Both the position numbers and the translations under genes were made by a program. Shown in pieces: positions 1-64,000 of a stretch of 64,000 nucleotides of DNA (positions are counted from its first letter, which is position 1; every line of letters starts with the position of its first letter). Origin of the DNA: Brasenia schreberi (lineage: Eukaryota; Streptophyta; Magnoliopsida; Nymphaeales; Cabombaceae); contig JAYKKT010000089.1 of assembly GCA_036023115.1 (NCBI GenBank), positions 22,426,501 through 22,490,500 on the forward strand, read 5' to 3'. Under the pieces are notes generated by a model that saw nothing but the letters and a program-made list of their open reading frames with translations, was not told the DNA's origin and made no database searches.

Positions 1-2040
1 CATAGTATGACTCATTAACTTGATACCTCGATAATTCGCACAATTTTGAATGTCTCCCTTGTTCTTATATACAGGTATAGGTGTACTTGCTCTCCATTCC
101 TCAGGCATCTTTTGGTTTTTCCATATTTCATTAAATAGTCTTGTGAGCAAGTGATTCCTATTTCTCCTAGTATTTTCCAAACTTCTATAGGAATATTATC
201 TGGTCCTACCGATTTACCACCCTTCATATGTTTAAGAGCCTCTTTGACTTCATTCTTTTGAATACGTCGGTAGAAATTGTGGTTTATATACTTTTCTGAC
301 TTAGGCTAAATCTCCTAAACTAATACTAACATCTTTATTTTCATTAAAAAGATTATAAAAATAGTTTTTCCATCTATTTCTTATATCATCATTTGCCACT
401 AGAATTTTTTCATCCTCATCTTTTATGCATCTAACATAATTAAGATCTTTAGTTTTCTTATCTCTAGCCCTAGCTATCCTAAAAATATCTCTTTCACCCT
501 CTTTTGAGTTGAGTTTTTTATATAAGTCCTCCCAAATCTTAGCTTTTGCTTCACTAACGGCCTTTTTTGCTTCCTTCTTTGCTTTCTTATAAGCTTCTAA
601 AGTTTCACTAGTTTTCTTAGCATAATGTAATTTGTAACATGCCCTCTTTGCCTTGATTTTATTTTGTACTACTTCACTCCACCATCAAGCTTCTTTTTGT
701 GCCGGTACACCTCCCTTAGATACCCCTAACACATCTTTCGCCACTTTCCTAATATGTATAGCCATATTGTTCCACATATCAGAGGGTGTGCCAACATAAT
801 TCCAAACATCTCCTTGAAGGACTTTCTGTTTAAATATATCTTCTTTCTCGCTTTTGAGGTTCCACCATTTAGTCCGAATAGCTCGATGCACTCTTTTTTT
901 CTTTGTCCATTTTTTTATTTGTAAATCCATAACTAAAAGTCGATGTTGGGTGGTTAAGCTTTCTCCTGGAATTACCTTACAATCTTTACAACACGCTCTA
1001 TCTTTTTTTCTACAAATAAAGTAATCAATTTGTGTTTGTGATAAGCTACTCTTATAAGTAATTAAATGTTCATCTCGTTTTTTGAAGATTGTATTGACTA
1101 TAAAGAGATCAAATGACATAGCAAAATTTAAAATCTCCCTGCCTTCCTCGTTTATATCCCCATAACCAAAGTTTCCATGAATCCCTTGATATCCTAATGC
1201 CTCTTTACCGACATGTCCATTTAAATCTCCTCCTAAACAAATCATCTCCCTTTGTGGAATCTTTTGAAACACCTTATCTAACTCTTCCCAAAAAACTGTC
1301 TTTATACTATCTTCTAGTCCTACTTGGGGTGCGTAAGCACAAACTATATTCAAAACCTCTACTCCTAACACTAATTTCAATGTCATGATTCGGTCACCAT
1401 ATCGTTGTATGTCTACTACACTCTCCTTTAAATCCTTATTTATGATAATACCAACTCCGTTTCGGGCCTTTTCTTTACCTGAGTACCATAATTTAAAACC
1501 TGTATCCTCTATCTCCTTTGCTTTTTCTCCAACCCATTTTGTCTCTTGTAAACATAGAATATGAATCTTTCTCCGAATCATAGTATCTACCACCTCCATT
1601 AGCTTACCCGATAATGTTCCGATATTCCAAGAACCAATACGAATCTTATTATCTAGGACTAGCTTCCTTACCCCCCGCATCCGTCCATAATCAAAATGCG
1701 GAGACCCTCTCTGAAAATTTTTCACTACATTCGGGCGGCAATGTAGCGGGACTAACTTCTTTACCCACACCCGTCCATGATGTGGGAACCCTCTCTGCAA
1801 TTGATTCACTACATTCGGGCGAAAATGTAGTGGCCCTTGCTTACTTTTTACTGCATTCGGGCTCTGCAGCACATCGCTAGGCGGGGACGCCCCAAAGCAA
1901 TGCTCATAATTTTTGTAATCCATGTTGTAGAAATCCGACAAAGTTTTACGCTGGCTGTCGGAAGCCTAACACAACCCTCCTCCTTTATCCGGGCTTGGGA
2001 CCGGCAATGCAAGGGTGATCCCTTACATGGGCGGAGTTTT
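1..2040 (-). mobile_element. RTE-clade LINE A, cut by the window edge
   Basis: The 5' part of an RTE-type non-LTR retrotransposon. It starts at the conserved AACTCCGCCCATGTAAGG leader, here read on the minus strand. The leader is followed by an N-terminal module, an apurinic-type endonuclease and the start of the reverse transcriptase, which continues past position 1. Other copies in the window (LINEs B, D, F, G) match it closely. Confidence 0.9.
685..1941 (-). pseudogene. LINE A endonuclease region
   Basis: Open for 418 codons. After an N-terminal tandem module it shows endonuclease motifs in order: RIGSWNIGTL, LCLQETKW, GGDLNGHVG, QTQIDYF and TQHRLLVMDL, the usual catalytic residues of AP-like LINE endonucleases. 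It stops at 685 where other copies read WWWSEVV, so a Trp codon has become TGA. Further downstream (toward position 1) one extra base near 303 and one missing base near 146 shift the frame inside the reverse transcriptase. This copy is not functional. Confidence 0.88.
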
Positions 2041-2106
2041 ATTTCAGCACTGACCAAACTAAAAAATTGAATTCAAAAAGTAGTGTGAATTCATTGGTCG
2101 ATATTA

Positions 2107-3772
2107 AGAAAGAACTTAAGAGCTTAAGGTTGGACTAGCTGATTCGCAGACTGCATCAACCTCTTCTGTAGTTGCTTCTCAAGCTACTATGGCGTATCCT
2201 TTTTCATTCATGGCAAAAGGTAATGTATTTACTTCTCACTCTAGGATATAGGTTATTGATTTTGGCACCACACATCATATTATTGGTCAACAAGATTTCT
2301 TTGATTATCAGTTGATTAAAAAATTAACATTAGGTTGGCCAATGGATCTCTCATACTCCCATCGTTGGAAAAGCAAGTATAATTGTCCCTTTTGAAATAT
2401 TGAAAAATGTTCTACATGTCTAAACTATTTCAGTAAATCTATTATCAGTTTTTGCTATGACACAAGACCTAAATTACCATGTAATTTTTAATTTCACCGG
2501 TTGTTTCTTTCAGGAACGAAGGACGGGGAGGATCTTTCGTGAGGGTCCTATTCTAATTATCCAAAAGAATATCAGTTGTTTGTGATGAATGCAAATAAGG
2601 CTTATATACCTAAGATATATAAAGAAGCTTAACAATGTGCAGAACGGAAGACAGCTATGCAAGATGAAATTCAAGGTATGGAAAAAATTCACACCTAGAA
2701 ACTTACAGAGTTATCACTAGAGAGGAAGATCGTTGGTTGTAAATGGGTATACACTATCAAGTATTGAGTAGATAGGAATATAGAAAGATATAAAGCCAAG
2801 TTGGTGGCTAAAGGTTATAGCCAACCAATCCTATGGGATTCACCATATTGAAACATTTGCATCCGTTGCAAAATTAAATACTATTAGAATTCTCTTAAGT
2901 GTGGCAGTGAATCAGAAATGGGACTTATGGCAGCTAGATGTGAAAAACATGTTCCTTCAAGGAGATCTTACTGAGGATATTTATATGGACTTATCACCCA
3001 GTTATAATCAAAGGACAGAGCCACACAAAGTATGCAAGCTGAAGAAATCAATTTATAGATTAAAACAATCACCTAGAGCATGGTTTAAAAAATTTAGCAA
3101 AGGTGTTCTCAGCCTGGGTTTCAAACGTAGCACGAGTGACCACACATTATTCATGAGACATGATGAGAAGACTATTCTCTTGGCTGTATATGTTGATGAT
3201 ATTATTATTACAGGTAATGATGTGAAAGGAATCACAGATTTGAAGCAAGATCTACACAGGTAATTATGTTATACTCCTCATTCATCTCTCAGTATTGAAA
3301 TTTATTCAGATGTTGATTGGGCTGACTCTCTAGATGATAGAAGATCTACCTCTGGGTACATTATACGACTAGGGGGTAATATTGCCTCATGAAAAAGTAA
3401 GAAACAATCAATGGTAGCCAGATTTAGTGCTAAAGTAGAGTATTGTGCGATAGCTCTTGGTATGTGTTAGGGATTATGGATTTTATCGCTATTGGAAGAA
3501 ATTGGTATGTGAAGGATTATTCCAGTTAATTTCTTTAAAGACAGTAAAGCTGCACTTCAAATGGCTTCTAATCCAGTATTCTATGAGAGAACAAAACATA
3601 TCGAAGTTGACTATCATTTTATGAGAGAAAAGGTTTCCCAAGGAATTTTCAACATCATCCATGTTCGTTCTAAAGACCAGTTAGCTGATATTCTTACAAA
3701 ACTAGTAGCTGTGAATGAATTAAAGAAAGCTCTCGGCAAGTTGGGTGTTTCAAGTATTCAAGACCCAACTTA
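2107..3772 (+). pseudogene. copia-1 pol remnant
   Basis: Fragments in different frames give the protease region (VIDFGTTHHIIG, with the catalytic DSG changed to DFG), reverse transcriptase (open 2901-3263: LWQLDVKNMFLQGDL and YVDDIIITG) and RNase H ([22 protein letters not shown]). It ends at [10 protein letters not shown] and a stop just before the polypurine tract. Internal deletions remove the integrase and part of the reverse transcriptase. Several stops are visible. Confidence 0.82.
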
Positions 3773-4085
3773 GGGAGCGTGTTAGAGATTCTTGTTAGTT
3801 TAGGTTTCTGAATTTATTTCTTGTATTTAGATTATACGGATCCCAATGGATAAGGTTCTGATCCATTAGAGGCTAAGTATTATTAGTTTTACTAATTAGG
3901 GGCATTTAGGTCTTTTAAGTTATAAACTAATATAAGTAGCCCTAAGTGTACCATGTTTTTCAATTTGAATGGAATAAGGGAGAAAGGAGGCGGCAACCCA
4001 TGGTGACGTCGACACCTCCTTCCATTACTTTGATGGTATTTGTTGCTTGATTTATTATTTTTCCTATTTGGGTTATATCTCAACA
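2107..4085 (+). mobile_element. copia-1, decayed Ty1/copia element with 3' LTR
   Basis: Order is protease remnant, reverse transcriptase, RNase H, polypurine tract at 3767-3779, then a 3' LTR from 3780 (TGTTAGAG) to about 4085 (CTCAACA). The 5' LTR, gag and integrase are missing. The LTR end is inferred from the usual TG...CA borders. Confidence 0.8.
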
Positions 4086-4322
4086 CGTCGCCGTATATTA
4101 TCTTTAGTTTGATATTCATCACGCTACAGAACTCCTAAAAAATCGAAGCAGCATCAGCTACTGCGATTCAGTGCCCTGTGAAAAAGCCACATAATAGGAA
4201 TTTGTGTGTTAACTTCTCTCACAAGCCCCTCACCTACACCTTTAAAGAGAGCCGAACGTCAACATCTATATGGCTAGAAAGGCAAAAGTATTGATAGTTC
4301 CTCCGTGATTCCATAAATTCCC

Positions 4323-6984
4323 ATGAATGAGAAGATAGAAACATTTAAGATTAATACAAGATTGGATGGAAAAAAAATTTGGAATGGTCACGGTCCGTGG
4401 AATTGGCAGTGTTACTAGGAGGAGATGGGCTCACCTAACTGGTCAAGTTCCGTGTCCAACCACTCATGACTCATAATACCCTAATTGGAGGAGGGAAGAC
4501 ACGTTAATTTCTTTGTGGCTTCTTCAATCCATGCAGCCATCGATTGCGAAAATATTCATGTATCTTTAATCAACCACTCATATATGACATGCAGTTTATG
4601 AAGCGTATTCTAGGAAAAAGAATGTGACAAAGGAATACGAAATATTAGAGATGATCAGGAAATGTAAACAAGGCACACGTAGAATCAGTGATTACTATGT
4701 CAATCTTCGTGGATTGTGGGATAAACTTCAGTTCTACATAAACATCAAATGTTCAGCCTGTTACACCGAAAGGAATGTAGAATAAAAAAAGAAAGTATTT
4801 GACTTGGTGTGGGGTGTAAACCCCGAATATGAAGCCAAAAAGATCACCATCCTAGGCCGTGAAGAGCTCTCTTAGCTTGGAACAATTTATTCTCTATTAG
4901 TTAGAGAAGAAGATTGTCAATGTCTTGAGAAAGACAACACCTCTTTCACCGAACATCATGCACTTCTAGCTAGGACAGATAGTCAATACTATCGTGGAAG
5001 AGGTGGACATCACACTTGTGGACCTAGACTCAAAAAATGTATCTTCATTGGCTATTCTAATTCCCAAAAAGGTTATAAGTGTTATGACCCTATTCATCGA
5101 AAAATCTATGTATCTATGGATGTTACCTTGTCCGAATTTACTCTCTATTATGCTTTCTAGGGGGAGTCAATAACCTCTGAAGTCATATCTCCACATCTTC
5201 TTCTAATTCCTAATGGAACAGAAGATAAGGAAGTTGACAAGAAAGAAAAGACATTTGAACGAAAAGATGTTACAGTATATAAGCGAGGACCAAGGAAGAC
5301 TAACTTCAGCCAAGATCAAACCGTAGAGACTACAACCAAAGATCTTTTCCCAAATTAAGATCCTCAATCTATAGAACAATTCAATTTGGAATTTCTTATT
5401 GCTATTCACAAAGGTAAACGTTCCTCCTCTCGGTACCCTATTTCTAATCGTGTCTCTTATGTCCATACCTCTGAAAATTATCAAAACTTTATCATGAATG
5501 CTGAAAAGTATAAGGTACCAACAAGTTTTGAAGGAGATAACAGATGTCCCTTATAGAGAGTTGCCATGGAAGCAAAATTAGAAGCACTTACAAAGAACAA
5601 TACTTGGACTATTATGAATCTTCCTCCTAACAGAAATATGGTGGGATGCAAGTTGGTATTTACCATAAAGCACACGGTACACTTGAAAGATACAAGACAA
5701 GATTGGTTGCCAAAGGTATAGTAATCATATGGGATTAATTACAATGAAACCTTTGCACCAGTAACAAAACTGACCTCCATAAGAGTAATTCCAAGCATGA
5801 CAACCAAATAAGGATGGGATCTATGGCAACTTGATATAAAGAATGCATTCCTATAAGGATACCTAAGTGAAGAAGTATACATGGAGCTACCTCCCGAAAT
5901 AAATAATAAGGTATATCAATATATGGTTTGCAAACTCAATAAAGTTATCTATGAGCTAAAAGAGTCACAAAGAGGTTGGTTTGAAAAATTTAGTGAGGGT
6001 GCATGCAGTTTGGGATATCAAAGAAGCATAAATAACCATATATTATTCTTTAAGAACGGCACAAAATTATCTATTATGTTGGTATATATGGATGATATCA
6101 TTGTAAGAGGTGATCATACTGAAGAAATATCAAAATTTAAACAGAATCTTCACAAGTTATTCGACTTGAAAGACTTGGGCAAACATCACTATTTCTTAGG
6201 AATCGAAGTGTTATACTCCATCCAAGGTATTTTTCTAACACAAAGAAAGTACACTATGGATCTACTACAACTAACGAATATGACTGATTGCAAATAGTGT
6301 GATACTCCTATGGAGGTGAATTAACAATTATGTCTTAAAGATAGTAAAGAGTTCAGAGAACTTGTAAATATCATAAGTTGGTTTGAAAGGTTATCTACTT
6401 GACTATTACATGTTATAATATTACATATGTTGTTGGAATTGTGAGCATATTTACACATTCACCAACCAAAAACTATATAGATGTTGTGTACCAAATTCTA
6501 AGATATCTTAAATCAACACCTGGAACTGGTCTTCTCTATTCAAAAACATGCAAATTCAGTTTTGAAGTGTATTCTGATGTTGATTGGGCAGGTTTTAGAG
6601 ATGATTCCAGGTCTACTACGGGTTACATAAATTTACTTGGTGGAAATCTTATATCTTGGAAGAGCAAAAAATAAATGGTAATTGCTAGATCCAATGCAGA
6701 AGAAGAATACAAAGTTGTAGCATGCGATGTGTGAAGGAATGCGGATACCATCATTGATTCTTGAGTTGAGATTTAGTTCTACTCACCCTATACCCTTATA
6801 TTATGACAGTAGTGTAATGATTAAAATGGCATCTAATCGAGTTTATCACGAAAGAACAAAGCATATAGAAATTGACAACCATTTCATAAGAAAAAAGATA
6901 GTCAATGAAGAATTCAAACTAGAGTATGTTAAGTTTGAACATCAAAGAGCTGATTTTCTTACCAAAGCAATCAACTGCAGATAA
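4323..6984 (+). pseudogene. copia-2 gag-pol remnant
   Basis: Gag residues such as AYSRKKNVTKEYEILE are followed near 5015 by a jump straight into the integrase C-terminus (KKCIFIGYS). The zinc knuckle, protease and integrase core are therefore deleted. Reverse transcriptase runs about 5570-6300, with the catalytic box read as YMDDI instead of YVDDI; RNase H runs about 6550-6980. Many stops are present. The longest open stretch is 5881-6297. Confidence 0.82.
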
Positions 6985-7044
6985 CTCAAAAATACTTTGA
7001 TCAAGTTGGGTGTAATAACATCTTTCACCCAACTTGAGGGGGAG

Positions 7045-7342
7045 TGTTAGAGAATGAAGACAAAAGACATATCTCGAGTTTCAATATTGGACCCATACTG
7101 CTCCTATTTCATGTTTTGTACATCTTGTATTTCTTATTTAGTAGTGTGGGTATTTTAGTCATTCAAGTTAGAATCTTAGTATAAGTTGTAACAAGGGTTT
7201 AGGTTTAAGCATAATGTAGGGCGGCAGCCAACAAGAGATGGCAGGGCACAAAGTTCTGCAAGTGAGCAGATTGGAAAGTCCTCCAATCTGCTCAAATATG
7301 TAAGTTCTCTTTATTTTAACAATAAAATCAGTGTTTCCAACA
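7045..7342 (+). repeat. 3' LTR of copia-2
   Basis: TG...CA borders directly behind a polypurine tract. It contains a broken inverted repeat around 7266-7292 (GCAGATTGG / CCAATCTGC) resembling the perfect hairpins in the LTRs of copia-6 and copia-9. Confidence 0.78.
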
Positions 7343-8300
7343 ATGTGTTGTCCCATACTTTGCAAGCAGCTTAAATGCATTATGATTGGCAAAGTCTTCA
7401 AACTGTATGAGAACCTTCACTCTGTAATTCTGCTTAACAGCAGACATGAACTCATTCAACAGATCTGAGTATTCCTGTCCAGTTGCCCTCTTCTGTCTTA
7501 GACCGATGTAAAATTCATCATTGAGCAACTTCTCGTTGTTAGTTCCCATATCAATTGTAATGGACAAGCAAACAGATGGACGAATTCCTCCAAGTGCTGT
7601 ATATAGAGCCAGTTTCTGAACAGGGATTCCCATTCCCTGCCAACCAAGATCACCAAGTCCCAGAATGCGCTAACCATGAGTGATAACAATGACCAGAATG
7701 CTTTTCTCTGGCCAGTTCCTCAGCACCTCAAGGATCTTTCCCTTTTCTTTCAAGCTTATGTAGAGACCATGTGGATGTTTGAAAATGGTTCCATATTTCT
7801 GGCATGCTTCACCAACGGTAGAGGTGTAAACTATCGGCAGTAACTCTTCAACATTGTCCAAGAGAAGCTTGTAGAACAACCTTTCATTTCTCTCCTGAAG
7901 ATCCATCAATGACGTATACCTCTGTAATCGAAGTTGGTACTGGCGAAGGTTTTGCATGAGCTTCTTCTCATGAACCTCTTCGGTAAGATAAACCAGGGGT
8001 AGAAGCCCTCACAGGTAGTGGGCATCCCTCTCTCTCTCACGAAACGCAAGCCCCTTGTTGAAGCGTGGATCTCTCAACAATGAGCATCCACTTGCGACGT
8101 TGACGGTCCATGGTGTGACAAGTTGGTCCTAGGTGGTGCGATCCTCATGGTAGACATCCTCGACCGCACCTTGAATGGTGGCCTTTAAACTCATGTCAAG
8201 CACCGACTCCCCATCTTTGATGTCCTTCAAAGTGCTCTTCATCGCTACCGACCGTGATGACGATCTGCAGGCAAAAGATCTCAGCTTCTGCCGTTGCTGC
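7343..8300 (-). pseudogene. Processed NADP-malic enzyme fragment
   Basis: Retrocopy of a plant NADP-dependent malic enzyme (decarboxylates malate to pyruvate using NADP+). The frame starts at the ATG at 8240-8242 (MKSTLKDIKDGESVLD) and continues through [62 protein letters not shown] and [20 protein letters not shown]. The family gene has many introns but this stretch has none, so it came from spliced RNA. In-frame stops occur near 8127, 8005 and 7672. It ends abruptly at the copia-2 LTR, leaving only the N-terminal third to half of the enzyme. Immediately upstream (to the right) lie a PBS and an LTR end. Confidence 0.88.
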
Positions 8301-8315
8301 TTCCAACGATTGACA

Positions 8316-8475
8316 GCTTTGATACTATGTTGAGAATCGCTCAGAAACGCAACATACATAACACAAGGAAACAAAATGAAAGAAAGAAGATGAGATCGGA
8401 GGGAAGGGCATGCCCTCCAATGGAGGTCCCCCCCGCATCCAATCCAAAGCTTTTCCTCAATTTTTTTCATAGAAC
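8316..8475 (-). repeat. LTR end and PBS upstream of the malic enzyme copy
   Basis: On the minus strand an LTR-like tail ends TTCTCAACA at 8328 and is followed by TAGTATCAAAGC (8316-8327), two transitions away from the copia PBS TGGTATCAGAGC. The LTR part carries GACCTCCATTGGAGGG, like the LTRs of the gene-capturing element at 34680. Its outer border is not visible and I stop it near 8475. Confidence 0.6.
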
Positions 8476-9590
8476 CAAAAGATATCAGGACGGCATATGC
8501 TACCCTCTACTGAATAAGAAATTTGAATCATGCCTCCTTTTTTCAACTGTCAGCAAATAACCTGCATGTATTGCGACATTCATACATCACTATCGATCAA
8601 TACAACCTTGCAACTACCGCTTCATTCATTCCTTGTCAATTTTCAGGAAGATTCAGTTGAGGACGCCAATAAGTTCAAAGGTTCAACCATTTTTATGTTA
8701 TTGCAAATTTTATCAAATTAAATTTCATTATCCAGTCATTTCAATTTCCATCAACTCATATTGGGGTACTTCCTCAACGATATTTGATCTATCAAAATGG
8801 CCCTGCTAATAAGTATAGCATTGCCCATTTTTAACGCATCCACCTACTGAGAGCATCAAATAACGACTATCTTCAGTGGGCTTCAAGTTTTTCTCCTAGG
8901 AAACTCCATTTGATCCCATAAGCCCCGTAACTTCTAAATACAGAACACACTAAAGTTGATGATTAACAATACTCTGAAGATCTCTATTTACTATATGTGG
9001 TCCTCCCTTTTCATCATATCATTAACTTTCTCTTTACAGAAAAAAAATAACGGACCATCAAAAGTATTGGAGTTATCAATTTATTCAAAAGATTGTCTAA
9101 ACTGTCGCCTTCTAAAATGTGTACCTGGGAGAGAATAAACATAACATACAGTATTGTGGTGAAATACAGTATATGCTACTTTCGCCTTTCGAAAAGTATG
9201 TTTGGTAATGTCAAAGGAAGACAAAAGGAGCCTCCTACAATGAGTCAAATGGGCTGTCAATACAAGCCATAAATGCAGTTTCAATGATTTTGGACAAATG
9301 GCTACCAGTTTCCAACATATACAAATTTTGAAGTATTTGTAGAACCATATAGAGATGCTCCAATAACACATTGAACCTATTAGAAACAAGTAACCACAAA
9401 ACCATAATTTTCAACTTAAATCATGAAAATGGCAAGAACTACAAGTGTGAAAAAGCTATGAGACTTCACTCTGATATTTTGCAACGTTGTCATGCAGATG
9501 ATGGTGCAAGGCTCAGGCAAATGAACCTTTTATTGTTTAACAAGGAAACTTGAATGAAATTCTAAATTAGAACTTAAACTCCAAACTTAC
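8476..9590. other. Intronic stretch without a recognised gene
   Basis: AT-rich DNA with only short open frames. I looked for the next SOQ1 exon here on the minus strand and did not find it. No transposon hallmark recognised. Confidence 0.5.
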
Positions 9591-9686
9591 TGGATGCATG
9601 ATCTCATACCGCAACACAGCATTACGAATAGCTTCCAGGTCTTTCTCATTGTCAAACTTTGCAGAATGGACTCCAATAACTATAAA
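9591..9686 (-). CDS. SOQ1: SOQ1 exon, C-terminal half of the thioredoxin-like fold
   Basis: A 96-bp exon of 32 codons in phase 0, reading [20 protein letters not shown] and ending in HP, directly continuous with the previous exon in known SOQ1 proteins. The acceptor is TTTCTGTAG and the donor CCA/GTAAGT. The following exon (the VVNDGD... segment of the family) was not found to its left, so the next intron is at least 9.6 kb and leaves the window. Confidence 0.88.
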
Positions 9687-10029
9687 CTACAGAAAGGACA
9701 CATGGTTAAACAACACATGAATATATTTATGAAACAAAACTTTAAATTATGCAGAAGAAAGAAAATAGATTAGGATAAAAAACCATCGTGGATAGAAAAA
9801 AGGATAACAAAGATCACAAAGTAGGCATTCTAGAAGATGGCTCCAACGATCTGTTGGCCAAACCTAGGCAGCAACCATCTATGTCAACCAAAGGGAAGCA
9901 CTTAACAATGAAATCCATTTGGGCAAGATGATGATGAAAATTGGTATCATGCAGAAAGTGGGAAAGCAAGTAACAGGACAATATTAAACACATTCTAGGA
10001 TTCTGGTGTTCTAGAGGGAAATGAGCCAG

Positions 10030-10290
10030 AATATAATAGGCCAAACTGTAAAGAAACAGCACCTCTAGTGCTTTACCAATGACTGCCGTAGCCCACCACT
10101 TGAATTCACAAGATATCATAGACAACTTCAAATCACAGTAAAATAACTCCCAACTGAATAATCTCTGAATGCAATCTCATTAATCAGCCACCAAGACTTA
10201 TTATTTAGTGTACAAGAGAGTGCCTTGTATAGGCAAAGACAAACAACAAAGGACTCCAAACGAATAGATTTCTAGCCATTGGAGGTGCCC
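10030..10290. repeat. Dispersed repeat, copy 1
   Basis: Diverged copy of 23085-23355. Shared segments include AATCACAGTAAAATAACTC, CTCATTAATCAGCCACCAAG and GGACTCCAAACG. On the minus strand the family contains a TATA-like CTATATAAGACAC (copy 2), so it could be an old LTR, but no TG...CA ends or PBS are visible. Confidence 0.6.
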
Positions 10291-10572
10291 AACAGCTAAA
10301 AATCTATCATTAAAGTTGACAGGTAAATATTATAGAGCAACCATTCAATCCAGGGGCAGTAGAGCATATTGCACCAATAGATTTTTTTCTTTTAATTGAA
10401 TCTCGAGTTGCTTCATAATTGCAAGGAGAATGGAAGTTTGATCTACTTCTTTCTCTGTCCACAACAATTCTTACTTTTAATTTGAGACATTTCTTTACAA
10501 TATACCCTATTTCTTTATAATAAAAATAGGTCACCTCATTTTCTGCATCACTGGATCCTTACTTCAAGTGTG

Positions 10573-10850
10573 TGTTAAGAAGGCTACGATTAGTACAATA
10601 CTTAGTTTATTGTTTCTTTGTTTTTAAAGGTAGCTTTAAATTAGGCTCATTAATGGTATTATTGTAATTGTGATTAGTATTGTAATGTTGGTATTTAAGG
10701 AGAAACCCTACCAGCAAACAATTAGATTGCTGGAAATAAAGAGAAGAAAGAGTGTGCAATCAGCTTCAGTATACCTGGCCAACTGCCCCAATATTCCATC
10801 TTCTGAAATTCCTATTGATTTTATTTGTGTTTGAGTGTGAAATTATGACA
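10573..10850 (+). repeat. 5' LTR of copia-3
   Basis: 278 bp, TGTTAAGAAGG...AATTATGACA, followed at once by a perfect copia PBS. The matching full 3' LTR was not found; a partial LTR-like stretch lies at about 17390-17500. Confidence 0.82.
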
Positions 10851-10862
10851 TGGTATCAGAGC
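10851..10862 (+). promoter_or_regulatory. tRNA-iMet primer-binding site of copia-3
   Basis: TGGTATCAGAGC starts the base after the LTR, the standard Ty1/copia PBS of plants. Confidence 0.88.
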
Positions 10863-11283
10863 CTTTGAGGCTATATCTGCTCGTGAACGATACAAATCAA
10901 GGGATAGTAGCGATACGGAAAGATAGAAGATCAATATGAGAAATCCTACAGAAATAAAGAAAACAGATTTGAATAAATTTGTCCATATGTTCGCCATCTG
11001 TTCATACAAATTCTGAGAAAGAGAAAATCTGTACAAAAAAGGAAAAGAGGTTTGGAAAACTGTCCGCCTGCCCATTATTTGTTCGTGGAAACCACCTACA
11101 ACAACAAAAACTAAGCCTTTTCCCATACTAGACGGGGTCGACTACATGGATTCTTTATTTTCATAGAGCTCTATCATATGCCATGTTAGCAGTTAACTCA
11201 CAATAAGCTAGATCATTCTTTATTGTTTCTTTCAAACACTTTTGTCATCCTCCATCTCTTTTAATACTTTCCAAATTTAGTTT

Positions 11284-12254
11284 TTAATACCTTCTTACAA
11301 GTTCATTTGATATTCTTTCTATATGTTCAAACCATCTTAAACGATATTCTCTCATTTTATCCTCTATTGGTGCCACTCCTAATTTGTTTCTAATAACCTC
11401 ATTATGTATACAGTCTTTTCTTATATGACCACTCATCCATCTCAACATCTTCATTTCTGTCACAGACATCTTTTGTACGTGTTGATGGTTAATTGCTCAA
11501 CACTTAGAACCATAAAACATGGCAGGTCTAATTGATGCTCTATAATATTTATCTTTTAACTTTAATGGTATCTTCTTATCACAAGGAATACGTGATGCTC
11601 TTCTGTATTTTAACCAACCAGCATTAATTCTATGCGTAATATCTCCATCAATTCTTCCATCACTCTAAAAAATTGACCCCTGGTATTTAAAACTTTCCTT
11701 TTGCAGATGCAATATGTGCCAATTTTAATTTCTATGTCCTCTGAAGTAACCAAATGATCAAACTTACATTCCATATGTTTTGTCTTTGTTCTACTAAGTC
11801 GGAGGCCTTTGCTTTCTAATGCTTCTCTCCATAGTTCCAATTTTCTATTAACTTTTTTCTTAGACTCTTCCACTAACATAATGTCATCTGCAAATAACAT
11901 ACACCAAGGCACTTCATATTAAATATGTTTTGTTAACTCATCAATCACCATTATAAATAAGTATGGACTTAAAGTTGATCCTTTATGTAACCCAACATTA
12001 ATTTCAAAGAAGTTTGTCATTCCTTCGTGAGTCCTCACACATGTTTTTGCACCATCGTACTTGTCTCTTATAAGGTTAATGTATGTCAATGGGATACCTC
12101 TTTCTTCCAAGGTTCTCCAAAGAACCTCCCTCGGTACCCTATCGTAAGCTTTTTATAGATCAATAAATATCATGTGAAGGTCTTTCTTTTTTGCTCTAAA
12201 ATATTCCATAAGACGTCTCAAAAGGTGAATCGCTTCAACAGTAGATCTGCCTAG
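11284..12254 (-). pseudogene. LINE B reverse transcriptase C-terminal part
   Basis: Open pieces at 11919-12110 ([20 protein letters not shown]), 11610-11912 (MLFADDIMLVEESKKKVN, with the FADD box) and 11284-11469 ([20 protein letters not shown]). They match LINEs F and G but are broken by stops and shifts. Confidence 0.82.
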
Positions 12255-15200
12255 CTATGTCACACAGACACCTCTAGGAGGTGGGGTGTCGGTGTCGACA
12301 CGAGTGAGACACCGACACCGACACCGACACGAGTGAGACACCGACACGGTGTCAGTGCGGCACTGACACGATGTCGTGTAAGGTCAACATGGCCAACGTG
12401 TCAACCTAATAAATGGGTGCGATCAACGTGTCTGACGTTAGAAACGTCCAATTTTTAGGTTAGATCTTTAAAAGGCTCGTCTGCTTCCGTTCTGAACCAT
12501 GCCCAACTCTCCATGGAACCCTCTGAAGTGCGTCACCGATGAGTCGCCCTCTTCCTCCGCCCTTGCAGATTAGGGCTTCTCCATCTCTCTCTCGTGAACC
12601 CTCTCTTTGTGCAGCAACACCAGCCCCGCCACCACGCCTGCCCGCCATCGGTGAGTCCCTCTTTGTTCTGAACCACGCCCGACTCTCTCCCTGGAACCCT
12701 CTCAAGTGTGCCGCCGGTGAGTCGCCCTCTTCTGCTCTTCCTCCACCCTTGCAGATTAGGGCTTCTCCGTCTCTCTCTTGGGAACCCTCTCTTTATGCAG
12801 CAGCACCAGGCCCGCCACCATGCCCCCCTGCCATCGGTGAGTCCCTCTCTCCCTCTGATTTTTGTGTGTGTGGGTGAATCCATCTCTCCCGATGAGCTTG
12901 AGGTTTGTGGGTTTTTCTTTCTCACCGCTTTTGCATATCAGTTCCTCTGCTTGTATCTTCTTTGTAAGATCCAATTTTTTCCTGTTTTATGGCATAATGC
13001 AGGTTGGTTCATATGTGTTGAATAATTGCGTATATTGGATGTGCTTTCAATTTCTATATCAATCTTAAAATACTAGTGTTAATTAATGCGCACTGAACTG
13101 TCGTCCTCTCAAAACTTTCTTCGCTCAGCACCAAGTCTGCCACCACACTGGCCTCTGGTCAGTCGCCTCTCCCTGTGATTTTCATCGATATTAAATTTTT
13201 ATTTCACTCGGTACTACATGTCTGTGTGGGAGAGCGTGTGTGTGTGTGAGAGAGAGAGAGAGAGTGATAGTTATCTTTTAAGGGATAAAATAGAAAGTTT
13301 AGATAGTGACTTCGAAGTTTCAACCATCTCGACATTAATCCTATGATTGCTAAGAGCCAAAGAGCCATGTCTTCCTTCCATATACTGATCTAGTTGACTC
13401 ATATTCTAATTGCTTATTGTATTAACATAAGCTTTCTGGTTATTGGTATATCAATGTTATGACTATGACCGACTCCATCTCCTATTTGTTGTTTTTGATA
13501 TTTTGTTTTTCAATCAGATTGTGAAATTGTGAATTGAGTTGATCCTAAAAATGGCCGACAATAGAAAAGGAAAAGGAGTATCAATTGGTACTGGCCCTAC
13601 TGGGAGTTCTGGTGGAAGTGTTCCTTCAAGTTCAGGATCAACAACAAAAGTTACAAAACTTTCAATTTAAACACCTCGTGATGATGCACCATTGTGGATG
13701 TACGTACAAAGGGAAGAATTATACGAAGGTGGTGGAGGTAATACACATTTTATGTGTAAATTTTGCAACATGAATTTTACAGGATCATATACCAGAGTGA
13801 AGAAACATCTTTTAAAATTACAAAAACATGATATAAGAGCATTCTGAATGTGGATGATGATTTACGAAGATAATTAATGAAAAAGCAAGATGAGTATGAA
13901 AAAAAGAACGAAATGAGTGAAAAAGGAACAAATATTCCATTATTTGGTGGATGCAAAGAAGATGCAGAAAAGAAAAGAAAGTTAATGCAAAGTGAATTTA
14001 AAGGTTTTAGAGGAGGAGCAATTGAAAAATCATTTAATGTAGTTAGAAGGGAGGAGATGGATAGAAAGGTTGGAAGATTTTTCTTTTCAAGTTCACTTCC
14101 TTTTAATGTAGCAAGAAATCCATATTGGAAAGATCTTGTCACTTCATTGGCTAATTGTAATTTACATGGTTATGTTCCTCTAAGTTCTCAAAAATTGCGA
14201 ATCATTATTCTTAAAAAAGAAAAAGCCAATATTGGAATATTTTTAGAACATAAAAAGTTTTCATAGGAAACTCATGGTGTTTCTATTGTTTCTGATGGAT
14301 GGAGTGATATTCAAAGGCGTCCACTCATTAATTTCATTGCTTATTCAATTAGTGGGCCAATATTTTTGAAGTCTGTTGATGCATCTGGAGAAATTAAAAC
14401 TACAGGATACTTGAAAGATTTATTTGTAGAAGTTATTAAGAGTGTTGGACCAGATAATGTTGTACAAATAATCACTGGTAATGCAACTAATTGTAAAAGT
14501 GCAGGATTAAGTTTGGAATGTGATTATCCACACATTTTTTTGACACCTTGTGTAGCTCACAGTTTAAATTTGGCTCTTTCTCGTATATGTAAGCCATCAG
14601 AAGATAAAGATAATCTTCGTGCATATGAATTGTGTTCATAGATTGAAGATATGGCAGTAGATTGTATGAAGATAAGGAATTTTGTAATGAATCACCATTT
14701 AATTTCAGCCATATTCAATAGACATTCTCATTTAAAGTTGTTGAAGGTTGCAGAAACACGTTTTGCTTCTTTGATTGTGATGGTAAAAAGATTCAACACA
14801 ATCAAGACATCATTGGTTCAGATGGTTACTGATCCAAGCTGGGATTCATACCGTGGTAACAAAGTTGAAGATCAAGCAAGGGCCCAAGCAGTGAAGACTA
14901 TTATTCTTAATGATTTATGGTCGGACAAGGTATCATATTTTCTTGAATTCACAGAACCTATTTGAGAGATGTTGAGAGAAGTTGATAAAGATGAACCAAT
15001 GCTTCATAAAGTTTATGAAATGTGGGATACCATGATTGAAAAAGTTGAGTCAATAATTTTGAAGCACGAGAGAAAAGAAGCTCATGAGACATCATTGTTT
15101 TATGATCATATTCATTCTATATTAGTTTCAAGATGGGACAAAAGCAACACTCCCTTCATTGTTTAGCACATTCTTTAAATCCAAGATATTATGGAAAGAA

Positions 15201-16156
15201 ATGGTTGCATGAGAGCATTGGGCGTAGTCCTCCTAATCAAGATCTTGAAATAGCAAAGAATAGGCAAATGTGTTTGGGAAGGATTTATGGTGACTCATAC
15301 CTACTTAGACAAATAAATTCTAAATATAGAAAGTTTTCTTGTGCCAGACTTGATTCACTAGAAGCACTAGAAGCAAGGGATTATCAAGATCCATTAGATT
15401 GGTGGGCATGTTATGGATTTGAGATGCCTCTTCTTCAAAAGCTTGCATCAAAATTATTATCTCAATCAGCTACTTCATCTTGTTGTGAAAGAAATTGGAG
15501 TACATATTCTCAAATTCACAATATCAAAAGGAACAATCTATCAAGTAGTCGTGCTGAAGACTTGGTTTATGTCCATTCAAATCTAAGATCGGTTTCAGGA
15601 TCTAATGCTGAGTACAGGTAAAAATTACTAATCTTTTAAAATTGTTTTCTTTTCTATTAATCATGATGATTATATTTGATCTTTTCTTGTTATTTATTTA
15701 AATATATTGCAGTGAAGGAGCATCAAAATATTGGGATGCAAACTCGGAGGAATATCACTTAGATGACAGCCAAGATTTGCATACTCTTAATATGGAACTC
15801 ACTGATTCAATAGTCCCTTTAGTTGATAATATTATTGATAGTGAAGATCTATAATTTATCAGGTACATGTTCATTTCATTTATCAAACATTAATATTGTT
15901 CATAGTTGATAATATTGTTGATATGCAAATCCTTATTTTCTTTTGATTGATTTGTGTATTATGATGAAATTGTTAGTTGTTTAATTGTTTTACTTTAATA
16001 TAAAATTGTGTACTTACTATTGTCGTCATATACTTATGTTAATTGATGTTTCACTTGTTTTAGCTTGAATGTATAATATTATATACCTTAGCCGTGTCGC
16101 CACACCCAAATTTTTTGAAATTTGCCGTATCCTGCACCCGCACCTTTGTGACATAG
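12255..16156 (+). mobile_element. hAT1 transposon with TIRs and 8-bp TSD
   Basis: Terminal inverted repeat CTATGTCACA at 12255 and TGTGACATAG ending at 16156. Flanks are CTGCCTAG (12247-12254) and CTGCCTGG (16157-16164), an 8-bp duplication with one change. The same LINE position in LINE G reads CTGCCTGG once, which is the empty site. Subterminal DNA is rich in GACACCGACACC repeats. Length 3,902 bp. It encodes a hAT transposase remnant on the plus strand. Confidence 0.88.
13551..15854 (+). pseudogene. hAT1 transposase
   Basis: Likely start MADNRKGKGVS at 13551. A BED-type finger follows (FMCKFCNMNFTGSYTRVKKH). The catalytic-domain stretch includes VSDGWSDIQRRPLINF, VVQIITGNATNCKSAG and HIFLTPCVAHSLNLAL. 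The C-terminal dimerisation region reads ATSSCCERNWSTYSQIHN. An intron with GT-AG borders is visible at 15618-15712, followed by an acidic tail ending at 15854. In-frame stops (near 13669, 13846, 14264, 14638, 14963) and frame changes mean it is dead. Confidence 0.85.
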
Positions 16157-16287
16157 CTGCCTGGTATGAATCCAAATTGGTTCTTTGTTGTACTTGATAA
16201 CTACCTGTCCACAAAAAAATTGAAAAAGGTATACGTCTGTCCACCATCTGTTTGTGAAAAATCTGCCAAGAAAAACAGAAAGTAAGT

Positions 16288-17387
16288 ATGGAAGGACATC
16301 CCAAGGAAGAATCTCAAGTGATCGAGTATGGTAATGAACATAAAATGGAACAGTTCAAGATTACTAATATTCAACTTGAAGGTCGAAACTACACGGAATG
16401 GACCAGATTAATTGAGCTTGTCTTAAAGTCTAGAGGTGAATGTATTTATATCAATAAAATCATAATTGGCATGATCAAGACAATGTAGAATTTAAACGTT
16501 GGTCAAAGGATGACGTATTAGTTACTTCTTGGCTGCTCCAATCCATGAATCCTATAATTAGCAAGACATTTATGTATATGGAATCTGCTGTAGAAATCTG
16601 AACAACAATGGAAGAAGCTTACTCGAGACAACGTAATATAGCGAAGGAGTATGAGATTCTTGAAAAAATAAGAAAGTGTCACCAAAGAGACCGGTAAATA
16701 AGTGAATACTATGGGGAATTACATGGCTTACGGAATGAACAAAGGTACATTATCGAGAATAAATGCGGTCATTGTATTAAGGAACGTAGCACAGACAATC
16801 AGGTACGAAAAGTATTTGATCTCTTATGGGGAATATCACCAGAGTATCAGTCCACTAAAATAAATATCCTAAGCAAAGAGGATCTACCCTCGGTGGGTAC
16901 ACTATATTCTCTTTTACTGAGAAAAGAGGATCGAAGAAATTTGAAAAATGGAGAACAAAATCATGTTGAGAAATGAGAATTCACTGGAAGAGGTCAAACC
17001 AATTTTCAACGAGGTAGAGGTTTTGCTAGAGGTCGAGGAACTAGTAGATCTCAGCATTATGAAAATAAATTAGAGTGTTCACATTGTGGAAAAAGAAGGC
17101 ATACACGCGATCAATATTGGGAAATTATTGGAAGACCGATTGACTATAAGAGATATGGGAGTCATATAGCAGCCACTTCAGAGAGGAAGAGTGAACCAAG
17201 TTCCATGGATGAAATGATTGAATTGAGAAGGAAATTAGCTAAAATTGAGCCACAACCGCAAGAGCAACCTTCCACATCTGCTCCTAAGAATGAAACAAAC
17301 ACTCATGCATCCTATAGTATCAATGGTAACTCGTATCTATTGTCAGTTAGCTCTTTGATTAGAGATATGAATTGTTCAGCATCCTGA
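16288..17387 (+). pseudogene. copia-3 gag-protease remnant
   Basis: Starts MEGHPKEESQVIEYGNEHKM and shows the gag motif FKITNIQLEGRNYTEW. Further gag motifs (YSRQRNIAKEYEILEKI) lie in other frames. A zinc knuckle near 17073-17120 reads CSHCGKRRHTRDQY, with the last Cys replaced by Tyr. It ends in LSVSSLIRDMNCSAS and a stop. Several stops and shifts interrupt it. Confidence 0.78.
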
Positions 17388-17935
17388 TCGAATAGGAGTC
17401 GTGTGTCATCTTATTTACTTACTAGGGGTAAATTAGTCTTTTAAGTTATAAACTCTTATTTAAGTTAACCCTAATACATGAATGTAACTGGAAAAGTTAA
17501 AAGTATTTAATACGCCCCCTCAAGTTCGGTCTTGAATAGTAGAAATGTCCAACTTGCAAAGAGCCTTCTTTAGTCCATTTGCAGCCACTGGTTTGGTAAG
17601 AATATCTGCCAATTGATTCTCTAAACAGACATGGATGAGATTGAAAATTTTCTAATACACATTCTCTCAAATAAAGTAACAATCCATTTCAATGTATTTT
17701 GTTATTTCATAAAGGATTGGATGGGAGGCTATTTGAAGAGATGCCTTACTATCAGTAAAGAAATTAATTAGAGAGTTTCTTCCAAAGCCAGTTTCTTCTA
17801 TAAGTAATATTATCCATAAACCCTTGCACATACCAAGGGCAATAGCACGATATTCAACCTCTCCCCTTGATCTAGCTACTACAGACTATTTATTGCTCTT
17901 CCATGAAACAACATTACCTCCAAGACATATGATAT

Positions 17936-18594
17936 AGCCTGGAGTGTCGACACTGGTGCGACACCGACATCGTGTCGGTGCGGCATGGCAAAAAAAAATG
18001 TAATTTTTTTTTATAACTCACGGATAAATGGGTCCAGATAATGAAGATTGATTTGTTTATGTGTTTTGCTTTAATATAAAGTTGTGTACTTGCTATTGTA
18101 GCTGTATACAATATTAGCTTGAATGATTTTGGGTGCGGACAATTGGTTTCTTATTTCTAAATCTGATTGGATTCTTGACTCCATACTGTATGCCTTTGCA
18201 CAGAATAATCTTTGTCACCAAACACATCTGAAGACCAGGAACATTGCCAGATCAATAGAACAGAAGAGTATGACATCACTAGTGGATCCTAGCAAAAATA
18301 CTAGTATATGCTATATCCTACAAAAGATCTGAAAACTCTTTGAATCCATAACTTTGATATTTTGTAGCTCGTAAAATCATTCTAAGTTTCAGATCATTAT
18401 GAAGGAACTTGGTAATTGGTACCTACGTGCACCCAAAATTAGCAAATACTAGTTGTATTATGATTGATTTATGTAACTTGAATATTATATATAATATATA
18501 ATATTATATACCCTAGCCGTATCGCCCCACCCAAAATTTTTGAAATTTACCATATCCCGCACCTTCACATGCACCCACACCCGTGTGACATAGG
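17936..18594. mobile_element. hAT1-derived fragment inside copia-4
   Basis: Both sides resemble hAT1 ends: CGACACCGAC / CGTGTCGGTGCGGC on the left, and CCTAGCCGTATCGCC and GTGTGACATAG on the right. A middle part (CTTTAATATAAAGTTGTG) matches hAT1 near 16000. No TSD is visible, and about 95 bp of copia seem to be missing at the insertion point. Confidence 0.7.
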
Positions 18595-18599
18595 TCGTG

Positions 18600-19834
18600 G
18601 GTGATAGAGGATTTCAGATATCTGATGATACGAAACAAAATATTTATATGGAGTCTTGATGTTGATGGTAAATGCATCCAACGACTAACATAACTAACTG
18701 CAAAACTTATATTGGGTCTTGTAATTGTGAGATATATCAGTTTTCTCACTAATCTTTGATATTTGCCCACATCTTCATAGGGTTCATTAGAATTTCCAGC
18801 AGCTCCCTTCTGAATCTCAATAGGGATAGAGCATACTCGGCAATCTTCAATCTTTTTCTCCTTCAATAAGTCAAGGATATACTTTATTTGGCTTAAGAAC
18901 AAACAACCCTTGCTTCGAATAATCTCGATCCCCAAAAAATAGTATAATTTTTCTAGGTCTTTCAGATAAAATAAAAAATGTAGTTGTTTTTTCAAATAAG
19001 TGATTCCTTCCACATCATCGCAAGTAATAACAATATCATCAACATACACAATTAAGAGAATGGTCTTCTTGTCCCGCTTGATAAATAAAGTGTGATCACT
19101 AATGCACCATGTGAAACACAAACCAAGAATACCATTACTGAATTTTTCAAGACATGCTCTAGGTAATTGCTTCAAATCATAAATAGATTTTTTTAGTTTG
19201 CATACCTTCAATGACATATTCCCTTGATAAATAGACTAGAGGTAAGTCCATGTAGATATCTTTAGTAAGATGTCCTTGAAGAAATGCATTCTTCACATTG
19301 AGCTGCCATAGTTTCCATCCTTGATTAATTGCTACAGTCAAGAGAATTCTGATGGTATTCATTTTTGCAACCGGTGTAAATGTTTTTTTATAGTCAATTC
19401 CCTTTCTATCTGTCCATCAGCCTTGAACTTTACTGTATACACCCATTTGCAACCCAGAGTCTTCCTCTCTTGTGGTAGATCTGTAAGTTTCCAAGTTTGA
19501 TTTCTTTTAATACTACAATTTCTTCTTTTATTGTTGTCCACCAATCTAAATTTTGTTTAGCCTCTTCAAACGGTTTAGGAATATAAATATTATCTACATT
19601 CATCACAAAAAATTGATACTCCTTTGGATAATTAGTATATGAGACCATCTTGTGCATAGGATATCTAGCAGCTTCACATTTTTCCTTTCGAAGAGCAATA
19701 GGTAAATTATCAAAATCATTAGACAAGATAGGAGTTACCTGAGTTGGAGTAGGAGGTGATTCAGGGCAAGAATTTTGATTTAGGATAGCATTAGGATTTG
19801 GGAGGAACATCTTTCTCTCGCCTCTAGAATACAT
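18600..19834 (-). pseudogene. copia-4 reverse transcriptase
   Basis: Open pieces overlap in three frames. They give KEYQFFVMNVDNIYIPK, GCKWVYTVKFKADG, WQLNVKNAFLQGHL, VCKLKKSIYDLKQLPRA, the catalytic box IVYVDDIVIT and KLIYLTITRPNISFAVSY. At least two frame changes are needed to join them. The last part of the 18513-19217 open frame reads into hAT-derived sequence and is not copia. Confidence 0.82.
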
Positions 19835-20610
19835 TTGTCATCTTATTTCTTCTCACGTATAATAGTCTCTTCTTCCTCTTTAACCGTGTAAGGCTCTTTC
19901 AATGGTAGAATCAACAATACAATTGAAGCAATTTGATTTAATGACTGATCTTCATTAGCACCATAAAATAAAGTGTTCATGGAAAGTAACATCCATCGTA
20001 ACATATAATTTTCTCTTTTTAGGATAATAACATTTATACCCTTTCTGAGTGGAAGAATAACTCAAGAAAATACACTTAACAACTATAGCATCTACTTTAT
20101 CTCTAGAATTGTTGTGTATGTACAAAACAGGTAGATATGAATACTACATGGAATTGTCTTTTTGTAGGATATAAGGCATGAAATGGAGAATCACCATTAA
20201 GGACCTGAGTGGGCATGCGATTTATAAGAAATATTACGGTTAGGACACCTTCATCCCAATAAAATTTAGAAACATTGTACCCAATAAGCAAGGTTCTAGC
20301 AACTTATAAAATATGTTTGTTTTTCCTTTCAGAGACTCCATTTTGTTGTGGAAAATGTGGATAGGATGTTTGGTGTAGGATCCCTTGACTTTAAAAATAA
20401 GAATGTAGTGATTGAGACAAAAACTCTCCTCCATTATCTTTACGAATGATTTTAATTGGATACTGAAATGGGGTATGAATAAATTTGCATAATATCGGCA
20501 GGATATTCTTCACTTCATCTTTGGTTTTCATAAGATAGATCACAGTAAATCTAGTGGAGTCTCGATGAAAGAAATAAAGTATTTATGACCATGCAATGAA
20601 GTAATAGAAC

Positions 20611-22828
20611 AACTCCGCCCATGTAAGGGATCACCCTTGCATTGCCGGTCCCAAGTCCGGATAAAGGAGGAGGGTTGTGTTAGGCTTCTGATATCCAGCG
20701 TAAAACTTTGTCGGATTTTTATAACATAGATTTCAAAAATTATGAGCATTGATTTGGGGCATTCCTGCCTAGTGATGCGCTGTAGAGCCCGAATGCAGTG
20801 ATAAGTAAGTAAGGGGCACTACATTTTCGCCCGAATATAGTGAATAAATTGCAAAGAGGGTTCCCACATTATGGACAGGTGTGGGTAAAGAAGTTAGTCC
20901 TGCTACATTGCCACCCGAATGTAGTGAATAATTTTCAGAAAGGGTCACCACATTTTGAATATGGACGGATGCGGGGTGTAAGGAAGCTAGTTCTAGATAA
21001 TATGATTCGTATTGGTTCTTGGAATATCGAAACATTATCCGGTAAGCTAATGGAGGTGGTAGATATTATGATTTGGAGATTCATATTCTATGTTTACAAG
21101 AGACAAAATGGGTTGGAGAAAAAGCGAAGGAGATAGACGATATAGGTTTTAAATTATAGTACTCAGGTAAAGAAAAGGCTCAAAACTATGTTGGTATTAT
21201 CATAAATAAAGATTTAAAGGATAGTGTTGTACACATACAATGATATGGTAACCGAATCATGACATTGAAATTAGTGTTAGGAGCAGAGGTTTTCAATATA
21301 CTTTGTGCTTACGTACCCCAATTAGGACTAGAAGATAGTATAAAGATAACTTTTTGGGAAGAGTTAGATAAGGTGATTCAAAAGATTCCACAAAGGAAGA
21401 TATTTGTTTAGGAGACTTTGGACGTCGGTAAAGAGGCATTAGGATATCAAGGTATTCATAGAAACTTCTGTTTTGGGGATATAAATGAGGAAGGTTGGGA
21501 GATTTTAAATTTTGCTATGGCATTTGATCTCTTTATAGTAAATACACTCTTCAAAAAATGATATGAACATTTAATTACTTATAAGAGTGGCTTATCACAA
21601 ACAAAAATTGATTATTTTATTTATAGAAAAAAAGATACAACGTGTGGTAAAGATTGCAAGGTAATTCCAGGAGAAAGCTTAACCACCCAACGTCGACTTT
21701 TAGTTATGGATTTACAAATAAAAAAAAGGGACAAAGAAGAAAAGAGTGCATCGAGCTATTCGGACTAAATGGTGGAACCTCAAAAGCGAGAAAGAAGATA
21801 TATTTAAACAGAAAGTCCTTCAAGGAGATGTTTGGAATTATGTTGGTACACCCTGTGATATATGGAACAATATGGCTATACATATTAGGAAAGTGGCAAA
21901 AGATGTGTTAGGGGTATCTAAGGGAGGTGTACCTGCACAAAAAGAAGCTTGGTGGTGGAGTGAAGTAGTACAAAATAAAATCAAGGCAAAGAGGGCATAT
22001 TACAAATTACATTATACTAAGAAAACTAGTGAAACTTTAGAGGCTTATAAGAAAGCAAAGAAGGAAGCGAAAAAGGTCGTCAGTGAAGCAAAAGCTAAAA
22101 TTTGGGAGGACTTATATAAAAAACTCAACTCAAAAGAGGGTGAAAGAGATAATTTTAGGATAGCTAGGGCTAGAGATCAGAAACCTAAATATATTAATTA
22201 TGTTAGATGCATAAAAGACGAGGATGAAAAAATTTTAGTGGCAAGTGATGATATAAGAAATAGATGGAAAAACTATTTTTATAATCTTTTTAATGAAAAT
22301 AAAGATGTTAGTATTAGCTTAGGAGAGTTAGCCAAATCAGAAAAGTATATAAACCACAATTTCAATTAACGTATTCGAAAGAATGAAGTCAAAGAGGCTC
22401 TTAAACATATGAAGGGTGGTAAATAGGTAGGACCAGATAATATTTCTATAGAAGTTTGAAAAATACTAGGAGAAATAGGAATCACTTGGCTCACAAGACT
22501 ATTTAATGAAATATGGAAAAACCAAAAGATGCCCGAAGAATGGAGAGCAAGTACACTTATACCCATATATAAGAATAAGGGAGACATTCAAAATTGTGCG
22601 AATTATCGAGGTATCAAGTTAATGAGCCATACTATGAAATTATGGGAAAAAATTATTGAACGTAGGTTAAGACAAGTATCAAGTACAACAGAGAACCAAT
22701 TTGGATTCATGCTAGGTAGATCTACTATTGAAGCGATTCACCTTTTGAGACGTCTTATGGAACATTTTAGAGAAAAAAAATAAAGGCCTTCACATGATAT
22801 TTATTGTTCTAGAAAAAGCTTATGATAT
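20611..22828 (+). mobile_element. RTE-clade LINE D, 3'-truncated
   Basis: Begins with the conserved leader AACTCCGCCCATGTAAGG, then the N-terminal module, endonuclease and the first half of the reverse transcriptase. It stops near 22828 inside the [11 protein letters not shown] motif, where a hAT2-type terminus begins. No tail or TSD. Confidence 0.88.
20840..22783 (+). pseudogene. LINE D endonuclease and reverse transcriptase fragment
   Basis: Open pieces: 20840-21136 (RIGSWNIETLSGKLMEVV), 21746-22369 ([19 protein letters not shown], then the connector) and 22529-22783 ([18 protein letters not shown]). Stops and frame changes separate them. One stop lies in GGK*VGPDN, where other copies have Ser. 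Confidence 0.85.
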
Positions 22829-22892
22829 GGTACGATATGCTCGTATCGTGGACCAAAACGATACACGATATGATACACGTCGAACAACACTG
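22829..22892 (-). mobile_element. Isolated hAT2-type terminus
   Basis: Reverse complement of the left end of hAT2: CGATACACGATATGATACAC, then ACAACACTG at the end. It joins LINE D directly, with no element body and no TSD visible. Confidence 0.7.
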
Positions 22893-23084
22893 TTAATGAG
22901 TCTAACTTACAGGTACCTTTAAAAACAACTACTTTAAGTAACTAAACACCTACTTAAGAAAATAAAGCAGAAACTATAAACTAATACAATCGAGAGCGAC
23001 TATAAGTTGCTGCGTGTGGAGAAAGTCTTCCTTGAGTAATGCTGCAATTCTTCCTCTCTTCTCACAGATAGATACCATATAAAG

Positions 23085-23355
23085 AAACAATATCTCTAGT
23101 GATTTCCCAACAACTGCCACAATTTACCACTTCAATTCACCCGAGTTCAGCCACCAAGGTGACTATAGGCAACTTCAAATAAGTGTAAATCACAGTAAAA
23201 TAACTCTGACTTAATAATATCTGAATGCTATCTCATTAATCAGCCACCAAGACTTGTTATTTGGTGTATAAGAGAGTGTCTTATATAGGCAAACACAACA
23301 GCAGCAAGAAAGAAGGAAGCGGCAACAAAGGACTCCAAACGGTTAGATTTCTAGA
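23085..23355. repeat. Dispersed repeat, copy 2
   Basis: Partner of 10030-10290, with interspersed small indels. Contains a TATA-like CTATATAAGACAC on the minus strand. Confidence 0.6.
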
Positions 23356-23649
23356 AGTTGGGTCCTTATTTATTGGGCCTTTCCCCTTTGCTTGCTGGAC
23401 CTTTTACGACCAAAAAAAATAAAAAACAAAAGTAAAAGAAAACACACATATGCATAAATACAAGTGCACGTGTACAAGTATGCACACCATTACATTTTAA
23501 CACAAACTCCCTCTTACAGTATTGAAGAAGGCAGGGGATCCCAGAAATTTCTTTTCACCGATATGCATGGGAATCCCATATATACTTACATATATGCACA
23601 TATATATATACATACACATACCTATAAAGAGGGAGAATTCAGTCATAGG

Positions 23650-23806
23650 GAGTAAACCGAATAACAAAACCGAACCAAACCGAAATAATTCAGTACCTAC
23701 ACAATTCGATTTGGTTTCGGTTTTCAGATTCAGAAGCAATTCGGTTTTCGGTTATTTCGGTTTGGTTTGATTATTAAACTGAACCGACCGATACACACCC
23801 CTAGTT
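23650..23806. repeat. CGGTT-rich MITE-like repeat
   Basis: Internally repetitive with CCGAACC / GGTTTCGGTT runs. The left side begins near TAGGGAGTAAACCG and the right side ends ATACACACCCCTAG, which fits the TAGGGGTG-type ends common in plant MITEs. No clear TSD. Confidence 0.5.
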
Positions 23807-24072
23807 GTTGGCAGAGACTAATAAGCTAGTTTACTTCATATGCAAATGAACCTACGATATTTACAAAAGAGTCGTGGACATAATGCACAAAAAACGTCAC
23901 ATCATGGTGCCTTCTGGAAAACAAGGATACTTAAGTCTTCTCCAAAAGGTAAAGCCATGAGGAAAGAACAACTAGCAATGAAATTCTAAAGTTTGAAATG
24001 GCGCAAAACTTCATCAATGGTCACCTCTAGAATAAAATAATAAAGAAAATCTTATCTGAGGCAGTATGTTAC

Positions 24073-24183
24073 CTGGTTGTCCTTGTACTTCTTCTCCAAG
24101 AAGTCCAAATCCGGCAAAATATGCATACAATTTATACAGCAATATGTCCAAAAATCCAATAAAACTACTTTCCCTCTCAAGTC
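24073..24183 (-). CDS. SOQ1: SOQ1 exon with the CCINC thioredoxin-like motif
   Basis: A 111-bp exon of 37 codons, phase 0 at both ends, starting [19 protein letters not shown]. The CCINC motif is the redox-active cysteine pair of the lumenal thioredoxin-like domain that SOQ1 needs for function. The acceptor is GTTTGCAG and the donor CAG/GTAACA. It is isolated between a 30-kb intron upstream and a 14.4-kb intron downstream. Its frame joins the flanking exons at 54145 and 9686, which argues that it is a working exon and not a stray copy. Confidence 0.9.
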
Positions 24184-25059
24184 CTGCAAACAGACAACAT
24201 AAAATGAATGAACTCCCGTATTGTGTCTTAAGGAATCAGTCCATGGCTCCTTGACGGTAGAGATTGTACACGTAACTCTCTAGTACAAAAACTTAAATTC
24301 CAGATCTTTCAAAGGACATGATATCAATAAGAAACACAAAATAAAAGCAATTATTCTTCAATTGAGAAGATGAATCAGATCACAAGTTATGTACTATATT
24401 CAGGAATGCAAGAAGTACATGTGTACAGAATCCTACATAAGACGAACTTTAGATTTCACATTACTTATTTGTTGAGAAATACAATGATGAAGCCTACACC
24501 TACCCATCAAATAGCTGAAGCTTGGCTTGCTTTTCTTTTCGAGTTCCTTATTCTTATGATCTGAATTTCTTGTTAAATTTTGTTATCAATTTTAAAATGT
24601 TTCTGAATAGCTTGAAAGGGTCCACTTCAAGGACGGTATCAACAAGTAATAGCTGAGTGACAGAACTTCTGAAAGCTTGATCGGGACCATATCAAACAGA
24701 ATTTTACACATATAAGATGGATAAATAATAAATAATTACATATATAAAAACTTAGTAGGTACATGCATACGTACTACATATACATAGATACACACATATG
24801 TACATATTTATATATGAGTGACTGCAGGTGTAAATAGATATTATGTATTTTGTTATATGGCTTTTGTGGTTTTCAAGTTTTCTTCTTATAACAACAGATA
24901 TCAATGCAGTTCTCATGTCATCATCATCTTCTTGTGTCAAGATTAGGTTCAAGCCAATTATACAACTTATAAGCAATTAATGACACACCATAGACGACAG
25001 ACCTAGAAATGAAAATGCTATAGAATGTAGATAGAATTACAAAATTAAGACCAAGAGTG
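24184..25059. other. SOQ1: Intronic stretch without a recognised gene
   Basis: AT-rich sequence at the start of the 30-kb intron. It includes a short ATACATAT-rich stretch around 24765-24815. No gene, exon or transposon end recognised. Confidence 0.5.
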
Positions 25060-25640
25060 ATGGATTATTAGACATATAAAGCCAAATTAGTCGTGAAAGG
25101 GTATACTCAAGGATATAGCATAGATTATGAGGAGACCTTTGCTTCTATTATTGCCAAAATGACTGCCATAAGGATTCTCTCTGCCTTGAGTGGCATTCTT
25201 GGGATGTCTTATAGATGTCTACTAAAAATTCCTTCTTAAGCGGGTGACTAAACAAGGGAATTTACATGGATCTTCCTCCTGGTTTGCATATTTCAAAGAA
25301 CTTAAAGAAAGCTCTCTATGGCTTAAAACAGACACCCAATGCCTGGTTTGATTGATTAAAAGGTTAACCAAATGTATTCAAGGATTTATGCACTCTCACG
25401 ATGTTCATTCATGTTAAACTAACACAATCTTGTCCATAAGAATCTTACTTCTCTATACAAACAATATGATTATCATGGATAATGATAAAGCATGGATTCA
25501 ACAAATAAAAGAACTACATATGGCCTTTGAAATGGAACACTTGAGAAAAATCATATTTTTCTTAAGCAGCAGTGGTATTTTTTCTCTCGAACTAAATTTG
25601 CTATGGATGTGATTACCATCTTGGTCTTACAAATAGGAAA
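25060..25640 (+). pseudogene. copia-5 reverse transcriptase remnant
   Basis: Conceptual fragments match copia reverse transcriptase in order: KAKLVVKGYTQGYSIDYEETFAS with small changes, the equivalents of the DLPPG and GLKQ motifs, then NDKAWIQQIKELHMAFEM. Riddled with stops. No YVDD box is intact. Confidence 0.65.
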
Positions 25641-26134
25641 GTTGGCATGCTTCTTACCAAGCACTTTGAATGCATTTTGAGGTTCTATTTCATTTTGTGA
25701 ACTCTTGTTCTGACATTCCTGCCTTGGACATCTCGTGAGATATAGCCTGATTGGATCTTGCTGTTCAGCCACAAATTCGTTGCAGAAATGCTACATGTGT
25801 ACCAGCCATAATCCTTCTGGAAGTTTGTGCAAGATTCACCCCAAGAAGATAAAACATATTGATCATTGGACTGAGCCCTCAGCCTAAACCTATCTACCTG
25901 GATCAACCTTCATCATAATTTGCCATTTGGTGTTTTCCACCAACACTAAATTCTGCTATCATGCTTGTTTTGAGGGTAAACTTCACATAAGTTATCCGAA
26001 ATCTGCAAAGTCTACGCATCAGTACCCTTAGGTTTGAAAACCTTCACTCTAGTAGCTTGAGATTTTGACGTACATCGGTTTGGTCCAGAAAAGCAAACAC
26101 CATTAGTCTCTTCCAATGTGGCTGATGGGAGAAC
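25641..26134. other. Unassigned stretch before the solo LTR
   Basis: No motif I recognise. It could be more of copia-5 or unrelated DNA. Confidence 0.4.
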
Positions 26135-26373
26135 TGTTAAGAAGTACAGATCTGGATCATTGTGGTCCAGATCCATTCATGTTTAATACTTGTTAATCAG
26201 TGTATTAGTGTAAGGGCAATTTAGTGTTTTAAGTTATTATAATCTTTAAATATGTAAACCCTAGAAGAGAAAAAGGTGTGATGAGCAATGGCGGCAGCCT
26301 TCTGAGCCAGGCTTCCTATATTTGTGTATGATGTACTGATTGAGATAGATTAATAAAATAACTATCTTCAACA
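26135..26373 (+). repeat. Solo LTR with 5-bp TSD
   Basis: TGTTAAGAAG...CTTCAACA, 239 bp, flanked on both sides by AGAAC (26130-26134 and 26374-26378). It holds the GGCGGCAGCC motif seen in several copia LTRs here. No PBS follows and no polypurine tract precedes it, as expected after recombination between two LTRs. Confidence 0.8.
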
Positions 26374-26597
26374 AGAACGTGCCTTAAGTGCAACCAAGGC
26401 GGACACATCAGCCCTATGAATTTGACATACATTAATAAATTTATGTATTTATTAGTAATATAAACATATTAGCTTCTACCACATCAACTCATAGTCATAA
26501 AAGCATGTTAATTTACTATATAAATCATACTTTATATTGAACTAGTTATTCATATTTATTAAATCAAAATAATTAGAATGCTAATATTAATATCAAA

Positions 26598-26933
26598 GAT
26601 AGATGAGGTCATAGTATATATAATGAGGTTATTAGAAACAAATTAGGAGTGGCACCAATAAAGGATAAAATGAGAATATTGTTTAAGATGGTTTGGACAT
26701 ATAGAAAGAAGATCAAAAGAAGAACCTTTAAGAAGGTATGAAAAACTAGATTTTGAAAGTATTAAAAGAGGTAGAGGATGACCATAAAAGTGTTGGAAAG
26801 AAACAATAAAGAATGATCTAGCTTATTGTGAGTTAAATGTTAACATTGCACATGATAGGGCACTGTGGAAACAAAGAAACCATGTAGCCGAGCCTGACTA
26901 GTATGGGAAAAGGTTTAGTTGTTGTTGTTGTTG
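26598..26933 (+). mobile_element. RTE LINE 3' fragment with TSD
   Basis: 5'-truncated copy of the last 330 bp of the LINE, ending in TTGTTGTTGTTG. The direct repeat CTAATATTAATATCAAA occurs at 26581-26597 and 26934-26950, a 17-bp TSD. It encodes only the last residues of the reverse transcriptase with stops. Confidence 0.88.
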
Positions 26934-26950
26934 CTAATATTAATATCAAA

Positions 26951-27505
26951 TAATAAATAAGTATAAAATATAAATATTAAACATATTAACATAACAAATG
27001 TCCGGTTGTTAATATTTAGTATTAAATTAATAAACTACATTTAATTTTTCATATTAATTTATTCATTTACAGGATTGATATGCACACATGCCCTTTGCCA
27101 TTTTCTCCAAATATCCCTGGTCATTTTCAGTAATTACTAAAATGCCCTTTAGGTAGGAAACTGGAAATTCACTCCCTTCCTGCACACGTATGCTTTTGGC
27201 CATTCTTCGCTCTCTGGATCATTTCAACTACTTATTACTCGATCTACAACCCTTATAAGCAAAAGAACCGATCAAAATTTATAGAAAAATGAAAAAAGGA
27301 AGACAAAAAGAAAGAAAGAGGAAAACGAAGAAAAAGAGAATAGAAAAGATCAATTCAAAGGAGAATTCATCGATTTCTGTTGTTGATTTGGTTATGGTTT
27401 TTTCGTTTTTTAGTTGTTTTGGTTGATTTTTGACTAATTTCTCAACCGAAATTGAAAATCAAGAACTAGGGCATCGCATGAAAGGGACATGCCCGAGGTG
27501 TGTCT
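26951..27505. other. AT-rich and purine-rich intronic stretch
   Basis: AT-rich up to about 27070, then a run of purines near 27290-27360. No gene or transposon terminus recognised. Confidence 0.45.
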
Positions 27506-27854
27506 TGTTGATTTGACCCTCTAAAATATATTTTATTCATCAGAAAACAGAAGAATATAAGAGAAAATGAAAAAGAGTGCAGGTCGGCACCCCTGGGCTG
27601 CCGCCACCTGTTGCCCACATTTTTTTCACTCACCCTAACCCTAATGACAATATTTTAAATACTATTAATCTAACTTGAAAGACTAAAATGCCCCTAATTA
27701 GTAACTAATAGGATTCGGGTCCCAATGGATCAGAATCTGATCCATTGATATCCAAACCGTACATAACTCACACTAATTACATAGAACTGAACATAAAGAC
27801 ATTACATGACACAACCTAAACTCTTAACATTCTGTCAACTTGCTCTTCACAACA
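27506..27854 (-). repeat. 3' LTR of copia-6
   Basis: On the minus strand it starts TGTTGTGAAGAGC right after TTGAGGGGGCA and ends CAAATCAACA. It resembles the LTRs of copia-10 in its 3' half (GGCGGCAGCCC, GCCGACCTG). Confidence 0.75.
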
Positions 27855-27870
27855 TGCCCCCTCAAGTTGA

Positions 27871-28924
27871 CTCCTGAAGACTTGTAATTTTCAACTATGA
27901 GAGTGCTTTCAAAAGGCCATTGACTGATTCTTATTTGGTGAAAATGTCTGTCAATTGATCCTCTGAGCAAACATAAACTAGATTGAAAATTCCTTTGAAA
28001 ATCTTTTCTCTGATAAAGTCATAGTCGATCTCAACGTGTTGTCCTTTCATGAAAGACTGAATTCTGTGCTATTTGCAGGGCAGCTTTACTGTCTGTAAAG
28101 AATGTAATCGAAGAGTTTTCTTTAAATCCAATTTCTTCTAGGAGTGAGATAATCCACTGTCCCTCACACATACCTAGAGCAATAGCTCGATATTCTGCCT
28201 TTGCACTGGATCGGGCTACCACAGATTGTTTCTTGCTTTTTCAGGATACAGTATTTTCTCCTACAAGTATTACATAGCCTGATGTTGACTTCCGATCAGT
28301 CTTCGAACATGCCCAATCAACATCGGAGTAAATTTCTATATCCAAAGTTGGGTGTGGAGTATATATAGCAAGCCATGCGTGATAGAGGATTTCAAATATC
28401 GAATAATATGAAAAATTATATTCATATGATGTTTAGAAGGACTGTGCATCACCTACTTGCATATATACAACTACAAAGCTGATATATGGTCTTGTGATCG
28501 TTACATATATCAGTTTTCCTACTAATCTCTGGTATTTTCCAATATCTTCATAGGATTCTGCAAGCTCGAAATTATCACCCTTAGGGATTTCCATAGGAAT
28601 GGAGCATATTCGGCAATCTTCCATTTTCGTTTCCTTCAGTAGGTCTAGGATATATTTTCTCTGGCTTAAGAATAATCCATTCTCTTTATGAATTACTTCT
28701 ATTCCCAAAAAATAATGTAACCTTCCTAAATCTTTCAGATCAAATAATGTATGGAGCCTTTTCTTTAGATAGGTTATACCTTCAGCATCATCCCCTGTAA
28801 TGATAATGTCATCTACATATACCAGTAATATAATAGTCTTCTGATCTCATCTGATGAAGTGTGTGTGATCACTGACACATTGCTTAAAACCCAGCTTCAT
28901 GATTCCATCACTAAATTTTTCAAA
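27871..28924 (-). pseudogene. copia-6 reverse transcriptase C-terminus and RNase H
   Basis: LLVYVDDIIITGDD is readable near 28830-28790, followed by LHYFLGIEVIHKENG and, after a frame change, RNase H SSAKAEYRAIALGMCEGQWI. About 60 bp are missing around 28360-28430 compared with copia-10. Confidence 0.8.
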
Positions 28925-30505
28925 CTAGGTCCGTGGAGATTGCTTTAACCAATAAAGTAATTTCTTTAACTTACAAACCTTGTTATGCGTCTTTTCCATT
29001 GTATACCAAGGAGGTAAATCCATATAAATGTCTTCTAGAAGATCACCCTCAAGGAATGCATTCTTAACATCTAACTGCCATAATTGCCATCCTTTATTTA
29101 TTGCCAAACTCAAAATAATCTTGATAGTGTTCATCTTTGCAACAGGAGCAAATGTTTCAATATAGTCTATACCAAAAGACTGGCTGTACCCTTTAGCTAC
29201 TAATCTAGCTTTATATCTTTCTATATTACCATCAGCCTTATACTTTACAGAAAATACCCATTTACATCCCACTGTTTTCTGTCCTGCGGGCAGATCTGTT
29301 AGTGCCCATGTGCTATTCCTTACAAGGGCTGCAATTTCTTCTTCCATTGTTGTTTTCCACTCTGGGTGTTGTCTTGCTTCTTCGTAGGTTTTTGGTATAA
29401 GAGTAGAATCTGCATTCATAATAAACACCTGATATTCTCTCGGATAATTAGAGTAAGATACCATTTTTTCCAATGAATATTTCGTTGTTTTTCGTTTTCC
29501 TTTTTTGATAGCAATAGGTAGAACTGATTCTGGGACAGAATTATGATCGGGAATGATTGATAGCTGAGGAGCAACAACCTTCCTTTCCCCTCTGGTATAC
29601 ACTTGTATATTTTTTGCATTAAAAAATGACATCTCTTCCTCTCCTTCATCATGTATACGATGTGCTTCTGCTGGTGGAAGTGGCATGACATAAGGCGTCT
29701 GCATAGATGAATGATCAACTTCTGATGAATCATAAAATGAAGTATCTTCGTGAAAAGTGACATCCATTGTAACATATAGCTTTCTTCTTAGTGGATCATA
29801 GCATTTATAACCTTTTTGGGTAGACGAGTATCCCAGAAAAATACATTTAATCGCTCTACCATCTAACTTATCCCTCAATCCAGGATGAACATGTACAAAA
29901 CAAGTACAACCAAACACCCTTGGGAGCAAATGAAATTGTTTCTGAGAGGGACACAATAAATGAAATGAAGTATCTCCATGGAGTACACTGATGGGCATTC
30001 GATTTATCAGGAAGACAGCAGTTAAAACTACTTCACCCCAATAGCATTTAGGAGCATTACATCCAATGAGAAGTGTCCTTGCAACTTCTAATATATGTCT
30101 ATTCTTTCTCTCTGTAACCCCATTATGTTGAGGAGAATGGGCACATGAAGTCTGATGCAAGATTCCCTGTGCTAGAAAGTATGAATTAAGGGATTAAGAT
30201 ATAAACTCACCCCCATTATCACTGCGAAAAACTCTTGTAGCTCTCTCAAATTGAGTATGTACAAATTGACAGTATATTGGAAGAATATTCTTCACTTCAT
30301 CTTTGGTTTTCATAAGATATATCATTGTGAATCTAATGCAATCATCAATAAAGGAAACAAAATACTTATATCCATGCACAGATATAGTAGAGCAAGGGCC
30401 CCAAATATCCGAATGAACAATCTCAAAAGGAATAACAGATCTATCTTCACAGGTAGAACATAAGGAAGTTTTGACATAGGTAAATGACCAAGACGATAAT
30501 GCCAA
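28925..30505 (-). pseudogene. copia-6 integrase and reverse transcriptase N-terminus
   Basis: Two open pieces. The first (30194-30505) has integrase HSDIWGP and RSDNGGEF. The second (28925-30160) begins HQTSCAHSPQHNGVTERKNR, giving the third acidic residue, and continues through CIFLGYSSTQKGYKCYDP to the reverse transcriptase GCKWVFSVKYKADG and LWQLDVKNAFLEGDL. The DDE triad is all present. It ends with a stop after LKQSPRT. Confidence 0.85.
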
Positions 30506-30516
30506 AGGCGAATCTC

Positions 30517-31944
30517 TTAATCTTGAATTATTGCTGAAGAAGCTTTATACGAGGTTCCATGCTGAGGATGATCTTCCAAAATGTATAAGCCCCTCTGTAG
30601 TCTACCATGACCAAAGACTTTCTCCGTCTTCAAATATTGAAACACATAATCAGTAGGAGTAAAGGTTATGATGCATTCCATGGTGCGAGTCAACGAGCTG
30701 ACAGAAAGTAAATTTATTGGAAAGCTGGAAACATGATAGACTAATGTTAAATTAGCAAAACACGTGGGTACACTTCCCTGTCCAACCATATATGAGTAAG
30801 GGCCATCTGCTAACTTAATAGGTTCTTGTTTTGAGAGATGTCTGTACTCTGAAAAATAAGATGATTCTCCTACCATATGATCTGTGGCACCTGAATCAAT
30901 AATCCAAATCTTTGAATTAGAATAAGAGGTGTTACCCTTTACTATGTAAGTGGCCTGAGCTACCGAGACTTGAGAGGTAGATGGTTGAGACTGTCCAGAT
31001 AATCTTGTCTCTAGTCCTTCTATTCTCTTAATAAGATCAAACATTCCATCTGCATTAGACGTAGTAGTATTCTCAGCTGAATGAGCAGAATGATTTCTGT
31101 TTTTATAATATTCTGGTTTGCCATGTAATTCCCAACAATATTCTTTTGTGTGTCTCGATTTTCCACAATGAGAACAGATGAGTTTTTCTTTTTCATCAGG
31201 CTGAACTCTTCCACGTCCTCGTCCACGACCTTGATATCCGCCTCTTCCGCGGTAATGTGAATTTTCTACTCTGGTTTGGAGTGCATGTTGATCAGTAACA
31301 GGAGCATTATTCTTCTCAAGATTTCTTCTATCTTCTTCTCTGATCAATAATGAGTATATTGTTCTCAATGAAGGTAATTCATCTCTTCCCAAGACATTGA
31401 GCTTTATTGATTCATATTCTGAATTTACACCCCATAGTAAATCAAATACCTTTTTCTTTTCTGTCTCTTCATTTCTTTTTGTTTGACATGATAGGCACTT
31501 GATATTAGTATAGTACTGAAGTTCATCCCAAAGTCCCCGAAGGTCTGCATAATAGTCACTGATAGAACGCGAGCCCTGTTTACAATTTCTGATTCTTTCC
31601 AAGATTTCATATTCTTTTGCCACATTCTTCTTTCTGGAATAAGCTCCTGACACCGCACACCAAATTTCATACGCTGATTCAAGAAACATGAATGTCTTCG
31701 CTATTGATGGATTCATAGACTGCAATAACCAAGAAGAAATCAACGCATCTTCTCGTCTCCAAACAGGATAGAGAGGATCGTTTATGTCTAGAGAAGGTTT
31801 CTGACCGATAAGATGAGTCCATCTCCCCCTTGCTATAATAGCCAGTTCCACAGACCTACACCATTTAAGATAATTTCTTCCATCTAATTTTGTTGTTGTA
31901 ATCTGAAAACTTTCGCCCTTTTCATTCACTGCTTGTTCAGACAT
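30517..31944 (-). CDS. copia-6 gag-protease
   Basis: Start chosen at MSEQAVNEKGE (ATG at 31944), because upstream in-frame codons lie in the repeat-rich leader. About 475 codons are open. Gag motifs are TTKLDGRNYLKW and YSRKKNVAKEYEILERI. The zinc knuckle CSHCGKSRHTKEYC is a full CX2CX4HX4C. The protease motif is WIIDSGATDHM with DSG intact. It stops after LYILEDHPQHGTSY, before the integrase. In an active element the frame would continue, so this stop probably inactivates it. Confidence 0.82.
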   Translation of the reverse strand: MSEQAVNEKGESFQITTTKLDGRNYLKWCRSVELAIIARGRWTHLIGQKPSLDINDPLYPVWRREDALISSWLLQSMNPSIAKTFMFLESAYEIWCAVSGAYSRKKNVAKEYEILERIRNCKQGSRSISDYYADLRGLWDELQYYTNIKCLSCQTKRNEETEKKKVFDLLWGVNSEYESIKLNVLGRDELPSLRTIYSLLIREEDRRNLEKNNAPVTDQHALQTRVENSHYRGRGGYQGRGRGRGRVQPDEKEKLICSHCGKSRHTKEYCWELHGKPEYYKNRNHSAHSAENTTTSNADGMFDLIKRIEGLETRLSGQSQPSTSQVSVAQATYIVKGNTSYSNSKIWIIDSGATDHMVGESSYFSEYRHLSKQEPIKLADGPYSYMVGQGSVPTCFANLTLVYHVSSFPINLLSVSSLTRTMECIITFTPTDYVFQYLKTEKVFGHGRLQRGLYILEDHPQHGTSYKASSAIIQD

Positions 31945-32035
31945 CGTGACAGAAGTATCAATTGCCTTACCTTTACTTGCCGTAAAAATGCAAGCAATAT
32001 GAGGTCGACCTTGATTTTCACCACCAATATTAATC

Positions 32036-32290
32036 TCCCAAATTTGAAAAACGGCAATATGAAAATCAAGACGATATGATTTTCCAAAATCTGAAGAATC
32101 GGCAATATGATGATCAAGACAATACGATTTTCCCAAATCTGAAAATCAGCAATAACGATTTTCCCAAATCTAAAAATCAGCAATGAGATGATAAGGCAAT
32201 ACGATTTTCCCAAATATGAAAAATCGGCAATACGATTTTCCCAAATCTGAAAAATCGGCAATATGGTGATCAAGGCAATACGATTTTGCC
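32036..32290 (-). repeat. Leader tandem repeats of copia-6
   Basis: Several imperfect copies of GATTTTCCCAAATCTGAAAA and CGGCAATA(T/C)G(A/G)T in irregular units, between the PBS region and gag. Confidence 0.75.
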
Positions 32291-32506
32291 TTGATAATCC
32301 AATGTCCACGTTGATGTTCAAGTTGGTGTTCACCACCAATATTAATCCCAAATAAAAAAAAACTTCTTCCAACTGATAATACCTTGATAATCCAACGTAG
32401 TCTATGTGCTTTCAACAAAGAAACTTGAAATTTCTCGCTTAATAGGGTATGATAACATAATAGAAAAATAATCACATTCATTAATATAACCAAACTTACA
32501 AAATAT

Positions 32507-32536
32507 GGCAGATTGGAGGCATTCCTCCAATCTGCC
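32507..32536. repeat. Perfect hairpin in the copia-6 5' LTR
   Basis: GGCAGATTGGAGG, a CATT loop and CCTCCAATCTGCC: a 13-bp stem. The same hairpin with a 12-bp stem lies at 52688-52715 in copia-9. Confidence 0.85.
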
Positions 32537-33147
32537 CCAAAAATGAAGAAGTCGGCCCTCACTGCTGCCGCCCAATCTCTTTCCCTTAATCTAACACTAA
32601 ACCCTAATCACTACTACTTATATCCTATCTAACTTGAATTCCTAAACTACCCCTAATTAGTATTAATTACTACTAAAGCGACATGAACCTTACATAACGT
32701 GACATACATAAGAAAACGTGAAATACATGTACATTCCTTTAACACTAACTCTACTGATAGGGTTTCACCCCTTTAAATATCAGCATTACAATATCAAATT
32801 TACTAAAGTGCCATTAATGAGGCTTATTTAAAACTACCTTTAAAAACATACTTAATATATATATATATATATATAACAGAAAAATTAAATTGAAAGCTGA
32901 ACAAGTTCTATAGATGGTCTGCGATCATAATCTACTCTTCTTTCATAAGTTCCAACACTCCCCCTTAAGTTGGGTGAAAGATAGATATTACACCCAACTT
33001 ACTACATAGCCTCAGAAGTAGATTCATGTTAAGTGCTTTAGTTAACATATCTGTACATTGACTGTCGGACTTCACATGTTCTAACCGAAATTCTTTCGCA
33101 TGTACACTATCCCGTATGAAGTGACAATCTATTTCAATATGTTTTGT

Positions 33148-34494
33148 TCACTCGTGATATACCAGATTTGAAGCTATTTGTATTGCTGCTTTGCTATCAT
33201 AAAATATAGGAATAAGTTTTTCTACAAATAGGCCAATTTTCATTAGTAGAGTCCGCAACCACTTTCCTTCACACATTCCTGATACAATCGCTCTATATTC
33301 TGCCTCAGCTATCGATTTAGATACAACTAATTGTTTCTTACTTTTACAAGATACTATGTTGCCTCCAACCAGTGCTATATATCCTATAGTTGATTTTCTA
33401 TCTTCTATAGAACATACCCAATCAACATTTGTATAAATTTCAATATTTGTGTGACCATTGGCTTTGTAAGTGATTCCATGTCTAGGAGTCGCTTTCAAAT
33501 ATCTTAGTATATGAAACACTGCATCCATATGGTATTTTGAAGGTGATTGCATGAACTGACTTACTATGCTTACTACATATGCTATGTCTAGACGTGTAAT
33601 AGTCAAATATATCAGTTCTCTAACTAATTGCTGATATCTAGTCACATCAACTCTGCCAGCTCTATCCTCCATATGCAACTTATGGTTAACATCCATTGGT
33701 GTATGTATAGGTTTACAATTTTCCATCCTAACATCTTGCAACAAATCCAAAGTATATTTTCTTTGATTTAGGCAGATATCACTACCTGAGTAGGCTACTT
33801 CAATGCCCAAAAAGTAATGTAATCTTCCAAGATCCTTAATGTTGAATAGTCGATGAAGATCTTGTTTTAGTCTTTGGATTTCCTCGATGTCATCACCTGT
33901 CACGATAATGTCATCAACATATATGAGTAGTAATGTCAACTTAGCTCCCCTTTTAAAGAATAGTGTATGGTCACTTACACTCTTTTGATACCCAAAACTT
34001 ATAATACTTCTATTGAAATTTTCAAATCAAGCTCTAGAAGACTGTTTTAGTTCATAAATTGCTTTCCTTAATTTGCATACTATATTTTCTGGATTTGGAT
34101 ACCTAGGTGGTAACTCCATATAGACTTTTTCTTTGAGCTCCCCCTCCAAGAATGCATTTTTCACATCAAGCTGCCACATTATCCAATTTTTCTGGGCAGC
34201 AATACTAATAATAACTTGTATAGATGTAAGCTTTGCTACTGGTGCAAATGTCTCCTCGTAGTCAATCCCATATGCTTGACTATAACCACGAGCTACTAGT
34301 CTTCTTTATATCTCTCCAATGAACCATCTGCTCTGAATTTTACTGTATACACCCACTTCCAAGTGATTGCCTTTTTGCCTGGTGGTAAATCACTAACCTC
34401 CCACATTTGGTTTTTTTCAAGTGCCTCAAGTTCATATTTCATAGCTTCAACCCACTACTTATTCTATGATGCTTCAAATAAATTTTTTGGAACC
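33148..34494 (-). pseudogene. copia-7 reverse transcriptase and RNase H
   Basis: The open part 33148-33939 reads LLIYVDDIIVTGDD, LHYFLGIEVAYSGSD, LIYLTITRLDIAYVVS and, for RNase H, SIAEAEYRAIVSGMCEGKW. Upstream, to 34494, the earlier reverse transcriptase motifs are visible but frameshifted. It continues across LINE F into the piece at 41537. Confidence 0.82.
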
Positions 34495-34679
34495 TAATGT
34501 AACTCAATTTAGTGAAAAAAATTTTGCCGCCTGAATGTAGTGAAAAATTTTTAGAGAGGGTCTCCGCATTTTGATTATGGACGGATGCGGGGGGTAAGGA
34601 AGCTAGTCCTAGATAATAAGACTCGTATTGGTTCTTGGAATATCGGAACATTATCCGGTAAGCTAATAGAGGTGGTAGA

Positions 34680-35001
34680 TGTTTAAGAATATGCTTATCT
34701 AATGTTCTTTGTGTTAGTTTTATGTTTCTAGGTATTATTGTACTCGCCCGAAACTTTAGGGGTATTTTGGTAATTTTCGATACTAGGGGTATTTTGATCA
34801 ATTTCTATTTTACAGTTCCCTATATAAGGGCTGGTAGATTGTATTAGAGAGAGTGAGATTGTGTTGTAAGTGTGAGTGGAGAAGAGGGGGGGCGACCTCC
34901 ATTGGAGGTCCGCCCCTTCCTTCAATCCATCGTTTTTCCTCTTTAATATAAGTCTCATTTTGTGTATTTAATCTCCTGCAATGTTTTTCTGAATTACAAC
35001 A
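34680..35001 (+). repeat. 5' LTR of the gene-carrying element
   Basis: 322 bp. TATA-like TATATAA at 34821-34827. A CCTCCATTGGAGG inverted repeat near 34894. It differs from the 3' LTR by an extra ~18-bp segment and scattered substitutions. Confidence 0.88.
34821..34827 (+). promoter_or_regulatory. TATA-like element in the LTR
   Basis: CCCTATATAAGGG context; the same motif lies at 38522-38528 in the 3' LTR. Likely the LTR promoter. Confidence 0.55.
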
Positions 35002-35013
35002 TGGTATCAGAGC
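35002..35013 (+). promoter_or_regulatory. tRNA-iMet primer-binding site
   Basis: TGGTATCAGAGC immediately after the LTR. Confidence 0.9.
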
Positions 35014-35190
35014 ATATTTCGATTGTTTGGAGCAATAGGAGCTATGGGATGATGATATGAGAACTAAGTGGAAAATCTTACGGCTTACACTTGGTATGTA
35101 GTATCCGAGGACTGATCTTCATCGTGGCTTTGATCATGTTTTGGGATAGAGGCAAGTAATAAAACTTTGCCATACTTTCAGTGGTCTTTA

Positions 35191-35372
35191 TGTTGACTAT
35201 ATGAATATCATGATGATTGATTATGCTATAAGACTACATCTGTCTCTTGCTGAATGAAATTAGAAGGGGCCAAAATTGTTATGTTGACTATATGCATATC
35301 GTGTTCATTGATTATGCTATAACACTACATCTGTCTCTTGCTGAATGAAATTAGAAGGTTCAGAAGGTTCGG
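35191..35372 (+). repeat. Tandem duplication, about 91-bp unit
   Basis: Two copies starting TGTTGACTATATG at 35191 and 35282, sharing ACTACATCTGTCTCTTGC and TGAATGAAATTAGAAGG. Confidence 0.85.
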
Positions 35373-35423
35373 TTACTTGTTGAGAAAACTGGCAGACCAC
35401 TTAAACTGGACACAGATGGCATT
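35358..35423 (+). pseudogene. Fragment resembling DNA polymerase epsilon catalytic subunit
   Basis: Reads VRLLVEKTGRPLKLDTDGI, which resembles the conserved LVEKIGRPLELDTDGIW block of polymerase epsilon; a stop replaces the next residue. It is only 22 codons and no further polymerase sequence is recognised around it, so the assignment is tentative. Confidence 0.5.
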
Positions 35424-35661
35424 TAGTGTGCATAGTTTTTTTTATTGCTGAAGACTTGAGATGATTGTTTTTAGACATGCTGGTATCAAAATGGTCTCTA
35501 ATGAAGGTAAAAGCTCATCATGCCACTCGGAAATGCACGATGTGCCTAACAGGAGCTTCTTGAAAATTTTCAACTATGAAAAGGATATCCATACTAATTA
35601 TTCCAAGTTTGCTGAGACTCTTGTTTCTGTATCACAGTGATATCACTTATGATCGTCAACT

Positions 35662-35664
<3 letters not shown>

Positions 35665-35707
<43 letters not shown>
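35665..35707. repeat. (TA)n microsatellite
   Basis: More than 20 TA units inside the element. Confidence 0.95.
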
Positions 35708-35710
<3 letters not shown>

Positions 35711-36032
35711 CAAGAGTTTGAAAAAATGTTATCTGATAAGCAACATGGAAAACGTCATCTGATAAGCATCATGACAAGAGTTTTTTTTTGGAAAAAGCAT
35801 GGGCTGAAAGTGGATGAATGAACATAAGCAGAGAAATTATGGGAGCTGCACGTATTGTGAAGACGATGGTGGCTGCCTTTATTGGATTTGGCAGCACAGT
35901 TGGATTAGGCAATACAATTATTGCATATGGCGGCTAGAATTAATTGCTGCAATATTACCTTGGAAAAGGAATATAAGAGGCAATTGCAAGATTGCATGGG
36001 GAATATGAGAAGCAATTAAACACTGAGAATTA

Positions 36033-36200
36033 TTGCTGGACATTAATGACAACCTGGGCGACTTTAATTGCACTATTCTGGAGGAAGATATTATGGACAT
36101 TAATGACAGCCTGGATTGCACTATTCTGGAGGCAGATAATATGGACATTAACGAGCAGATAATATGGACATTAATGACAGCCTGGGCGACTTTAATTAAT
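36033..36200 (+). repeat. Imperfect tandem repeat
   Basis: Repeats of ATGGACATTAATGACAGCCTGG and TTGCACTATTCTGGAGG (both with small changes), units of roughly 70 bp, partly nested. Confidence 0.75.
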
Positions 36201-36574
36201 AGTGCAAGTCCACTTATGATCACTGAATGGTGTTAGGAAATCTAATTGGCTGCAAAAGGTGGCTGATATGGCTGGAGTTATGGCATATGTTCTGTCCACT
36301 GTTGTATTGGAACTACAAAGCACTTATGGCGGCAATTTTTTTTTGCATTAATGTTGGTGAGATTCTGGAATCTGAGATTTTATATATGGCGGCTGAAATT
36401 AAGTGCAAATGGGTGGCTGCATTTACTGCATCTGGGCAGTAATGGGCCAGTGACTGATTACAAAGTTCTTTATTATGATTATGCTCTTGATCTAATCCTG
36501 GACGTTTTATCAACTCAATCCTGATCTCATTAAAGGCTATCCTGAATCACTGCCTCGAGTACTGCATTTCCTAA

Positions 36575-36886
36575 GGGTTCCTGACTGCAAAAGACTCGAC
36601 AACTAGAGGTTGACTAGCATCAATTCCAACCCAATGTCCAAGCCAGCCTCCTGATTCCTCACCCCAAGTATAAACTTCCTCTTGTCTGGTAACGAGTGCT
36701 GCATGCCTAACCCCACATGAAACACCATGAACATCCAAAACAACATTTGATTCGAGAGGCCCTGGAACCAGCAGATCATCTCTAGGAATTCTACCATTTC
36801 CATTGGTCAGAGAAGAATCGGCCAGCATTTGTCTCCAAACATAAACATCTCCTAAAGCATCACAATCGTCCTGAAACAGGGGATCT
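36575..36886 (-). pseudogene. Captured PRAF-type RCC1-repeat fragment
   Basis: Reads [12 protein letters not shown], then [40 protein letters not shown] and [10 protein letters not shown]. This matches the RCC1 region of plant PH-RCC1-FYVE (PRAF) proteins, where GDVYIWG and [17 protein letters not shown] are hallmarks. About 100 codons are open. No intron interrupts it. It is antisense to the LTR element and directly fused to an LRR piece upstream. Confidence 0.8.
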
Positions 36887-36892
36887 GAGTTG

Positions 36893-37020
36893 TTGCAGTC
36901 CTTAATAAATCCAGTTCTTTCAATGATTTCAAGTCTCCTATTCCTTCTGGAAAATGAGAAAACTTGTAGCCAAGCATTTCAAGAGAGTTGAGTTTACAGA
37001 TTTCATTAGGCAACTTTTGT
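36893..37020 (-). pseudogene. Captured leucine-rich repeat fragment
   Basis: Reads [18 protein letters not shown] and then [17 protein letters not shown], two LRR units of the plant intracellular type (LPxxIxxLxxL). It could come from an NBS-LRR or a Ras-group LRR gene; the piece is too short to decide. The same strand continues into the RCC1 fragment. Confidence 0.7.
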
Positions 37021-37044
37021 AAATACTTTGAATATGCAGTCAGA

Positions 37045-37440
37045 GCAAAAGAGATCAAGACAAGTTGCTGGGACCATCAGGTACACGTACTGATGCAATT
37101 AATGAATTTGAAGCAAAGTTCTAAGGTAAAACGAACAACTATTGGTCAAACAGGCAACAATTTGTTCCTTTCCCGAAGCACTACACATGGTCAGAGATGG
37201 ATTACAAGGATGATGTACAAGACTGGTGACAGAAATTGGTAATCAGCAACGTGATACAAAAGTTGATCAACGTATTTCTCAATTCATATCTCTTATATGT
37301 GATGTCAGCATAATGAAGCAGCAAATGGTTGAGATTGGTTATAATACTGAAAAGTTGCCACTTGGCAAGCTAAGTAAATCTACAATCTTAAAGGGTTATG
37401 AAGTATTAAAGAAAATCTCAGAAGTTATTGGACTTTCAGT
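37045..37440 (+). pseudogene. Captured PARP2 fragment, WGR to regulatory domain
   Basis: Poly(ADP-ribose) polymerase piece. First DQDKLLGPSGTRTDAINEF, then, after one stop, GKTNNYWSNRQQFVPFPKHY and TWSEMDY (WGR domain). After a frameshift near 37215 it reads ISQFISLICDVSIMKQQM, VEIGYNTEKLPLGKLSKSTI and LKGYEVLKKISEVIG (PARP regulatory domain). WGR and regulatory domain are joined without introns, so the source was spliced RNA. The catalytic domain is absent. Sense relative to the LTRs. Confidence 0.88.
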
Positions 37441-37856
37441 TGGAGATTGGATGGGTGAGATAGATAGGATGTTGCATGCAAATTTCTGCGGATAGAGTTA
37501 TCTGATTGCAAGAGTCATGGTGAAAGATCCAACAAACGTTAGGCTAGTTCAGATGGGCCAAAAGATGTTCAATATACGGAACTGAAAAGATCGGAAGATG
37601 TTTTTTTTTATGTGAAGTACTGGTGAAATGTGTTGGTTCATGCAGCTGCATTTGAAGATGATATTAAAAGCCTTGCTACCGCTGTGGTATGATGTGAAAG
37701 TTGCTTACTAGATCAAGCAGATGAATGATGCATATGAAGATGTTCGATGAAATGCTCAAGAAAGAGATGACTAACATGAACATGAAGAGTTTGAGGTATT
37801 GTTTAAGAGAACTAGAAAATTCTTGTGTAAGTTTCATGAGGATTACTTTGTTGTTA

Positions 37857-38235
37857 TGACAGTCAGGATGACTGCTTTATTGTTGTGTCAGTTAGGATGA
37901 CTGCTTTGATGTTGTGATAGCCAGGAAGGTTGCTTTGTTGATGTAACCGCCAGGATGGCTGCTTTATTGTTGTGACAGTCAGGATGGCTACTTTATTGTT
38001 GAGACAGTCAGGATGACTGCTTTGATGTTGTGACAGCCAGGATGGCTGCTTTGTTGATGTAACAGCTAGGATGGCTGCTTTATTTTTGTGACAGCCAAGA
38101 TGGTTGCTTTGTTGATGTAACAGCCAGGATGGTTGCTTTATTGTTGTGACAGCTAGGATGGCTGCTTTGTTGATGTGATAGTTAGAATGACTGCTTTGTT
38201 ATTATTACAGCTAAGAAAGCTGAGTTGATAATACA
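37857..38235 (+). repeat. Array of about 13 hairpin repeats, 29-bp unit
   Basis: The 13-bp core is AGYYAGGATGRCT (a 5-bp inverted repeat around GGA), joined by GCTTTRTTGTTGTGAC-like spacers. Variants include AGTCA/TGACT and AGCCA/TGGCT, so the two arms change together. It ends about 160 bp before the 3' LTR. A 29-bp unit cannot keep a reading frame. Confidence 0.85.
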
Positions 38236-38398
38236 GCCAGAGATGTTGCTTGTGATGATAAGCCAGGAAGGCCAAGATATTTCAAACAGATGAAGATAAG
38301 ATCCGTGATGAAGACAGATGAAGAACATTTCAAACAGATATGAAGATTTTTTGGCAAGTTTGGAGTTCGAAGTATCTCACTCTCAACTTGAGGGGGGG

Positions 38399-38702
38399 TG
38401 TTGAAGAATATGCTTATCTAATGTTATTTGTGTTAGTTTTATGTTTCTAGGTATTATTATACTCGCCCGAAACTTTAGGGGTATTTTGGTTATTTTGGTC
38501 AATTTCCGTTTTACAACTCCCTATATAAGGGCTGGTAGATTGTATTAGAGAGAGTGAGATTGTGTTGTAAGTGTGAGTGGAGAAGAGGGGGGGCGGCCTC
38601 CATTGGAGGTCCGCCCCTTCCTTCAGTCCATCGTTTTTCCTCTTTAATATAAGTCTCATTTTGTGTGTTTAATCTCCTACAATATTTTTCTGAATTACAA
38701 CA
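38399..38702 (+). repeat. 3' LTR of the gene-carrying element
   Basis: 304 bp, preceded by the purine tract CTTGAGGGGGGG and followed by the TSD GTAGA and resumed LINE F sequence. Confidence 0.9.
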
Positions 38703-39515
38703 GTAGATACTATGATTCGGAGAAAGATTCATATTCTATGTTTACAAGAGACAAAATGGGTTGGAGAAAAAGCAAAGGAGATAAAGGATACAAGTTTTAA
38801 ATTATGGTACTCACGTAAAGAAAAGGCTCGAAACGGAGTTGGTATTATCATAAATAAAGATTTCAAGGAGAGTATAGTAGACATACAACGATATGGTGAC
38901 CGAATCATAACGTTGAAATTAGTGTTAGGAGCAGAGGTTTTGAATATAGTTTGTGCATACGCACCCTAAGTAGGACTAGAAGATAGTATAAAGACAGTTT
39001 TTTGGGAAGAGTTAGATAAGGTGTTTCAAAAGATTCCACAAAGGGAGATCAATTGTTTAGGAGGAGATTTAAATGAATATGTCGATAAAGAGGCATTAGG
39101 ATATCAAGGGATTCATGGAAACCTTGGTTTTGGGGATATAAATGAGGAAGGTAGGGAGATTTTAAATTTTGCTATGGCATTTGATCTCTTTATAGTTGTT
39201 ACAATCTTCAAAAAATGATATGAACATTTAATTACTTATAAGAGTGGCTTATCACAAACACAAATTGATTACTTTATTTATAGAAAAAAAGATAGAGCGT
39301 GTTGTAAAGATTGTAAGGTAATTCCAGGAGAAAGCTCAACCACCCAACATCGACTTTAAGTTATAGATTTACAAATAAAAAAGTGGACAAAGAAGAAAAG
39401 AGTACATCGAGCTATTCAGACTAAATGGTAGAACTTCAAAGGCGGGAAAGAATATATATTTAAACAGAAAGTCCTGCAAGGAGATGTTTGGAATTATGTT
39501 GGCACACCCTGAGAT

Positions 39516-40910
39516 ATGTGGAACAATATGGCTATACATATTAGGAAAGTTGCGAAAGATGTGTTAGGGGTATCTAAGGGAGGTGTACCGGCACAAAAAG
39601 AAGCTTGGTGGTGGAGTGAAGTAGTACAAAATAAAATCAAGGCAAAGAGGGCATGTTACAAATTACATTACGCTAAGAAAACTAGTGAAACTTTAGAAGC
39701 TTATAAGAAAGCAAAAAAGGCCGTTAGTGAAGCAAAAGCTAAGATTTGGGAGGACTTATATAAAAAACTCAACTCAAAAGAGGGTAAAAGAGATATTTTT
39801 AGGATAGCTAGGGCTAGAGATAAGAAAACTAAAGGTCTTAATTATGTTAGATGCATAAAAAACGAGGATGAAAAAATTCTAGTGGCAAATGATGATATAA
39901 AAAATAGATGGAAAAACTATTTTTATAATCTTTTTAATGAAAATAAAGATGTTAGTATTAGTTTAGGAGATTTAGCCAACTCAGAAAAGTATATAAACCA
40001 CAATTTCTACCGACGTATTCAAAAGAATGAAGTCAAAGAGGCTCTTAAACATATAAAGGGTGGTAAATCGGTAGGACCAGATAATATTCCTATAGAAGTT
40101 TGGAAAATACTAGGAGAAATAGGAATCACTTGGCTCACAAAACTATTTAATGAAATATGGAAAAACCAAAAGATGCCCGAGGAATGGAGAACAAGTACAC
40201 TTATACCCATATATAAGAACAAGGGAGACATTCAAAATTGTGTGAATTATCGATGTATCAAGTTAATGAGTCATACTATGAAATTATGGGAAAGAATTAT
40301 CGAACGTAGGTTAAGACAAGTATCAAGTACAACAGAAAACCAATTTGGGTTCATGCCAGGCAGATCTACTATTGAAGCGATTCACCTTTTGAGACGCCTT
40401 ATGGAACATTTTAGAGCAAAAAAGAAAGACCTTCACATGATATTTATTGATCTAGAAAAAGCTTATGATAGGGTACCGAGAGAGGTTCTTTGGAGAACTT
40501 TGGAAAAAAGAGGTATCCCATTGACATATATTAACCTTATAAGAGACATGTATGATGGTGCAAAAACATGTGTGAGGACTCATGAAGGAACGACAGACTT
40601 CTTTGAAGTTAATATTGGGTTACATCAAGGATCAACTTTAAGTCCATACTTATTTATAATGGTGATGGATGAGTTAACAAAACATATTCAAGATGAAGTA
40701 CCTTGGTGTATGTTATTTGCAGATGACATTGTATTAGTGGAGGAGTCTAAGGAAAAAGTTAATAGAAAATTGAAACTATGGAGAGAAACATTAGAAAGCA
40801 AAGGCGTCCGACTTAGTAGAACAAAGACAAAATATATGGAATGTAAGTTTGATCATTTGGTTACTTCAAAGGACATGGAAATTAAAATTGGCACACATTG
40901 CATCCCCTAA
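39516..40910 (+). CDS. LINE F reverse transcriptase, long open part
   Basis: 464 codons from [18 protein letters not shown] to a stop after IGTHCIP (other copies read IPQKESF). Motifs: [79 protein letters not shown] and the catalytic [12 protein letters not shown]. After the stop the frame continues to 41384 with [19 protein letters not shown]. Endonuclease pieces upstream (38712-38969, 39021-39218) are broken by stops. The longest reverse transcriptase frame in the window, but the whole protein is not intact. Confidence 0.88.
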
Positions 40911-41536
40911 AAGGAAAGTTTTAAATACCTAGGGTCAATTTTTCAGAGTGATGGAAGAATTGATGGTGATGTTACACATAGAATTAATGATGGTTGGTTA
41001 AAATGGAGAGGAGCATCAGGTATTCTTTGTGATAAGAAGATACCATTAAAGTTAAAAGGTAAATATTATAGAGCAGCAATTAGGCCTACCATGTTTTATG
41101 GTTCTGAGTGTTGGGTAGTTAATCATCAATATGTACAAAAGATGTCTGTGACGGAAATGAAGATGTTGAGATGGATGAGTGGTCATACAAGAAAAAACCG
41201 TATAAATAATGAGGTTATTAGAAACAAATTAGGAGTGGCACCAATAGAGGATAAAATGAGAAAATATCGTTTAAGATGGTTTGGACATATAGAAAGAAGA
41301 TCAAAAGAAGAACTTCTAAGAAGGTATGAAAAACTAAATTTGGAAAGTATTAAAAGAGGTAGAGGACGACCACAAAAGTGTTGAAAGAAACAATAAAGAA
41401 TGATCTAGCTTATTGTGAGTTAACTGCTAACATGGCACATGATAGGGATGTGTGGAAACAAAGAATCCATGTAGCTGACCCCGTCTAGTATGGGAAAAGG
41501 GTTAGTTGTTGTTTGTTTGTTGTTAATGTAACTCAA

Positions 41537-42977
41537 CTTTCAACACAAAATTGTAATAATTGGATGATAATTGATCATAAGAGATGAATTGAGAAATCGG
41601 ATACTTACCACGTAATCTTTTTCCTTTCCGAAGTGCTATTGAACATCCAAGTCCTTACCGCTTGTTTCTTCTATGATCTCGTCTGAATCTGAGAAGGTTT
41701 CTCTCCCTTGGTTCGTAGTATCTATTGGTTTGGGCATAAATATATTTCTCTCCCCTCTTCTATACACCTGTATCTTTTTTTCTTCTGGCAATTGATAATT
41801 TTCTGCAAGAGAATTATCTTCCTCTATTCCTTCACTTATAATATTTCTAGGAAGAACTATCTCTTCAATGCTAGAATTAGGCAAATCAGTCGAATTTTTG
41901 TAGAATGGAGTAGTTTCAAAGAATGTTACATCCATGGAGATATACTTTCGATGAGAATTAGGATCATAACAAATATGTCATTTCTTTTTATAAGAATACC
42001 CAATAAAAACACATTTAATTACCCTTGGATCAAGCTTATCTATGAATTGATTATGAATATGAACATAACAAATACAACAAAATACTCTGGGGATAAGGTG
42101 AAATGGGTTATCTTCAGGCTTAATCAACTTGAATGGAGACTTTCCTGCAAGAACCACAGTAGGGATTCTATTCATGATATATACAACTGTAAGTATTGCT
42201 TCTGGCCAAAATATTTTGGAACATTGTATTAAAGAAGTAAAGTTCGAGCAATTTCCAAAATATGTTGATTTTTCCGTTCAACAACTCCATTTTGTTGTGG
42301 GGTATAGATACAAGATGTCTGATGTAATATATCGTGAGTATGAAGATATGATTCCAATTGAGAATTACAGAATTCACCACCATTATCACATCTGAGGGTC
42401 TTAATGGTATAACCAAACTGAGTCTTAATGAGATTATGAACCATAGGGAAAATCGAAGATACTTCTGATTTGGATTTCATTAGATAAACAAAAGTAAGTC
42501 TGGAATAGTCATCAAAAATAAAATATTTAAAGTTTCCAAAGAAGGTATCACACATGGTCCCCATATATCAGAATGTATCAACTCAAAAGGAACGACTGAT
42601 TTTGACTCACTACTAAGAAAATTAGCCCTATGATGTTTTGCCCTTTGACATACATCACATTGAATGACCACATCACCAGGGATTACAAAAGGAACTAACT
42701 CTCGAATTTTAGACATAGGTAAATGCTCTAATTGACTATGCCAAATTCTTATCTCTTCTTCTGCAGTAATGGTTTCTAATGTTCTTTTCTGCATTGAAAT
42801 CTGATGTCCAGGTAGTATGTATAGCCCATTCCTTAGTTCACCACGTCCAAAGGTTCTTCTCGTTCTCAAATCGTGAAAAACACAACCAGATGAGGAGAAT
42901 GCAACTGAACAATTCATATATCTAACCAAGGAACTTACTGAAAGTAGGTTTACTGAGAATTTTGGAATATATATCAC
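41537..42977 (-). pseudogene. copia-7 protease end, integrase and linker
   Basis: Pre-integrase and integrase pieces: IYIPKFSVNLLSVSSLVRYM, CDVCQRAKHHRANF (zinc-binding HHCC region), HSDIWGPC, LRCDNGGEFCNSQLE and QQNGVVERKNQHILE. All three catalytic acids of the DDE triad are readable. The linker at 41636-41935 (MDVTFFETTPFYKNST) leads to the reverse transcriptase beyond LINE F. Confidence 0.82.
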
Positions 42978-43199
42978 TGAACTAAGCCTGAGATTGTCTC
43001 TCTGAAGTACTCATTTTCCTTCCATAGGAACTAAAGAACCATTTGTTACTTTCACATACTGTGGAGTTGAAGTCACTTCATACTGCATGAGATTAGATTT
43101 ATTCCCTACCATATGATCGGTAGACCCTGAATCTATTATTCAATAACAAGAAGATGTAGAATCTTTAAGAGAAGAGTTACCACTGATACTAAGTAGGAG

Positions 43200-44330
43200 G
43201 ACTTAATTATGTCTTTGACGAAGAGGTTGAAGGTTGGTCATATAGGCGTGTTTCAATTTCTGCAATCTGTTTCTTCAATTCTGCCATTTCATCTATAGGA
43301 CTTATTTCCATTTTCTTTTCAGATGTGCTTACCACATAACTGTCATAATCTTTATATTCTGTTGGTTTTCTAATAATTTCCCAATAATGTTCTTGTGTGT
43401 GTCTCCTTTTCCCATGATGAGTACACTGTAGTTTGTTCTTATCATCATAATTCTGATTTCTACCTCTTCCTCGACCTCTGACTGAATCTCTTCCTCTCTG
43501 ATAATTACTCTGTCTCCTACCAGCAAATACAGATTTCTCGACTTGTATATGTTATCTTTTTTCTAAATTCTTCCGATCTTCTTCCCTTAGTAGGAGAGAA
43601 TATATTTTTCCAAGAGATGGAAGTTCTTCCTTGCTTAGGATATTCGGCTTGATTGATTCATATTCAGGTGAGATCCCGTAGAGTAAGTCAAACACTTTTC
43701 AAATTTTCCCGTCTGTTGTTCTCTCTTTTACATAGTGATTGCACTTATTTTTCACAATATATCTTTGTTCATTCCATAGTTCCTGCAGTTCTCCATAGTA
43801 CTCACTCACTGATCTGGTTCCTTGGCGACATTTCCTTGTTCTTTTAATAATCTCATATTCTTTTGTTATATTCCTTTATCTTTAATAAGCTTCTTCGACT
43901 GCCGACCAAATTTCTGTAGTTGATTCCATATACATAAAAGTTTTACTGATGGAAGGATTCATAGATTAAATGAGCCATGAACTTACCAAGGCATCATCCT
44001 TGGACCACCTTTCAAAATCTGCAATATTTTCCTCTAATGGTGGCTGATATTATTTGATAATAGAGACTTTTCCTCTAGATCGTAAAACAAGTTTAATGGA
44101 CCGAGCCCATTTTCTATAATTTCTTCCATCTAGTCGGATATTTGTAATTTCAAATGGTTCCAACTTTTGATCATTTCCATACGCAACTGATAGTGATTCC
44201 TCTTTAATTCTTTCTTCAATATTAGTTCGATGTTGAATATGTTTTTCACTTGTTTGAGTTGTCTCTTCCTTTTCTTAATTGTCTGAATTTTCAGAGGGGT
44301 AGTTTCTATCAGCATTGTAGCACCCTAATA
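43200..44330 (-). pseudogene. copia-7 gag remnant
   Basis: Minus-strand gag sequence in several frames with stops. The zinc-knuckle region near 43380-43440 has lost cysteines (TCATCATGGG where the second Cys is expected). The 460 bp between it and the PBS are leader with no coding signal. Confidence 0.7.
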
Positions 44331-44777
44331 TCTATCTCAGGTAATAACTGTCGTATTGAATTTTCTTTGTCTCCACGTGTTTTTGTTGTCGTAACAGACT
44401 AATGTCGTCTGTGTAGGCTGCTGTCAATGGTGCAGTACTGATCACTATGGTCAGATGTGCCTGTAAATCAACATAAAATACCTCTACAGAATCTGTCTTG
44501 TCGACTGTGCATACTGTTGTTAATGGTGCAGTACAATGCGATTAACAACAAATGAACCAAGAAAGAACCTGTTGTAAACTTTGGGTATGCGATCCTTAGT
44601 GATGGCAAGGGTAGATCCAATATGTTCTTAAGGCAGCAGTCAAACAAAAACTCAGTACGAGTCTTGAAGGTGTAGAATATCTATGATGTTGTGAGACAGA
44701 ATCTGTTTTGCCCTCAATTCAACGACTGATTTGGTTATTGCAACTTCCTTCAATACGTCGTTGCTTCAACATGTCCT

Positions 44778-45098
44778 GCTCTGATACCATGTTCACTAAT
44801 CACATAAAAATACATGGAGATTAATAAAAAGTTTACAGAGAAGATGGAGGTGTGTTCGGCTAACAGATGCCACCACCATATATCTCTTTCTTCCTGTTTC
44901 TCAATTAACTCTGCTGATAGGGTTTCACCCCTTTAAATATCAGCATTACAATATCAAATTTACTAAAGTACCATTAATGAGGCTTATTCAAAAACGTACT
45001 TAAGATATATATATATAACGGAAAAATTAAATTAAAGCTGAACAAGTTCTGTAGATGGTCTGCGATCATAATCTACTCTTCTTTCATAAGTTCCAACA
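44778..45098 (-). repeat. PBS and 5' LTR of copia-7
   Basis: LTR 309 bp, TGTTGGAACTT...GTGAACA on the minus strand, followed by TGGTATCAGAGC. It contains a short (TA)n tract. Confidence 0.85.
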
Positions 45099-45490
45099 AG
45101 TACTTGGATGGTGATTGCATAAATCGATTGATAATGCTCACTGCATATGCTATGTCTGGGCGTGTAATAGTAAGTATATAAGTTTCCCAACTAGTTATTG
45201 ATATCTGGTTATGTCCACTTTATCAGCTCCATCTTCTATTTACAGCTTGTAATTAACATCCATGGGAGTGTATATTGGTTTACAACTTTCCATCTTACCG
45301 TCTCGCAATAAGTCCAATGTATACTTTCTTTGATTTAAGAAAATATTTGTACGAGAGTAAGTTACTTCAATACCTAAGAAATAATGTAGTCTTTCGAGAT
45401 ACTTGATGTCAAATAGACGAGAATATCTTGCTTTAACCTTTGGATTTCTTCAATGGCATCTCCTGTCACAATAATGTCATCAACATATAT

Positions 45491-47694
45491 AAGTACAACA
45501 ACAACAACTAAGCCTTTTCCCATACTAGACGGGGTCGGCTACATGGATTCTTTGTTTCCACAGATCTCTATCGTGTGCCATGTTAGCAGTTAACTCCCAA
45601 TAAGCTAGATCATTCTTTATTGTTTCTTTCCAACACTTTTGTGGTCGTCCTCTACCTCTTTTAATACTTTCCAAATTTAGGTTTTCTAACCTTCTTACAG
45701 GTTCTTCTTTTGATCTTCTTTCTATATGTCCAAACCATCTTAAACGATGTTCTCTCATTTTATCCTCTATTGGTGCCACTCCTAATTTGTTTCTAATAAC
45801 CTCATTATGTATACGGTCTTTTCTTGTATGACCACTCATCCATCTCAACATCTTCATTTCTGTCACAGACATCTTTTGTACATGTTGATGATTAACTGCC
45901 CAACACTCAGAACCATAAACATGGCAGGCCTAACTGCTGCTCTATAATATTTACCTTTTAATTTTAATGGTATCTTCTTATCACAAAGAATACCTGATGC
46001 TCCTCTCCATTTTAACCAACCAGCATTAATTCTATGTGTAACATCTCCATCAATTCTTCCATCACTTTGAAAAATTGACCCTAGGTATTTAAAACTTTCT
46101 TTTTGGGGAATGCAATGTGTGCCAATTTTAATTTCTATGTCCTCTGAAATAGCCAAATGATCAAACTTACATTCCATATATTCTGTCTTTGTTCTACTAA
46201 GTGGGAGGCCTTTGTTTTCTAATGTTTCTCTCCATAGTTCCAATTTTCTATTAACTTTTTCCTTAGACTCCTCCACTAATACAATGTCATCTGCAAATAA
46301 CATACACCAAGGTACTTCATCTTGAATATGTTTTGTTAACTCATCCATCACCATTATAAATAAGTATGGACTTAAAGTTGATCCTTGATGTAACCCAATA
46401 TTAACTTCAAAGAAGTCTGTCGTTCCTTCATGAGTCCTCACACATGTTTTTGCACCATCATACATGTCTCTTATAAGGTTAATATATGTCAATGGGATAC
46501 CTCTTTTTTCCAAAGTTCTCCAAAGAACCTCCCTCGGTACCCTATCATAAGCTTTTTCTAGATCAATAAATATCATATGAAGGTCTTTCTTTTTTGTTCT
46601 AAAATGTTCCATAAGACGTCTCAAAAGGTGAATCGCTTCAATAGTAGATCTGCCTGGCATGAACCCAAATTGGTTCTCTGTTGTACTTGATACTTGTCTT
46701 AACCTATGTTCAATAATTCTTTCCCATAATTTCATAGTATGACTCATTAACTTGATACCTCGATAATTCGCACAATTTTGAATGTCTCCCTTGTTCTTAT
46801 ATACGAGTATAAGTGTACTTGCTCTCCATTCCTCGGGCATCTTTTGGTTTTTTCATATTTCATTAAATAGTCTTGTGAGCCAAGTGATTCCTATTTCTCC
46901 TAGTATTTTCCAAACTTCTATAGGAATATTATCTGGTCCTACCGATTTACCACCCTTCATATGTTTAAGAGCCTCTTTGACTTCATTCTTTTGAATACGC
47001 CGGTAGAAATTGTGGTTTATATACTTTTCTGACTTGGCTAAATCTCCTAAACTAATACTAACATCTTTATTTTCATTAAAAAGATTATAAAAATAGTTTT
47101 TCCATCTATTTCTTATATCATCATTTGCCACTAAAATTTTTTCATCCTCGTCTTTTATGCATCTAACATAATTAAGATCTTTAGTTTTCTTATCTCTAGC
47201 CCTAGCTATCCTAAAAATATCTCTTTCACCCTCTTTTGAGTTGAGTTTTTTATATAAGTCCTCCCAAATCTTAGCTTTTGCTTCACTAACGGCCTTTTTT
47301 GCTTCCTTCTTTGCTTTCTTATAAGCTTCTAAAGTTTCACTAGTTTTCTTAACATAATGTAATTTGTAACATGCCCTCTTTGCCTTGATTTTGTTTTGTA
47401 CTACTTCACTCCACCACCAAGCTTCTTTTTGTGCCGGTACACCTCCCTTAGATACCCCTAACACATCTTTTGCCACTTTCCTAATATGTATAGCCATATT
47501 GTTCCACATATCAGAGGGTGTGCCAACATAATTCCAAACATCTCCTTGAAGGACTTTTTGTTTAAATATATCTTCTTTCTCACTTTTGAGGTTCCACCAT
47601 TTAGTCCGAATAGCTCGATGCACTCTTTTTTTCTTTGTCCATTTTTTTATTTGTAAATCCATAACTAAAAGTCGATGTGTGATCAATTTTTCTA
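45491..47694 (-). mobile_element. RTE-clade LINE G, 5'-truncated
   Basis: Tail ACAACAACAACAAC on the plus strand at 45491, then the complete reverse transcriptase region, truncated at the end of the endonuclease (HRLLVMDLQIKKW). No convincing TSD. Closest to intact of the LINE reverse transcriptases here. Confidence 0.88.
45525..47667 (-). pseudogene. LINE G reverse transcriptase
   Basis: Three open pieces. Connector and N-terminus end at 46853 ([19 protein letters not shown] ... [17 protein letters not shown]). The core is at 45863-46840 ([67 protein letters not shown]). The C-terminal part is at 45525-45872 ([20 protein letters not shown]). Only a stop (near 46852) and a frameshift near 45870 separate them. 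It supplies the empty-site reference for hAT1. Confidence 0.88.
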
Positions 47695-47925
47695 ATATCA
47701 ATTTTTCTCCCCTTTTAAAGAATAATGTGTGATCACTCACACTCTTCTAATATCCCAAGCTTATAATACTTTGGTTGAACTTCTCAAACCAAGTTCTAGG
47801 ATACTATTTTAGTCCATAGATAGCTTTCTTTAATTTATAAACTTTGTTTTCTGGATTTGCATAACCAGGTGATAATTCCATATAGACTTTTTTTTAAGTT
47901 CTTGCAAAAATGCATTCTTTATAAT

Positions 47926-49670
47926 AAACCCATTCCTGAAGTTGATTTGAGATATCGAAGAATTCTGTACACTGCATCCATCTGATTCTTAGTTGCCGAG
48001 TGCATATATCTGCTCATAATACCAACTGCATAAGTAATGTCTGGCCGAGTAATAGTTAAATATATAAGCTTACCAACCAGTTTATGATATTTGTGAATAT
48101 CTTTGAACTCTTCATTGTCACCTCTGAAAAATTTATGATTTACCTCCATAGGAATGTCAATAAGCTTATACTCTAGCATATGTCTCTTCAAGAAGATCCA
48201 TTATATGTATTTCCGCTCAGTTAGGAAGATACCTCTGTTAGAATAGAGAACTTCTATGCCCAAAAAATAGTGGAGCTGACCCAAATCTTTAATTAATAAT
48301 GTCATCCACATACACAAGTAGAATAGTGAGTTTACCTTCTTGTGAATGTTTAAAGAAGAGAGTATGATCACCTTGACTTTGCCTATATCCCAAGGACACC
48401 ATTGCCTTTGTAAACCTTCCAAACTATGCTCGGGAGACTGCATTTAACCCATACAAAGCCTTTTTTAACTTGCATACCTTATTTCTTCCATTGGTGGAGT
48501 CATAACCGGGTGGAATCTCTATATAAACTTCTTCCTCCAAGTCTTCATGAAGGAATGCATTTTTAACATCAAACTAATGCAATTCCCAACCAAAGAGTGC
48601 AAGAAGAGAGAGTAGGATTCTTACAATATTCATCTTTACTATTAGAGCAAATGTCTCCGATAGTCAATTCCATAAGTTTGAGTGTGTCCTTTGTAATTTA
48701 CCTTGCCTTATATCTATCTAGTATACCATCGATTTCGATATTTCAAGGTACAGATCCGACACATTACCCCACCGGTCTTTTGTTACTAGGTTTTTCAACA
48801 ATCTTCCATGTTCCATTCTTCTCCAGAGCACTCATCTCCTCATTCATGGCTTGAACCAGTTCTTATCCTTCAATGCTTCTTCTATTGATGTTGGAATTTG
48901 AACGTAATCAAGAGATGAAATAAAACTCTTATGTCAGCAAGAAAAGATTTTTGGAGGAAATAAATTGAGAAATAGGTATCGAGTACACGACCTTTTCCTT
49001 TTCTCAAGGCAATGGGTAAGTCATCCGGGTCAAGATCACAATTGGACCCGTGCAAAGAAATGAACGAAAAGCTCTCGAAACAAAGACTTAAATGGCGGCT
49101 TCAAATTTTCCGAAAAACTCTCCCCCGAAACTAAGGACGAGAAAAAAAATAAGACTCTGCAGATCATGAAAAATGACATCCATGGAGACAAAGAAACGAT
49201 GACTCGAAGGATGATAGCATTTATACCCTATACTTTACTGACTTTGGATCTAGTTTATCACGATTCGAAAGATAGATATGGACAAAGCAGGTACATCCAA
49301 AGATATGAGGGACTAGATGAAATGATTTTGATTCTTTATCAAGACACTGAAGAGGACTCTCTCCTTGAATTGTATTACTTGGCATTCTATTTATGAGATA
49401 AACAACAGTAAGGATGGCTTCTACCTAGTAGAATTTTGGAACATTATTTTGGAGTAGGAGAGTTCTGGCTACCTCCAAAATATGACGATTTTTCTGTTCA
49501 GCAACACCATTCTGCACCATTCTGCTGGGGTGTATAAGGGCAGGATGTCTCATGAATAATCCCCTGTGATCGTAAATATTCTTGTAACTGAGTGCCAATG
49601 TATTCGCTCCCATTATCTGACCGAAGAATTTTCATAGAGGTATTGAATTGAGTACAAATAAATTTATGCA
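47926..49670 (-). pseudogene. copia-9 integrase end, reverse transcriptase and RNase H
   Basis: LRSDNGSEYIGTQLQEYL and QQNGAEWCC-like sequence (a small duplication disturbs the QQNGVAE motif), then CFVHIYLS and MDVIFH in the degraded linker. Reverse transcriptase motifs follow, then KLIYLTITRPDITYAVGIMS and MDAVYRILRYLKSTSGMGLL. Many frameshifts. Confidence 0.75.
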
Positions 49671-49703
49671 ACAACAACAACAACAACTAAGCCTTTTCCC
49701 ATA

Positions 49704-50026
49704 CTAGACGGGGTCGGCTACATGGATTCTTTGTTTCCACAGATCTCTATCGTGTGCCATGTTAGCAGTTAACTCCCAATAAGCTAGATCATTCTTTATT
49801 GTTTCTTTCCAACACTTTTGTGGTCGTCCTCTACCTCTTTTAATACTTTCCAAATTTAGTTTTTCTAACCTTCTTACAGGTTCTTCTTTTGATCTTCTTT
49901 CTATATGTCCAAACCATCTTAAACGATGTTCTCTCATTTTATCCTCTATTGGTGCCACTCCTAATTTGTTTCTAATAACCTCATTATGTATACGGTCTTT
50001 TCTTGTATGACCACTCATCCATCTCA
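49704..50026 (-). pseudogene. LINE reverse transcriptase C-terminal end in the chimera
   Basis: Last ~105 codons of the RTE protein ([20 protein letters not shown] ... HVADPV), nearly identical to LINE G. Open but without the catalytic part. Confidence 0.85.
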
Positions 50027-50186
50027 GTTTAATATCTGTTCTTATCAGTTTAATATCTGATACGTGGTCCATTGGATCACATGATATTAAATTAGTTTTT
50101 GTTGGGGGAGGGTGGTACTGCGATAGCTTGCTATCGGGCCCTTCAGGCGTCGCCCATACTTTGCACTTCTGCGCGGGCCTGGCGCA
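50027..50186 (+). ncRNA. U2: U2 snRNA retro-pseudogene, 5'-truncated
   Basis: Starts around U2 nucleotide 32 and runs to the 3' end. Recognised by ATCTGTTCTTATCAGTTTAA, the GATATTAAA element, GGGGGAGGG and the 3' stem-loop GCGATAGCTTGCTATCGGGC, then GCGCGGGCCTGGCGCA. The first ~31 nucleotides, part of the branch-site recognition region and any promoter are missing, so it should not make U2. It is part of a LINE insertion. Confidence 0.87.
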
Positions 50187-50332
50187 AAATATAAACTCCG
50201 CCCATGTAAGGGATCACCCTTGCATTGCCGGTCCCAAGCCCGGATAAAGGAAGAGGGTTGTGTTAGGCTTCCGACAGCCAGCGTAAAACTTCGTCGGATT
50301 TCTACAACATGGATTACAAATAAATTTATGCA

Positions 50333-52075
50333 CAATTGGAAAAATAGAGGAAACTTCAGACTTTGTTTTTATTAAGTAAACAATTATAAGACGTGTACAA
50401 TCATCAATAAAAGAGATAAAATACTTATGACCAAACAAAGAAGTGACTGGACTTGAACCCCATATATCAAAATGAAGAAGTTCAAAAGGTAATGCCGAGG
50501 ATCACTTAAAGGATAAGAAGCTCTTTGGTGTTTCCCGAGTTGACAGACTTCACATGCAAACTGAGATTTATTTGACTGAACTCTAAGGTGAGGAATAACA
50601 TATGGAATTTTTGACACAGGAAGATGACCCAGACGATAATGCCAAAGATTAATATCTGCATCGAGAACAATTGCTGCTGAAACACTATATGAAGTTGAAG
50701 GCTGAGTGATCTTTAAGAATTTATAACCTTTTTTTTAGTTTACCATGTCCAAAGATTTTCCCCGTCTTCAGATCCTGAAATACACAGCCCGTAGGATGAA
50801 AACTTACATAATAGTCTAATGCACGAGTTAAAGAGCTAACTGAAAGAAGATTGATCAAAAAACTGGAAACATGGTATACTGATTGTAAATCTGAAAAACA
50901 TGTAGGTACATTTCTTTGTCCAATCATATAAGAGTACGAACCATCTGCCAACTTAATTGGTTCCTGGTTTTTTAGAGTCCTGTATGCTGAAAAATATGAT
51001 AATTCTCCGACCATATGGTCTATCGCACCTGAATTAATAATCCAAGTTTTTGAGTTAGAAGGAGAGAATTTATTACCCTTCATTAAATGTGTAGCCTGTG
51101 CCACTGTTGCTTAAGATGAAGAAGATGAAGTTTGTTGAGAAAGTTTATGTTCTACGCCCTCTATCTTCTTTATAATCTCTTGAATTCCATCTGTGCTTTG
51201 AGATGAATTTTCAACCGAATGAACAGAGTGATTGCGGTTTCTATAATAGTCAAGTTTGCCATGTAGTTCCCAACAATGTTCTCTGTTATGGCACGATTTT
51301 CCATAATATGAACAAACAAGCTTTTCTTTCTCATCAGGATGAAACCATCCACGTCCACGACCACGACTCTGGTGTCCACCTCGGCCACGAAAATAAGAAT
51401 TGTCTCCTCTTACTTAAAGTGTCTGTTGATCTATACCAAGAACATTATCCTTCTCAAGATTTCTGCGATCTTCTTCTCTGATCAATAAAGAATAAACTAT
51501 GCCCAGGGATGGAAGCTCCTCCCTACCTAAGATATTCAGTTTTACGGACTCAAATTCGGGATTGACACCCCACAATAAATCAAATACTTTCTTCTTCTCC
51601 ATTTCCGAATTTCTTTCATTGTAACAAACAGAACACTTGATATTTGTATAATAGAGGAGTTCATCCCAGAGACCTCGGAGATCTGCATAATAGTCGCTGA
51701 TAGATCGAGTGCCTTGTTTACATTTTCTGATTCTTTAAGTATCTCATATTCCTTTGCAACATTTTTCTTTCTGCAATAGGCTTCTAAAACTGCACACCAA
51801 ATTTCATGAGCAGATTCTAAAAACATAAAAGTTTTTGCAATTGAGGGAATCATTAACTGTAGCAACCAAGATTATATGAGAGCGTCTTCTCTTTTCCTGG
51901 AAGAATAGAGCATATCATGAATCTATGGGATTGGAATTTGACCCATTAGATGTGCCCATCTCCCCCTGGCTACAATAACCAGTTCAACAGACCAAGCCCA
52001 TTCCAAGTAATTTCTGCCATCCAGTTTTGTAGTTGTAATCTTAAAATTTTCTGGTCAATTCCTTTTTCTTTGCTA
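50333..52075 (-). pseudogene. copia-9 gag, protease and integrase N-terminus
   Basis: Gag pieces (FLESAHEIWCAVLEAYCRKK, VFDLLWGVNPEFESVKLNIL), then protease TWIINSGAIDHM (the catalytic DSG has become NSG), pre-integrase CEVCQLGKHQRAS and integrase FGHKYFISFIDDCTRL. The last piece joins the integrase part left of the LINE/U2 chimera at its TSD. Confidence 0.8.
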
Positions 52076-52626
52076 GCCATTGATTAAGAAGTATATTGAA
52101 TATGTCTTAAAACTATTTCTCAAATAAAGTTGTTTGTGTTTGCACCAACTGATTTCCCAAACCAAACTGCAACAGTATTGTATCCAAGGTCAAAAATATT
52201 AAGCAATCGTATTGTCATAGAATCAGCACAGCACACAGAATCGTGGAATAATCACCACAAAGGTCCACAAAGAATCAGCACAGCCCAGTAATAGCCACAA
52301 CAAAGGATAATTTTGAAGGTCTGTCCACTTTGAAGGTCGATTGTATAACAGATTGCAATATCAAGGGATAAAGATGAAGGAGTTGTATTGCAAGACCTAT
52401 ATTCTGTCCACTTTGAAGGATGATGAAATCGTGATCAATAGGCAAATATCTGTCCACGCTATTCAATCTTGATCAAACAACTCAAATAATCAATATACTC
52501 TCTGACGTCAATAAACAAATAAGTAACAATCGGAATTCCAAGTTCAAGATCCGATTTCTAGGGTTTACGATCTCTGATTTCCCAAAAAACGTATCAATCT
52601 ATGATGATTCACACTGAACCTGACAT

Positions 52627-52920
52627 CTGATACCATATTAAAAATAAGAATATTCATTAAACAATAGGGGATGACTTACAGTAAATCGCAGATTGGAGGC
52701 ATTCCTCCAATCTGCATATTCGGCTCCTCACAATCTGCCGTCTCTCTCTATCTTATTATTAAGCCAAACCCTAATAACGCCTATTAATACCCTGTCTAAC
52801 TAGATTTCCTAATCTACCCCTAATAGGTATTAAATATTACTAATATAACATAACACTTAAAATCATGTGTACATGACTAAATCTATTTTACACGACTCTA
52901 TTAAATAGAGTCCCTTAACA
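52627..52920 (-). repeat. PBS and 5' LTR of copia-9
   Basis: LTR about 283 bp ending (plus strand) CCCTTAACA at 52920; its inner end reads TATT rather than TG..., a likely mutation. It holds a perfect GCAGATTGGAGG/CCTCCAATCTGC hairpin at 52688-52715. Confidence 0.75.
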
Positions 52921-52925
52921 ATAAA

Positions 52926-53127
52926 AGGGTATGAAAAACTAGATTTTGAAAGTATTAAAAGAGGTAGAGGACGACCACAAAAGTGTTCGAAAGAAACAAT
53001 AAAGAATGATCTAGCTTATTGTGAGTTAACTGCTAACATGGCACATGATAGGGCTCTATGGAAACAAAGAATCCATGTAGCCGACCCCATCTAGTATGAG
53101 AAAAGGCTTAGTTGTTGTTGTTGTTGT
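52926..53127 (+). mobile_element. RTE LINE 3' fragment
   Basis: Last ~200 bp of the LINE (GGTATGAAAAACTAGATTTTG, with the ...CCGACCCCATCTAGTATGAG tail region) ending in (GTT)n. Cut at its left by the copia-9 LTR. No TSD confirmed. Confidence 0.85.
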
Positions 53128-53557
53128 TTTGTATTCCCAAGTTTCAAAAGCATTTAAAAAAATATTGATTCTATTTCTAAGTTTATCATAACATTTTGGC
53201 AAATGATCCAAGTGATCTTTGAATTTATTTTTTCTTATATTTTTAAATCTTGTTTATATTTTTCTTGGGCTTTGATTATTTCTTCTTTATCAAGCCCATC
53301 AATAAACAAAATAGGTTGTTGAATACTACCTCCAATAGACAAAAAATAATTTTATTTTTCTTTCTCAATTTTGATAGCAATTTCGGTAAGCAAACACCTA
53401 ACCACTTCATTTTTACCTTCTATTTCTCAAAAAGACAAGTTTTTGGGGATTACCTCAACCTTCGAATAACAAATCTAAGAAGACAAACTTGAAAGTCAAA
53501 CATGCTTCCCAATGCAGTCATGCTCGACAATATTCTTGTGAGTACTCTCTGATACTA
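53128..53557 (-). other. Leader-like region and PBS of an unclassified LTR element
   Basis: On the minus strand the LTR at 53558 is followed by TAGTATCAGAGAG (53545-53557), close to the tRNA-iMet PBS. The next 400 bp have no recognised protein domain. Confidence 0.5.
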
Positions 53558-53932
53558 TGTAAACAAACAATTCTTTAATTGACATGAAGAATCCGAGTCA
53601 CCAAGAAACCAAATCAAGCTCAATACAATTCAAATACCGAAACAATCAAGGAATCAAAACAAGTGTCAAGGTGTTGCAAAACAACATGTTTATTAAGGAA
53701 TGAATGAGCTCTATTTTAAAGAGCAAGAGCGAAATAAAAATACAGCAACAAGTGGGAGAATACATCAGCAAATGGGAGAGTCCCAACGGCTAGTTGAACT
53801 AGCCATTGGGAGATAGATGGTCAGCCTCCAACGGCTAGTTAGGGGCCCTGCCCTGGCCCAAGCCCTAGTGGCCCAGCCAGGCCAAGGTGATTTACGGGCC
53901 CTTGTGGCCCGTGCCTATTACATGTCTTAACA
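53558..53932 (-). repeat. LTR of an unclassified retrotransposon
   Basis: 375 bp; on the plus strand TGTAAACAAAC...CTTAACA. Contains a perfect palindrome GGCTAGTTGAACTAGCC at 53788-53804 and GC-rich inverted GGGCCC/GGCCC segments. Its partner LTR is not in the window. Confidence 0.65.
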
Positions 53933-54144
53933 AATCATTCCTTCTATTTTGCATGCTTTCTATTTTTCAGGTATTGAGAGAGGAACAATGTCGAATTCCA
54001 CCTACATTCAACCTTGAATTTCAATATTTGGCATGGACTGAAATTGACGATTGGATCATGAACTAAACAAAGAAAAATCAACAGCATATCTCTGACTAAT
54101 ATGATGCATCAACTCCAGTTCTTTAAGATAAGTGAGAAACCTAC

Positions 54145-54214
54145 CTGAGAAAACTTGAGTGGAAAAGAATTGAGCCAATCAAGCTTAGATGGGAACTCCG
54201 GCACTTTAGTACTT
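54145..54214 (-). CDS. SOQ1: SOQ1 exon, start of the thioredoxin-like domain
   Basis: A 70-bp exon reading STKVPEFPSKLDWLNSFPL, a strongly conserved SOQ1 segment just before the thioredoxin-like fold. The acceptor is CACCATAG/AAGTAC and the donor TTCTCAG/GTAGG. The intron before it is only 80 bp. The intron after it runs to 24184, about 30 kb, and contains most of the transposons in this window. Confidence 0.85.
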
Positions 54215-54294
54215 CTATGGTGATGGCAATGGTAATAGTTAAGCTCAAGTTGCTGACAACCAGCTCTGTAGCAGTTAAAAAAATTATCCAGTAC

Positions 54295-54352
54295 CTGAAA
54301 TCCACATCCTCTATGTATTTCATAAGTTGCTTTCTCCTGGATTTAGGTTCAC
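54295..54352 (-). CDS. SOQ1: SOQ1 exon, pre-thioredoxin linker
   Basis: A 58-bp exon reading EPKSRRKQLMKYIEDVDF. I placed the acceptor at GGTAATAG/GTGAACC rather than at the nearer ATCCAG, because only the former gives two bases that complete the Gly codon of the preceding exon. The donor is TTTCAG/GTACTGG. The reading frame continues into the next exon with no stop. The intron upstream is 1,184 bp and holds no transposon that I recognise. Confidence 0.75.
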
Positions 54353-55536
54353 CTATTACCAATAGATGCAATGGTTGGTCAATGGTGCTAACATATCAAG
54401 TACCGGTAGAAAGAAGTAACTGTTTTCAGAAAATAAGACAATGTGAATATACATCCTATGACATGACCATCAAATTACTACAGATTTGGCACACTTTGAC
54501 ATGAGATGATGTCAGCATGTCACTTCATGGAACCTATTAAAGTTATCTTGGACATAGTATTGCTGATTAAAAACTTAATTAATAACTTTAAGTTGGAAGT
54601 TCAAGATGTTTAGAAAAAAGGTCACTAAAAGGATGCAAGTTAAAAACTTAGGATAATGTTGTTTAAATATTCATGAGTTTAACGACTTCTTGCACTGAAT
54701 AATGAAAAGTTTCAAGATTATTTAATGTGCATACCCATTATCCGTCTTGCATATAGATCTTTAGTTGGTTTCAAAGCGATTCACAATAATGTTATTGAGG
54801 TTTGTGGCCCGTGCAACTCACAGGAACTAAGTTGTTTTGCTTATTTTTGAAAGTTTTGGTCCTTACAGGAAATCATATGGACCATCTCAATCTAGTCAGT
54901 GGGAAAGATGGACTTCCCATTACATGTTGGAGATCAGTTTCCGAAAACCTTCCGAAATATTTTGACCTTGTTTGATGTCAAACAGGTACATAACCGTGGT
55001 TACTTTCTGCCTTGTGGAGAAATGCATATGGATACTTGCCCCAGCAAGGCCTGTCATAATGATACTAGGAATTAGAAGATTTGCTCCTGGTTCTGGCAGA
55101 CCCTTTGACATTGAAATGGGAATTAATTGTGCAATGGTTTGCTCATCCTTCTCCAGTAGAAATGATTCCAGAAAAATTCGTCACATTAGTTTGAGTTAAA
55201 GATGAACGTTTTCAAGTGCATTGGATTGTTATTTCCAAATAAAGTTGATCAGTTAGTTCCAATGTGGTCGTCAACATGTTTTAAACTAGCTTAAACTATT
55301 GACTATAAGTCGGTGGTTGTTTTGAAAGTTAGATTTATCTACCATGTTCTGCGTAAGCTGCATTTGAATTCTGCTCTTTGCAACGTAAATTCAAATGCCA
55401 GGTTTATTCTCCTTCCCCTTTTTCAAAGCGCAATAATTTCTTTTGATTCTATTTGAAGATAAAACTTAACATACTGGACCCAATTAATAAAGAGGGCAGG
55501 CAGCAAGCAGCAAATCATCTGAGGAAGAAAGCATAC
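54353..55536 (-). other. SOQ1: SOQ1 intron of 1,184 bp
   Basis: Between two phase-matched SOQ1 exons. I see no transposon in it. Open frames of 60-75 codons on both strands are chance or unassigned. Confidence 0.7.
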
Positions 55537-55615
55537 CATCACTTGGAGAAAGGAAAGGATTGGTGGTCCCAAGTAGTAAATTCAAAATACTCCTTGGAGA
55601 TGCATACTGCATTGC
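55537..55615 (-). CDS. SOQ1: SOQ1 exon, linker after the membrane segment
   Basis: A 79-bp exon in phase 0, beginning AMQYASPRSILNLLLGT, which follows the membrane segment in plant SOQ1. The acceptor is TCATGCAG and the donor GATG/GTATGC. It is separated from the previous exon by a 108-bp intron. It ends one base into a Gly codon, which the next exon completes. No stop or frameshift is present. Confidence 0.85.
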
Positions 55616-55723
55616 CTGCATGATAAGAAATGATGGATATAGTAAGTCATTGGATCATAAGCAGGCTCATGTTGACCCCCATATCTCAAAAAAGTGTATA
55701 AGTGAGCAACATCCGAAGCATAC

Positions 55724-55811
55724 CTTCCAACGTGTCACTAAAAATAGAAAGCAAGACAAAGCAACAGCTAGGCTTCCATATCTCAAAATGTTTCTTCTAG
55801 ATCCCTGAAAC
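55724..55811 (-). CDS. SOQ1: SOQ1 exon, transmembrane segment
   Basis: Internal exon of SUPPRESSOR OF QUENCHING 1, a thylakoid protein that holds back the slow qH form of photoprotective quenching. It encodes 29 residues containing SRRNILRYGSLAVALSCF, the hydrophobic stretch just before the lumenal part of the family. The acceptor reads TTGACAG and the donor AAG/GTATGC on the minus strand. It starts in phase 1 and ends in phase 0, matching the next exon. The preceding HAD-domain exons are not seen to its right, so the upstream intron reaches at least 8.2 kb to the window edge. Identity rests on recognising the family sequence. Confidence 0.85.
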
Positions 55812-56325
55812 CTGTCAACACATTTTTCTTTGAAACCCAAGACTAGAATCCTATATTGTGTAGTGATAGTAAAGGGACATGAAGCATGCAAAATACATGA
55901 ACAGTGTAACCTACTAAAAGATCAATGTCAAGAAAATACAACGTTATCCAATCTAAATAGGGAAGCATGATGGACAATACGCATGAACAGATTGGGTTAG
56001 GGAGTCAGATTGCATGGTATCTCTGAAGGCTTGAGTCATCTTGAACTACATAAGTCACCTCTTGGGATGTGATTCACTCTAAGAACTTTCCTTATTGATT
56101 TTGCCTCCTAACCCCTCTAGGAGTGTTGTTCCTTATCAGCTGATTTTTCCTATTTCCTTTTCTTTCTTTCTCCAGTAGAGAGTAAAGCTCATGCTTAAAA
56201 TCTAATATATTATGGGCAACCATGTAATTGTAAAACATGAGATTATACAAATAATACAAGTGGCTGATCACCATTGCTCTGAAAACACAAAGAAGACCCT
56301 TCCAACCAAAGAGTGCTCTTTTCAC
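55812..56325. other. SOQ1: SOQ1 intron sequence up to hAT2
   Basis: No exon, transposon end or RNA gene recognised. Confidence 0.5.
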
Positions 56326-59300
56326 CAGTGTTGTCTGACGTGTATCGTATCGTGTATCGCTGGGCTCCACGATACGGACGTATCGTATCGTATTGTACTT
56401 TAATATTAAAATAATACAAAAATAATTAAAAATCAATAAAAATGAGTAAAAATGCGAAACAAAATCGAAAAAAATCAGGAAAAATCTGGTAATTGCTTTA
56501 AATTCATATATTGTAAGTTTAGTACAGATTGAGCATTCAACATTGAACAATTGCATCTCAATTTACATATTTTGAATTCAAAAAATGAAATACACATTAC
56601 AGACACAGTCACATTTTACAAATTGTAATCAGGATCATCAACTAAATAATCTTCATCTTCTCCTTGTTGCAGATCCTCATCATCATAATCAGCAACACCT
56701 TCTTCTTGAAAATCAAATTTTCATCTCCTTGATATTGTTGTTGCGCTCCTTCCAAATTAATCCAAGCAACGTCTTCCTCAGTTAGGAGGGCATTTTCTTC
56801 AGTGTCTTCCATAACCCAATCTTCTAATATATCAAAATTATCAAAACTTATTGGATCGAAGTGACTTTCTTCTCTATTTACTTTTTTTAATTGCCTACGA
56901 CAAAGATAAACAATTAGTAAATAATATTAACAATTGAAGACTGAAGTTAAACTATATTGAATTAAAAATTTGAAAGTAATACAACATTACCTTTCACGAA
57001 GGCGCATGTTACAACGAATATAAACTAAATCATTTAGTCTTTTGTGTTCCAACCTGTTGCGCTTCTTTGTATGGATGTGTTCAAAAACACTCCAATTTCT
57101 TTCACAACCTGTTGTACTACAGGTTTGGCTTAAGACTCTCACTGTAAAATCTTTAAGGTTTGGACAATCAGTTCCAAACCTGTTCCACCAAACATCTGTA
57201 GAAAAAGACAAACATTATAGACATAATCCACAGTAATGTAAGATGAAACTTAAATATGAAAATAAACAATTTACCTGAACGCATCGTACTGCGGTTGCGA
57301 ATTGCAATAGGCAAACCCATCAAGTGAAGAGCATTATCATATATCTCCATCTCTCGATGTATCGCATCTGCTATGCTCTCATCAGGGACTAATCTGTCGA
57401 TGCATTCAATGATTCCTCGATTAACCTCACCATCCCTTTTGAAGGTTGCTGAGTACCTCAATGATAGGTTTAGATAGTAGGCTGCTGCATGAATAGGTTG
57501 ATGCAATTGTTTATTCCATCTACTATCAATTATTTTCCACACGGGCACATAATCTCTTTTTTTTCCATTAAAGTTATTTCTGATTGCTTTTTTGCCCTAT
57601 CCATGGCTTCATAAAGGTAGCCCATAGATGGTTTCTCCTCGTTGTCAGCCAATCTCAAAACTTTCACTAAAGGACAAGTAATTTTCAATAATCTGATACA
57701 TGCATTCCAAAATGAACTTCTAAAAACCGTTTCTGCAATCTCATTTAACTTTCTGTTCCTTCTGTTTTGAGGCAACTCTACAAATTGTTGCCACTCATCT
57801 GAGGAGAACATTCTCTTTAAAGTTTGCTTTTGTCTCACAATACTCTGTACAGATAAGAAGTTTGTTGCAAACTAAGTTGCAGCTGTGCGAAGAAGCTCTG
57901 CACCTTTTGTGTATCTCCTCATCATACACAAAACAAATGATGGTTGTAAATGAATTTTATAATATCTTGGCAACACTCAGTTGCTGCCTTTATTTCATCC
58001 ATCTCACCAATGTCCTCGAGGATGAGATCTAAACAATGGGCTGCACATGGTGTCCAGTAGAAAGTCCCATAAATATCAGCTAACTCATTTCCAACTGCTT
58101 TGTAGTTAGCTGCATTATCTGTAATCAATTGGACTACATTTTCTAGCCCAACCTCCTGTATAACCTTATCAAATTCCTCTTGTAGGATCTCTGCAGTGTG
58201 CCTCTCCTCTGACATATCTAAAGATCTCAAAAACATGAGTCCTTTACGACAATATACAAGAAAGTTTAGCAATATCCTTTCTCGCCTATCGGTCCATCTA
58301 TCTGCCATGATAATGCATCCTGTTTCCTTCCACGATTGCCTCAAAGTCGAACAATATTGCTACACTTCAATCACGGTATGATCTAATATCTTCCCTCTCA
58401 ACTTCTGATAAGAGGGCATCCTGTATCCTGGACCAATGTTAGCAATTACATCTGCCATTGCTTGAAAATGAAAACTTTTTGCTGCATTAAATGGAATGCA
58501 TGCATCATAAAACCATCTTTCCACTACAAGGTCTGCTTGATCATGCAGTTATTCTAAAGCCATAACAGCACGAATTCCTGGCTGAGCACCAGGTGTAGTA
58601 GAAGGAGGAAAGAACGAATGTATGCTAGAAGAAGAAGCTCTTCCTCTACTCCTTCCTGAACTTCCTCTTCTGCCACCTCCAAAGTCTTTAGCTGCAACCC
58701 TCTTTTCCCTGCTAGGTGCTCGCGAACTGCTACTACCAATATTTGTTCTAGCATCTGAAGGCAAACTATCAGTGAATCCAATTCCAGTGGCAGTAGCATC
58801 ATCAACTTCTTCACACATCTGAAAATCATCCTTTTGTTGTCTCCTTTCCTGTATGCTCTCAATCATCTGCAAGCATTGCCATTTAATACCTTCTGGCACA
58901 CTTCTAACTCTGCCTGTGCATGGAGCAACTTCTTTCCTGGTTCCTGCTAGGTGGTGTTTCAACCTTGAAATTCCACCACTAACCACCTTTTCACAAAATA
59001 AGCATCTGATTTTTAACCTTGAACCCTCAACTGGTATACCCCACTGCCATGCCGGATCATCAGACTTTGAATGAGAGTCTCTACCACCCCTTCCTACCAT
59101 CTCAATGGAGTACTTTAATTCAAACAAAAACCTGAAAATAAAAGCACTTCGTAAATCCCCCAATCTTCAAATAACACTCAAATCGAGTGTCTCCCACTTC
59201 ATGAATGCAATAAAAATCGTATACACACACTTAATAACTTCATATTTTATTATTAAAAAAAAACCTGAAATAACACAAAAAAAATAAATATAAAGGAAAA

Positions 59301-59635
59301 AAATAGAAAAAACATTAAAAATATACCAAAATCCGAGTTTGGAGGCTTGCACGAACACCGTAAAGCACGATTTTGGAGCTTTGAACACTAAAGAGGCGAA
59401 AACCGGCTCTTAGGGAGCTTGAGGAACCCAAGAGGAGAGAGAAAACCCACGAAAAATCGCTGGTTTCAGTCGGCCCAGGACCCTTTATAAGGGTCATAGG
59501 GCGTATTACCCGTATCGTGCGATACGCCCGCACCTGCGATACGGGCCCCTGTATCATATCGTGGTGGCCCACGATACGATACGTATTACACCGTATCATA
59601 TCGTGACGGCTCACGATACGATACAGACAACACTG
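56326..59635 (-). mobile_element. hAT2 transposon with intact TIRs and perfect 8-bp TSD
   Basis: Ends CAGTGTTGTC (56326) and GACAACACTG (59635). TSD CTTTTCAC at 56318-56325 and 59636-59643. Subterminal regions on both sides are dense in the palindromic ATACGAT/ATCGTAT motif. Length 3,310 bp. Transposase remnant on the minus strand. Confidence 0.92.
56616..59100 (-). pseudogene. hAT2 transposase
   Basis: Start MVGRGGRDSHSKSDDPAWQW at 59100. BED zinc finger: IRCLFCEKVVSGGISRLKHH. Then a Ser/Arg-rich linker, IMADRWTDRRERILLNFLVY, VVQLITDNAANYKAVGNELA, TPCAAHCLDLILEDIG, and the dimerisation region TTGCERNWSVFEHIHTKKRN. Introns with GT-AG borders are visible near 57201-57275 and after LRER near 56990. 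An acidic C-terminus ends at 56616. Stops near 58549 and 58360, a frameshift near 57925 and a further stop show that it is inactive. Confidence 0.88.
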
Positions 59636-59643
59636 CTTTTCAC

Positions 59644-60540
59644 CATAAGTTTCACAGTGTGGCTGATTTCTCAAACCAATATGGCGAGGGAAGCACATAT
59701 TCTCTTCTATAGATCAATGTTAATAATTCATAATAGACAAAAACTACTATAGCGTATTTGCTATAGCGAGCGTCCCTCCATGGTGTTGTTAGCGTACAAT
59801 ACTTAATTTGGGTCGGGTCGATCTAATATCCATTGGATTGACCCGAACCAAAAAACATAAAACACACTAGGTTTTGATGTGCGTCGGCCTCTGCATCTCC
59901 CCTCTCTCTCCTGCCTCTTGTATCTGCAGTTGCGTGTGCTCTCTCTGCCACCACCAACGAGCAGCGTCCACTAACGCCCACCACTTTCGCTTTCCATTGT
60001 CTTCCTTTGCCACAAGTAAGCTCTCTCTCCCTTTCTGTCTGTTTCTCTGCTTACACCTTCCGCCGCCTTCTCTCTCGTGTATTCTCTCTTTCTTTGCCTT
60101 CCTCCGCCGTAGGTAAGCTCTCTCTCTCTTTCTCTCTTCTCTCTCTTTCTCTGCCTCTACCTTCTACCGCCTTCTCTCTCTTAACTTTTCTTCAAACCAC
60201 TACTAGATTGGGATTTACTTTCATTTGATACTCTCTCCAAGTGCTCAGTGCCTTATATTAATAACATCATGATGTATAATTTTTATTATTAAATATTTTA
60301 AACCTCACGTTGGTTGTTATCTTTGATGAGAATGATTATCTTGATAATCGTTTAGCAGATTGTTACTCATGCAGACCATTTTTTGAAGTATAACATTATT
60401 CCTTTGTTAATTCTATATGTATTTGATCTATATTTTACCTTGAAAATGATAGACTAACCTGCCCTTTGTCATTGTAGTTAATCTCAATTGATAATTTCCT
60501 TGATGAGGTTATAACTTATAATTATTGCAGCTCATGTAAG
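59644..60540. other. CT-rich 5'-UTR-like stretch of unknown origin
   Basis: 59750-59785 carries TATAGCG repeats like some plant transposon ends. 59870-60200 is CT-rich with a duplicated CTTCCTYYGCC...AAGCTCTCTCTC unit, similar in style to the leader of hAT1 at 12500-12900. No protein recognised. Copia-10 begins at 60541. Confidence 0.4.
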
Positions 60541-60904
60541 TGTTGGAAATAAAGTTGAATTCCTCTTTATTATTCTTAGTGTTTTAAGTTTGAGTTTAAG
60601 GTCTAAGTTTAAAGTCGTTAGTTTGTATTGGTGACAGGTTTAGTCGTATGTAATTTGGATCTCAATGGATCAAATTTTGATCCATTGGAAATTGGGTTAT
60701 GTTAGTCACTAATTAGGGGTAATTAAGTCTTTTAAGTTAGGTTAGCAATATAAAGTTTGGCTTTGTAATTAGGTTAAGGTAGGAGTAGAAAACGTGAGTG
60801 GCAGGGGGTGGCAGCCAAGGGGGCCGACCTGCGCCATCTTCCTCCTCTAGATGTATTTGCTGTTTTTTATCAAATAAGATGATTTCTGTTGCGTAACTTC
60901 ATCA
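60541..60904 (+). repeat. 5' LTR of copia-10
   Basis: 364 bp, TGTTGGAAAT...AACTTCATCA. Confidence 0.92.
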
Positions 60905-61009
60905 TGGTACCTGAATTTAATTATTATAATAATTTCAATTTGAGTTGTGAAACCTGCTAGAAGGTAAAACACCATCGTATTTCTTTTCTTTTAAGTAAAG
61001 AAATATCTT

Positions 61010-61829
61010 CCATTCCGTTTGAGATTGTTCATTCAGATATTTGGGGTCCTTGTTCTACTATTTCTATGCAGGATATAAGTACTTTGTCTCATTCATTGAT
61101 GATTGTACTAGATTCACTATAATATATCTCATGAAAACTAAAAATGAAGTGAAGAATATTCTTTCAATGTACAGTCAATTTGTACATACTCAGTTCCAGC
61201 GTACCATAAGAGTTTTTCGCAGTGATAATGGGGGTGAGTTTATGTCTCGATCACTTCACTCATATTTTCTAGATCATAGAATTTTGCATCAGACCTCATG
61301 CGCCTATTCTCCTCAACAAAATGGTGTTGCCAAAAGAAAAAGTTGGCATATTCTAGAAGTTGCAAGGACTCTTTTAATTGGATGTAATGCACCAAAATGT
61401 TATTGGGGTGAAGCTGTTTTGACAACAGTTTTTCTTATAAATCGTATGCCAAATAGGGTCCTCAGTGGGAATACTCCATTTCATTCGTTATGTCCTTCCC
61501 AAAAACAATTTCATCTTCTTCCAAGAGTGTTTGGGAGTACATACTTTGTTCATATTCATGAGGGTTTAAGGGATAAACTAGATGCAAGATCGATCAAATG
61601 TATCTTTCGGGTTACTCCTCTACTTAGAAGGGGTACAAGTGTTCTGACTGATCCCATCAGAAGAAAATTGTATGTTACAATGGATGTTACCTTTCATGAA
61701 GATACACCATTTTATAATATGCAAGAAGTTGTTCCATTAGATGTAAAGTCTCCACCTGTGATACCACTTCCACCAGTTGAAATTAAGCCTATACAGGAAG
61801 AGAAAGGGGAAGAGATGATACCCTATTAA
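61010..61829 (+). pseudogene. copia-10 integrase
   Basis: HSDIWGPCS (first Asp, in another frame just before the open part), FRSDNGGEF (second Asp), then QQNGVAKRKSWHI, where the third catalytic residue Glu is Lys. It continues through LLPRVFGSTYFVHIH and MDVTFHEDTPFY to a stop at 61829. It is missing the N-terminal zinc-binding part. Confidence 0.85.
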
Positions 61830-61967
61830 GAAAAGGAGTAACAAGTATATACCAAAGGTGACAGAAAGGCCTTTCTACCACATCAACCGACTACCCTTGA
61901 TCACAATCCTCACCCGGAATCAGATCTAACTCCGACTCAGGTAACCTCTCAGCATTCAGATAGTGAA

Positions 61968-63449
61968 TTGGATGATTTACCTATTGCAATTAGAAAGGGA
62001 AAACGTAAAATTACAAAATACTCATTGGCAAAGATGATATCATATTCTAATTATCCCAGAAAATATCAGTTGTTTGTGATGCATGCACATACTATTCATA
62101 TCCCAAGAACATATGAAGAGAATAAACAGCATCCAGAATGGAAAGCAGCTATGGAAGAGGAAATTGCAGCCCTGGTACGAAACAAGACTTGGGAACTGAC
62201 TAATTTACCTTCTAGAAGAAAGGCAGTGGGATGTAAGTGGGTATTTTTCGTAAAGTATAAAGCTGATGAAAATATAGAAAGATATAAAGCAAGACTAGTA
62301 GCTAAAGGTTACAGCCAATCATATGGCATAGATTACACAGAGACATTTGCTTCAGTGGCAAAGATGAACATTATCAGAATCATTCTAAGTTTGGCAATCA
62401 ATAAAGGATGAAAATTATGGTAGCTGGATGTTAAGAATGCTTTCCTTCAGGGAGATCTTACGAAAGACATTTATATGGACGTACTATCTGGGTATGCTCA
62501 TGAACAAAAGGAGGGCAAGGTATGTAAATTAAAGAAATCAATTTATGGTTTAAAACAATCCCCACGAGCATGGTTTGAAAAATTCAGTGATGGTGTTATA
62601 AATCTGGGCTTTAAGCAGTGTGTTAGTGACCATACACTCTTTATCAAACAAGATCAGAAAACTATTGTGTTATTGGTATATGTTGATGATATTATCATTA
62701 CAGGTGATGATACTGAAGGCATAATCGACCTAAAGAAAAAACTCAACACATTATTTGACTTTAAGGATTTAGAAAGATTACATTACTTCCTGGGAATAGA
62801 AGTTATTTATAAAGATGATTGTTTATTCTTAAGTCAAAGGAAATATATCCTAAACTTACTGAAAGAAACAAAAATGGAGGATTGCCGCATATTCTCTATT
62901 CCTATGGAGATGACCAAGGAAGATAGTGATAAGTCTACAGAACCATATGAGGATGTTGGTAAATACCAAAGATTAGTGGGAAAGTTTATATATGTTACTA
63001 TTACACGACCTGACATCAGCTTTGCAGTTGGATATGTGAGTAGGTGGATGCACTGTCCATCTAGACATCATATGTGCACAATATTTCATATCATCAGGTA
63101 CTTAAAATCCTCAATAACTTATGGCTTACTATATACTCCACATTCATCACTTGATATAAGGATCTACTCAGATGCTGATTGGGCAGGTTCAAGAACAGAT
63201 AGAAAATCAACTTTAGGTTATATAGTATGTTTGGGAAGCAACATCATATCCTGGAAAAGCAAGAAACAATCTGTGGTGGCCAGGTCAAGTGCAGAAGCAG
63301 AGTACCGTGCTATTGCCCTAGGCATGTGTGAAGGTCAATGGATTATATCACTTCTAGAAGAAATTGGGTTTAGAGGAAATACTCCAATTACTTTCTTTAT
63401 TGACATTAGAGCTGCTCTCCAAATAGCTTATAATCATGTCTCAATCTAG
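61968..63449 (+). pseudogene. copia-10 reverse transcriptase and RNase H
   Basis: 61968-62411 gives GCKWVFFVKYKADENIERYK and ARLVAKGYSQSYGIDYTETF. Two stops (after INKG and in KLW*LDVKN) interrupt it. 62475-63449 gives VCKLKKSIYGLKQSPRAWF, the catalytic LLVYVDDIIITGDD, YSDADWAGSRTDRKST and SSAEAEYRAIALGMCEGQWI. A deletion at 63440 removes the FHERTKHIE segment. The last residues before the polypurine tract are out of frame. Confidence 0.88.
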
Positions 63450-63572
63450 TCCATGTACGTTCAGAAGATCAATTAGCAGATATTTTCACTAAACCAGTTT
63501 CAGTCAATAGCCTTTAGAAAGCACTTGCTCAGTTGAGAATTATAAGTCTTCAAGATTCAACTTGAGGGGGCG

Positions 63573-63939
63573 TGTTGGAAATCAAGTTGAATTCCTCTTT
63601 ATTATTCTTAGTGTTTTAAGTTTGAGTTTAAGGTCTAAGTTTAAAGTCTTTGGTTTGTATTGGTGAAAGGTTCAGTCGTATATAATTTGGATCCCAATGG
63701 ATTAGATTCTGATCCATTGGGAATTGAGTTATGTTAGTCACTAATTAGGAGTAATTAAGTCTTTTAAGTTAGGTTAGCAATATAAAGATTGGCTTTATAA
63801 TTAGGTTAAGGTAGGAGTAGAAAACATGAGTGGCAAGGGGCGGCAGCCAAGGGGGACGACCTGTCCCATCTTCCTCCTCTAGATGTATTTGTTGTTTTTT
63901 ATCAAATAAGATGATGATTTCTGTTGCGTAACTTCATCA
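63573..63939 (+). repeat. 3' LTR of copia-10
   Basis: 367 bp, same borders as the 5' LTR, preceded by the polypurine tract. Confidence 0.92.
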
Positions 63940-64000
63940 GTAAGTTGTAACCTACAACTTGTCTATGTCTATCCCATCGTTTTATGCTTCTTTTGTGTAA

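Follow-up and report, generated by a model that had tools for sequence, protein, structure and literature searches.

Twin priming and the capture of small nuclear RNAs (snRNAs) are known mainly from mammalian L1. In human, inverted U1, U2, U5 and one U6/L1 chimera, which are 3'-truncated, have been attributed to twin priming in which the second strand was templated by the snRNA (Doucet et al. 2015, PMC4476161). Such chimeras were cited in the original prediction for the present locus as a property of mammalian L1, and they are indeed known there, but they are not confined to it: in Anolis, U6 chimeras with RTE-like, L2-like and L1-like LINEs are described, those with L2 and RTE being stated as template switching only (PMC4476161). 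Microhomology is reported to be more frequent at the 5' junctions of 5'-inverted L1 (PMC2912911), and an antisense bias has been treated as a possible sign of twin priming (PMC13174262). In PMC4245944, 5' inversions came only from human L1 in human cells, save one Nimb-2_DR insert, so that inversion of an RTE-like LINE would be unusual. Tripartite LINE chimeras formed by double template jumps are described from Magnaporthe and mammals (PMC2104539). For RTE elements, a (TTG)n or (TTGATG)n 3' repeat is given in flowering plants (PMC3747384), and twister motifs conserved at the 5' end are mentioned in work announced as in preparation (PMC7761336). The insertion described here, in which twin priming and snRNA capture are read as one event of an RTE-like LINE, is located in a window of 64,000 nucleotides, the whole stretch of Brasenia schreberi DNA that was analysed.

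Content, target site and LINE family of the insertion

The repeat listing of the window shows 644 nt enclosed by one 18-nt target-site duplication (TSD) at 49653-50332. On the plus strand the TSD encloses, in order, an antisense LINE 3' end starting from the complement of the (TTG)n tail, a sense U2 snRNA, a short filler, and a sense LINE leader (Table 1). The duplication and the three parts within it had been recognized in the original prediction and are confirmed, each part having been matched. The snRNA lies within the same single TSD as the LINE, as judged from the Rfam match and from paralogous empty sites, which is the pattern of co-insertion in snRNA/LINE chimeras. An inverted 5' segment and a sense 3' segment that do not overlap and share one TSD are likewise the pattern of twin priming. 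The LINE 3' segment covers coordinates 2930-3283 on a LINE scale of 3283 positions and the leader about the first 127 nt; having no overlap, the two segments could have been copied as separate cDNAs from one RNA.

Table 1. Features of the insertion and related matches (positions in the window unless a locus is named)
Feature	Position	Strand	Basis or remark
Left TSD, TACAAATAAATTTATGCA	49653-49670		identical to right copy, 18/18
LINE 3' end with (TTG)n tail, the ~353 terminal nt of an element of ~3.28 kb; side of the first-strand cDNA	49671-50026	-	alignment of LINE copies
TCA common to LINE and U2 at the inversion joint	50024-50026		compared with LINE at 45825-45870
Second copy of U2 bases TCAGTTTAA (other copy 50045-50053)	50024-50032	+	15-nt exact repeat; taken as slippage at TATCTG
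Copy of U2 snRNA starting at Rfam model position 37 and ending close to the 3' end; first ~36 positions absent	50033-50186	+	RF00004, 96.9 bits
AAATATA, filler separating U2 from the LINE 5' terminus; perhaps untemplated, or from a further source	50187-50193	+	assigned to neither U2 nor LINE
LINE 5' leader, beginning at the 5' terminus (AACTCCGCC) and ending shortly after the start codon (ATG 50309-50311); side of the second-strand cDNA	50194-50314	+	alignments of LINE copies
Type-P1 twister ribozyme match; predicted cut between 50193 and 50194	50189-50261	+	RF03160, 53.8 bits, below gathering score
TACAAA common to target and LINE start-codon region ATGGATTACAAA; second-nick primer match	50315-50320		sequence comparison
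Right TSD, TACAAATAAATTTATGCA	50315-50332		identical to left copy, 18/18
Copia copies aligned through the target site	42516-42286, 30352-30119, 61092-61325, 20570-20337		two of the four with a stop codon
Other leader matching RF03160	2043-1971	-	57.5 bits
Other leader matching RF03160	20606-20678	+	55.7 bits
Other leader matching RF03160, locus L021	1071-1143		49.3 bits

The host of the insertion is copia integrase sequence, in antisense. When the flanks are joined with a single duplication, an uninterrupted integrase frame is obtained across the site, and a 78-residue integrase segment aligns through it free of gaps to four other copia copies in the window, with 50-60% identity. The four copies are paralogous empty sites and not an orthologous allele. 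The empty copia site called for in the original prediction is represented here by the restored frame and these paralogous copies. A 10-nt tandem duplication (accattctgc twice) is found elsewhere in the integrase sequence, at 49506-49525, where the frame changes.

Both LINE segments are close to other copies. Positions 49674-50026 are 99.7% identical to the LINE at 45495-45847 of the window, and the LINE 3' end is 100% identical to a genomic copy (G000:C81:15573471-15573832). The leader had been expected to align with the leaders of other LINE copies, and with a few flank bases it does so at 97.7% (copy at 2044, minus strand) and 92.6% (copy at 20611, plus strand); its closest relative among the copies fetched is that in locus L015 (98.3%). 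TTG-type tails, some of them short or imperfect, are present in the LINE copies of the window and in 39 fetched copies, and the tail is of the (TTG)n type given for plant RTE. RVT_1 domains were identified above cut-off in the LINE ORFs (E 6.3e-38 and 1.1e-40), and Exo_endo_phos was found just below it (E 3.5e-5; 24.1 bits against a cut-off of 24.5), while the fourth of the ORFs given (46853-47740) gave no domain match. By tail, domains and 5' motif the LINE may be called RTE-like. One LINE copy of the window (34524-41524, TSD about 15 nt) is split by an element with about 90% similar ends (34680-35001 and 38399-38702), probably a nested LTR element.

The genome searched comprises 1.055 Gb in 92 contigs and gave 3414 first-look candidates, of which 40 were scored, namely the unit of the window and 39 other copies. 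A TSD-like string of 12-22 nt lies within 6 nt of the 5' end in 18 of the 39, and none is flush in the remaining 21; these strings may include tail letters, and two further matches, one of 13 nt inside the LINE (L014) and one of 17 nt lying 20 nt off (L035), were left out of the 18. A duplication of 18 nt is normal for this LINE. TTGCA stands at the tail end in 26 of the 39 copies, as in the insertion at 49653-50332, a count that is biased because the finding query contained that motif beside the tail. In L011, L015, L030 and L042 a LINE copy is followed by TGCAT(A/C)AA(A/G)GACGAGGATGA and then by LINE sequence from about nt 1616. All four occupy one and the same position within further copies of this LINE, a hint that the element prefers a target within its coding region.

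The same search bears on the possibility that the unit belongs to a family of composite SINEs combining LINE ends with a U2 portion. SINEs headed by an snRNA are known in animals, which gives this reading a precedent. A second precedent, SINEs with an RTE 5' end, is listed for mammals (PMC3747384). No second copy of the 680-nt unit was found among the 40 scored of the 3414 candidates, the 39 other places matching the LINE 3' end only, and the two LINE parts of the unit stand in opposite orientations, which speaks against a SINE. With a single full-length match, the unit itself, among those 40, the composite SINE was rejected as very improbable, and the repeated LINE-U2-LINE family named in the original prediction as grounds for abandoning it did not appear within that sample.

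The U2 copy and the LINE 5' terminus

The Rfam scan identified U2 (RF00004) with 96.9 bits and E 3.3e-18, so that the absence of U2 similarity, the other outcome against which the original prediction had been set, did not occur. The reported span, 49998-50192, starts in the LINE and ends in the filler, and U2 was therefore taken as 50033-50186. U2 is present as predicted, but not from about nucleotide 32: the exact match begins at TATCTG, at position 37 of the Rfam model, and the 9 nt before it repeat U2 sequence. Positions 50024-50032 are the same as 50045-50053, and the full exact repeat is 15 nt long (50024-50038 and 50045-50059) and includes TATCTG, TCAGTTTAA being the bases that precede the second U2 TATCTG (positions 58-63). 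No exact repeat of such length was obtained in 1000 dinucleotide shuffles of 50024-50192. A straight U2 copy from nucleotide 32 was also considered. Ordinary U2 has GTGTAG before TATCTG, both in the Rfam consensus and in a U2 fragment of the same genome (L010), while the insertion in the window has GTTTAA, which the L010 fragment indicates not to be ordinary U2 sequence. GTTTAA fits GTGTAG in four of six bases, against a full fit to the 15-nt repeat, and a slip was preferred. A slip between two TATCTG sites, or a repair polymerase doing likewise, would be the simplest cause of the repeat.

Toward the 3' end the U2 match extends as far as the A of ...GGCGCA, after which the final six positions of the consensus (cccuuu) are aligned with AAAUAU. 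The copy is near-complete at its 3' end, and the exact U2 3' end sought in the original prediction is not evident at the junction. The 7 nt that follow (50187-50193) fit neither U2 nor LINE. They resemble the AAATAA flank of LINE copy A, a likeness that was taken as chance in AT-rich DNA. The U2 pattern and the leader pattern gave no match in viral contigs.

The start of the leader was compared with that of other copies by means of a reference reaching six bases further upstream, in which position 7 is the first base of AACTCCGCC. Among the fetched loci, 10 contain eleven leaders, which start at position 7 in six cases, at position 6 in three and at position 3 in two, and six further copies with a partial leader begin at positions 13 to 56. 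The leader of the insertion starts where other leader-bearing copies start, indicating that the second cDNA reached the end of the LINE RNA, and this agrees with the original prediction that it was copied to the RNA 5' end.

The leader also resembles the type-P1 twister RF03160. At a permissive threshold it matches with 53.8 bits (E 3.9e-11 in a search of 801 bases and 3.3e-9 in one of 68,661 bases), and all four leader matches, from the window and from L021, at 49.3-57.5 bits, are below the RF03160 gathering score of 67.2 and absent from scans at the gathering threshold. The published twister cut lies between U and A (PMC6154101); applied to the leader matches, this would place the cut at AACTCCGCC, where the copies are observed to begin. 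In each copy host DNA supplies the upstream strand of stem P1, and the base before the predicted cut is here A instead of the consensus U. The LINE 5' end thus coincides with the predicted cut of a putative twister-type ribozyme, the match being sub-threshold. Since a twister has been reported at RTE 5' ends (PMC7761336), a ribozyme-like 5' end would be a known feature of such elements, in keeping with the (TTG)n tail given for plant RTE (PMC3747384).

One more U2 match was found among the 39 fetched copies, in L010 (3108-3274, minus strand; L050), with 50.6 bits at the Rfam gathering threshold. Here a U2 stretch covering model positions ~25 to 72 meets the LINE in the sense orientation at nt ~298, the two overlapping by GC (2 nt), and the upstream sequence is the tail of an older, 80% identical LINE. 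In about 6 kb of upstream sequence exact matches reach 8 nt at most and no TSD of at least 9 nt was detected, and L010 is for that reason a junction and not a proven single insertion. Its sequence suggests a template switch into the interior of U2, in an event separate from that at 49653-50332. A rate of U2/LINE junctions cannot be derived from the 39 copies, as these are the ones scored among 3414 candidates. A tentative reading of both junctions, to which we give little probability, is that an RTE-like LINE with a twister-made RNA 5' end recruits U2 repeatedly by at least two routes, one being a template switch of the first cDNA (L010) and the other the second cDNA of twin priming at the ribozyme-made terminus, with the free 5' end, possibly ligated to U2, as the cause. 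Two tandem U1 snRNA matches in L035 (3819-3980 and 4045-4206, plus strand; 137.6 and 100.2 bits), about 2.7 kb from the LINE copy, are probably ordinary U1 genes.

Probable twin priming and proposed passage onto U2 RNA

Two microhomologies were identified at the points where twin-primed insertions have them. The start-codon region of the LINE, ATGGATTACAAA, and the target, GAGTACAAATAAA, have TACAAA (6 nt) in common exactly at the expected priming point of the second nick, and in a simple model a match of at least 6 nt has a chance of about 0.002 (0.2%) for a random join. The border match to the leader claimed in the original prediction exists, but not as TTACAAA, as the preceding target base is G. 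At the inversion joint TCA is both the start of the U2-side repeat and the last three bases of the LINE segment, so that the two cDNAs could join by a 3-nt overlap; the chance of this match is about 0.06 in a simple model, and on its own it is weak. The joint is one of LINE to U2, not of LINE to LINE.

Twin priming explains the orientation of the parts, the duplication, both microhomologies and the missing middle of the LINE. The best explanation is a single event in which twin priming was combined with passage onto U2 RNA, the LINE being young, of high copy number, and inserted in one retrotransposition event; a probability of about two in three applies to this explanation as a whole. The plus strand would have been nicked after ATGCA and would have primed first-strand cDNA on the (UUG)n tail, with synthesis ending about 353 nt in. 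The opposite strand would have been nicked 18 nt away, its 3' end TTTGTA pairing with UACAAA at the LINE start codon, and this second cDNA, in what constitutes twin priming, would have copied the leader to the RNA 5' terminus. These two steps are well supported. We infer that, on passing the LINE 5' terminus, the reverse transcriptase may have appended some 7 nt and switched to U2 RNA, entering it at or close to the 3' end. While copying toward the U2 5' end, the strand may have slipped between UAUCUG sites 21 nt apart and re-copied 9 nt, to judge from the repeat, which a repair polymerase could also yield. Finally, the cDNA ends would have met through TCA and been filled in, a step that the joint supports. 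The twin-priming model of the original prediction is supported, what it requires having been observed: one TSD, an empty-site frame, microhomology of the primer with the leader, a leader that extends to the LINE 5' terminus, a joint microhomology, LINE segments without overlap, and no second copy of the whole unit among the 40 scored of 3414 candidates; the jump itself stays at the level of inference.

The DNA alone cannot separate such a jump from a preformed U2-LINE RNA followed by plain twin priming, as both leave the same DNA. A preformed RNA could have arisen by ligation of U2 to the ribozyme-made 5' end, or from a LINE downstream of a U2 gene that was read through with the ribozyme failing; self-cleavage leaves a 5'-OH, which is usable by plant tRNA ligase. 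We regard this origin as unlikely, but it keeps real weight because the junction lies at the predicted ribozyme cut, U2 being joined to the LINE there with 7 nt between. The A before the cut might weaken cleavage, and flanking sequence, 3' of a U2 gene or 5' of a LINE donor, could have supplied the filler. U6/LINE-1 chimeras are discussed as RNA ligation or template switch (PMC13174262). However, AAATATA would not be accounted for if mature U2 had simply been ligated, U2 should be cut away during read-through where the ribozyme is active, and the L010 junction, with its internal U2 site, LINE nt ~298 and 2-nt overlap, looks more like template switching than end joining, none of these points being decisive. 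The jump is favoured because an active ribozyme should strip a read-through leader, and because LINE reverse transcriptases are reported to make end-to-end jumps without homology (PMC6895275). Against the jump stands the 7-nt filler, whose source it does not explain.

Two or more events, or repair, could also be supposed, an inverted LINE having later gained a U2 retrocopy or break repair having captured unrelated cDNA pieces. In plants templated filler is often inserted during end joining; the TCA joint and the repeat with its 21-nt spacing could come from a repair polymerase, and L010 has U2 beside a LINE with no TSD found. These origins are nevertheless improbable: in the repeat listing one TSD surrounds everything and no duplication flanks U2 alone, and U2 has the LINE 5' terminus on one side and the truncated LINE 3' part on the other, which is the only position for it under the twin-priming model. 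The identities of the two LINE segments to their closest copies among those examined (98.3% for the leader, with L015, and 100% for the 3' end) leave little time for layering.

LINE pieces on the opposite strand were found in 10 of the 39 fetched loci when all alignment rows were used and opposite-strand pieces shorter than 60 nt were left out, and none of the 10 was shown to be twin-primed. L036 proved to be a LINE nested in another LINE when a longer flank was examined (L048); L013, L029, L033, L041 and L045 fit nesting, the host LINE continuing on both sides; in L032 and L034 the piece lies outside the flush TSD; in L028 a 60-nt piece is about 2 kb away; and L009 was left unassigned. Inversion is at most rare in this sample of 39 copies.

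Comparison with known systems

No plant case, and no case of priming in a LINE leader followed by passage to an snRNA, was found in the open-access papers searched, where the U2 letters used as a text query also gave no match. The novelty put forward in the original prediction holds in this literature for the combination of plant RTE, U2 and inversion, but inverted U1/U2/U5/U6-L1 chimeras and sense U6/RTE chimeras are already published (PMC4476161). What the follow-up analysis added is the TATCTG slip, the 7-nt filler, the ribozyme-like LINE terminus and the L010 junction. Most steps are kept as sequence in this three-part scar, namely the nick, the primer match, the 5' terminus, the jump point, the slip and the joint. 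The locus suggests that RTE-like LINEs can prime on both nicks, and that, after reaching a 5' end set by a ribozyme, an RTE-like reverse transcriptase can go on to copy a different RNA, U2 being accessible to the enzyme.

The 5'-inverted LINE insertions (PMC2912911, PMC4245944) are alike in their two cDNAs, in microhomology at the second nick and at the joint, and in TSDs of 10-20 nt, but have one RNA template in the accounts cited. The tripartite LINE chimeras (PMC2104539) also consist of three RNA-derived parts, the fungal one within a single TSD, whereas they are described as successive 5'-to-3' fusions, with no inversion mentioned in the text consulted. The RTE elements with a twister (PMC7761336) are comparable in having a LINE 5' terminus at a twister-type motif, which is putative in the plant LINE, where the matches are below the Rfam gathering score and cleavage is predicted. 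The sense U6/RTE chimeras of Anolis (PMC4476161) likewise join an RTE-like LINE to an snRNA, but are ascribed to template switching. Closest are the human snRNA/L1 chimeras (PMC4476161), in which the snRNA also lies opposite the LINE 3' part; the described cases are bracketed by TSDs, there is complementarity where the second nick primes, and U2 is one of the snRNAs involved. There, the second strand is primed inside a 3'-truncated snRNA and no LINE 5' segment is described, whereas the plant insertion, from an RTE-like LINE and not mammalian L1, appears to have been primed in the LINE leader and to have entered U2 near its 3' end.
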